A DNA stretch of 39,032 nt, from the NCBI GenBank assembly GCA_021775935.1, contig JAJFGY010000223.1, forward strand, positions 1-39,032. Reading direction: 5' to 3'. The translations under genes were made by a program, and so were the position numbers. Below are positions 1 to 39,032 of the stretch, piece by piece; position 1 is the first letter of the stretch; every line of letters begins with the position of its first letter. The stretch comes from Alphaproteobacteria bacterium (GTDB lineage Bacteria > Pseudomonadota > Alphaproteobacteria > Parvibaculales > Parvibaculaceae). The notes beneath the pieces were generated by a model. The model was not told the origin of the DNA. It searched no databases and saw only the letters and a program-made list of their open reading frames with translations.

Positions 1-96
1 CCTGGAGTGTAGCGGAGAAGTAGGGGTAGTGGCGAGCGCCGGTGACAAAACAGCCATGGATAAAACTCCAGGAAAATAAATTCTGAATACTATGGT

Positions 97-113
97 CACG
101 ACAGCGTGTCGTG
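97..113. other. Short perfect hairpin downstream of the degP-like gene
   Basis: Bases 97-103 and 107-113 are perfect inverted repeats of 7 bp with a 3-base loop. A second inverted pair, CCTGGAGT at 1-8 and ACTCCAGG at 65-72, lies to the left. Neither is followed by a T-run on the minus strand, so this is not a convincing terminator for the protease gene ending at 220. No gene is visible in 1-219. In rhizobia feuPQ often follows degP, but nothing of that kind shows here. Confidence 0.3.
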
Positions 114-219
114 GGGAGGGACCCCTCGCGTGAGACGGGCGTGGGTGCCGCCGTGACCAACCAGGTTCCCTCGCCTGATTATGTGCCTGCCCGCAGAGGC
201 GGACAGAACATGAAAGTAC

Positions 220-1710
220 TCAGGTATCCTGCAGGCGGAGCGCGACAAAGCGCTGGCCCTCTGCAGACCTGACCAAAAGGAGTACCGACTTCCGGTCCAA
301 CTCCCGTGCGTTCGCGATGTCTTTTGTGACGTCCGAAAGTGTCGCAACCGGGTCGCCCGCAACCTCCACAATAATGTCGCCTGGACGCAGGCCTTTTTCT
401 GCAGCCTGGCTCGCTGGTTTTACGGCGCGGACCACAACACCTTCGGGACTTTCTGCCAGTGCGAGCCCCAGCCCGTCCAGGACACCGTCTTCGGCCGGAG
501 ACGCTAGGGCGGCTGATTGTTGCTCATCTGGATAGGCACCGATCTCAACATTGATTGTCGTGCGTGATCCATCGCGCCAAAGATTAAAAGAGGCTGTGTG
601 CCCGGCCTTGAGGCCAGCGACCGCTTTGCTCACATCTTTCGGCGTTTCCATGACCGTGCCATCGATGGAATAAATGACATCACCCAATTCCAGGCCACCG
701 GCTTCAGCCGGACTGCCCGCCATGACCTGCGATATCAACGCACCTTCATCTTCAGCAAGGCCCAGCGACTCAGCAATCTCAGGTCCAACTGGCTGGATAG
801 CGACACCCAACCAACCACGGTCGACCCTCCCGTTTTCGCGCAGGTCTGCAATCACGTCGGACGCCACAGCTGCCGGGATCGCAAAGCCAATGCCGACATT
901 CCCGCCGGTGGGAGAGAAAATCGCCGTGTTCACGCCAACCACATTGCCAGCGAGGTCGAATGTTGGACCGCCGGAATTGCCCTGGTTGATTGAGGCATCA
1001 ATCTGAATGAAATCATCATAAGGCCCCGCGCCAATGTCGCGTCCACGCGCCGACACAATGCCCGAGGTGACCGTGCCGCCCAACCCGAAGGGGTTGCCAA
1101 CAGCAACGACCCAATCGCCCACACGCAGGTCATCGGTCTCTTTAAAAGAAACAAAGGGAAGGTCTCTATCGGCCTCAATTTTGAGCAACGCCAGGTCGGT
1201 CTTCTGGTCGGTTCCGACGATTTCGGCTTTTACCTCCGTCCCGTCTTTGAACACGACAGAGACGTCCACGCCTTTGTCCACAACATGATGATTGGTGACG
1301 ATATAGCCGTCAGCAGAAATCACAAACCCTGAGCCTTGCGACTGTGGGCGCGGCCCCTGACGGCGCGGCTCAGCCTCACGTTCCCCACCCTGTCGGTCAC
1401 GAAAAAAGCGTTCCAATGGATGGCCCTGGGGGAAACCCGGCGCGCCTTGTTGCGCAGCAGCAGGGACAGCCTGCACAACCTGGATGCTCACAACGGCCGG
1501 CGTCACCTGCTCCACCATGTCTGCAAAGCCAAGCATTGGGTGACTTTGGCTAAGACCCGTTTGCAATGCCTGAACGCTTGTCTCCGCCGAAACAGGATGG
1601 TCCAGCGACGCAGCACCAAAGCCGATAATGGCGGCGGCGCCAACGGCTGCGATAAATGTGCCTTTGGTTTTGAAGATGTTCTTCTTTTTGATTTCGGTCG
1701 TGTGGGACAT
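220..1710 (-). CDS. degP: Do/DegP-family periplasmic serine protease with two PDZ domains
   Basis: This is a 496-residue envelope quality-control protease. Residues about 15-42 form an N-terminal hydrophobic export signal ending near VSA-E. The trypsin-like domain has a complete triad: His142 in TNHHVV, Asp172 in KTDLALLKI and Ser246 in NQGNSGGP. Two PDZ domains follow, at about 300-390 and 405-490. A Gly/Pro/Arg/Gln-rich loop (about 85-125) sits before the protease core, as in DegP LA loops. The ATG at 1710 has a GGAG ten bases upstream. It is the last gene of the minus-strand run after ccmH, which matches the rhizobial cycHJKL-degP arrangement. The family (DegP/DegQ/MucD) is certain; which paralogue is not. 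Confidence 0.93.
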   Translation of the reverse strand: MSHTTEIKKKNIFKTKGTFIAAVGAAAIIGFGAASLDHPVSAETSVQALQTGLSQSHPMLGFADMVEQVTPAVVSIQVVQAVPAAAQQGAPGFPQGHPLERFFRDRQGGEREAEPRRQGPRPQSQGSGFVISADGYIVTNHHVVDKGVDVSVVFKDGTEVKAEIVGTDQKTDLALLKIEADRDLPFVSFKETDDLRVGDWVVAVGNPFGLGGTVTSGIVSARGRDIGAGPYDDFIQIDASINQGNSGGPTFDLAGNVVGVNTAIFSPTGGNVGIGFAIPAAVASDVIADLRENGRVDRGWLGVAIQPVGPEIAESLGLAEDEGALISQVMAGSPAEAGGLELGDVIYSIDGTVMETPKDVSKAVAGLKAGHTASFNLWRDGSRTTINVEIGAYPDEQQSAALASPAEDGVLDGLGLALAESPEGVVVRAVKPASQAAEKGLRPGDIIVEVAGDPVATLSDVTKDIANARELDRKSVLLLVRSAEGQRFVALRLQDT

Positions 1711-1844
1711 GCTGAGGGAACTCCGTAAAAGTGTGCCCTCTCAACATGGGAAGTCTTGCCTTACCGTCACCTGAACGGCCCATTACATTTCGTTTAGCGC
1801 AGCGACGCTTTCTCGCCACATTTGAAAGAGGAACGGCGCAAAGC

Positions 1845-3080
1845 TTACGCTTTCAAGTGTGAGATGACCTCAATGTCAGATTCGAGTGTGCGGTGAACCG
1901 GACACTTATCCGCGATCTCCATGAGTTTGGCGCGTTCTGCATCGCTGAGATCACCCTCGATGGTAATTTCACGCGAGATCACATCGATTTTCTGATTGCC
2001 TTCGGCGGCGCATTCTTCGCAATCATCTGCATGGACTTTGCTGTGAGACAGGGTCACGCCAAATTTTGTCACATTCAGCTTTTTGCGCGCTGCATAGAGA
2101 CGCATGGTCATTGACGTACATGCCCCAAGACCGGCGAGCAACAAGTCGTAGGGTGCAAGGCCTGTGTCATCGCCACCCACTTTTTTGGGCTCATCAGCAA
2201 AAAGTTCGTGGCTGCCGATGCGAACCAGGTGCTGGAACTTACCAGCGCCGGTTTCTTCGACAGTGAGCTTGCCTTGTTCCAAAGGCAGCAGATCCACGTT
2301 TGCGCTTTCGGGCAGATAGCGGGACGCCCAGGCTGACAGAACATCGGCTACATAAATCGCGTCCTCCTTGCGTGTAAGCAAATGGTCTGCATCGTCGAGC
2401 GAGACAAAACTCTTCGGATGCTTGGCGGCCTGGAAAATGTCGCCTGCATTGTCGACACTCACCTGTTGATCGCGGGGGCCGTGAAACACAATCAATGCCT
2501 TTTTCAGGGATGCGATTTTTTCATTGAGCGTCGTTTCGGCGATGTCTTCGAGAAACTGCTTTTTGATTTTGAACGGGCGGCCCGCGAGAATGACTTCTGC
2601 TTCGCCATCTGCCTCGATCGTGGGAATGTCGCTGGCAAATGAGTCTGAGACGTGGTGCGCGGTTGAGGGCGCGCCAATGGTGGCAACAGCGACGGCTTCG
2701 GGCACGTCGGACGCTGCAGCGAGGACGGCCGCACCGCCCAGCGAATGACCGACAAGAATGCGGGGTGCTTCATGTTCCTCGCGGAGGTAGTTGGCAGCGG
2801 CGACAAGGTCGGCAACATTTGACGAGAAGTTCGTGTTTGCGAAATCTCCTTCGCTCATGCCAAGGCCCGTAAAATCAAACCGCAATACGGCAATGCCGCG
2901 CTCTGCCAAAGCACCTGCAATACGCGAGGCCGCAAAAATATCTTTTGAACAGGTGAAGCAATGAGCAAAAAGCGCATAGGCGCGGATGGGACCGATCGGC
3001 CGATCAAGGCGGGCGGCAAGTGTATCGCCCAGACTTCCTGTGAACGTGACTTTTTCAGATCGAACAGAACCGGTCGCCAT
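1845..3080 (-). CDS. Bifunctional alpha/beta hydrolase-OsmC protein
   Basis: This is a fusion of two domains. Residues about 10-255 are an alpha/beta hydrolase with nucleophile Ser113 in GHSLGG, Asp204 in GPRDQQV and His233 in DADHLL. Residues about 265-411 are an OsmC/Ohr-like peroxidase with paired cysteines Cys321 (GACTSMTMR) and Cys393 (KCPVHR). OsmC proteins reduce organic hydroperoxides; the hydrolase substrate is unknown. I start at ATG 3080 because GGGAGG lies five bases upstream. A longer reading to 3167 would run into ccmH and adds non-conserved residues. No signal peptide is visible, so it is probably cytoplasmic. It sits between ccmH and degP, 67 bases after ccmH. Such fusions are known in bacteria; this location looks unusual. 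Confidence 0.9.
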   Translation of the reverse strand: MATGSVRSEKVTFTGSLGDTLAARLDRPIGPIRAYALFAHCFTCSKDIFAASRIAGALAERGIAVLRFDFTGLGMSEGDFANTNFSSNVADLVAAANYLREEHEAPRILVGHSLGGAAVLAAASDVPEAVAVATIGAPSTAHHVSDSFASDIPTIEADGEAEVILAGRPFKIKKQFLEDIAETTLNEKIASLKKALIVFHGPRDQQVSVDNAGDIFQAAKHPKSFVSLDDADHLLTRKEDAIYVADVLSAWASRYLPESANVDLLPLEQGKLTVEETGAGKFQHLVRIGSHELFADEPKKVGGDDTGLAPYDLLLAGLGACTSMTMRLYAARKKLNVTKFGVTLSHSKVHADDCEECAAEGNQKIDVISREITIEGDLSDAERAKLMEIADKCPVHRTLESDIEVISHLKA

Positions 3081-3147
3081 CGGACCCTCCCAGGGTGTTA
3101 CGTGTAGAGAAAGAGTTTGCCTGATATGGCGTGGAAAAGAGAGACGC

Positions 3148-3624
3148 TCAATCGCGCTCGTGTTCACGGTCCATCACAATTTCTCCAAGTCGGGCTTTTT
3201 CAGCCTCCGATAAAGGAGCCGTGCCCTCGGCTGATGCTGTCTGCCCCCGCCTGAGATAGACAAAGACAGAGATGACCCCTGCCAACAGGACCAATAGCGG
3301 TGTCAGCCATAGAAGCACCGTACCGGCGCGCAGGGGTGGCCGCAGAAGCACAAATTCGCCGTACCGGTCGACAATATAGGTCATAACCTCTGCGTCGCTG
3401 TCGCCTGCTTTCAGGCGATCACGCACCAGAATCCGCAGGTCTTTGGCCAAAGGCGCATCGCTGTCATCAATGGACTGGTTTTGGCAGACGAGACATCTCA
3501 GTTCCTGAGAAAGACCTCGTGCGCGCTCTTCTAATGCAGGATCATCCAGTCGTTCGCCGGGATACACGGCCATGGCAGGCAGGGAGATTAGGAGAGCAAG
3601 CAGAATGGCAACACCCTGGATCAC
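3148..3624 (-). CDS. ccmH: Cytochrome c maturation protein CcmH (CycL)
   Basis: This 158-residue protein belongs to the thiol-reduction and haem-ligation step of System I cytochrome c maturation in the periplasm. It has an N-terminal signal (about 1-19), the redox motif RCLVCQNQS (Cys44, Cys47) on a short periplasmic helical domain, and one C-terminal membrane segment at about 103-125. It is the short, N-terminal-domain type of CcmH; the TPR portion is the separate ccmI further right. The start is GTG at 3624 and overlaps the ccmF stop as GTGA, so translation is probably coupled. In the family it works with CcmF and CcmI in the ligase complex. Confidence 0.95.
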   Translation of the reverse strand: MIQGVAILLALLISLPAMAVYPGERLDDPALEERARGLSQELRCLVCQNQSIDDSDAPLAKDLRILVRDRLKAGDSDAEVMTYIVDRYGEFVLLRPPLRAGTVLLWLTPLLVLLAGVISVFVYLRRGQTASAEGTAPLSEAEKARLGEIVMDREHERD

Positions 3625-5624
3625 GCAGACACCTCTTCTTCAGGCTTGCGGGCCCGGGCCGAAGGCACCGATGCAGCACGGATAGGGGCCCCAACGCGGT
3701 ACCGCCTGTCGCTGAGCGAGATCATGCCACCAAACACCATGATGACGGCCCCAATCCAGACCCATGGCACCAGCGGGTTCACATACGCGCGCACCGTCCA
3801 GGCGCCTGTGCCCGTTTGATCGCCCAGAACCACATAAAGATCAGCGACCCAGATCGTGTAGATGGCGGCTTCGGTTGTTGGCATTTCAGAGACAGGGTAA
3901 ATGCGCTTCTCAGGCGTCAGGGTCGCAATCTCTTTGCCGTTCCTCTCCACCAGGAACGAGCCTTTGTCGGCACGGAAATTCGGCCCTTCATAAGAGCTCA
4001 CATTCTGGAAAGTAAGTGTGTAACTGCCCACCTCAAAGGTCGCGCCGGGTTCCAGGGCTTCGATGACCTCCACCCGCCAGGACGTGATGCCGACAATGCC
4101 AATGACGATGACGCCCACACCTGCATGGGCAATTGCTGTACCCCAAGCGGAGCGAGGCAGACGCCGCGCCTTGGCGGCGGCTTCTGGCAATGAGGCACCG
4201 CGGAACAGACGAACACGGTACCCGATTTCGGAAAAAGCACCACCGATCAACCAGACACCGAGCGCAATACCGAAGGGAGCACCCCAGGGGCCGTCATTCT
4301 GCCAGACCCAGGCAGCTGCCAATCCCACAGCGCTCACTGCGGCCGCAGCAGCGAGGCGTTGCGATGCGCCCAGGATGTCGGCTCGCTTCCATCCGAGCAT
4401 GGGTCCAAAAGGAACCAACAAGAGGAGAGGGACGATGATCGGCACAAATGTCAGATTATAAAATGGCGCGCCGACCGAAATTTTGGTCCCGTCCACCGCA
4501 TCAAGTGCAAGTGGATAAAGCGTGCCCACAAACACCGCGACAGTGGCCGCTGTCAGAAGCAAATTATTGACGATGAGCGCGGCTTCACGGCTCAGTGGTG
4601 CGAAGATACCTTCTACTTTGAGCGCCGGCGCCCGGATAGCGTAAAGCGTCAGAGCGCCCCCCACGAACAAGACGAGAATGCCAAGGATCACAATGCCCCG
4701 TGCCGGATCAACCGCAAAGGCATGCACAGATGTCAGCACGCCTGAGCGCACCAGGAAGGTGCCGATGAGGCTGAGCGCAAACGTGAAAATTGCCAGCAGA
4801 AGCGTCCAGCGTTTCAGTGCGCCGCGTTTTTCGACAACAATCGCGGAATGCAAAAGCGCTGTCCCCAGCAACCAGGGCATGAGAGAGGCATTTTCAACGG
4901 GGTCCCAGAACCACCAGCCGCCCCAACCGAGTTCATAATAAGCCCACCAGGACCCCATGGCGATACCAAGGGTGAGCGAGCACCATGCTGCTAATGTCCA
5001 GGGGCGGACCCAGCGCGCCCAGGCAGGATCGACCTTGCCCTCCAGCAGAGCTGCAACGGCAAAGGAGAAGGCGATGGAAAAGCCCACATAGCCCGCATAG
5101 AGAAAGGGCGGATGAAACGCCAATGCCGGGTCCTGCAGAATGGGGTTGAGGCCGTTCCCGTCAAAGGGTGCTGGATCGAGCCGCAGAAACGGATTTGAGG
5201 TGAAGAGCAGAAACATCAGGAAAGCAGCACCGATAAGTCCCTGCACACCCAGCACCCGGGCGCGCAATCCGTCAGGCAAATTACTTCCGAAGAAAGCCAC
5301 CGCGCCACCAAAGGTCGCGAGGATGAGCGTCCAGAGCAACATGGAGCCTTCATGGTTTCCCCAGGCGCCGGTGAGCTTATAGATGAGTGGCTTGGCGCTG
5401 TGGGAATTTGCTGCCACCAGCGACAGTGAAAAATCCGACACGGCAAAGGCATAGACAAGCGCCAGGAACGAGAGCGAGAGCAACACCAACTGGGCACGCG
5501 CAGCAGGCACTGCTACGCGTCCAAGGCTTGCGTTAAACGGCATGCCGATCAGCGGTCCCAATGCCTGCACAAGGGCAACCCCCAGTGCCAGAACCAACGC
5601 GAAGTGCCCAAACTCTGCAATCAT
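3621..5624 (-). CDS. ccmF: Haem lyase CcmF (CycK)
   Basis: This 667-residue polytopic inner-membrane protein attaches haem to apocytochrome c CXXCH motifs. It has many hydrophobic helices and the tryptophan-rich WWD signature [19 protein letters not shown] near residues 230-250, which binds holo-CcmE haem. A large periplasmic loop follows at about 510-610 and a final membrane helix at about 620-640. The length is typical. The ATG at 5624 overlaps the ccmE stop as ATGA, and its own stop overlaps ccmH, so ccmE-ccmF-ccmH is one translationally coupled unit. No ccmG lies here; in rhizobia it is usually with ccmABC elsewhere. Confidence 0.97.
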
Positions 5625-6103
5625 GGATAGGAGCCTTGTCCATATGTTTCACTGTGTGGCGCTTCCGCACCTTCACCCTGCCAATTGCCATTGCGTTTCA
5701 AAGCATCGGCCACTTCTGGCGGCATGTAATTCTCATCATGCTTGGCAAGCACTGTGTCTGCGACGAAGGAAAGATCAGCGCCGAGGACCCCTTCCGCGAC
5801 TACGCCCTGCCCCTCCCGAAAGAGGTCGGGCAATATCCCATCATAGGTGACGGCGAGCGTTTCGCTAAAGTCGGTCACGTCAAAACGCACTTTCGTCCCC
5901 TCGCCTCTTTGGATGCTGTCTTCCACCACCAGACCGCCAATGCGCATACGGGTGCCTTCCGCCACATTCTGCTCAACAATGTCAGCCGGGCTGTAGAAGA
6001 AGACGATATTGTCGCGCAGAGCAAAAAGCACGAGACCAACGGCCAGACCCAAAATTCCAAGGCTGGTTCCGATCAGGGTGGCGCGGCGCTGTTTGCGCGT
6101 CAT
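5621..6103 (-). CDS. ccmE: Haem chaperone CcmE (CycJ)
   Basis: This 160-residue periplasmic haem chaperone is anchored by one N-terminal helix (about 8-30). The OB-fold domain ends in the haem-binding motif [11 protein letters not shown], where His122 is the covalent haem ligand and Tyr126 the axial ligand position. The C-terminal tail is flexible, Gly/Glu-rich and unconserved. It hands haem from the CcmABCD complex to CcmF. It is the first gene of the ccmEFH unit and overlaps ccmF by four bases. In rhizobia ccmI directly precedes it. Here 1.9 kb and two unrelated genes intervene, so ccmE must have its own promoter or depend on transcription from the GH46-like gene. Confidence 0.96.
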
Positions 6104-6226
6104 GGGTCCTCACTTCTCTGGCTATCGCTTTATCCCTAAGGGTATAGCGATCAAGGCCGGTGCCGGAAACCGACAAATCGCCGCGCGTCAGCCTCTCGCA
6201 TGGCTCAAGACCGTCTCTGGTGCGTT

Positions 6227-7162
6227 CTATAACCCCAACGCTGAGCGGGTCATTGGCCCCACCATCCCATCAACCCCAAGACCCAATTCATCCTGACGCT
6301 CGCGCACGATGCGTTCCAGGCTCGCGTCGAAGATACCATCGACATTTATGGCGTAGCCGGCATCGACCAACACTTCTTCGAGAGCCTTCACGTCTGCGCC
6401 ACTCATGGGCGGATCTGTCAGTCTGAGCGTTCTCAGCCCGGCATCTTCCGCCGTGACACGGACAGGCGCAGAGGCAGCCAATGTCTCTGCATCCACACGG
6501 ACACCCCGCGCGGTGAAGGGAAGCTCAAGCTCCCAATTGCCGGCCTCCATCAGCGCCAGAAAGGTATCCATCCGGTAGACGGTCTTCTGAAGCAGGCGGT
6601 TGCGGTGAGACGCCAGCCAGCCCCGGCGCTCCTGCACATAGTGTTTGATCCAGGACCGCCCATTCTGGCTCGCTGGGTTCCCGTGTTCACTGATGGTTCG
6701 ATCTTTGATGAAACGCCAGGAACCATGAATATGGCTGTCATAGATAGCTGCGATGGAGAGCGGGTCTTCAAGCCCCAATGCTTCTGCCGCCCGCGTGGCG
6801 GGGATCCAATAGGCATCATCAAAAAACCGGTCTTGCTCATCGCGCATAACAGGATCATTGCCCGCAGCCTCAAGGAGACTTCTGAGTGTTGCGTCAAAAT
6901 CCAACGCCACGTCCTGGTCTTGCAGACGCTGCAAATAGGGTTCCAAATGATGTTTGAAGGCAGCGCCAGCTGCATTCACGTAGCGCTTAATCAAAAGAAA
7001 GAGGTTGCCAGAGGCCAATGTGGTTTGCGCCCGACCATAGGTCAGGTGGCCCGTATCGCCCGGGAGGACCGTTACTTTTCCATACTCGCCCAGCGCCGCG
7101 CCGGTCTCAAAAATGTTCACCACGGCTTGCGCAGACTTTTTCTGCAATTCGCTGATCGACAA
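6227..7162 (-). CDS. GH46 chitosanase-like protein with C-terminal peptidoglycan-binding domain
   Basis: This is a 311-residue protein. Residues 10-210 resemble glycoside hydrolase family 46 chitosanases. Glu19 (NIFETG) and Asp36 (LPGDTGHLTYG) are 17 residues apart, matching the catalytic Glu/Asp pair spacing of the Streptomyces enzyme, and a YDSHIHGSW segment near 145 fits the family helix. Residues about 235-311 form a peptidoglycan-binding domain 1 repeat (DGIFDASLE, DGMVGPMTRSAL). The start is TTG at 7162, supported by a perfect AGGAGG five bases upstream. No signal peptide is visible, which is odd for a wall-acting enzyme. Target and export route are unknown; it may act on peptidoglycan rather than chitosan. 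It separates ccmE from ccmI. Confidence 0.8.
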   Translation of the reverse strand: MSISELQKKSAQAVVNIFETGAALGEYGKVTVLPGDTGHLTYGRAQTTLASGNLFLLIKRYVNAAGAAFKHHLEPYLQRLQDQDVALDFDATLRSLLEAAGNDPVMRDEQDRFFDDAYWIPATRAAEALGLEDPLSIAAIYDSHIHGSWRFIKDRTISEHGNPASQNGRSWIKHYVQERRGWLASHRNRLLQKTVYRMDTFLALMEAGNWELELPFTARGVRVDAETLAASAPVRVTAEDAGLRTLRLTDPPMSGADVKALEEVLVDAGYAINVDGIFDASLERIVRERQDELGLGVDGMVGPMTRSALGL

Positions 7163-7369
7163 TTGACCCTCCTGTTTCCGCCCGATCGCGCATGTTGAGC
7201 ATGTTCAGACTGATTGTCTTCTAAACCCTGACAAATTCGCGCAGTCTTGGTGCCTTCATATTTCCAACTAAGCGCATCGTGCCCTGGTTGACCAAAGCCC
7301 ATGACTTATGACTTCATACGCGACGATATGGTGCCAAGTATGAGCGATTGCGTGAGGATAGGGGATAGA

Positions 7370-7996
7370 ATGAATTTGTCACGATTCTGGTCGGCGAGAC
7401 GCACTCTCACGCTGGGCACTGTGGGGGGGGTGATGCTCACCCTCGCCGCCTGTTTTCCGACATCCGAGCACCCGATCGCGTTGAGTGGTGAGGCAGACGT
7501 GCCGGACGTTTTTACCGGCATTTGGGAGGGCGGTCTGGGGGACGGGCAAGCCACCCTCATTTTCATGGAACAAGCGTCGGAAACCCGGGGAACGCCTCGT
7601 TTTCATGGTCTGATTATCCGACACAAGGAAGGCATGCCGTCGATCAATGAAGGCTGGCTCGAATTTGAAGCCGATGCTGCCCAAATACGGGGAGAGATTT
7701 TTCTCTCTGCACTCCTCAAACGCCTGGATGGCAAACCCGCTGAAATCGACGAGCGGGGCTATTATCTCTTTCGCGTCCAGATAGACGGAGATGATATGTC
7801 CATCACCGGTCTCGACGATCTGGTCACTATTGAGCTGATCAATCGGGGCGCCCTTGAGGGTACAGTCAGCCGGTCCGCCGGGATTCCAATTGTGCGGTTG
7901 AGAGGAGACGGCATCTCTCTACGCGCGTTCCTTGTGACCGCAGACCTGGATGAAGTTTTTTCAGAACCCTTCGCTGAGTTCACGCGGCAAAAATAG
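7370..7996 (+). CDS. Putative lipoprotein of unknown function
   Basis: This is a 208-residue protein with an N-terminal Arg-rich region, a hydrophobic stretch and a lipobox ending TLAAC near residue 28, so it should be lipidated and envelope-attached. The mature part is beta-rich with acidic patches (DVFTGIWEGGLGDGQATLIFME), possibly a lipocalin-like or DUF-type barrel, but I do not recognise a family. I chose ATG 7370 because it places the signal peptide at the N-terminus; an upstream frame to 7301 adds 23 non-signal residues. It runs opposite to its neighbours, diverging from the GH46-like gene and converging on ccmI with three bases between stops. Confidence 0.7.
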   Translation: MNLSRFWSARRTLTLGTVGGVMLTLAACFPTSEHPIALSGEADVPDVFTGIWEGGLGDGQATLIFMEQASETRGTPRFHGLIIRHKEGMPSINEGWLEFEADAAQIRGEIFLSALLKRLDGKPAEIDERGYYLFRVQIDGDDMSITGLDDLVTIELINRGALEGTVSRSAGIPIVRLRGDGISLRAFLVTADLDEVFSEPFAEFTRQK

Positions 7997-7999
7997 GGA

Positions 8000-8878
8000 T
8001 CACTCGGCACTATTAGGGACATCGCGCTCAGCCAGCATGCGTTCGGCTGCCTCCACCTGCGCCCGCACCGCTGCAGCCCAAGGTGCGCCCTCAGGTGCAT
8101 CAACAAGAAGCGCATTCCAGTCGGCAAGCGCTTCGGCGATGTCTCCGCGCTGGGCCTTAGAGAGTGCCAGATAGAAGCGCGCGCGCGCATGTTTTGGATC
8201 TTCTCCAAGAGCCGCCTCGAAAGCCTGCCGCGCCGGTGGTGGAACCAAGCCATCGCCGGACAGGGTGAGCGCTTCGCCTAGCCCCGCCAATGCGTCCGCG
8301 TCGCGGCCTTCCAGCTGCATAATGGTGCCAAAGGCGGTGATCGCATCCCCATAGCGCCCTAGTTGCAAATAGACAGGGGCGATAAGCCGCCAGCCTTGGG
8401 CATCGTCGGGTTCTTCCTTGAGCCGCTGTTCCAGCCGCGCGACCAACCCTTCAACCGGCAATTGCGCGAGGGGTTGTGCAAGACGTTCTGCATAGGGCTG
8501 CCCGGATAGGCCCGGCGACCCCATTGTGAGATATAGGCCGAGCACAAAGAGCGGAAGTGCGGCTGCAATTCCAAGCCCAATGGCGCGGTTCTGTCGTAGG
8601 GGCGAAATGCTGCTCTCTTGTGGATCGGCATCTGCGGCGGCAAGCAAACGGCGGGAAATCTCGATACGAGCTGAGGCGGCCTCTGTCTCAGGCAGGATGC
8701 CCCTTTTGACGTCACGGTCGAGCTCTTCGAGCTGATCGCGGTAGACCGCGATGCCTGCTTCGCGCGCACCATGCGCGGTATGCCCGAGAAAGACGGCGCG
8801 CAGGATGTAGGCGATTGTCGCAGCGGTGAGAGCAGCAAACAAAAACCAAAGAAAAAATTCGTGAGCGCTCAGCGGCAC
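8000..8878 (-). CDS. ccmI: Cytochrome c maturation protein CcmI (CycH)
   Basis: This 292-residue inner-membrane protein chaperones apocytochrome c to the CcmF/CcmH ligase. It has two membrane segments (about 8-30 and 98-120) flanking a cytoplasmic loop with the family pattern YRDQLEELDRDVKRGIL...EISRRLL, then a periplasmic TPR region (about 140-285). The start is GTG at 8878 with GGAGG five bases upstream. A promoter-like sequence lies just upstream (8910-8938). The gene is detached from ccmEFH by the GH46-like gene and the plus-strand lipoprotein gene. Confidence 0.92.
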   Translation of the reverse strand: MPLSAHEFFLWFLFAALTAATIAYILRAVFLGHTAHGAREAGIAVYRDQLEELDRDVKRGILPETEAASARIEISRRLLAAADADPQESSISPLRQNRAIGLGIAAALPLFVLGLYLTMGSPGLSGQPYAERLAQPLAQLPVEGLVARLEQRLKEEPDDAQGWRLIAPVYLQLGRYGDAITAFGTIMQLEGRDADALAGLGEALTLSGDGLVPPPARQAFEAALGEDPKHARARFYLALSKAQRGDIAEALADWNALLVDAPEGAPWAAAVRAQVEAAERMLAERDVPNSAE

Positions 8879-8909
8879 CGCAACCTCCAGAACAACAGGA
8901 CTTGCGGCT

Positions 8910-8938
8910 TATATAGAGTGTCTGTGGCGCTACGTCAC
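8910..8938 (-). promoter_or_regulatory. Sigma-70-like promoter for ccmI
   Basis: On the minus strand GTGACG (8933-8938) and TATATA (8910-8915) are separated by exactly 17 bases. This is a good match to -35/-10 spacing, with the -10 about 31 bases before the GTG start and GGAGG between. The prediction rests on sequence alone. Confidence 0.45.
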
Positions 8939-8980
8939 TAGAAGCCGATGGTTGACCCGGCCCAGTCCCGGTCCAGACCC

Positions 8981-10822
8981 TTATGCGCTGACGGTTTCCG
9001 GCTCACTTTCATGGGCGGGTGCGGCAATCCGCTCCAGGGGAAGATCAACGAAGACACTTGTTCCTTCACCACGGGCACTCTCAATGGTCAAGTTGCCGCC
9101 ATGCAGTTCGGTCAAACGGCGCGCCAGCGGCAGGCCAAGACCCGTGCCCTCATAGGTGCGGGTCAATGTACCGTCGATCTGACGGAACGGTTCCAAGGCT
9201 TCTGGAATGTCTTCTGGCGCCATGCCAATGCCCTGGTCAATCACGGCAATTCGCAGAGATGTTTCTGTTTCATTTACCGCGACCCGAACAGTGGTTTTTT
9301 CGCGCGAGAATTTGACCGCATTGGACAGAAGGTTGATGAGGATCTGTTTCATCGCACGTTCGTCGCACCGGACAGCCATGCCATCTGCAACCGTCCGATC
9401 CAGTTTGACGCCCGCCTGCTCTGCACGGGGCGACACAATCCGCATCACGATATCGAGCGTTTCTGCAAGATCGATAACCTCTTCGGTCAGCTCGAACTTG
9501 TCGGCCTCAATTTTCGAGAGGTCGAGAATGTCATTGATAATGTTGAGCAGGTGAATGCCCGAGCTGTGAATATCTTGCGCGTATTCTTTGTAGTGACCGT
9601 TGCCGATCTCCCCATAAATTTCTTTGTCGATGGCCTCTGAAAACCCGATGATCGCGTTCAAAGGCGTCCGCAGCTCATGGCTCATATTGGCAAGAAATTC
9701 TGTTTTCGAACGGTTCGCTGAATTCGCGGAATCTCGCGCATCGCGCAGGCGTTCCTCTTCTTCACGACGGTGGGTGATGTCATGGAGCGCAATAAGGATC
9801 GTCGGAAGCCCGCGGTAGCGCATTGCCGACGTGGTGACATTCACCCAGAGATGGCGACCATCCACGGTCTCGATCGCAATCTCAGCTGGCTCGCGGGCGT
9901 TGAGAAAGGTCTTGATGTCTTCGAATTTATTTTCGACCAAACGTGCTTCGATGACACTTTGAAGGTCCAGGGACTTCATCTCTTCAGGACACACGCCCAG
10001 CAAATCACATGCGGCACGGTTTCCCTGAAGGATCGTTGTTCCGCCCGGCTTAATCAGAACCAGTGGCAGGGGCGCTGCACGAAACACGCCCTCAAAGCTG
10101 CGTTCGTTTGCCTTGGCTTCCGTCTCTGCGACCTGGCGCTCGGCGATTTCCTCGGCAAGCCGTCCTGCCATCGTCTGGTGGTGGTGCATTGAGAGATATT
10201 CAGTGCGGCGCAACCGACCCCACAATCGTCCCAACTGTATGCCCACAAAATTCACGGTCAGGCACATGATCGTCATGACCGCGAGGCCATAGAGAGATGC
10301 TTCGGGCTCGAACCCGACTGTCACGACCAGGGCCACACTGCACAGGGCTCCCACGAGCGCATTGAGGTGCAATCGGTTCGGAACCGCGATGTAGTAGGTA
10401 AAGAGAATGACGATCGTCGCCACCGCCATATCCCGAATATGCGATGTTCCGACAATGGAGGACAACAGGAAGATCGAAAACAAATAGGCTTGCGTGAATG
10501 TCACGCTGGCATAGAACGCTTTCGGGTCCCTGCCGTCAGAGAACAAGACAACCGGCACAAAGGCAACAATTAGCGTGAGCACTCGCAATGCCAGGAGCTG
10601 CAGGAATGCCTGCGAATAGCCCAGGGTGAGATAATCCACACCGGCGGCGACAACAAACACCAAAGCTGCGAGCATCACCGCGCGGCTTCTGGCGACCACC
10701 TCTTCCCAGGTGTCACTCACGAAACGCCCTTCAAGGGTCCGGTCTGCAAATTCGCCGTCCCAGCGGTAAACAGGCTGGTCCGAATTTGTGTCGACCGGTT
10801 GTGAAATTTCTGTTGTCGACAT
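8981..10822 (-). CDS. Membrane PAS-domain sensor histidine kinase
   Basis: This is a 613-residue kinase. Residues about 45-200 contain five to six hydrophobic helices forming an integral membrane sensor. A short coiled coil (about 215-245) leads to a PAS domain (about 245-355), then a HisKA dimerisation helix with phospho-acceptor His382 in FLANMSHELRTPLNAIIGF. The HATPase domain follows, with N box LLSNAVKFS, G1 DQGIGM and G2 GTGLGL. No receiver domain is attached and no response regulator gene is adjacent, so the partner is unknown. The organisation resembles alphaproteobacterial PleC/DivJ-type kinases, but the signal cannot be inferred. I favour ATG 10822 over an in-frame TTG nine bases upstream. 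Confidence 0.9.
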   Translation of the reverse strand: MSTTEISQPVDTNSDQPVYRWDGEFADRTLEGRFVSDTWEEVVARSRAVMLAALVFVVAAGVDYLTLGYSQAFLQLLALRVLTLIVAFVPVVLFSDGRDPKAFYASVTFTQAYLFSIFLLSSIVGTSHIRDMAVATIVILFTYYIAVPNRLHLNALVGALCSVALVVTVGFEPEASLYGLAVMTIMCLTVNFVGIQLGRLWGRLRRTEYLSMHHHQTMAGRLAEEIAERQVAETEAKANERSFEGVFRAAPLPLVLIKPGGTTILQGNRAACDLLGVCPEEMKSLDLQSVIEARLVENKFEDIKTFLNAREPAEIAIETVDGRHLWVNVTTSAMRYRGLPTILIALHDITHRREEEERLRDARDSANSANRSKTEFLANMSHELRTPLNAIIGFSEAIDKEIYGEIGNGHYKEYAQDIHSSGIHLLNIINDILDLSKIEADKFELTEEVIDLAETLDIVMRIVSPRAEQAGVKLDRTVADGMAVRCDERAMKQILINLLSNAVKFSREKTTVRVAVNETETSLRIAVIDQGIGMAPEDIPEALEPFRQIDGTLTRTYEGTGLGLPLARRLTELHGGNLTIESARGEGTSVFVDLPLERIAAPAHESEPETVSA

Positions 10823-11043
10823 GGTTCTCAATCAACCTATCTCAGGCAAAGCGCCCTTACTAAAACTGCCGCACCCCAGCGTTTGCGCAGAATAGGCCTG
10901 TGACTGAAAAGAAATGGTTATGGCGAAGGGGCAATTTTTCCTAAAAAGCCGCCGGTCTACGCTGGGCGCCCGCAGAGCGGTATAGTGAGGGGGCATTAAC
11001 GATATGGACCGCGATTCCCTGCGGTTCTGAAAAGGAGACACAG

Positions 11044-12246
11044 GTGGCCGGGGTTTTAGACGGTGTTAAGGTTTTGGATTTCGGTCGCTACATTGCAGGC
11101 CCTTATTGCGCCACTTTGCTTGCCGATATGGGCGCAGACGTGATCCGCATTGAAAAACGCGAGGGCAGCGAAGACAGGTTCGTTCAACCTGTGATCCCGG
11201 ATGCTGCGCCGGGAGAAGGTGGTGAGGGCACCATGTTCCTTCAGCTTAACCGTAACAAACGTGGCATGACACTCGATCCCATGTCGGATAAGGGTCGGGA
11301 AATTGTTGCAAAGCTTGTTGCAGAAGCAGACGTCGTGGTTGCCAATCTGCCACCACAAACGCTGACGGCAATGGGGCTCGACTACGAAACCCTGTCTGCC
11401 ACCAATCCCAAAGTCGTTCTGACGACAGTCTCCGCCTTCGGCCATGGCGGGCCCTACTCAAACCGGGTCGGTTTTGATGGCGTGGCACAGGCCATGAGCG
11501 GTGCAGCCTATCTTACGGGCCGCGCTGATGAGCCCACCAAGAGCTATGCACCCTGGGTTGATTTCGGTACTGCCGTACTATCTGCCTACGGAACGATGGC
11601 CGCTCTCATGGCACGCCAGCAAACCGGCAAAGGTCAGATGGTTGAAGGCGCCCTTCTCGCCACTGCCCTCAACTTTTTCAATTTCCACCTGATCGAACAG
11701 GACCTTCGCGGAACAGACCGCACTGCCATTGGCAATCGCAGCCCCTATGCTGGCCCCGCTGATTGCGTGCCAACAAAGGATGGCTGGATCTTTGTTCAGG
11801 TTATTGGCGACCCGCTTTTCAAGCGATGGGCGAAGCTGATGGGAGAAGACAATTGGCTCTCTGACCCTCGTTTTTCTGACGATCTCAAACGTGGCGAGCA
11901 TGGGGAGATTTTGAGCAAACGGACCGCTGAGTGGGCAGCTCAATATACGATGGAAGAAGCGCTCAGCATTCTGGGCGAGGCACGCATTCCTGGGGGTCCG
12001 GTCTACTCCCCGGCACAGGCCCTTGAAGACCCGCACATCCAGGCAATGAACTATATGAAGCCCGTCGATTTTCCGGGCCTCCCCAAACCAGCACCGCTCA
12101 TGGACACACCGATCAAGCTCTCTGATACGCCGGGCGGCATTCGTCATCGCGCGCCTCTTCTGGGGGAGCATACAGACGCAATTTTGGCTGACCTCGGATA
12201 CAGTGCTGCGGACATTCAGGCACTTCGCGCTGACGGTGTGATCTGA
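11044..12246 (+). CDS. CaiB/BaiF (class III) CoA-transferase family protein
   Basis: This is a 400-residue protein. The N-terminus LDGVKVLDFGRYIAGPYCATLLADMGADVIRIEK and the central AFGHGGPYSNRVGFD are typical of family III CoA transferases, which move CoA between carboxylic acids. However, where formyl-CoA transferase has its nucleophilic Asp169 (VAMQDAVLNL), this protein reads VEGALLATALNF, putting Ala206 at that place. The catalytic route may therefore differ. The start is GTG 11044, with GGAG six bases upstream. The downstream PLP-enzyme gene begins 23 bases later on the same strand, probably in one operon. The substrate cannot be read from the sequence. Confidence 0.88.
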   Translation: MAGVLDGVKVLDFGRYIAGPYCATLLADMGADVIRIEKREGSEDRFVQPVIPDAAPGEGGEGTMFLQLNRNKRGMTLDPMSDKGREIVAKLVAEADVVVANLPPQTLTAMGLDYETLSATNPKVVLTTVSAFGHGGPYSNRVGFDGVAQAMSGAAYLTGRADEPTKSYAPWVDFGTAVLSAYGTMAALMARQQTGKGQMVEGALLATALNFFNFHLIEQDLRGTDRTAIGNRSPYAGPADCVPTKDGWIFVQVIGDPLFKRWAKLMGEDNWLSDPRFSDDLKRGEHGEILSKRTAEWAAQYTMEEALSILGEARIPGGPVYSPAQALEDPHIQAMNYMKPVDFPGLPKPAPLMDTPIKLSDTPGGIRHRAPLLGEHTDAILADLGYSAADIQALRADGVI

Positions 12247-12269
12247 TGGTCGCTGCATAGGGAGTTTCC

Positions 12270-13286
12270 ATGACGCAATTGCCAGAAAACCTGCCCCACT
12301 ATCCCTTGATGGATGGCCCCACGCCGCTGCAGGAAATGCCGCGATTGCGTGAAGCGCTCTTGTCTGAGGGACAGCCCTGCCCCCACATTTTCATCAAACG
12401 TGACGATCTGACGGGCCTGGCGGGTGGCGGCAACAAAACGCGCAAACTTGAATATCTCATCGGCGATGCGCTGGAAAAAGGGGCAGACACAGTCATCACC
12501 GCAGGCGCTGTCCAATCAAACCATGCGCGGCAGACAGCGGCCGCGGCGGCCAAGGCCGGGCTTCAAGCTCACCTCATTCTGTTTGAAACTGTCGGGTATG
12601 ACGAACCGGCTTACAAATCCTCTGGCAACCTTCTGTTGGATCGCATTCTTGGCGCGAACATACGCCTGGAGCCGAAAGGGGCGGATGCCCGAGCGGTGTT
12701 TGAAGAGGTCATGAATGAGATACGGGATGCAGGCGGCACGCCCTACCTCATCCCGGTTGGTGGATCGAACGCCGTCGGCTCCACCGCGTATGCAGAAGTG
12801 TTTCTGGAAATTATGAGCCAGGCAAAAACCCGCGGTCTTAATGTTGACCGGATTGTCCACGCAAGTGGGAGCCTTGGCACCCATGCGGGCCTGTTGGCGG
12901 GGCGGGCCCTCGCAAAGAGCGCTACGCGCATTCATGCAGTCAGCGTATCCAAGCCCGATCGCGCATCGCTGCTTGATGAATTGTTAGAGATTGCCAATCA
13001 AACAGCTGATCGCATTGGCGCAGACCCGGTCGGTGATGAAGATGTTCATGTGGACTTCAGGCATCTTGGCGACGGATATGGTCTGCCAACCACAAGCATG
13101 GTGTCTGCCGTTGAGTTGGTCGCACGGACCGAGGGCATTCTTCTTGATCCCGTTTACACCGGCAAAGGAATGGCAGGACTGATCTCTTCTATTTTGAACG
13201 GGGAGATTCCTGAAAACGAGACTGTCGTCTTTCTTCATACCGGCGGCATGCCTGGTCTGTTCGCCTATCCAGGTGCGTTTAACTGA
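12270..13286 (+). CDS. PLP-dependent D-cysteine desulfhydrase / cysteate sulfo-lyase family
   Basis: This 338-residue fold-type II PLP enzyme is of the ACC deaminase / D-cysteine desulfhydrase group. The PLP lysine is Lys56 in GGGNKTRKLEYL, followed by the family motif AVQSNHARQTAAAAA. A phosphate-binding GSLGTHAGLLAG loop lies near 195 and the C-terminal LDPVYTGKGMAGL is conserved. Members release pyruvate and ammonia with sulfide (DcyD) or sulfite (CuyA) from D-cysteine or L-cysteate. I cannot separate these, and ACC deaminase is also possible. An AGGGAG lies just upstream of ATG 12270. It is probably co-transcribed with the CoA transferase. Confidence 0.87.
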   Translation: MTQLPENLPHYPLMDGPTPLQEMPRLREALLSEGQPCPHIFIKRDDLTGLAGGGNKTRKLEYLIGDALEKGADTVITAGAVQSNHARQTAAAAAKAGLQAHLILFETVGYDEPAYKSSGNLLLDRILGANIRLEPKGADARAVFEEVMNEIRDAGGTPYLIPVGGSNAVGSTAYAEVFLEIMSQAKTRGLNVDRIVHASGSLGTHAGLLAGRALAKSATRIHAVSVSKPDRASLLDELLEIANQTADRIGADPVGDEDVHVDFRHLGDGYGLPTTSMVSAVELVARTEGILLDPVYTGKGMAGLISSILNGEIPENETVVFLHTGGMPGLFAYPGAFN

Positions 13287-13312
13287 GGCGCTGAGGTTCT
13301 GTCTGCAGGGGC

Positions 13313-14731
13313 TTAGGCTGATGCCTGAAGGGCGACGCGACCGCGTTTCAGAAGCGTTGCCGCGCCTGCTTGGCCTGTCAGTTTCTCTGAGATTTCCGCT
13401 GCAAATTCCAAGAAGGCTTCTGCATGCTCTGCGTGATCAGGTTCGCAATGCCGCATCTCTTCAATAATAGCATCTTCATAGGTGACCATATACGCCTCTA
13501 GCTCCGGCAATAGCTTGTCGTAAGCCGCCTGGGCGCCAATGGATTGCGCCAACCCCTTCGTCATGTGCACAAACTTCAGCTCTCGGCGGATCCGCTCCAC
13601 CTTTGCCTCATCGGGCATATGACTGATTTCCACACGGCGTGGGCCGGAGCGTCCAAAACCCCCAACCCGCTGCATCGGTAATGCTGCGCCGAGGTCTTTG
13701 GGGTAATGGGCGAATTCATCACTGATCGCGGTTGAAATGACATTGCGCGCCTTCAACAGGCGTTGGCCCCAGTTACCAATTCGAAGCAACTCGATCTCCC
13801 GAGTAATCCCCTTGGATAGTTCAGAGAACTCAACAATAAGGCGTTGCAATTCATCAAGATCGCTCAACCCCGGGCGCAAATTCTCAAACACACCGGCGAT
13901 GAGTTCGAGGCGGCGAATAAGGCGCTCCCCCAGAATGGAAAAGTCCGTCCGGGAAATCATTGTGTCGTCGTTTTTCAACGCCACCTTTCGCGCAAGACGG
14001 AGTATTTGCCACGGACATTCCAGACGGCCCATAACAGCGAGCGCCAGATAGATCGCGCGATCCGGGTCCTTCTCATAGAGATCATCGTACAGATCGCGCA
14101 CCTCAGAGACCATTCGATCATCAAATGCTCTGATATGCCGCGGGACGCTTAACTGCATCTCCTGCATTTCATCCAAGATTGCCAGGACATCCGCAATCTC
14201 GCGCGCATCTGCCAGAACATCATAGCCGCCAAGCTGTGCGGCAGTTGAATTGGCAAACTTGGTCTCTGTGTCACAACGCTCCATGGCCGCAGTCATTGCG
14301 GCACCGGCTGCCTGCAACAATACAGTCACTGCAGCCTTCAACGCTTCCTTGTCACCGCTTGCGATGTGCTTTTCAACCCGCGCCAGCATTGCAGGCATCG
14401 TGTCAGGGACCAGCTCTTTGGTGATCCAATTCCAGATCGGCTCGACAGAGGCACGTGGAATGAGGCCCGCCTCTTTCTCCTTGCGCTCGCCATCAAACAG
14501 GAAATCTTCAAATGGCGCGGTGAAGAGCCGCAGGTCTGTCAATGCGCCATCGCGCTTGCCGGTCAATTTGGCGAGGGCGGAGGCCAGTGCGACCCGGATA
14601 TCTTCGATCGGCAATCCAAGATGCTTTGCGGGAAGCGCACCGCTTTCGACAGCGTCCATGAGTTTCACCGCCGCCTGTGGGGGCAGTTCAGTGAGAAACT
14701 GTCGCAATGCGTCGGTCTTCGTCAAAACCAT
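13313..14731 (-). CDS. Conserved alpha-helical protein of unknown function
   Basis: This is a 472-residue soluble protein with no signal peptide or membrane segment. It appears almost entirely helical, with charged heptad-like stretches around 250-320 (FSILGERLIRRLELIAGVFENLRPGLSD) and 400-450. It contains no catalytic motif that I can name. Composition and codon use match neighbours, so it looks like a genuine chromosomal gene. It stands alone between the plus-strand PLP gene, which converges on it, and the thiolase terminator behind it. I do not recognise the family. Confidence 0.75.
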   Translation of the reverse strand: MVLTKTDALRQFLTELPPQAAVKLMDAVESGALPAKHLGLPIEDIRVALASALAKLTGKRDGALTDLRLFTAPFEDFLFDGERKEKEAGLIPRASVEPIWNWITKELVPDTMPAMLARVEKHIASGDKEALKAAVTVLLQAAGAAMTAAMERCDTETKFANSTAAQLGGYDVLADAREIADVLAILDEMQEMQLSVPRHIRAFDDRMVSEVRDLYDDLYEKDPDRAIYLALAVMGRLECPWQILRLARKVALKNDDTMISRTDFSILGERLIRRLELIAGVFENLRPGLSDLDELQRLIVEFSELSKGITREIELLRIGNWGQRLLKARNVISTAISDEFAHYPKDLGAALPMQRVGGFGRSGPRRVEISHMPDEAKVERIRRELKFVHMTKGLAQSIGAQAAYDKLLPELEAYMVTYEDAIIEEMRHCEPDHAEHAEAFLEFAAEISEKLTGQAGAATLLKRGRVALQASA

Positions 14732-14859
14732 AATTCCATCTGCCCCATTCTGCTGGCTCCCTCATGCAGCCGCACAGGCACCCGGGCCGGGTGTATTCTT
14801 GCCTAAACTTTATGTTGTCATGTTTAACAATCTGTTCACAAAATGTGCGCTGAGGCACG

Positions 14860-14891
14860 AAAAAGGCCGCAGAAACAATGTTCTGCGGCCT
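14860..14891 (-). terminator. Intrinsic terminator after the thiolase gene
   Basis: Bases 14864-14874 and 14881-14891 form a perfect 11-bp stem with a 6-base loop. Read on the minus strand, the stem is followed by TTTTT (14860-14864). It lies 25 bases after the thiolase stop codon, as expected for a strong Rho-independent terminator. Confidence 0.9.
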
Positions 14892-14915
14892 AAATTCAGC
14901 TAAACGCTGTTTTGC

Positions 14916-16154
14916 TTACTGCATGCGCTCGATGATGATCGCCGGCGCCATACCACCAGCAGCACACATGGTCACAAGACCGAACTGCTTGTCCTGGCGT
15001 TCCAGCTCATCAAGCATCGTGCCGATGAGGATGGAGCCAGTTGCGCCGATTGGGTGACCAAGCGCCATCGCACCACCATTTACGTTCACTTTTTCGCGGT
15101 CGAGATCCAGATCGCGGATGAACTTTTCTGTCACGACTGAGAACGCCTCATTGATTTCGAAGAGATCAATGTCTTCGATTTTCATGCCTGCTTTTGCAAG
15201 AACCTTCTTTGCAGCAGGAACAGGTGCGTTCAGCATCAGCGTTGGGCTGTCACCCATGTTGCACATGGCAACAACGCGGGCGCGCGGCTTCATGCCGTTT
15301 GCTTTTGCATAATCAGGAGAGGCAAGCAGAAGCGCTGCCGCACCATCCACAACACCAGAAGAATTACCTGCGTGGTGGACGTGGTTGATTTTCAGGTCTG
15401 GATATTTTGCCTGAACGAGCTTACGGAAAGTGGTTCCGTCTTCGTCCAGCGCAAAATCTGCAATCGCTTCAAAAGATGGCGCGAGGCTTGAAAGCCCTTC
15501 CATCGTTGTCTGCGGGCGTGGGAACTCTTCCTTGTCGAGAGCAAGTGTTCCGTCTTCGTGATAGACGGGCACAAGCGACTTATCGAAGTTTCCTGCCTTG
15601 ATCGCAGCATCGGCGCGCTGCTGGCTTACCAGTGCCAGCTCGTCGAGTGCCTGGCGTGGAATGTTTTCCAGAGTTGCAATCGCATCAGCACAGACGCCCT
15701 GGTGGGGCTGAGGATGTTCGTGACGCAGGCGGGTGTTGCCATTGTCCATGAAAGGCGAACCGCCTTTGTTCATGGAACCAAAAAGCGACATCATTTCTGT
15801 GCCACCGGCAATCGTCATGTCTTCCATGCCCGACATGATGTTTGCCGCTGCAATGTTTACCGAGGTAATGCCCGATCCGCAGAAACGGTCGAGGGTCATG
15901 GCGCTGGAGCGTACGTCATAGCCCGCATCAAGTGCTGCCATGCGGCCCAGGTCACCAGACTGAGGTCCCTTCTGGGAGCTTGTGCCCCAGACAATGTCGT
16001 CAACTTCATCTGTCTTGATGTCGTTACGCTCTTTCAGCGCTTTCAAGACTGTTGCGCCCAACTGCTGCGGGTGGATTTCCGCCAGCGCGCCTTTGCCTAC
16101 TTTGCCGATGCCGCGGGGTGTGCGGCAGGCGTCTATAATCCATGCGTCAGCCAT
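14916..16154 (-). CDS. Acetyl-CoA C-acyltransferase (thiolase)
   Basis: This 412-residue thiolase catalyses condensation or thiolytic cleavage of acyl-CoA. The acylated Cys92 lies in LDRFCGSGITSV, and the remaining active-site blocks are present: HAGNSSGVVDGAAA, NEAF, GGAMALGHPIGATGS and the C-terminal Cys in MCAAGGMAPA. The length is typical. The ATG at 16154 (MADAWIID) has AAAGG eight bases upstream and is preferred to a GTG nine bases earlier. It is a single-gene unit with its own terminator. With the nearby acyl-CoA dehydrogenases and CoA transferase it may serve beta-oxidation of an unidentified acid. Confidence 0.95.
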   Translation of the reverse strand: MADAWIIDACRTPRGIGKVGKGALAEIHPQQLGATVLKALKERNDIKTDEVDDIVWGTSSQKGPQSGDLGRMAALDAGYDVRSSAMTLDRFCGSGITSVNIAAANIMSGMEDMTIAGGTEMMSLFGSMNKGGSPFMDNGNTRLRHEHPQPHQGVCADAIATLENIPRQALDELALVSQQRADAAIKAGNFDKSLVPVYHEDGTLALDKEEFPRPQTTMEGLSSLAPSFEAIADFALDEDGTTFRKLVQAKYPDLKINHVHHAGNSSGVVDGAAALLLASPDYAKANGMKPRARVVAMCNMGDSPTLMLNAPVPAAKKVLAKAGMKIEDIDLFEINEAFSVVTEKFIRDLDLDREKVNVNGGAMALGHPIGATGSILIGTMLDELERQDKQFGLVTMCAAGGMAPAIIIERMQ

Positions 16155-16415
16155 GTTTCTCACCTTTTCGTTTAGAACAGATTGGCCCGGTCTTCGTGCG
16201 GACAGTCTGGTTTGTTTCTACCCGCTTGGATAATGCCTTAGGGCCGCCCTCGCAACCGCTCTCAGACGCCCTTTTTCATTGACGCAGGGGCCTCTTGCGG
16301 CTGCCTCTCAAAAAAGTTGAAAGCGACGGCGTCGAATGCGCCGTTTTTGGCCAAAATCAGTCAAAGCGAGTACATTATTGTCCATCACCCTTATTTGCCC
16401 TGAGTGGAGGCCTAT

Positions 16416-17759
16416 GTGATCGGTAGCTTAGTTTCAGATTTTCAAGCATGGCTAACGCGTGAAATCTGGGCAAAACCCAAGGAAGATGATCCGTTCTTCA
16501 GGCGTCCTCTGGCTGTCGCCGCTCAAATTTTCTGGGTCGTTGTCCGCGACTTGCTGGCGGGCCAGGCAAACCTGAGGGCCATGAGCCTCGTTTACACAAC
16601 GCTGCTGGCCATTGTTCCTGTGCTCGCCCTTATGTTCGCGATCCTCAAAGCATTTGGCGTTGATGATCAGATTGAAACCCTGATGCTCGAGTTCCTGGCG
16701 CCCATGGGGGCACAGGGTGTGGAAATTACCGAAAAGACTATTGCGTTCGTTCAGCAGGTAAATATTTCGGTTCTGGGGTCGGTCGGTCTGGTCTTTCTCA
16801 TCTACACGTTGATCTCTCTCATCCAGAAAATCCAAGCTGCGTTCAACAGTGTTTGGCAGGTGAGTGCGGATGGCTCGCTTGCCCGCCAGATGGCCGCGTA
16901 TGTCAGCGTCGGATTGCTTGGGCCGCTTGTGCTCTTTCTGGCAATTGGCGTAATTGCCACCACCGCAAGTTCGTTCCTGATGGACACGCTCGGCGCCTTT
17001 GGCCCAATACGCACCGTGCTCGAACAAGCAAGCAAGCTTGTTCCCTTTATCATGACCATGAGCGCCTTTGCATTCCTCTATCTCGTTGTACCCAACACAC
17101 GCGTGAAACTATCAGCCGCCCTTGTCGGTGGTGCCATTACCGGCCTTATGTGGGTTGCGACAGGATGGGCCTTCGCGACGTTTGTTGTAACGTCGGCGAA
17201 TTATGCCGCCATCTATTCTGCATTTGCCAGCGTCGTACTTGGTATGATCTGGCTCTATGTGGCCTGGCTCATCGTGCTGGTTGGGTGTTCGGTCACCTAC
17301 TACTTCCAGAACCGCAATCATCTTTCTGCGGAGTCCGGGATTACGCGCCTGACCCTAGATCAGGTGAAACGTGTCAGCCTGGTCATGTTGACTGTTGTGC
17401 ATCGTTCCTTCCACACAGGTGACACGTCCTGGACAAGTCTTCGCCTCTCAAGACGTCTGGGAATTCCCTCACAAACCGTGGAACAGATTGTCGATCCGCT
17501 CAAGCGCGCGGGTTTTGTCGCCTGGGCCGACGACAATAAGTGCCTGGTTCCAACGAAGCCTGCAGATATGACCGATGTGGAAGATGTTCTAGGGGTGATT
17601 ATTTCTGATGATCATAGAGGAGCTGCAGAAGATTCCACGCTCGGCAAAGATGTTGCTGTCTATGAACTTCTGCAATCAATTTCCGCGGCAGAGGGTGCTG
17701 TCTTGAACAATCTCACCATCGCCGACCTGATCGCAAAAGAGGGCGCGACACCTGCCTGA
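16416..17759 (+). CDS. YihY/BrkB-family inner-membrane protein
   Basis: This is a 447-residue protein. Residues about 35-305 carry six hydrophobic segments with the family features RAMSLVYTTLLAIVPVLAL and a final VLGMIWLYVAWLIVLVGCSVTYYF. A cytosolic C-terminal region (about 320-447) looks like a winged-helix, RpiR/Rrf2-like fold with LSRRLGIPSQTVEQIVDPLKRAGFV. YihY proteins were once called RNase BN, wrongly; their role is unknown. The start is GTG 16416, because GGAGG (16406-16410) lies five bases before it; the GTG at 16404 lacks such a site. It converges on the DUF1304 gene. Confidence 0.9.
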   Translation: MIGSLVSDFQAWLTREIWAKPKEDDPFFRRPLAVAAQIFWVVVRDLLAGQANLRAMSLVYTTLLAIVPVLALMFAILKAFGVDDQIETLMLEFLAPMGAQGVEITEKTIAFVQQVNISVLGSVGLVFLIYTLISLIQKIQAAFNSVWQVSADGSLARQMAAYVSVGLLGPLVLFLAIGVIATTASSFLMDTLGAFGPIRTVLEQASKLVPFIMTMSAFAFLYLVVPNTRVKLSAALVGGAITGLMWVATGWAFATFVVTSANYAAIYSAFASVVLGMIWLYVAWLIVLVGCSVTYYFQNRNHLSAESGITRLTLDQVKRVSLVMLTVVHRSFHTGDTSWTSLRLSRRLGIPSQTVEQIVDPLKRAGFVAWADDNKCLVPTKPADMTDVEDVLGVIISDDHRGAAEDSTLGKDVAVYELLQSISAAEGAVLNNLTIADLIAKEGATPA

Positions 17760-17780
17760 GGCGGTGCTCGACTTCTGGGC

Positions 17781-18143
17781 TTAATCTTTGGCGCGTGCCG
17801 CCAAAGTTGCCACCAGAGCAACGACTGCAGGTAGCGCCTGCACAAGAAGAATTGTTCCGCTGGCGGTTGCTGCGCCGTAGGCACCAGCCACGATCACGCA
17901 GCCAAGGAAAAAGAAAACCACATCCGTCTTCCTGGCGACCAATCCCCAAATGAGGCCCGCTGCCAGAAAACCATTGTACAAGCCTTGATTGGCGGCGAGT
18001 ACAGCCATCGTTGCGGAGTCCTCAGGTGTCGTGTTGAAGATGCCTCTTCCTATCGGATCGTCAAAATAGAACATTTCCAAGACAAGAAATGCCACATGAA
18101 TGGCGGCGACCAGGAAGACGAGGATGCTTGCGATGACTTTCAT
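17781..18143 (-). CDS. DUF1304 small membrane protein
   Basis: This 120-residue protein has four hydrophobic helices (about 3-22, 47-66, 72-91 and 95-116) and the conserved family segments HVAFLVLEMFYFDDP and NQGLYNGFLAAGL. DUF1304 proteins are inner-membrane proteins of unknown function. It ends 21 bases from the convergent YihY stop. No strong terminator is visible between them. Confidence 0.9.
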   Translation of the reverse strand: MKVIASILVFLVAAIHVAFLVLEMFYFDDPIGRGIFNTTPEDSATMAVLAANQGLYNGFLAAGLIWGLVARKTDVVFFFLGCVIVAGAYGAATASGTILLVQALPAVVALVATLAARAKD

Positions 18144-18210
18144 GCCCTGAAAGGTGCCACCGCCTGTCCAGCCTGTCTACCGAAAGTGGCGTGCCACCAC
18201 CTAGGTCAGC

Positions 18211-18249
18211 CAAAAGAAACGCCGCCCAGACCTGTTCGTCTAGACGGCG
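18211..18249 (-). terminator. Probable intrinsic terminator after the glycine-zipper gene
   Basis: On the minus strand a hairpin (CGCCG/CGGCG outer stem at 18220-18224 and 18245-18249; AGAC/GTCT inner stem at 18228-18231 and 18238-18241) is followed by TTTCTTTTG (18211-18219). It lies about 35 bases after the stop of the glycine-zipper lipoprotein gene and upstream of the DUF1304 gene. Confidence 0.6.
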
Positions 18250-18283
18250 CTCATTCAGCAGTCATGCATATGCGAGGAGGAGA

Positions 18284-18745
18284 CTACATAACCTGCCATT
18301 GACCATCGGCTTGGCGGCAGGCTGTGCCGTAGGCCTGTTGAGGCTCGCCGCCGATGTAAACTGTTTGCTGATACTCACGGCAATAACCCTGACCGGATTT
18401 GTAGGAGCGACCGGGAGATACAGTTCCGTAATTGCCGCTGTCATCATTGTACCAGTCCTGCTCGTACCCGGTTTCCATCGCCCGGGTTGAAGCATAAGAC
18501 ATTTGCTGGCGGTCGCGGCCATCGAGGCTGCGTCCAACGCCTTGTCCAAGTGCAGCGCCTGCGAGGGCGCCAACGCCGGTCGCAATCAGACGACCACTTC
18601 CCGACCCGAACTGCGAGCCCAGAAGGCCGCCGCCAATCGCGCCGATAATCGTCCCGGCCCCTTCTCTGGGTCCGGCACCATGGGCGTAGCACCCTGTAAG
18701 CGAGACGGCGATGAGGCCCACCGTGGCCAGCTTGGCAATTTTCAT
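18284..18745 (-). CDS. Glycine-zipper outer-membrane lipoprotein (17-kDa antigen-like)
   Basis: This is a 153-residue protein. It has a signal peptide with lipobox SLTGC (Cys at about 19), then a glycine-zipper 2TM region at about 25-75 (GAGTIIGAIGGGLLGSQFG...GALAGAALGQGVG), then a Tyr/Gln-rich C-terminal domain with CREYQQTV and TACRQADGQWQV, as in Rickettsia 17-kDa surface antigens and RT0821 proteins. It is probably an envelope structural or stress protein. A promoter with direct-repeat half-sites like those before the PepSY-regulator operon lies upstream (18785-18839), suggesting control by the neighbouring two-component system. A terminator follows. Confidence 0.88.
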   Translation of the reverse strand: MKIAKLATVGLIAVSLTGCYAHGAGPREGAGTIIGAIGGGLLGSQFGSGSGRLIATGVGALAGAALGQGVGRSLDGRDRQQMSYASTRAMETGYEQDWYNDDSGNYGTVSPGRSYKSGQGYCREYQQTVYIGGEPQQAYGTACRQADGQWQVM

Positions 18746-18784
18746 GACGAACCCCGTTTGTTCGGTTGATCTAAGGTAGATCTA

Positions 18785-18839
18785 AGAATACGCGCGGGGA
18801 ATTGATCGGGCCGTGAACAGTCTGTTCATCTGGCGTTCA
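18785..18839 (-). promoter_or_regulatory. PhoP/FeuP-like direct-repeat site and promoter for the glycine-zipper gene
   Basis: Read on the minus strand, TGTTCA-N5-CGATCA (18803-18819) is followed after exactly 12 bases by TATTCT (18785-18790), a -10-like hexamer. The second half-site is imperfect. A further repeat pair lies on the other strand (TGTTCA-N5-CGTTCA, 18823-18839), making a 15-base palindrome at 18814-18828. OmpR/PhoP-family regulators bind such direct repeats of 11-bp period. The PepSY promoter at 21318-21352 has the same layout. Confidence 0.5.
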
Positions 18840-18867
18840 TGTAGAAATCGCAGAAATCGGCGGAAAA

Positions 18868-20259
18868 TTAGACTCTGGGGAGAAGAATATGAGCGCGCAG
18901 GCCCTTTTGTTCACTTTCAGACAGGTTGAGCGCGCCGCCATAGAGTTCCGCTGTTTCGCCCACAATATTAAGGCCCAGCCCAGAGCCCGGCACGGCCTCG
19001 TCCAGCCGCTCACCGCGCTTGAGCACCTGCGCTCGTTTCTCTGGGGGCAGCCCCGGCCCATCATCATCCACAGTGATCGCCAGCATCGGCATTTTGCCCT
19101 CAGCTTTTGTCGCTGTGACGGTGACATTTCTCTCCGCCCATTTGCATGCATTGTCGAGAAGATTGCCGATCATCTCTTCCAGGTCCTGCGCTTCACCTTT
19201 AAAGCAAAGCCCCTCTTCGACCGACATGGTTATCGACACTTGCCGGTCCTGATAGATGCGCTCCAGGGTCCGGGTAAGGCCGCCGAGCAATGGTTCAACC
19301 GGTGCCGATGCACCCAGCACGCGGGCGTTTGCTGCCGTCCGCGCCCTTGAAAGATGATGTTCGATCTGTTGGCGCATCAGGCCTGTCTGATGGGAGACAA
19401 CGGGCGCCAGCGGCCCATCATCTTCCCGGGCTTCATTTGCCAAAACACTCAAAGGGGTTTTTAGAGCGTGGGCCAGATTGCCCACATGAGTGCGCGCGCG
19501 TTCAAGCACGTCATTGGCATATTCCAGGAGGGAGTTCAGCTCATTGGCGAGGGGTTCGATTTCAGAAGGAAAGTCCCCTTTAAGCCGGGTCTCATCACCG
19601 GTGCGAATGTCATGCAAGCCTTGCCTCACCCGCTCCAAAGGCCGGAGACCGTAGCGCACCTGAATGAGGAGAGCGATGAGGATGCCCGCCCCGATCACGC
19701 CAAGTGCGCCAGCCAGTAGCCCGCCAAACTGATCGACCTGTTCATCGAGCTTGCTGATATTGCCCGCCACAGCAAAGGACACCTGGGCGTCCAGCCCCGG
19801 CACCCGCACCAGGCGTTCGACCACGCGCAGGGGTTGATTTTCAGGGCCCTGGCTGCGGCCTGTCAGCAGGTCCTCGGGAGGAGAATTTATGTCTTCAAGT
19901 TCCCGGCTGGGTGTGCGCAACGCTTGGTCGAAAAGCGAGCGGGAGCGCAAGGGTGTCTGTTTGCCGTCGGCGGCCTCGGGCTTCCCATCGCCGACTGTAC
20001 GCACCTGCCAATACCAACCGGAATAGACCCGCTGAAAGCGGGGGTCACTTAGCTGGCGGGTGAGCGCAAGTTCGCCTTCCTCGGTTACTTCAATTGCCGC
20101 AATCAGGCTGTCGAGAATGGCATCCAGATTGGTGTCAAAGGTCGCTTCCACGGACTGACGAAAGACCGACGACAGCGCAAGCCCGCCCGCGATCAAAACA
20201 ATCGCGAGCCAGATCGCGGCCGCGGCGGTGAGCCGGAACGCAAGGCTATCGAGCCGCAT
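18868..20259 (-). CDS. FeuQ/PhoQ-like sensor histidine kinase
   Basis: This 463-residue inner-membrane kinase has TM1 at about 10-32, a periplasmic sensor domain at about 33-170 and TM2 at about 180-202. A HAMP-like linker with YGLRPLERVRQGL follows, then HisKA with the PhoQ-type H box LAHALKTPLSVLANEARE, then HATPase motifs (GNLLDNACKWA, DDGPGL, GSGLGL). The ATG at 20259 lies inside the end of the response regulator gene (14-base overlap), so the two are translationally coupled. A longer reading to 20319 would bury more of the regulator gene. FeuQ in rhizobia controls osmoadaptive functions and PhoQ senses cations and peptides; the signal here is unknown. Confidence 0.93.
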   Translation of the reverse strand: MRLDSLAFRLTAAAAIWLAIVLIAGGLALSSVFRQSVEATFDTNLDAILDSLIAAIEVTEEGELALTRQLSDPRFQRVYSGWYWQVRTVGDGKPEAADGKQTPLRSRSLFDQALRTPSRELEDINSPPEDLLTGRSQGPENQPLRVVERLVRVPGLDAQVSFAVAGNISKLDEQVDQFGGLLAGALGVIGAGILIALLIQVRYGLRPLERVRQGLHDIRTGDETRLKGDFPSEIEPLANELNSLLEYANDVLERARTHVGNLAHALKTPLSVLANEAREDDGPLAPVVSHQTGLMRQQIEHHLSRARTAANARVLGASAPVEPLLGGLTRTLERIYQDRQVSITMSVEEGLCFKGEAQDLEEMIGNLLDNACKWAERNVTVTATKAEGKMPMLAITVDDDGPGLPPEKRAQVLKRGERLDEAVPGSGLGLNIVGETAELYGGALNLSESEQKGLRAHILLPRV

Positions 20260-20920
20260 CTTCCGCAGTTGCAAGCCTGTACCCCAATCCCCGAACTGTT
20301 TCGATAACATCTTTGCCAAGCTTGCGGCGCAGACGCCCTACAAAGACTTCAATCGTGTTGGAGTCCCGATCAAAATCCTGATCATAGAGATGCTCAACCA
20401 ATTCTGTCCGCGACACAACTTTATCCTGATGATGCATCATATAAGCAAGCAGGCGATATTCGAGCGAGGTAAGTTTTATCGGCTCGCCGTTTAACGTGAC
20501 CCGGGCGCTCCTGGTATCAATCCGCAATCCGCCCAGCTCCAGTTCGCTGGTGGCATGACCCGCGGAGCGTCGCAACAGAGCGCGGACCCGCGCCAGAACC
20601 TCTTCGGTGTAGAAGGGTTTGGTCACATAGTCATCAGCACCTGCGTCAAAGCCTGCAACCTTGTCAGACCAACGGTCCCTGGCGGTGAGAATAAGGACAG
20701 GCATGTCCTTGCCCGCCCGGCGCCACTTTTCAAGTACGGTGACGCCATCCATTTCTGGCAGGCCCAAATCGAGAATCACCGCGTCATAAGGTTCGGTATC
20801 TCCGAGAAAATGACCCTCTTCGCCATCGGCTGCGGTGTCGACCACATAGCCTGCGTCGGTGAGAGCTTCGCGCATCTGGCGGCTCAGGTCCGGATCATCT
20901 TCAACTACAAGCAACCTCAT
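20246..20920 (-). CDS. OmpR-family response regulator (FeuP/PhoP-like)
   Basis: This is a 224-residue regulator. The receiver domain has acidic pocket VVEDDPD, phospho-acceptor Asp51 (VILDLGLPEMDG) and the conserved Lys in VTKPF. The C-terminal winged-helix DNA-binding domain (about 125-220) ends with SNTIEVFVGRLRRKLG...VRGLGYRL. A strong AAGGAGG sits five bases before ATG 20920. It lies 30 bases after the PepSY gene and overlaps the kinase gene, forming PepSY-RR-HK. Repeated GTTCA half-sites with 11-bp period before the PepSY gene and before the glycine-zipper gene are the likely targets. Confidence 0.95.
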   Translation of the reverse strand: MRLLVVEDDPDLSRQMREALTDAGYVVDTAADGEEGHFLGDTEPYDAVILDLGLPEMDGVTVLEKWRRAGKDMPVLILTARDRWSDKVAGFDAGADDYVTKPFYTEEVLARVRALLRRSAGHATSELELGGLRIDTRSARVTLNGEPIKLTSLEYRLLAYMMHHQDKVVSRTELVEHLYDQDFDRDSNTIEVFVGRLRRKLGKDVIETVRGLGYRLATAEDAAR

Positions 20921-20950
20921 GGAAACCTCCTTCGTACGTCTTTAGCAGCG

Positions 20951-21310
20951 TTACCGCCCACCCCGTCGCACATTCATAATGCTGCCTGTCCGGGCGTTCA
21001 CTGCGACCAGCAAAACCTCCCCATCTGACAGCATCTTGATGTTGTAGACACCAGATCCCCGATTGAACCCCGCATCCAGGAGACGTCCTGGATAACGTGA
21101 CCGCACGGTGGAAAGCGCCTGCTCCATAGAGATGTATTGACCCGAGCGCACTGCGTCTCGGGCATCATCCTGGTCGGACCGGGCATAGGTGCTGCCAAAG
21201 GGGCCCGCCCAAAGCCCTGGGGGATCGTCATTTGCAGAAGCAACGCTTCCGCTAGCGACAAGACATGCCAGGGCCAACAAGGCGGCGAATATGGTGGGTG
21301 TACGTTTCAT
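20951..21310 (-). CDS. Small periplasmic PepSY-domain protein
   Basis: This 119-residue protein has a cleavable signal peptide (about 1-26, ending SVASA). Residues about 58-115 resemble a PepSY domain (ISMEQALSTVRSRYPGRLLDAG...VYNIKMLSDGEVLLVAVNARTGSIM). It is the first gene of an apparent operon with the response regulator and kinase. In Sinorhizobium a small periplasmic protein, FeuN, is encoded next to feuPQ and restrains FeuQ. By position this protein could play a similar feedback role, but I have not established homology. A regulator-type direct repeat lies 25 bases upstream of the start. Confidence 0.85.
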   Translation of the reverse strand: MKRTPTIFAALLALACLVASGSVASANDDPPGLWAGPFGSTYARSDQDDARDAVRSGQYISMEQALSTVRSRYPGRLLDAGFNRGSGVYNIKMLSDGEVLLVAVNARTGSIMNVRRGGR

Positions 21311-21317
21311 GACCCTC

Positions 21318-21352
21318 GTTCTACGCGAGATCGCCTGAACCCGCCATGAACG
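21318..21352 (-). promoter_or_regulatory. PhoP/FeuP-like direct-repeat promoter of the PepSY-RR-HK operon
   Basis: Read on the minus strand, CGTTCATGGCGGGTTCA (21336-21352) is two GTTCA half-sites with 11-bp period. After exactly 12 bases comes TAGAAC (21318-21323), a -10-like hexamer. This is the geometry of a PhoP-activated promoter. The -10 is very close to the ATG at 21310, so the message would have a very short leader. It suggests autoregulation. Confidence 0.5.
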
Positions 21353-21398
21353 TGAGCATTCAGCTTCGTTAAGGAAACCAGCACACGGTCAAAGGGGC

Positions 21399-22073
21399 TC
21401 AGAACCCTTCAATATGAGCATATTCACTTAACGGCGCGCGGTCAGTTCTCAATGTGTTGATTGGGGCTGTTTCGTCCATATAGCCGATGCCCAGGCCGCA
21501 AAAGAACATCAGATTGTCAGGAATGCCCAAAAACTCGCCGATGGTCTTGTACCAGAGAGCCCATGCTTCCTGTGCGGCTGTATGCAAACCCTCTTCGCGG
21601 GCCAACAGCATGATGCTCTGAATATACATGCCAAGGTCTGACCATTGGCCAAGCCCCATCTGCCGATCAATGGCAAAGAACATGGCCGCTGGCGCGCCAA
21701 AAATATCAAAATTGCGGTTAAAGTGCTTTTGGCGACCTTCTTTGTCGTCGCGGGGAACATTGATGCTCGCATACATGTCTTCGCCGCATTTTGCCCGCCG
21801 TGTCTTATAGGGCTGGCTCAGCTCTGTTGGATAAATGTCATATTCCGTGGCGCCATCGCCAAACGGATTGTCGACAATTTTTGACTGCACGATGGAGCGG
21901 AACTCCGCGAGCTTCTCGCCACTGATCGCCCAGACATGCCAGGGCTGCAAGTTCCCGCCTGATGGGGACCGAGCAGCGCTCGCTAGAATGCGATTGATCT
22001 TCTCAGCTTCCACCGGCTGGTCTGTGTAGGCGCGGCAGGTGATGCGGGTTTCCAGAGCTTCTGAGACTTTCAT
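21399..22073 (-). CDS. Nitroreductase-family FMN oxidoreductase
   Basis: This 224-residue protein has the N-terminal FMN-binding pattern LETRITCRAYTDQPV and the family segment ILASAARSPSGGNLQPWHVWAI. The C-terminus DNLMFFCGLGIGYMD...LRTDRAPLSEYAHIEGF is typical. Such enzymes use NAD(P)H to reduce nitroaromatics, quinones or enones as FMN dimers; the physiological substrate is unknown. It lies 47 bases after the acyl-CoA dehydrogenase pair on the same strand and may be their last operon member. No regulator site is visible directly upstream. Confidence 0.92.
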   Translation of the reverse strand: MKVSEALETRITCRAYTDQPVEAEKINRILASAARSPSGGNLQPWHVWAISGEKLAEFRSIVQSKIVDNPFGDGATEYDIYPTELSQPYKTRRAKCGEDMYASINVPRDDKEGRQKHFNRNFDIFGAPAAMFFAIDRQMGLGQWSDLGMYIQSIMLLAREEGLHTAAQEAWALWYKTIGEFLGIPDNLMFFCGLGIGYMDETAPINTLRTDRAPLSEYAHIEGF

Positions 22074-22120
22074 ATTCCACGTCTTTCTTCGAAATTTGGG
22101 AGAGGTGCTCGTGAGTGAAT

Positions 22121-23149
22121 TTATCGTGCGGTGACGTCGGTCCAGAGATTGTCTGCGCCGCGTTCAATTGCCTGGCGCCCAAGGCGCGCTGCCCAGGACC
22201 GACCACTGCCATATTCAGCCCGCCAGCTCCAAAGGCGGCGGGTGACCAGATGCAGCCCATGCTCATACGTAAAGCCAATGGCGCCATGTACCTGATGGGC
22301 AATGGAGGTGGACATGTTCACCGCTTCATCGATGCGGGTTTTTGCAACGGCCACCTCAAAGCCCGGATCATCAGCTTCACCTACCCGTTCACAGGCATGG
22401 CCCGCAATGGCCCCGGCAGCTGCCGCCTGTGTTGCAAGCACGGCGAGCTGTTGCTGCACCGCCTGGAATTTGCCAATGGGTTTGCCGAACTGTTTTCGAT
22501 CGTTTGCATATTCGACAGACTGGTTCAGCAGGTAGTCGAGCCCACCCGCCATCAGACCTGACCGCATCAACGCTCCCCACGTCTCCATTCCTTCCGTCAG
22601 ATCGCAAGGTGCGGACGTCACAGCATGACCCTCAAAAATGATCGTGTCTCGGGGTTCGCGCGCAATGTTTTCTTCAAGGCCCATTTTCAGGCCTGCAAGG
22701 GGGACTGCAACAACATGCAGCGCCCCATCAGGGCCTGGCACCAGCGCCACGCCCAAGACGGCATTATGCCCCCAGGGCACATGAGTGGCTGTACCACTTA
22801 GCGTTCCTTCCTTGCCAAGTGTCACGCCGGTAAGGAGGGTCAATGGTCCGTCCGGCACATCAAGACCGGCTTGCGACAGCAACCAGGCCGCGACCATTGT
22901 TTCCGCCAACGGAACGGGCGCCGCGTAGCGCCCTTGCGCTCGCAGTATCACCAGTGCATCGCCCCAGGAACCGCCAGCGCCCCCCTGCTCTTCGCCAGCC
23001 ATCAGCCTCGTCAGGCCATTCTCTTCCAAGGCCGACCAGAGTTTCTTGGGCCAGACACCCTCTTCTGCCTTTTGGACAATTTCTTTTGTGACGTGATCGG
23101 CCAACAACCGATCGATGGTTTCGCCGAGGATGTTTCTAAATTCGCTCAT
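22121..23149 (-). CDS. Acyl-CoA dehydrogenase family protein, second subunit of a pair
   Basis: This 342-residue protein is shorter than a classical acyl-CoA dehydrogenase. It keeps the C-terminal FAD-contact motif YANDRKQFGKPIGKFQAVQQ and the HQVHGAIGFTYEHGLH region, but its middle domain is degenerate and I see no clear catalytic Glu. It starts ten bases after the 382-residue partner gene ends, with AGGAG before ATG 23149. Adjacent long/short acyl-CoA dehydrogenase genes are typical of alpha2-beta2 enzymes acting on bulky acyl-CoAs such as steroid side chains. The substrate here is unknown. Confidence 0.87.
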   Translation of the reverse strand: MSEFRNILGETIDRLLADHVTKEIVQKAEEGVWPKKLWSALEENGLTRLMAGEEQGGAGGSWGDALVILRAQGRYAAPVPLAETMVAAWLLSQAGLDVPDGPLTLLTGVTLGKEGTLSGTATHVPWGHNAVLGVALVPGPDGALHVVAVPLAGLKMGLEENIAREPRDTIIFEGHAVTSAPCDLTEGMETWGALMRSGLMAGGLDYLLNQSVEYANDRKQFGKPIGKFQAVQQQLAVLATQAAAAGAIAGHACERVGEADDPGFEVAVAKTRIDEAVNMSTSIAHQVHGAIGFTYEHGLHLVTRRLWSWRAEYGSGRSWAARLGRQAIERGADNLWTDVTAR

Positions 23150-23159
23150 GATCTTCTCC

Positions 23160-24308
23160 TCACCTCAGGCCCAGACCGCGGGCAATGATGCCACGCAGAA
23201 TTTCACGGGTTCCCCCGCGCAAGGAAAACGACACGCTGGCCTGGGTCAGGAAGCCCAGCACCTGCGCATAGTCAGACCCTGTGCCGAGCATTGGTTCGAC
23301 ACCGGCCAACTCATGGGCTTTGACCGGCAATTCCTGCTCGAAGAGTGCGCCCAGATCTTTCACCACAGAAGCTTCCTGGATCGGGTTTTCCCCCGCTTCC
23401 AAAAGCCCCGCGATGGAGACCGACATCTGGCGCAGCGTCACGAGATGGGCGACAAGGCGGCCGATCTCCGCATCTGCGCTCGTGTCCCCGGTACGGCCCA
23501 GTTCGCGAATGAGTTCAGTGAGCAGGAGAAAACTTGAGAGATAGCGCTCGGGGCCGCTGCGCTCAAAGGCGAGTTCCGCGGTAACCTGGGTCCACCCATT
23601 GCCCTCTTCACCCACCATCATATTGTCGGGGACGAACACATCTTCAAAGACCACTTCATTGAAGTGCGCATTTCCGGTGAGGTCTTTGATCGGACGAATG
23701 GTGATGCCCGGCGTCTTCATATCCACCAGAAACTGGGTAAGGCCCGCATGCCTGTTGTCGGGATCGAGACTGGTGCGGAAGAGCGCTATCATATAATGCG
23801 CGTTGTGGGCGTTGGACGTCCAAAGCTTCGTGCCATTGACGGTCCAGCCACCGTCAGTCTTTTCGGCTTTGGTGCGCGCGGCGGCGAGATCTGACCCGCT
23901 ATCGGGCTCGCTCATGCCGATGCAAAAGAGCAACTCGCCCTTCGCTGCTTTAGGCAGAATGAGCTGCCGCTGCTCTTCAGTGCCAAACCGCAGCAATAAT
24001 TGTCCGCTCTGACGGTCGCCGATCCAATGCGCGCCGACAGGTGCGCCTGCAGCCAACATTTCTTCGAGCATGACATAGCGCTCCAACGCGCTGCGCTCAT
24101 GGCCGCCATATTTTTTGGGCCAGGTCATACCGATCCAGCCTTTGGCTCCCAGCTTCTTTGAGAACTCCGGATCGTAGCCGCTCCAGGTCTGCGCCCGGAT
24201 GACAGGTGGAATATCTGTCAGGGCGTCGCTCAGAAACGCGCGCACCTCGCCACGAAGGGCTTCGGCTTCCGGCGGCAACCGGCATGGATCAAATCTGAAC
24301 GTCTGCAT
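23160..24308 (-). CDS. Acyl-CoA dehydrogenase, catalytic subunit of a pair
   Basis: This is a 382-residue FAD enzyme that introduces an alpha-beta double bond in acyl-CoA. It has the N-terminal helical domain, then the flavin motif CIGMSEPDSGSDLA and VNGTKLWTSNAHNAHY, and then AFERSGPERYLSSF near 245-260, where the Glu of ERSGPERY is the likely base, as in heterotetrameric enzymes. The C-terminus (RGGTREILRGIIARGLGLR) is canonical. It directly precedes the shorter homologue and the nitroreductase gene. A REP-like palindrome lies 53 bases upstream, between it and the SDR gene. Confidence 0.93.
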   Translation of the reverse strand: MQTFRFDPCRLPPEAEALRGEVRAFLSDALTDIPPVIRAQTWSGYDPEFSKKLGAKGWIGMTWPKKYGGHERSALERYVMLEEMLAAGAPVGAHWIGDRQSGQLLLRFGTEEQRQLILPKAAKGELLFCIGMSEPDSGSDLAAARTKAEKTDGGWTVNGTKLWTSNAHNAHYMIALFRTSLDPDNRHAGLTQFLVDMKTPGITIRPIKDLTGNAHFNEVVFEDVFVPDNMMVGEEGNGWTQVTAELAFERSGPERYLSSFLLLTELIRELGRTGDTSADAEIGRLVAHLVTLRQMSVSIAGLLEAGENPIQEASVVKDLGALFEQELPVKAHELAGVEPMLGTGSDYAQVLGFLTQASVSFSLRGGTREILRGIIARGLGLR

Positions 24309-24360
24309 GGGGTCTGGAACCCTCCCACCTGAACTGGATCTTCAAGAGCATTTTCCCTAC

Positions 24361-24404
24361 GCATGTTCTCATCCGAAAACCGCGCACACTTTTCGGGAAC
24401 ATGC
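24361..24404. repeat. REP-like palindrome of the rhizobial type
   Basis: An outer stem GCATGTTC/GAACATGC (24361-24368, 24397-24404) and an inner stem CCGAAAA/TTTTCGG (24373-24379, 24390-24396) are joined by a one-sided 4-base bulge (TCAT). This is the architecture and near-sequence of the abundant Rhizobiales palindrome with core CCGAAAACC...TTTTCGGGA. It sits between the SDR and the acyl-CoA dehydrogenase genes. The rest of 24309-24554 shows no gene. Confidence 0.75.
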
Positions 24405-24554
24405 TACGAGGCGGCACATTGGGGCATCAGATCGCGGGGAGCAAGGGAGGGCTTTGTCAAAATTGACCGGAAACCCGCCACTTTCAACCAATCGGCTGGT
24501 CGCCCCTACGTGAGCGGTGCGGCGATGCACACCAAGTATTCACGAAAGCAACCC

Positions 24555-25355
24555 TCACGACACAATCGCTGTCGAGCCCCCATCAATTCTGAAATTGGTG
24601 CTTGTGATCGAATCAGCCAAGGGACTTGCGACGAACGCGACAAGCGCTGCGACTTCTTCTGTCCGCGCGATGCGTCCAGTGAGCCCACCGGTAACTTCCG
24701 CCATCGCTTTGGCTTCAATCTCGTCCCAGTCTTCACCCCAGCCGTTTTTCTTCGCCAAGGTCACGAACCAGGCTTCAACTTCTTTGGTTTTGATGAGACC
24801 GGGCGACACTATGTTGGACGTGACACCGGAATTGGCGAGTTCCTTTGCGAGGCTCACCGTCATCGTGTGAAGAGCGCCTTTTGAGGAATAGTAATGCGGC
24901 ATGCGGGCCGCTGGTGTTGTTGATCCAATGGTGCCCAATTGAATGATGCGGCCCCAGCTGCGTTCTTTCATCGGTTCCATAAAATGGCGCACCATGCGCA
25001 CGGCCGACAGAACGTTCACATCATAGGCTTCGTGCCAGGCGTTGCTGTCGGCACTCGACCAGCTCGCGCGATCTGCCGTCCCATAATTGTTGATGAGAAT
25101 GTCGAGGGGGCCCAGCGCGTCAACTTCACGGGCGACCTGAGCGGCCCCTTCATCTGTCCTGATGTCACCCGTTACAGCGTGAGCGTCGCCACCGGCTTTT
25201 GCGATCTCGGCGGCAACGGGCTCAGCTGTGCCGTCCTCAAGGCCGTGCACGAGAACTGTCGCCCCTTCGTCGGCGAAGAGTCTGGCAATGGCCTGTCCCG
25301 TGCCCCGATAGGAGCCGGTAACAAGCACGCGTTTGCCGTTGAGATGAAGGTCCAT
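24555..25355 (-). CDS. SDR-family NAD(P)-dependent oxidoreductase
   Basis: This is a 266-residue classical short-chain dehydrogenase. The Rossmann motif TGSYRGTG is near residues 13-20, INNYG near 88, the catalytic block is GTIGS with YYSSKGA (Tyr-x3-Lys), and the C-terminal signature is FRIDGGSTAIVS. In family terms it reduces a carbonyl or oxidises an alcohol, and many such proteins have 3-hydroxyacyl or 3-oxoacyl substrates. It is upstream of the acyl-CoA dehydrogenases on the same strand, but 246 bases and a palindrome separate them, so co-transcription is uncertain. Confidence 0.93.
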   Translation of the reverse strand: MDLHLNGKRVLVTGSYRGTGQAIARLFADEGATVLVHGLEDGTAEPVAAEIAKAGGDAHAVTGDIRTDEGAAQVAREVDALGPLDILINNYGTADRASWSSADSNAWHEAYDVNVLSAVRMVRHFMEPMKERSWGRIIQLGTIGSTTPAARMPHYYSSKGALHTMTVSLAKELANSGVTSNIVSPGLIKTKEVEAWFVTLAKKNGWGEDWDEIEAKAMAEVTGGLTGRIARTEEVAALVAFVASPLADSITSTNFRIDGGSTAIVS

Positions 25356-25433
25356 GACTTTTCCCCAATTGTTTGAGATACGTCATAGCAGGAATGCGGG
25401 TTGGGGGAAATTTGAGCTCGGTTGAGAGCTAGA

Positions 25434-25466
25434 GCATGTTGGAACGGTGTTGGCACACCGAACATG
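25434..25466. repeat. REP-like palindrome, variant sequence
   Basis: CATGTT/AACATG (25435-25440, 25461-25466) encloses a one-sided GGAA bulge and the stem CGGTGT/ACACCG (25445-25450, 25455-25460) around a TGGC loop. The bulge layout equals that of the palindrome at 24361. On the plus strand it is followed by TTTTTCTGTTTTTT, but no plus-strand gene precedes it. Confidence 0.55.
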
Positions 25467-25483
25467 TTTTTCTGTTTTTTGCC

Positions 25484-25527
25484 GCATTTTCGAACCGCAT
25501 AAGCGAAGTCGCCTATGCTGAAAATGC
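25484..25527. repeat. REP-like palindrome abutting the stop codon of the 66-aa gene
   Basis: Three nested stems occur: GCATTTTC/GAAAATGC (25484-25491, 25520-25527), GCATA/TATGC (25497-25501, 25514-25518) and GCGA/TCGC (25503-25506, 25509-25512). It resembles the rhizobial GCATTTTCGA...GAAAATGC family. It begins directly after the TAA at 25528-25530 and may protect the transcript end. Confidence 0.65.
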
Positions 25528-25728
25528 TTAAAGCTCAAGCGATGCGAAGATGGGTGCGCGTTCGTCAATGTAGGATGCGTATTGCACGCCGACCCGCACG
25601 CCTGCGAGGAAGATCATCATGGTGATCGCGATGAGGAGCCCGAACAGAGACATGCGCCGGATCGATGCCCGCCGTCTTTCCCGAAAGAATATCATCCGCT
25701 GTGCCATTGCACGCTCCTCATCCGCCAC
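25528..25728 (-). CDS. Small single-span membrane protein
   Basis: This 66-residue protein has a basic N-terminal part (AQRMIFFRERRRASIRRMS), one hydrophobic helix at about 28-47 (LFGLLIAITMMIFLAGVRVGV) and a short outer tail. The positive-inside rule predicts N-in topology. I do not recognise a family. It is the first host gene after the GTA cluster on the same strand. Its stop touches a palindromic repeat. Confidence 0.6.
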   Translation of the reverse strand: MADEERAMAQRMIFFRERRRASIRRMSLFGLLIAITMMIFLAGVRVGVQYASYIDERAPIFASLEL

Positions 25729-25772
25729 CCTACATGGACTGGCGAACCATCAGGATACGGATGAAAGCCTAA

Positions 25773-26336
25773 TTAAACGGAAAAGCACACGGTTCGATTT
25801 GCAGACAGTTTAACGGAATTTGTCGAGATCCTTGGATCTGGTGCGTAAAACAGATAGGGCCCAATAATCGCACGAATGTCCATGCCCTCGGCCCAAGTCG
25901 GGGTTTCGTCATGGCAATGAAAGCGGGTTGCGCCGTCTGTTGGATCATCGACTGACCCTGCCACAACGCGGGTGAAAACCGCCAATGCGCGGGCGGTTTC
26001 CCGCTCCACGGGATCGGCCAGCAGCGACTCCGCCCAACCGTTCGCGCCTGCGGTGGCATTGGTTAGCTCAAAGGCATGCTCCTGCGCGTGCCGGTTGAGC
26101 ACAACCCAGCTCAACGCAACCAGCACCTGCTCACCCAACCCCCGCCCGAAATGAGCCACCGCTGCGGCGAGAACGATCAGCTCCATTCCACTTATCGCCA
26201 GGCCACTTATCGCCGGGCCACTTATTGCCGGACCACAGATCACTGGCGCAGTCGGGTCGGTTTCAGGATTATCCATCGGAATCATAGTGTTGGACGCTTT
26301 CACAACAGAGGGTGGTCTCTTCATTGGGTGGGTCAT
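25773..26336 (-). CDS. Divergent SleB-like cell wall hydrolase at the end of the GTA cluster
   Basis: This is a 187-residue protein. Residues about 50-170 match the SleB/Hydrolase_2 lytic transglycosylase family: VALSWVVLNRHAQ, then DGATRFHCHDETPTW and IIGPYLFY, which correspond to the VVLNR, GAT-FH and IG-H-FY blocks. The family's catalytic Glu in AEARG appears replaced (AHFGRG here), so activity is doubtful. The N-terminal part contains three AISGP-type repeats encoded by a 15-bp tandem repeat. No clear signal peptide is present. As the last gene on the GTA strand, 42 bases after the DUF2793 gene, it could be a particle-associated or lysis enzyme, or a decaying one. Confidence 0.6.
   Translation of the reverse strand: MTHPMKRPPSVVKASNTMIPMDNPETDPTAPVICGPAISGPAISGLAISGMELIVLAAAVAHFGRGLGEQVLVALSWVVLNRHAQEHAFELTNATAGANGWAESLLADPVERETARALAVFTRVVAGSVDDPTDGATRFHCHDETPTWAEGMDIRAIIGPYLFYAPDPRISTNSVKLSANRTVCFSV
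26190..26234. repeat. Three 15-bp tandem units inside the SleB-like gene
   Basis: The units ACTTATCGCCAGGCC (26190-26204), ACTTATCGCCGGGCC (26205-26219) and ACTTATTGCCGGACC (26220-26234) differ at one to three positions. They encode five-residue repeats (GPAIS, GPAIS, GLAIS) and keep the frame, so copy number can vary without disrupting the protein. Confidence 0.85.
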
Positions 26337-26378
26337 GCGGTCAGCATAATGGATATAGGTTTATTTTCCTATTGATTT

Positions 26379-27098
26379 TTAGGCGTCAGACCCGGCCAGG
26401 ATCAGATAATGGAGCGCGAGGCGGATGGTGCCGCCTGTGAAATCCGCACCCGTGGCCGTGAGGCGCACCGGTGTCGCGCTATAATAGGCGGTCGGGGTGC
26501 CACTCACGCCATTGACTGTGCTTCCTGCGGCGACCCCAATTGAATTGCCATAGCGCTGAGGGTCTGCGCCAATGCCGAGCGTCCAGGATGCAGGCCCGCT
26601 TACCTCGCTCAGCACCCTGCCCGTCACGCCAAAGACAATCGCCCGGTCGGGAATGGTGAGCGCGGTGTCGTTTGACGTGCCAGCGGTGACCACATGGTCC
26701 AGCTCGACGGTCTCTATGCGTGTTGCGGCATTGTGAGGCGTGAGCGCCACCGTTGTTGACGCAGGCCCATCCACCCAATCCGTCCCATCATGAAGAAGAA
26801 TGTTTCGGGTCGCCCCGACCCAGGCCTGCCATCCTGTCTTTGGTACGAAGAAAACCCATGCACCGTCGATCCAGGCAGCGATCCTGCCGTCCTCTCCGGC
26901 CCAGTCCCCTGTCGCGCTTGCGCCGACGATCCAGCGTTCACCTTCAGCGGGCGAGACAGGTGGTGCGCTCAGTGTTGCGTCCTCCACAGCGATGTGGATG
27001 AGTGCGTCCAAGCGCGTGAGCGCATCATTTACGGTCACATGTTTTTGCGCTTGAGCTGCTTCAACAAAGGGAAGCCTCAAATTCGTGCTGTCAGACAT
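26379..27098 (-). CDS. DUF2793 GTA/phage tail-associated protein
   Basis: This is a 239-residue protein. The N-terminal half is DUF2793 (LRLPFVEAAQAQKHVTVNDALTRLD, then SPAEGERWIVGASATGDWAG and PKTGWQAWV). The C-terminal half (about 135-239) is a beta-rich fibre-like domain with VVTAGTSNDTALTIPDRAIVFGVTGRV and a final RLALHYLIL. Such proteins follow g15 in many alphaproteobacterial GTA clusters and are probably fibre or receptor-binding parts. The start at ATG 27098 overlaps the g15 stop by eight bases, so it belongs to the same transcript. Confidence 0.88.
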   Translation of the reverse strand: MSDSTNLRLPFVEAAQAQKHVTVNDALTRLDALIHIAVEDATLSAPPVSPAEGERWIVGASATGDWAGEDGRIAAWIDGAWVFFVPKTGWQAWVGATRNILLHDGTDWVDGPASTTVALTPHNAATRIETVELDHVVTAGTSNDTALTIPDRAIVFGVTGRVLSEVSGPASWTLGIGADPQRYGNSIGVAAGSTVNGVSGTPTAYYSATPVRLTATGADFTGGTIRLALHYLILAGSDA

Positions 27099-30000
27099 GG
27101 AGCAGAACCTCTCTTGGGGAGCCGCGACCAAAAGCCTGGCTCAATTGCGTGATACGAACTTGCAAGGTGGAAAAGTCGGCACCGCCAAAGTCGGTCAGCT
27201 GATCGGCGCTGAGATAGGTGATGCTGGGTGTTGAGGTCGCGAGCGTTCGCTTGAGCGTGCTGCCGGAAAGAATATCGACCTCATAAGCCTCACCCTCTTC
27301 GCCAAGCGGCACATCAAGCCCCGCCCAACTGTCGCCATCCATGCGGGTGCGCCGTATCCAGGAAAGTGCGATGTCGCCACTTGTCCCGCGGCGCGCTTTG
27401 ACATGGACCGGCGAAAGAGGCTTCAAGCCAATACCCTCAAAGCTGCGGGTCTGGGTCGCGTAGGTCTCATGGTCAATGCCATAGCGGCTGGGGCCATAGC
27501 GCCATTGAAGATCAAGACCCCGTTCTGACGCGGTGAGCCCGATCTGTTGCACAGCGGCGTCCAACAGAACAAACCGGGCTCCGGCACTGAGCACATCCGA
27601 CATCGCCGCTTCCGTCCCGCCCTGGCCGCGTAACAGCTGCGTCAGCGCATAGGTGTTCACGTCGATCAACTCAGCGGTGGCGAACTGGATCACCTCCCAG
27701 ATGCCCGGCCCGGTTTCGAGCGCGGCAAGATTGGCGCCGTTCAACATTGTTCGGTCCGGCACGCTTTGTAACGTCCCACTTGTCAGACGTACCTGGACTG
27801 TCCCCGCCCTATCCCATCGGCTTGCTGGACCTCCCGTCAGGTCCGTAAGCGTCCTGCCCATCGTCGCAGGCGTCTCGATCACGCGATCAAGCTGGAAGCC
27901 TGCACCCGTTGCACTTTTATGCAGCGCCACCCCACCCGGCCATGGAACAGCGCTTGCCGCAATGTAGGGCGCATGGGGTGTCTCCGTGCCGGTGAGCAAT
28001 GGCAGATCAAGGAAGGTCACATCCGGCGGCCCAAAACTTTGAACAGGTTCTGCTGCCCGCGCACGGCCAGGCGCTGCCAAAAGGCCATACACGTGCGCAT
28101 CGGTTTTCACGGCCTCTGCCTCAATGGCCCCTTCATCTGAGAGGCCGGTCAGTCTGTAGTCAGCCTGGCGGTGCCCCATATCCAGCGTCACAACATCGCC
28201 GGGATCCAGAGCAAGCTTGCTTGGAGGCAGGGAGAGGGACGCGCGTTCCCGCTTTATCCATGTGTCCTGCAGCCAGATTTCTGCGACCCGCTGGGCATCG
28301 CTCTGGGTCAACACCATGGGCAGAGCGGCATTGGAAACCCGTTGAGACTGAACAATGGCGCGGCGCGCCTCGACGGCCGCCTGCCGGTAATCTGCTTGCG
28401 CATCGAGATAGGTGAGCTTGGCAGAGACTGGCAATTCCGTCTCCTGCCCCCGGGTGAGGCTGAAACCTGCTTTGGCCACATTGTCGGCAACGGCGAGGTC
28501 AGGGGGGGTCACGGTAACCACTGGGGAATTTCCCCAGTGCTGAAACCGGACAATGCCTTCGCTCTCTATTGCGTCAAAAAAATGGGCGAGCATCAGAGGT
28601 TCAATCGCCTGGCGGGGGGACAGGATGCGGTCCAGCACAAAACCTTCAACAGTGCCTGTAAGGTTTCCGGCATTTAGTGGAATGTCCCCGCCCGCCTTTG
28701 CAATTTCAGGCACGAGCAAGGCGAGAGGCACCGCCCCCAGACGCCCGGTGATCCAATGACCCAATTTCCAATTGTCGCCGTCTGACCAAACCGAGGTGAG
28801 CGAGGGGAAGGACGGATAGGGCCTTGCATCCCATGTCCAGATAAAGAGGTGATCTGTATCGACCATGGGTCCGCCATAGATGGGCGAAACGGGATTGCTG
28901 CTTCCCGCCTTCCAATGGGTCAGGTGGGCTTCCAGAAACCGCCGCTGGGCATAGTCGTCGCGCACACCATTTGAATAATGCGGGACGAAGCTCTCCGATG
29001 ATTTCGGATCGACAAATACATTGGGTTGATTGGGGCCCTTGTCGATGGCCGGGCATCCAAGTTCAGTGAACCAGATTGGCCTGGACATGGGCACCCAAGA
29101 CGTAGCCACCGCACTCTCCACACCACCTGGCCGATTGTAATGGGGGCTGCTCCACCAGCTCTCAAGGTCTTTGGCGCGAAAAACCCAGGGCTTGCCGTAG
29201 GCACCATCCGTAATGGGAGACCGAACCTGGTGATCGCGGTCGCTCGGGCTGGCGTAGAACCAATCATACCCTTCGCCACCTGCAATATTGCCGGTGAGGT
29301 AATCCAGATCATAAATGTTCTGGACGCCTGCCTGAAAATCCACGTGCGAAGGACCATCGCGCCAGTCGGCCAGCGGCATGTAATTATCAATGCCGATAAA
29401 GTCGATGTTGGGATCTGCCCAAAGCGGGTCGAGATGGAAGAACACATCACCACTTCCGTCTGCCGGATGGTGGCCGAAATATTCTGACCAGTCCGCTGCA
29501 TAGGAAATTTTCGTCGAAGGTCCGAGCAAGGCGCGCACTTCTGCGGCGAGAGAAATCAGTTGCGTGACGGTGGGATAGGTCGTGGCACCATCGCGCAGCT
29601 GGGTGAGGCCGCGCATTTCCGTGCCAATGAGAAAGGCTTCAACCCCGCCCGCCCACACACACAATGCCGCATTGTGCAGGATCATGCGGCGGTAGGACCA
29701 TTCATCTGGCCCTGTGTAAGACACGCCCGAAGGGGTAATCGCAAAGACGCTCGCAGATGCCGAGCCAAAAAAGCTGGCGACTTCTGTTGCAACAAGCGCG
29801 CTCTTATCTTGAGAGCCCGCAAAGCCTGGTGCCGGATCAATCGAGATCCGCCCCCGCCAGGGATAAGCCGCCTGCTCGGTTCCACCATATGGATCGGACA
29901 GGCCATTGCCGGTCGGCACATCCATCAAGATGAAGGGATAGTAGAGGACGGAAAGCCCCCGGGTTTTCAGATCTTCGATCGCCCGCTTTACCGACGCATC

Positions 30001-31023
30001 AGATGGCGTCCCGCCAAAGGCTGGCCTGCCGCCGCTCAGGCTGACCGGCACGGCAGCTGCACGCCCTAACCCCGCGACATTCCAGTTTTCGGGAATGGTG
30101 ACCTTGTCCAGGCGATCAACTTTTGGGCGCACGGTGCAAGACCCCGCGCGCAGGTCATCGCCATACCAGCTCACCACCAACGCGGCTGAGCGTATGTTCG
30201 GACAGGTTGCCTGCAGATCATCCAGGGACACCTGCCAGTCAGTGCCGCCAATGCGGTTGTTGGCATTTTCGGCAAAGCTGACACCGTCGGCGAAGATGCG
30301 CCGGACGGGTTTTGTCTCATAGCCGAATTCAGTCGCACCTGGAATAATGGTGACGGCTTTCACATCCTGTTCGATGTCGCTGAGCGCTCGAAACACCTCG
30401 ATGGAGAGCTGCGGCAACCGGTTGCCAAAGCCAGCAAGCGGTAAATCATCAAACACAAGATAGGCCGTGCCCTGATAGGCGGGTGCGTTTCCCGCCCCTT
30501 CCACCGCTTCGATGGTGCTGTCGGGGGTCTGTGTTTCTGAGCCTGCGTGAAGCCGATATGAAATGCCTGACATGTCGAGCAGATTGCCGTCCGCCCAAAC
30601 GCCGCCGATCCGCGTAATTTCGCCCTCGCACAGCGCAATCGCACATGAGACGGAATAGGTGTAACTCGTGCTCTCAACAGACCTGCCGCCGCCACTTCCT
30701 TTGCCGCCGCCACTTGAGGTCGTGGTCGCTATCTCCTTGAAATTGGTCGACCAAATGACCTGCCCGGCCAACCGTACGCGACCATAGACGCGAGGGATCG
30801 CCGCTCCTTCGGTGGAGGCTTGCACATCGAGGTCGTTTAGCCGTGGGCCGTCGCGGGTCACTGATGTGCCAAAGAGCTGGTCATCAATCAATGAGCCAGC
30901 CAGCGTACCAACCGCATTCCCGATGGCGGCACCGGAAATGTTCGCGCCCAGAAAACTGACCCCGCTCGGCAAGGCGGCCGACCCCAACAAAGATCCAGCT
31001 GAACTTAGAAGGACGGATGCCAT
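27091..31023 (-). CDS. GTA baseplate/tail 'megatron' protein g15 (rcc01698-like)
   Basis: This 1,310-residue host-contact protein sits at the tail tip. It opens with a Gly/Ala/Ser-rich segment (residues 1-50), then a beta hub domain. A GTA TIM-barrel-like domain follows at roughly 400-720, with GVEAFLIGTEMRGLTQL, DPNIDFIGIDNYMPLADW, GGEGYDWFYAS and WFTELGCPAIDKG. A phage tail_3 domain comes next and a conserved C-terminal module is at about 1,100-1,310. The TIM-barrel type is a hallmark of GTA g15. The start is ATG 31023, overlapping the g14 stop as ATGA; a longer reading would bury most of g14's end. It forms the trailing large gene of the structural set. Confidence 0.95.
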   Translation of the reverse strand: MASVLLSSAGSLLGSAALPSGVSFLGANISGAAIGNAVGTLAGSLIDDQLFGTSVTRDGPRLNDLDVQASTEGAAIPRVYGRVRLAGQVIWSTNFKEIATTTSSGGGKGSGGGRSVESTSYTYSVSCAIALCEGEITRIGGVWADGNLLDMSGISYRLHAGSETQTPDSTIEAVEGAGNAPAYQGTAYLVFDDLPLAGFGNRLPQLSIEVFRALSDIEQDVKAVTIIPGATEFGYETKPVRRIFADGVSFAENANNRIGGTDWQVSLDDLQATCPNIRSAALVVSWYGDDLRAGSCTVRPKVDRLDKVTIPENWNVAGLGRAAAVPVSLSGGRPAFGGTPSDASVKRAIEDLKTRGLSVLYYPFILMDVPTGNGLSDPYGGTEQAAYPWRGRISIDPAPGFAGSQDKSALVATEVASFFGSASASVFAITPSGVSYTGPDEWSYRRMILHNAALCVWAGGVEAFLIGTEMRGLTQLRDGATTYPTVTQLISLAAEVRALLGPSTKISYAADWSEYFGHHPADGSGDVFFHLDPLWADPNIDFIGIDNYMPLADWRDGPSHVDFQAGVQNIYDLDYLTGNIAGGEGYDWFYASPSDRDHQVRSPITDGAYGKPWVFRAKDLESWWSSPHYNRPGGVESAVATSWVPMSRPIWFTELGCPAIDKGPNQPNVFVDPKSSESFVPHYSNGVRDDYAQRRFLEAHLTHWKAGSSNPVSPIYGGPMVDTDHLFIWTWDARPYPSFPSLTSVWSDGDNWKLGHWITGRLGAVPLALLVPEIAKAGGDIPLNAGNLTGTVEGFVLDRILSPRQAIEPLMLAHFFDAIESEGIVRFQHWGNSPVVTVTPPDLAVADNVAKAGFSLTRGQETELPVSAKLTYLDAQADYRQAAVEARRAIVQSQRVSNAALPMVLTQSDAQRVAEIWLQDTWIKRERASLSLPPSKLALDPGDVVTLDMGHRQADYRLTGLSDEGAIEAEAVKTDAHVYGLLAAPGRARAAEPVQSFGPPDVTFLDLPLLTGTETPHAPYIAASAVPWPGGVALHKSATGAGFQLDRVIETPATMGRTLTDLTGGPASRWDRAGTVQVRLTSGTLQSVPDRTMLNGANLAALETGPGIWEVIQFATAELIDVNTYALTQLLRGQGGTEAAMSDVLSAGARFVLLDAAVQQIGLTASERGLDLQWRYGPSRYGIDHETYATQTRSFEGIGLKPLSPVHVKARRGTSGDIALSWIRRTRMDGDSWAGLDVPLGEEGEAYEVDILSGSTLKRTLATSTPSITYLSADQLTDFGGADFSTLQVRITQLSQAFGRGSPREVLLHV

Positions 31024-31481
31024 CAGGGAGCCTCGCTTGGAAATCGAAACGCAAAGGCCAGATGTCTTGGCCACCAATTGCCCATGTGCACTTCGGCAAC
31101 AGCGCGGCCGGAACAGGCATGGATCATCTGCCCCTCCCCGACTTGAATGGCGCAATGTTTGGCGACACTGCTGGATGTCAGTCGAAACAACAGGACATCG
31201 CCTGCGCACGCCTCAGCGATTTCCAAAGGCACCAGATGGCGACGGGCCGCGTCCGCCATGGTCTCTGCGCGGATGCCACTGGGGGCCGGAACCTCCGCCC
31301 AGTCCGGGCTGTAAGGCGGCGGGGTTTCTGGCTCCCGCCTATAGAGCTCGCGATAGACGCCGCGAATAAGCCCCAGACAATCTGTGCCAACACCGCGCTT
31401 GCTTGCCTGATGTTGATAGGGCGTGCCGATCCATCTGCGGGCGCAGGCAATAACAAGTTCATCGGTAATGAGCTCACTCAT
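31023..31481 (-). CDS. GTA NlpC/P60-type peptidase g14 (rcc01697-like)
   Basis: This 152-residue cysteine peptidase has catalytic Cys35 (GVGTDCLGLIRGVY), His109 (AKHCAIQV) and a third polar residue, His121 (MIHACSG). In the R. capsulatus GTA the equivalent cleaves peptidoglycan during tail penetration and sits at the tail tip. It starts at ATG 31481, overlapping the g13 stop, and its own stop overlaps g15, so g13-g14-g15 are translationally coupled. The length is typical. Confidence 0.94.
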   Translation of the reverse strand: MSELITDELVIACARRWIGTPYQHQASKRGVGTDCLGLIRGVYRELYRREPETPPPYSPDWAEVPAPSGIRAETMADAARRHLVPLEIAEACAGDVLLFRLTSSSVAKHCAIQVGEGQMIHACSGRAVAEVHMGNWWPRHLAFAFRFPSEAP

Positions 31482-32365
31482 ACCTGGCTGCCTCCGTCAT
31501 TGGCTCCACCGCGCACCGGATAAGAAAGGGCAAAATCATTCCCCGGAATGTGGGGGAAACCCCTGAACTTCTGTGCGTTGGAAAACTTGTCCCGGCAGGT
31601 GGCAAACTGTTTGTCGCACCCTGCCCGCGCGGTAAAACTTGCCCCCACTTCAATCGTCTCTGTGGGCGTGTGCCAGAGCTCCAGCACCACGGATCCGGCT
31701 TTGTTGCTGTGACGCTTCACTTCCAAGGTTTCGCTCAGGTTGGCTCCAGACGTAAACGTGACAAACCCGCGTGCAAACCAGGTATCTGCATAGCTTTCCA
31801 AACCGGACACGATGATCTCTCGATTGTCAGTCACCTCCGTAACAATGCCCGCTCCGGTGAACGCACCAATGGCGAGGGATATGCCACAGCGCGCATCTCC
31901 TACATCGGCGTCACAGGCATATTGAAAGAGGCGTCCGGTTGGTTGGTTCAGTCGATGGCTGAGGCCGCGCACCTCTGCGGTAAAGCCTTCACTGTTGCGG
32001 CCAATCTCGCCGAGTTTGCCCTTGCGCATAAGCACCCGTTGCTCGCTTGCCTGCCAGTTCACCCGCCAGATTTCAATTTCGGCATCGTCGTAAAGTCCAG
32101 CTGCCAGATCTCCATCCTCCAGACGGGAGGATGTCAGCGCGCCCACCACATCGAGATTGTCGACCGTCAGTCCGCTGGAGGATGAGACCGCGCTGGCGGT
32201 GAAACCAGCGGCTGCCTCAAAGAGTGTGCCCGCAAAACTCAAATCCCGATCATGGTCGGTAAATCCAAAGACGGTTCCGTCTCGTCGCACAAGACGCCAG
32301 CAATGGCACAGCGTTGTTGTGCCGCTGTCCAGGTGCGCCTGGAAAGCAGGGGAAAGTGATTTCAT
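31478..32365 (-). CDS. GTA distal tail/baseplate hub protein g13 (DUF2163)
   Basis: This 295-residue DUF2163 protein has the family features FGFTDHDRDLSFAG in the N-terminal domain, CDADVGDARCGISL in the middle, and the C-terminal cysteine-rich ARAGCDKQFATCRDKFSNAQKFRGFPHIPG, which is typical of phage BR0599-like proteins. It forms the hub near the tail tip. The start is ATG 32365 (MKSLSPAF); an in-frame extension to 32437 runs into g12 and is not conserved. It follows g12 by 22 bases. Confidence 0.93.
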   Translation of the reverse strand: MKSLSPAFQAHLDSGTTTLCHCWRLVRRDGTVFGFTDHDRDLSFAGTLFEAAAGFTASAVSSSSGLTVDNLDVVGALTSSRLEDGDLAAGLYDDAEIEIWRVNWQASEQRVLMRKGKLGEIGRNSEGFTAEVRGLSHRLNQPTGRLFQYACDADVGDARCGISLAIGAFTGAGIVTEVTDNREIIVSGLESYADTWFARGFVTFTSGANLSETLEVKRHSNKAGSVVLELWHTPTETIEVGASFTARAGCDKQFATCRDKFSNAQKFRGFPHIPGNDFALSYPVRGGANDGGSQV

Positions 32366-32387
32366 GTTTTGAGGGCCTTCTGCGTCT

Positions 32388-33026
32388 CTAAATGCGTATT
32401 TCGACCAGCGGGATGGAAGGAATGTCACCCGCCTCAAAGCCTGTCAGGTTCACGTCGAGAAAATCCGTGTCAAAACGCACAGGGACATCAAACTCAAAGC
32501 CTGCGGTGACGCTCTGGCCAGATCCCGGTTCATGACCGGACAAAAACGTCACAACACCTGTGCTGTGATCGACGATAAAGTCTGTGGCCAATGTCTGCTC
32601 TGTGCCAGCGACCGCCACCTTAACGGTTCCATCAACGGGTTTTGATATGGGTCGGGTATAGGTCGCACCGCCAGACACGTAAGCTTTGGCGAGAGAGAAT
32701 GTCGCCAACGTCCCGTCGCCGGTGCCCAGCACCTCATCAAGGGGTGTGACTGGCGCGCCCATACCACCGGACGCGTGGTCTATTTTATCCTTCCAGCGAA
32801 AGCCGTGCAGCCGTCCGTGACGTGCCTCAAAAAAGGCAATCACCGTGTGGACATCCTCCAGGGACCGGACCCCGTAGCCCGCATCATAACGCCTGCGGCT
32901 GTCGGCCCAGGGGCTGTTGCGTTCCTCATGGCCGGACCCAAGGGTAACAATCTCTGTGCGTCGCTCCGGCCCGCCCGACGAGCCAAATGCAATCTCAAGC
33001 GGAAATCGTGTTTCGTGAAAAGCCAT
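32388..33026 (-). CDS. GTA distal tail protein g12 (DUF2460)
   Basis: This is a 212-residue DUF2460 protein. FPLEIAFGSSGGPERRTEIVTLGSGHEERNSPW and RRYDAGYGVRSLEDVHTVIAFFEARHGRLHGFRWKD are the conserved N-terminal blocks, and the C-terminus (FDVPVRFDTDFLDVNLTGFEAGDIPSIPLVEIRI) closes the fold. It is the distal tail ring in the R. capsulatus particle. It starts 14 bases after the g11 stop. Confidence 0.94.
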   Translation of the reverse strand: MAFHETRFPLEIAFGSSGGPERRTEIVTLGSGHEERNSPWADSRRRYDAGYGVRSLEDVHTVIAFFEARHGRLHGFRWKDKIDHASGGMGAPVTPLDEVLGTGDGTLATFSLAKAYVSGGATYTRPISKPVDGTVKVAVAGTEQTLATDFIVDHSTGVVTFLSGHEPGSGQSVTAGFEFDVPVRFDTDFLDVNLTGFEAGDIPSIPLVEIRI

Positions 33027-33040
33027 CTATATCGCTCCCA

Positions 33041-33718
33041 TCAGAGGTTTCGAGCACCACGGCTGACCGTGCGCTGAAGCATCGCGGCGATTTGGCTTTC
33101 GCTTCGCCGGAAGCTCGCGGCATCAGACGCGGTGACGTTGAACGTGACTGAAATGGGGTGACCGCCCCCTTGCGAGGCGACGCCGAGTTTGCCGTCTGCG
33201 CCGCGTGCCAATGGCAGGATTGCTTCGGCGCCTGCTTCGCCTGCCAGCCCCAGCCCGCCTGCCATGGGAAACAATGTGGGGTCAGAGAGCACGCCGCCTT
33301 TTGCAAATGCGTGGATGCGTCCGTTTTGCAACGCATTGCCTTTGGCATTTGGTGTGAAGAGCGCGCTAAAGAGATCGCCCAGAACGGAACCTGCCTCGCC
33401 AGTCGCGCCGGTGGCCCCGCCTGAAGCGCTTCCAAAAATATCCTGGGCGGCAAGTTTTGCGAGATCCACCGCAAGGGATTTCAAGATTTCCTGGAAGGAG
33501 GCACTGCCGACAATCAGATCATCAAATGCGCCGCTCAACACCCGGCCAAGTTCCTGGCCCGTCTTGGATGCCCGGTCGCCTTCTCGCGCAATGCCAACAA
33601 AGGCATTTTTGGCCTCTTTTCCAAGACGGTCACTGGCCGAGGCGACCGCATCGAACTCCGCGCGCAGGCCGCGCAGGTCTGAGGTCAGTCCGCTCACATC
33701 AAATGTATCAAACTCCAT
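33041..33718 (-). CDS. GTA short tail tape measure protein g11
   Basis: This is a 225-residue tape measure, short like that of the R. capsulatus GTA, whose tail is short. The N-terminal part (FDTFDVSGLTSDLRGLRAEFDAVASASDRLGKEAKNAF) is helical, a hydrophobic Gly/Ala-rich stretch follows, and the C-terminus (GGGHPISVTFNVTASDAASFRRSESQIAAMLQRTVSRG) is the conserved GTA block. I use ATG 33718 because AGAGG lies five bases upstream; it overlaps the end of the g10.1 frame. A reading from 33742 would start inside g10.1 with no better ribosome site. Confidence 0.9.
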   Translation of the reverse strand: MEFDTFDVSGLTSDLRGLRAEFDAVASASDRLGKEAKNAFVGIAREGDRASKTGQELGRVLSGAFDDLIVGSASFQEILKSLAVDLAKLAAQDIFGSASGGATGATGEAGSVLGDLFSALFTPNAKGNALQNGRIHAFAKGGVLSDPTLFPMAGGLGLAGEAGAEAILPLARGADGKLGVASQGGGHPISVTFNVTASDAASFRRSESQIAAMLQRTVSRGARNL

Positions 33719-33914
33719 CTTGTCCTCTGAAAACTGGGTCATCTGGAAAACGGGTCATCAGCCTGGCAAAACCGTCCTGGTCCAGGACCACCGCTTGAAC
33801 GTCAACCAAGGGCGCTGTCACTGCGTCAATTTCGGGCAGCGTTGCTGTCCAGAACTGCTGCGGTGACCAACGCAGCACACCACAGGCAAAACTCAGGAGC
33901 GGCCGCCAGGGAAA
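33708..33914 (-). CDS. GTA tail assembly chaperone g10.1, -1 frame extension of g10
   Basis: This is a 68-residue frame in the -1 register relative to g10. It reads FPWRPLLSFACGVLRWSPQQ and then FWTATLPEIDAVTAPLVD, matching the rcc01693/PF09550 pattern (PFPW...GVLRLxPxxFW). No ATG, GTG or TTG occurs in this frame between its upstream stop (TGA) and the PFPW motif. The first such codon is a GTG 12 codons into the conserved domain. The frame therefore probably has no independent start and is reached by -1 slippage at CCCTTTC, giving a 191-residue g10-g10.1 fusion. A CTG start just after PFPW or the internal GTG remain alternatives. It ends inside g11. Confidence 0.8.
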   Translation of the reverse strand, partial: FPWRPLLSFACGVLRWSPQQFWTATLPEIDAVTAPLVDVQAVVLDQDGFARLMTRFPDDPVFRGQDGV

Positions 33915-34282
33915 GGGGGCAGCTCTTTTGTGCCTCCGCTCGGGTCGCCCTGGGCGTCGGCTGGACTGTGATCAGATCCACCAAAGGTCACCCGTAAGAG
34001 GTCTGCGAGCGTTCGGATGAGCCCCGCCATGCCGCCCTCAAAGCTCAGTGTTTCAAGGTCGAGGGCAGCGGTGTCATGGCCGCCGCCCTTCAGCCCAGCC
34101 TCGAGCAGGTTAAGTGCATCAGCGCTGCTGAGCTGTCCGCACGAAAAGCGATCCGCCAAAGCCAGAATGTCATCGCCACCATAGGCCGCCTCAAGCTCCG
34201 CCAGCGCTCCGAGCGTTAAGCAGAGCGTGTAGGTCTCGCCACCTGCGTGCAGGCTCACCTCACCACGATGTCGGTTCACCAT
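33893..34282 (-). CDS. GTA tail assembly chaperone g10 (rcc01692-like)
   Basis: This is a 129-residue protein of the GTA family/PF11836 type. Its N-terminal beta part is VNRHRGEVSLHAGGETYTLCLTLGALAELEAAYG, followed by helices LNLLEAGLKGGG and MAGLIRTLADLLRVTFGG and a hydrophilic tail ending LPPFPGGRS. It starts one base after the g9 stop (ATG 34282). A longer upstream reading overlaps g9 and is unlikely. In lambda-like phages the equivalent gpG is made with a frameshifted gpGT; here the slippery heptamer lies at codons 122-124, with g10.1 in the -1 frame. Confidence 0.92.
   Translation of the reverse strand: MVNRHRGEVSLHAGGETYTLCLTLGALAELEAAYGGDDILALADRFSCGQLSSADALNLLEAGLKGGGHDTAALDLETLSFEGGMAGLIRTLADLLRVTFGGSDHSPADAQGDPSGGTKELPPFPGGRS
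33911..33917 (-). promoter_or_regulatory. Predicted programmed -1 frameshift site (C CCT TTC)
   Basis: On the minus strand the heptamer CCCTTTC fits X XXY YYZ in the g10 reading frame (CCT-TTC, preceded by C), and slippage gives CCC-TTT and enters g10.1. A Shine-Dalgarno-like GGAGG lies 15 bases upstream (33933-33937). A 7-bp stem TGCTGCG/CGCAGCA lies about 33 bases downstream (33856-33877). The heptamer and frames are seen; the frameshift itself is inference. Confidence 0.65.
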
Positions 34283-34283
34283 G

Positions 34284-34697
34284 TCAGGCACCTGTGAACA
34301 GGAGCTGGCCCGCTGATTCCAGCGCCAGATCAAAGCGCAGCTCCTCCTCGTGGCTGCCGGAATATTCAAGGGAGGTAATTTGAAAGGCCCCCTGCACGGT
34401 CCCGAAGTCAGGCACGATGACCTGCCAATCCCGGATTGTGCCATCAAAGAAATACCCGCGGATAAGGGCATCTGATGTTTCGTCCTTAAAGATACCGCTG
34501 CCGCTCAGGCTGGCTGTTTTGACACCGGCCCCGGCCAGCAATTCACGCCAGGCACCAGCGGACTCTGCATTGGTTACATCGACGGTGCGGGTGTTAAACG
34601 AAATCGCGCGGGCCCGAAGCCCGGCAATGGTCGCGAAGGTGCCCAGACCATCACTGTCGATCTTCAGCAAAAGGTCTTTGCCGCGTTGAGCTGTCAT
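34284..34697 (-). CDS. GTA major tail protein g9 (TP901-1 type)
   Basis: This 137-residue tail tube protein has MTAQRGKDLLLKIDSDGLGTFATIAGLRARAISFNTRTVDVTNAESAGAWRELLAGAG, which is the phage major tail protein TP901-1 signature, and ends with LRFDLALESAGQLLFTGA. It forms the stacked hexameric rings of the tail. It starts 18 bases after the g8 stop with GGAGGAG upstream, and is followed by g10 after one base. Confidence 0.95.
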   Translation of the reverse strand: MTAQRGKDLLLKIDSDGLGTFATIAGLRARAISFNTRTVDVTNAESAGAWRELLAGAGVKTASLSGSGIFKDETSDALIRGYFFDGTIRDWQVIVPDFGTVQGAFQITSLEYSGSHEEELRFDLALESAGQLLFTGA

Positions 34698-34714
34698 GGC
34701 GACATCTCCTCCTG

Positions 34715-35125
34715 TTAGGTGGTGGGTTCGGTATAGACACGGAAGGTGAGGCGTCCGCGCACCGCTTCGGCTTCACTTGCATAAACGACAGACGCACCTT
34801 CAAGCTGAAGGTTCACAATCACATGGCCTGCAAGCGAGAGATCAGCGTCCTGCAGGACCGCGTCCAGCGCACTCATGATCTCTTTGGCTTCACGTCGCCC
34901 TTTGTTCCGCGACCACACGGAGAAAGACAGGCGATGAATGGCAGCGCCGTCGCTCCCTGCGCCGTCGGGCACAATCTCGGTGTCGCCCAGAGTGACAAAC
35001 GGAAAAGTCACATCAGCGGGCGGGCGGTCATGGATGCGATCCGCCACAAGGGTGGAGAGGCTCGCGTCTGCGAGCAGTGCCGCATGGACCGCCTTTTGCA
35101 GTTCCCAGTTTGCAGACAAGGTCAT
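34715..35125 (-). CDS. GTA tail terminator-type protein g8 (DUF3168)
   Basis: This 136-residue DUF3168 protein contains WELQKAVHAALLADASLSTLVADRIHDRPPADVTFPFVTLGD and the conserved VWSRNKGRREAKEIMSAL. It ends RLTFRVYTEPTT. It is the tail terminator or tail completion position in siphophage order. The start ATG 35125 overlaps the g7 stop as ATGA. Confidence 0.93.
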   Translation of the reverse strand: MTLSANWELQKAVHAALLADASLSTLVADRIHDRPPADVTFPFVTLGDTEIVPDGAGSDGAAIHRLSFSVWSRNKGRREAKEIMSALDAVLQDADLSLAGHVIVNLQLEGASVVYASEAEAVRGRLTFRVYTEPTT

Positions 35126-35442
35126 GAGGAGCTTCCTTCTTCACAGAGACAGGTGAGCCATTGCCGTCGGCCATCCATGTCGCGCACGCTGCGAATGTTG
35201 AAAAGCCGGGTTCCCTGGCGAAAGCGCATCTGCGCTGTCATACCATCCCGGTAGCGGATCGTGATGGCCGTCACGGTGCGCGCGGCGAGCCTGTCGGCGG
35301 CTTCGCGCTCCTGGCCACTACGTTGGTTCAGGGATGCCCAGACAGTTGCAAGCGGGCCCCAACTTTCTGTGGCGCCCCCGCCGCCATCTGCAACACGCAC
35401 CTGTTCTTCGAGCACGATGCGATGTTTGAGCGCGCCGATCAC
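35122..35442 (-). CDS. GTA head closure (head-tail adaptor) protein g7
   Basis: This 106-residue protein of the SPP1 gp16-like head closure family reads GALKHRIVLEEQVRVADGGGGATESW, then VWASL, TVTAITIRYRDGMTAQMRF and FNIRSVRDMDGRRQWLTCLCEE. It joins the portal/connector to the tail. It begins with GTG at 35442 overlapping the g6 stop as GTGA. Confidence 0.93.
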   Translation of the reverse strand: MIGALKHRIVLEEQVRVADGGGGATESWGPLATVWASLNQRSGQEREAADRLAARTVTAITIRYRDGMTAQMRFRQGTRLFNIRSVRDMDGRRQWLTCLCEEGSSS

Positions 35443-36014
35443 AAGCGCAGCTTTCGATAGGGCGCGAGCAGGCCGCGCACCGTTGGTGTCAGTCCGTCTC
35501 CCTCGCCGCTCACGGGTTCGCGGGTTTCAAACCAATGAGCCACCGTCATAAGGATTGCGTGGCGCAGATCGCGGGGGACAGTGCTGCTGCTTGCTCCAAA
35601 CCCAGCATTGAGGCGAACAATAATGCCCGCCGCTGGCGCGTTGGGTTCTGGCCAGCTGGCGCCCGCCGTCCGAACCAGTCTTGCATGTAAGCCAGGTGCA
35701 AGGTTGTAGTTCTGTGCATCAAGGAGCGTCCCCTCAACGGTGACACTGACGATGGAGGTGACAGGGCCCATCTCCAGGTTGACGACGGGATTTTGAGACC
35801 CCCTACCATGAGGACCGGGCCAGGCATCCAGCACCATGTCCCAGGTCTGATTGATAAGGGCAAGACCCGCATAGGCTTCGATGCTTACGCGCGCCGCAGA
35901 GATCAGTCCCTCGATCAGAACGTCTTCGTCAATAGTGTCGACGCGCAGATGCAGTTTTGCATCGGCCAGGTCAACAGGTTCGCTGACCGGGCCGGTCACC
36001 AAGGTATGGGGCAT
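35439..36014 (-). CDS. GTA head-tail connector g6 (gp6-like)
   Basis: This 191-residue protein has the gp6-like connector N-terminus LVTGPVSEPVDLADAKLHLRVD and the helical IEGLISAARVSIEAYAGLALINQTWDMVLD. A C-terminal portion ends with WFETREPVSGEGDGLTPTVRGLLAPYRKLRL. I start at ATG 36014, because a reading from 36056 would include a palindromic repeat and 14 unconserved residues. It forms the ring below the portal. Its stop overlaps g7. Confidence 0.93.
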   Translation of the reverse strand: MPHTLVTGPVSEPVDLADAKLHLRVDTIDEDVLIEGLISAARVSIEAYAGLALINQTWDMVLDAWPGPHGRGSQNPVVNLEMGPVTSIVSVTVEGTLLDAQNYNLAPGLHARLVRTAGASWPEPNAPAAGIIVRLNAGFGASSSTVPRDLRHAILMTVAHWFETREPVSGEGDGLTPTVRGLLAPYRKLRL

Positions 36015-36051
36015 GTTTTTCTCGTGTAAGGGGAGAACAAAAACCAAAGCC

Positions 36052-36079
36052 GTCATCCCGGGCTTGCCCCCGGGATGAC
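36052..36079. repeat. REP-like palindrome inside the GTA cluster
   Basis: GTCATCCCGGG (36052-36062) and CCCGGGATGAC (36069-36079) form a perfect 11-bp stem with a 6-base loop (CTTGCC). The core resembles the GTCATCCCGGGCTTG-type repeats widespread in alphaproteobacteria. On the plus strand TTTTT follows at 36081-36085. It lies between the extra ORF and g6 and could slow or end transcription there. Confidence 0.75.
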
Positions 36080-36087
36080 ATTTTTGG

Positions 36088-36516
36088 TTAGACAGGCTTC
36101 ACAGTGCCATGGCCAAGCAGCGCCACCGCGGCAACAGGTGTCCCGTTCGTATGGGTGCCTGCGACGCTCACCTGCACCCGGCAATAGCGGGCATCGCCCA
36201 CATAACCCACCGCATAGGCCTGACCGTCCTCGGCCCCATCATCAATAAGGGCAAAGGCGCCACCGCCATCAACATGGGCACCCAGAACATCACTGTCATT
36301 CACGACCGGCGACCAGTTGGACCCATCGTCACTTTCTTCAAGCTGTAAAGACAGGCTGACAGACGGGGACAAGGTATCACCGCTCATCCCGAGCGAGATA
36401 ATATGCTCAACGCTTTCAAAGCCCTGCCGGTCAATCGTTGCGCCCACGCGGGTTGCGGTGGTTACAGCCGGATCAAGGCTCTGCACGACGCCTAGGTTGG
36501 AATGTAGATCACGCAT
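36088..36516 (-). CDS. Extra GTA-cluster structural protein between capsid and connector
   Basis: This is a 142-residue beta-rich protein starting MRDLHSNLGVVQSLDPAV. It contains GFESVEHIISLGMSGDTLSPSVSLSLQLEESDDGSNW and YAVGYVGDARYCRVQVSVAG, and ends GHGTVKPV. Similar short proteins follow the major capsid gene in many siphophages of alphaproteobacteria, and they may decorate or stabilise the head. The R. capsulatus order has no gene at this position. It starts 12 bases after the capsid stop, with GGAGCACC upstream, and is on the cluster strand. No named domain is recognised. Confidence 0.85.
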   Translation of the reverse strand: MRDLHSNLGVVQSLDPAVTTATRVGATIDRQGFESVEHIISLGMSGDTLSPSVSLSLQLEESDDGSNWSPVVNDSDVLGAHVDGGGAFALIDDGAEDGQAYAVGYVGDARYCRVQVSVAGTHTNGTPVAAVALLGHGTVKPV

Positions 36517-36528
36517 GTGAGGTGCTCC

Positions 36529-37839
36529 TTACGCTGTGCCGAATTTCAGAAGCTTGATCGCCTCGAAATTCTGGATGCCGCCGCCCACACGTTTGGTCGT
36601 GTAAAACAGCACATAGGGTTTTGCCGTGTAGGGATCGCGCAAGACGCGAATGCCCAGCCGGTCGACGATGAGATAGCCCCTGCGGAAGTCGCCATAGGCC
36701 ATGGCAAAGCTGTCTGCGCTTACATCTGGCATGTCTTCGGCTTCTGCAATCGGCACGTTCATGAGACGGGGTGCATCGCCCACGGTCAGGCTGGGTTGCC
36801 AGAGATAGTTTCCGTCCGCGTCTTTGAACTTGCGGATCTGCGCCTGGGTTTGTCGGTTCATGACAAAATGCGCATTGGCGCGGTAGCCGGACTTCACGGA
36901 ATAGACGAGATCCAACAACACATCAGACGGTGTGGATGCCGGGAACGCGCCCGCAGCACCCGTGGCCACATAACCCACTTTGCCCCAGGCCCAGTTGTCA
37001 TTGTCCACACTGTCATAAGACAAAAAGCCACGAGGTTTGCGCACCCCATCACCAGACACGAAGGCAGCACCTTCTTGTTCGGCGAAGGCGGTTTGCACTT
37101 CTTCGGCAATCCACTGGTCGATATTGACCGCGCTGTCATCCAGCAAGGTGGAGGTCGCCGCTGGCATGGCATAGAGTTCCATCACCGGGAATTCCAGTTC
37201 GGAAATTTTGGGGGTCCCGGTTTGCGCGCGCGGTTCTGTCTCCCCCACCCAACCTGTTGCCGCACCGCTTGTGGCAAACGGCTTCTTGTAGGACGCCGCC
37301 CCGATCTGGCGCACACCGGCGATGGCGCGAATGGGTGAGGCTTCAGAGACAATCCGGTCAATCATCTGCTCTGTCTCTGCGGGCACGAGATATCCCCCAT
37401 CCGGGTCAGACTGGACCGAGAGCGCCTTTTCTTCCAAGCCGCGCAACGGCCCGGTGCCCCCCCGGCGGATATAGCTGTTGAACGCGGCCTTGTGTTCGCG
37501 CGCCGCGGGGCTGAATGCCGCCGAGGCACCAATCTCAGGCCGGGTCATGGAGAGTGCAAGACCGTCCACGGTCTTTTGCTGCAGGTCCAATGCCGCGTTG
37601 AGGCGGTCGACCTTCTCCGTCGTCACGACATCGGCGGTGAGCTTGCGCTCAACTTGTCCCAGGCGCTCATCATTGGCCTGTTTGAACGCGTCAAACCGCG
37701 TCATAAACTCATCCATGGCATCGCGCACTTCGTGCACGGCGGGCGACCCCAAGTCGGCACTCTTCTTTTCAGGTGCAGGCGCAAGGCTGCTCAGCGTGTG
37801 ACCAATACGGCCCACACGTGGCTCTCTGGTGAGAGGCAT
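36529..37839 (-). CDS. GTA HK97-fold major capsid protein g5
   Basis: This is a 436-residue HK97-type capsid. Residues about 35-105 form a coiled-coil delta/scaffold domain (MDEFMTRFDAFKQANDERLGQVERKL). The mature shell part begins around SVQSDPDGGYLVPAETEQMIDRIVSEASPIRAIAG, then GWVGETEPRAQT, FVSGDGVRKPRGFLSY and DFRRGYLIVDRLGIRVLRDPYTAKPYVLFYTTKRVGGG. The upstream protease probably removes the delta domain. ATG 37839 has GGAG six bases upstream. Confidence 0.97.
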   Translation of the reverse strand: MPLTREPRVGRIGHTLSSLAPAPEKKSADLGSPAVHEVRDAMDEFMTRFDAFKQANDERLGQVERKLTADVVTTEKVDRLNAALDLQQKTVDGLALSMTRPEIGASAAFSPAAREHKAAFNSYIRRGGTGPLRGLEEKALSVQSDPDGGYLVPAETEQMIDRIVSEASPIRAIAGVRQIGAASYKKPFATSGAATGWVGETEPRAQTGTPKISELEFPVMELYAMPAATSTLLDDSAVNIDQWIAEEVQTAFAEQEGAAFVSGDGVRKPRGFLSYDSVDNDNWAWGKVGYVATGAAGAFPASTPSDVLLDLVYSVKSGYRANAHFVMNRQTQAQIRKFKDADGNYLWQPSLTVGDAPRLMNVPIAEAEDMPDVSADSFAMAYGDFRRGYLIVDRLGIRVLRDPYTAKPYVLFYTTKRVGGGIQNFEAIKLLKFGTA

Positions 37840-37860
37840 ATCTGTCTCCTTTGGAGGTTT

Positions 37861-37893
37861 TCAGTGAGTAATCAGTGAGTAGTCAGTGAATAA
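37861..37893. repeat. Three 11-bp tandem repeats over the protease stop codon
   Basis: TCAGTGAGTAA (37861-37871), TCAGTGAGTAG (37872-37882) and TCAGTGAATAA (37883-37893) are head-to-tail copies. The rightmost unit contains the protease stop codon (37883-37885), and the other two lie between that stop and the capsid ribosome site. The period is about one helical turn. Confidence 0.85.
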
Positions 37894-38575
37894 AATGTGT
37901 GCTTGCGACGCGCAGCGTCCTGGCAAGCTGACTTAAATCTCGGTCGGAGAAGCCGGCATCCCGCCGGGCCCGCACCGCCTTATACCCGCCCGCAATTAGT
38001 GCGCGCGCATCGTGTCGGCTGAACCCCGCATCCCGCGAGAGCCAGCGTTCCAATTGTCGTTCTGTGGGCAGGTGGGCAGACTTCACAGCGCTCACCCGCG
38101 CGCCCGGCTGCATGGGAAATGTCACCACGGAGATTTCCCACAGATCAATTTCAATAAGATGGCGCAGTCCGGTCTCCGCATCGCGGACCGCCTTCACGGT
38201 ATGAAAGCCAATTGAGAGACCATCAAGCGCGCCAGCCTTCATGAGGGCGTGAACGTCTCGTGCCCGGGCAACATCCAATGTCAAATGCCCGCGGACATAG
38301 AGCCCGCGTTCATCCTCCCGGATTTCCTCCCAGGAGCCAATCGGATCTGCCGGATCATGTTGGAACAGCATCCGCACGTCGCCAGGCCCGCGCTTGGCAA
38401 GGCTCGCCTGAAAGGCGCCGCGCTGCACCAGATCGTGGCCCAGATCTTCAGCGCCAAAAAGGCTCGCATACCCTTCAAAGGCACCTGCCTCATCCACTTC
38501 TGCGATGGTGAATGTTGCCCGTTTTGTTTCACAAGCAGGGCGGCTCTTCGTGTGTCTTGCCTGATGATCGTTCAT
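37883..38575 (-). CDS. GTA HK97-family prohead protease g4
   Basis: This is a 230-residue serine protease of the U35/HK97 prohead family. The core has catalytic His73 in FQHDPADPIGSW and Ser121 in LDGLSIGF, with GYASLFGAEDLGHDLVQRGAF near the N-terminus and IDLWEISVVTFPMQPGARV after. The C-terminal tail (about 165-230) is helical and charged. It cleaves the capsid delta domain. The start is ATG 38575 with GGGAGAG just upstream. An intrinsic terminator lies directly before it, which is unusual for a gene within the structural operon. Confidence 0.95.
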   Translation of the reverse strand: MNDHQARHTKSRPACETKRATFTIAEVDEAGAFEGYASLFGAEDLGHDLVQRGAFQASLAKRGPGDVRMLFQHDPADPIGSWEEIREDERGLYVRGHLTLDVARARDVHALMKAGALDGLSIGFHTVKAVRDAETGLRHLIEIDLWEISVVTFPMQPGARVSAVKSAHLPTERQLERWLSRDAGFSRHDARALIAGGYKAVRARRDAGFSDRDLSQLARTLRVASTHFIH

Positions 38576-38587
38576 GTCTCTCCCGGC

Positions 38588-38624
38588 ACAAAAAAGCGCC
38601 CCACCCTTCTATTGGGGGAGCGCT
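38588..38624 (-). terminator. Intrinsic terminator-like hairpin before the GTA protease
   Basis: On the minus strand AGCGCTCCCCC pairs with GGGTGGGGCGCT around a short loop (one mismatch, one bulge), followed by TTTTTT (38590-38595). It lies about 70 bases after the small membrane gene and 13 bases before the protease ATG. It looks like a Rho-independent terminator, and could instead act as an attenuator. Confidence 0.75.
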
Positions 38625-38693
38625 GGATGAAATGTTGGCTCGCTACCTTGTCACAGAGACCGTCTGCCGCTGCTCACACCACAAACTTCTACG

Positions 38694-38966
38694 TCACTCC
38701 CGGGCGATGGCCCGATCGAGTTTGTCTTCGATCCTCGCCAGTGCCGCGCGCATATAAGCGGCCTGCACCTCCAAGCGCGCCGTACGCTCCGCCAGATCAC
38801 TATCGTCTGTCACTTGCCGTTCCAGATGATTGATCCGTTCAGACGCGGCACCCGCCCATGTCAGCGCACCGGCTGTCTGGATCAGGATTGCAAGAATGAG
38901 GGCGAGCGGAACACGCCGATCAAGATGCCAACCGCTTTCGGGTTCTTGAACTTCCTCTCTACTCAC
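38694..38966 (-). CDS. Small membrane protein at GTA g3.5 position
   Basis: This is a 90-residue protein. A hydrophilic N-terminus is followed by DRRVPLALILAILIQTAGALTWAGA, a single membrane helix, and a coiled coil (ASERINHLERQVTDDSDLAERTARLEVQ...EDKLDRAIARE). Similar small proteins sit between portal and protease in GTA clusters, where the R. capsulatus counterpart is rcc01685. They have been linked to head formation; a holin-like role is another idea. I start at GTG 38966, which overlaps the TGA of an open upstream frame; a TTG at 39026 would lengthen it to 110 residues without conserved sequence. Confidence 0.7.
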   Translation of the reverse strand: MSREEVQEPESGWHLDRRVPLALILAILIQTAGALTWAGAASERINHLERQVTDDSDLAERTARLEVQAAYMRAALARIEDKLDRAIARE

Positions 38967-39032
38967 CACAACCTGACCTCGCTCATCTGGTGCGTCCTCT
39001 CGGTGAATGACTGATCTTTGGTACAAAATTGC
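38963..39032 (-). CDS. Partial open frame at the window edge, possible portal C-terminus
   Basis: A 22-codon frame runs in from the right edge and ends ...MSEVRLW with TGA at 38963-38965, overlapping the GTG start of the small membrane gene by GTGA. In GTA order the portal gene (g3) should end here. The visible residues are too few to confirm it. Confidence 0.3.
   Translation of the reverse strand, partial: QFCTKDQSFTERTHQMSEVRLW

Follow-up and report, generated by a model that had tools for sequence, protein, structure and literature searches.

The gene transfer agent cluster and its tail chaperone genes

A gene transfer agent (GTA) is a phage-like DNA courier built into a bacterium. A cluster of the RcGTA type fills the last 12 kb of the window (the whole 39,032-nucleotide stretch of DNA that was analysed) on the minus strand, as identified from its genes by profile searches. 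The genes are arranged in the order prohead protease, HK97-like capsid, head-tail connectors, tail tube, g10, g10.1, tape measure, distal tail protein, hub, NlpC peptidase, and megatron. The structural set was recovered in order, with megatron and hub included (NF048004 megatron, 1827 bits; TIGR02217, TIGR02218, and TIGR02219; HK97 capsid and protease). The g10/g10.1 pair is placed between the tail tube and tape measure genes, and both members belong to Pfam families of the TAC type. The second of them is named g10.5 in PMC11409702. The features of the region are as follows.

34284..34697, minus strand: g9, tail tube protein (PF06199, E 4.8e-44)
33893..34282, minus strand: g10, tail chaperone 1, 129 aa, zero frame (PF11836, E 2.3e-24)
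33972..33974, minus strand: TGA closing the -1 frame upstream, 19 codons before FPW (reading of frames)
33708..33971, minus strand: g10.1 (g10.5, tail chaperone 2), the -1 frame between stops (PF09550, E 2.8e-12)
33933..33937, minus strand: Shine-Dalgarno-like GGAGG, 15 nt upstream of the heptamer (sequence; group enrichment)
33911..33917, minus strand: slippery heptamer C CCT TTC, the third base of g10 codon 122 and then codons 123-124 (sequence, conservation)
33893..33895, minus strand: TGA stop of g10, 19 nt past the first base of the FPW codons (reading of frames)
33856..33877, minus strand: 7-bp stem-loop, 33 nt downstream of the heptamer (judged not functional)
33041..33742, minus strand: g11, tape measure protein (NF058675 RcGTA tape measure, E 8.4e-47, under the curated cut-off)

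The matches of g10 to PF11836 and of g10.1 to PF09550 are both above the cut-off, and g10.1 also matches TIGR02216 under the curated cut-off (E 8.7e-9). The g10 protein is conserved in 14 aligned relatives. Its structure model resembles predicted phage tail assembly chaperones in BFVD (best named match E 2.4e-3, TM 0.59), and a PDB fold search matched it to no solved structure. The g10.1 model gave no significant match in a fold search of a viral library; it has a confident first helix, residues 3-12, which is opened by FPW.

A slippery heptamer in the overlap

The earlier note on this DNA had proposed that g10 and g10.1 are joined by a programmed -1 ribosomal frameshift. The conserved part of g10.1 begins at the F of FPW (33914) and runs for 68 residues from there to the downstream stop of the -1 frame at 33710-33708. 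This frame overlaps g10 in the -1 register and has zero ATG, GTG, or TTG codons between its upstream stop and FPW. The heptamer lies in the g10 frame, exactly 3 nt ahead of the FPW codons. Our reading of the window agrees with the note on the 68-residue frame that lacks a start before FPW, on the position and register of C CCT TTC (33917..33911), and on GGAGG, which begins 20 nt before the heptamer and leaves a gap of 15 nt. The predicted product lengths were likewise reproduced, namely a 129-residue g10 and a putative fusion of 191 residues, which would consist of 124 g10 residues and 67 g10.1 residues with the junction ELPPF followed by PWRPLL. The genome encodes a tRNA-Pro(GGG), whose anticodon would match all three bases of CCC once the slip has occurred; tRNA-Phe was not found in the incomplete assembly of the window (297 contigs). 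C CCT TTC is overlapped in the window by another heptamer, T TTC CCT. The latter was rejected as the working site because many relatives that keep CCCTTT have lost it, namely those with R, S, C, G, or L after PF.

Conservation among close relatives

All seven genomes of the genus (L001, L027, L028, L029, L130, L132, and L220) carry CCCTTTC at -3 and lack a start ahead of FPW, and the same arrangement is found in the sister genera g3 and g4 (loci L025 and L026). The retention of the heptamer in frame where g10.1 starts are missing, which the note had suggested looking for, thus holds in the genus, in two sister genera, and in many lineages beyond them. Relatives with a clear start before FPW do exist, among them sister genus g5 and the Rhodobacteraceae, but in these g10 stops upstream of FPW and the heptamer is gone. 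In sister genera g2 and g5, which lack the heptamer, the ATG or GTG stands 3-8 codons before FPW, at the point where g10 ends. Since start and heptamer change together with the end of g10, such relatives indicate a switch of decoding mode and do not refute the frameshift.

The stop of the -1 frame lies only 2-3 codons before FPW in L026, L135, L143, L159, and L250 (e.g., CGC CCC; ACC AGC CCC), and the codons in between are neither starts nor near-cognate starts. More generally, several relatives that keep the heptamer have only 2-5 codons before FPW, mostly without near-cognate starts. FPW is therefore unreachable by initiation in several relatives, because only 2-5 non-start codons follow the preceding stop of the -1 frame.

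Distribution across Alphaproteobacteria

Loci with both genes were gathered from whole genomes, GTDB contigs, and viral contigs (303 loci; 174 representatives at 85% g10 identity). Many Hyphomicrobiales records again have CCCTTT at -3, as do most positives of the order of G040. In the latter order, CCCTTT stays constant whichever residue comes next after PF (PFRW, PFSW, PFPW, PFCW, PFGW, PFLW). Other lineages carry substitute heptamers in the same overlap, such as AAACCCT, GGGAAAG/C/A, and AAAAAAT/G; AAACCCT is often directly followed by the g10 stop. An evenly drawn, class-wide sample contained 46 PF09550-positive genomes. A heptamer but no ATG/GTG start is present in 23 of them (two with TTG), 15 have ATG/GTG without a heptamer, three have both, four have neither, and one is without g10.

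A representative in the -1 register was called start-less if it had no start within 20 codons of FPW. In-frame X XXY YYZ occurs in the overlap of 64/74 start-less loci vs 14/65 loci with ATG/GTG (Fisher 4e-15), which leaves 10/74 start-less loci without a canonical heptamer; these locus counts are dereplicated yet partly dependent on phylogeny. Sorted by phase, 70 heptamers are in the shifty phase vs 3 and 7 in the others. The overlap contains 14.5 heptamers per kb vs 0.65 per kb in the first 90 g10 codons (about 22-fold). TTT frequently encodes the Phe of FPW in other settings as well (56/86), so it was discarded as a rare codon signal and the PF codon pair was chosen for comparison. This pair is CCCTTT in 40/44 overlap loci vs 13/33 outside the overlap (p 3e-6).

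In a Rhodobacteraceae-like family, whose g9 is close to RcGTA Rcc01691 (E 2.5e-71), ATG or GTG stands at or near the g10 stop in 29/29 newly fetched loci. The model RcGTA comes from the Rhodobacteraceae, and their use of ATG/GTG at this stop is probably why the frameshift has been overlooked. Mapping onto a g9+g10 tree requires 18 changes of the start/slip label and 11 of the identity of the slippery sequence; the starred branches alone force about ten slip changes. A phylogeny-controlled comparison of start loss with heptamer gain gave 4.5 in favour and 1.4 against (median p 0.375), with few supported pairs (12) and hence low power. We lean towards the view that the tail chaperone frameshift is old and common in alphaproteobacterial GTAs and has been kept by selection after domestication, with exchanges of its slippery sequence (CCCTTT, AAACCC, GGGAAA, AAAAAA) and with some ten or more replacements of the whole mode by a coupled start.

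Three groups of loci have unusual overlaps. In L304, L306, and L307, an overlapping ATGA or GTGA comes immediately after CCCTTTA or CCCTTTG, which places a slippery site beside a coupled start; these loci are possible intermediates of the mode switch. In L153, L194, and L207, G GAC CCT TGA replaces A AAC CCT TGA at the g10 stop, giving a degenerate heptamer and an overlapping TTG, perhaps a shift toward TTG initiation. Finally, L140, L142, L113, and L299 have a start-less g10.1 in the -1 register with no canonical heptamer (e.g., CCCTTCC at the FPW position) and represent either weaker shift sites or decayed GTAs.

Candidate stimulatory elements

A Shine-Dalgarno-like element was called when the best site in -16..-5 reached -6 kcal/mol, and 200 codon shuffles were used as control. 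Such an element lies 7-16 nt upstream in 32/40 CCCTTT loci vs a shuffle mean of 13.5 and a maximum of 22, an enrichment that bears out the suggestion of a candidate stimulator of this type. In the CCCTTT, AAACCC, and GGGAAA groups, complementarity to the anti-Shine-Dalgarno sequence of 16S rRNA is highest 7-13 nt ahead of the heptamer, so that the position of the element tracks the heptamer in three heptamer classes. In the genus of the window it lies a few bases farther from the heptamer.

The downstream 7-bp stem, which had been put forward as a second stimulator, is present as sequence and was rejected in this role. It is probably a product of chance, because it folds no better than shuffles (z +0.72; 149/200 shuffles fold as well) and its arms pair poorly in relatives (2-4/7 positions in 11 relatives). 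A weak group signal for structure just past the heptamer was obtained, with z below -2 in 9/40 vs 3/79.

Proposed mechanism and alternative explanations

Taken together, the sequence evidence makes it very likely that a conserved -1 programmed ribosomal frameshift operates in this domesticated GTA and yields a 129-residue g10 and a 191-residue fusion. Most ribosomes would read g10 to its TGA and release chaperone 1 with its 129 residues. A minority would pause with CCU UUC in the P and A sites, probably aided by anti-Shine-Dalgarno pairing with the upstream GGAGG. After a slip of one base backward, both tRNAs would re-pair with CCC UUU, and reading on in the -1 frame would give the 191-residue fusion, i.e., g10 residues 1-124 followed by PWRPLL and the remainder of g10.1. 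The g10-g10.1 fusion may then act as a tape-measure/tail-tube chaperone, analogous to lambda gpG/gpGT. The occurrence of slippage, its efficiency, and the chaperone role of the fusion are what we infer from these features.

Termination-reinitiation would instead produce a shorter, separate g10.1 from a codon overlapping the g10 stop, six codons past the F of FPW, or from an internal GTG. The g10 TGA is indeed overlapped by CTG in the window (CTGA), by TTG in most members of the genus (TTGA), and by ATG in several lineages (TGATG), and an ATG/GTG at the g10 stop does serve as the start in the Rhodobacteraceae and in sister genus g5. However, reinitiation at codon 6 would cut a conserved part of the protein, because FPW opens the modelled helix 3-12; FPW and half of that helix would stay untranslated. 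It also gives no account of CCCTTT or of the Shine-Dalgarno-like element. In 11 of the 40 CCCTTT loci, no ATG/GTG/TTG appears after the F before codon 12 to 23 or beyond; in one CCCTTT locus the first start is at codon 31, and in another it is lacking altogether. Another order has TAG as the g10 stop in CTAGG, with no start there. Reinitiation as the source of g10.1 is thus improbable, but a shorter reinitiated product may arise where CTG, TTG, or ATG overlaps the g10 stop, as in the genus of the window and some other lineages.

The remaining explanations carry far less weight. Initiation at a non-standard start codon upstream of FPW, driven by GGAGG, would suit the good Shine-Dalgarno-like sequence ahead of the heptamer, but we regard it as scarcely credible given the several heptamer-keeping relatives with just 2-5 codons before FPW, mostly with no near-cognate start, and given that the Shine-Dalgarno position follows the heptamer in three heptamer classes. 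The fragmented and incomplete assembly of the window, in 297 contigs, could suggest a sequencing error, a pseudogene, or a chance overlap. These are already refuted by the conserved arrangement and have next to no probability: the same layout is present in 7/7 genomes of the genus, several of which are assembled into no more than two contigs, and recurs in named genomes and viral-contig assemblies of independent origin, and the phase and density statistics of the heptamers speak against error and chance. Transcriptional slippage would join both frames too, but CCCTTT has no long homopolymer run, and its substitutes are two-triplet heptamers with a Shine-Dalgarno-like element, a ribosomal signature; slippage at transcription rather than on the ribosome is accordingly most improbable.

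Comparison with known systems

The -1 frameshift of E. coli dnaX uses A AAA AAG with an internal Shine-Dalgarno-like element upstream and a hairpin downstream. The window resembles it in the element upstream of the heptamer and differs in having no supported hairpin. The heptamer G GGA AAG of some GTA lineages is presumably that of lambda.

Tail assembly chaperone frameshifts in lambda G/GT and other siphophages were reported by Xu, Hendrix and Duda 2004, as cited in PMC3556154 and PMC3711429. The GTA pair shares with lambda its position between tail tube and tape measure, the -1 register, the X XXY YYZ motif, and a short protein with a C-terminally extended fusion (predicted here). In contrast to a replicating phage, the window holds a domesticated GTA cluster with C CCU UUC and a Shine-Dalgarno-like element, and in many GTA relatives a start codon has taken the place of the shift. 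The putative GTA frameshift can be classed with the known lambda G/GT cases, and GTA lineages have repeatedly changed between predicted slippage and a start codon. For a tail assembly chaperone in an HK97-like phage cluster, 6-7% frameshifting has been measured (PMC3711429). That cluster has the same kind of gene pair and recoding and is described as phage-derived; the words "gene transfer" are absent from the paper.

The RcGTA tail chaperones g10 and g10.5 correspond to rcc01692 and rcc01693 (PMC11409702). Families and gene order are homologous to those of the window, whereas the sampled Rhodobacteraceae (R. capsulatus not among them) give g10.1 its own ATG/GTG at or beside the g10 stop, with no frameshift. 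Tail assembly chaperone frameshifts have been predicted in R. capsulatus phages (PMC8601537), i.e., a frameshift of the same kind in a GTA-bearing host, although in phages and not in the GTA. A search of open-access literature yielded no description of a tail chaperone frameshift in GTAs, in agreement with what the earlier note had supposed. Tail chaperone frameshifting is classical in phages; the GTA case predicted here appears to be new, and the apparent switching of mode within GTAs is the less expected part.

Implications and further observations

These results suggest that a particle domesticated by its host maintains recoding, which is commonly regarded as a viral economy. The GTA tail is very short (tape measure of about 230 residues), and length control by excess chaperone may matter less. 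Related GTA pairs with and without the fusion make the purpose of the chaperone fusion testable, and if the frameshift is indeed an old, selected trait, GTAs would be a natural experiment on why phages keep it. The annotation of g10.1 is also corrected, since gene callers can place its start wrongly, as exemplified by MW091529, where g10.1 is begun at an internal ATG after FPW. Only two GTA-like contigs are filed as phages in the phage collection, L342 (MW091529.1) and L343 (MW462191.1); both have a GTA-like head-tail cluster and the heptamer AAACCCT. In another genome, a second, partial PF09550 match (G027:C116:2893-2994) lies about 1 kb after the intact one.
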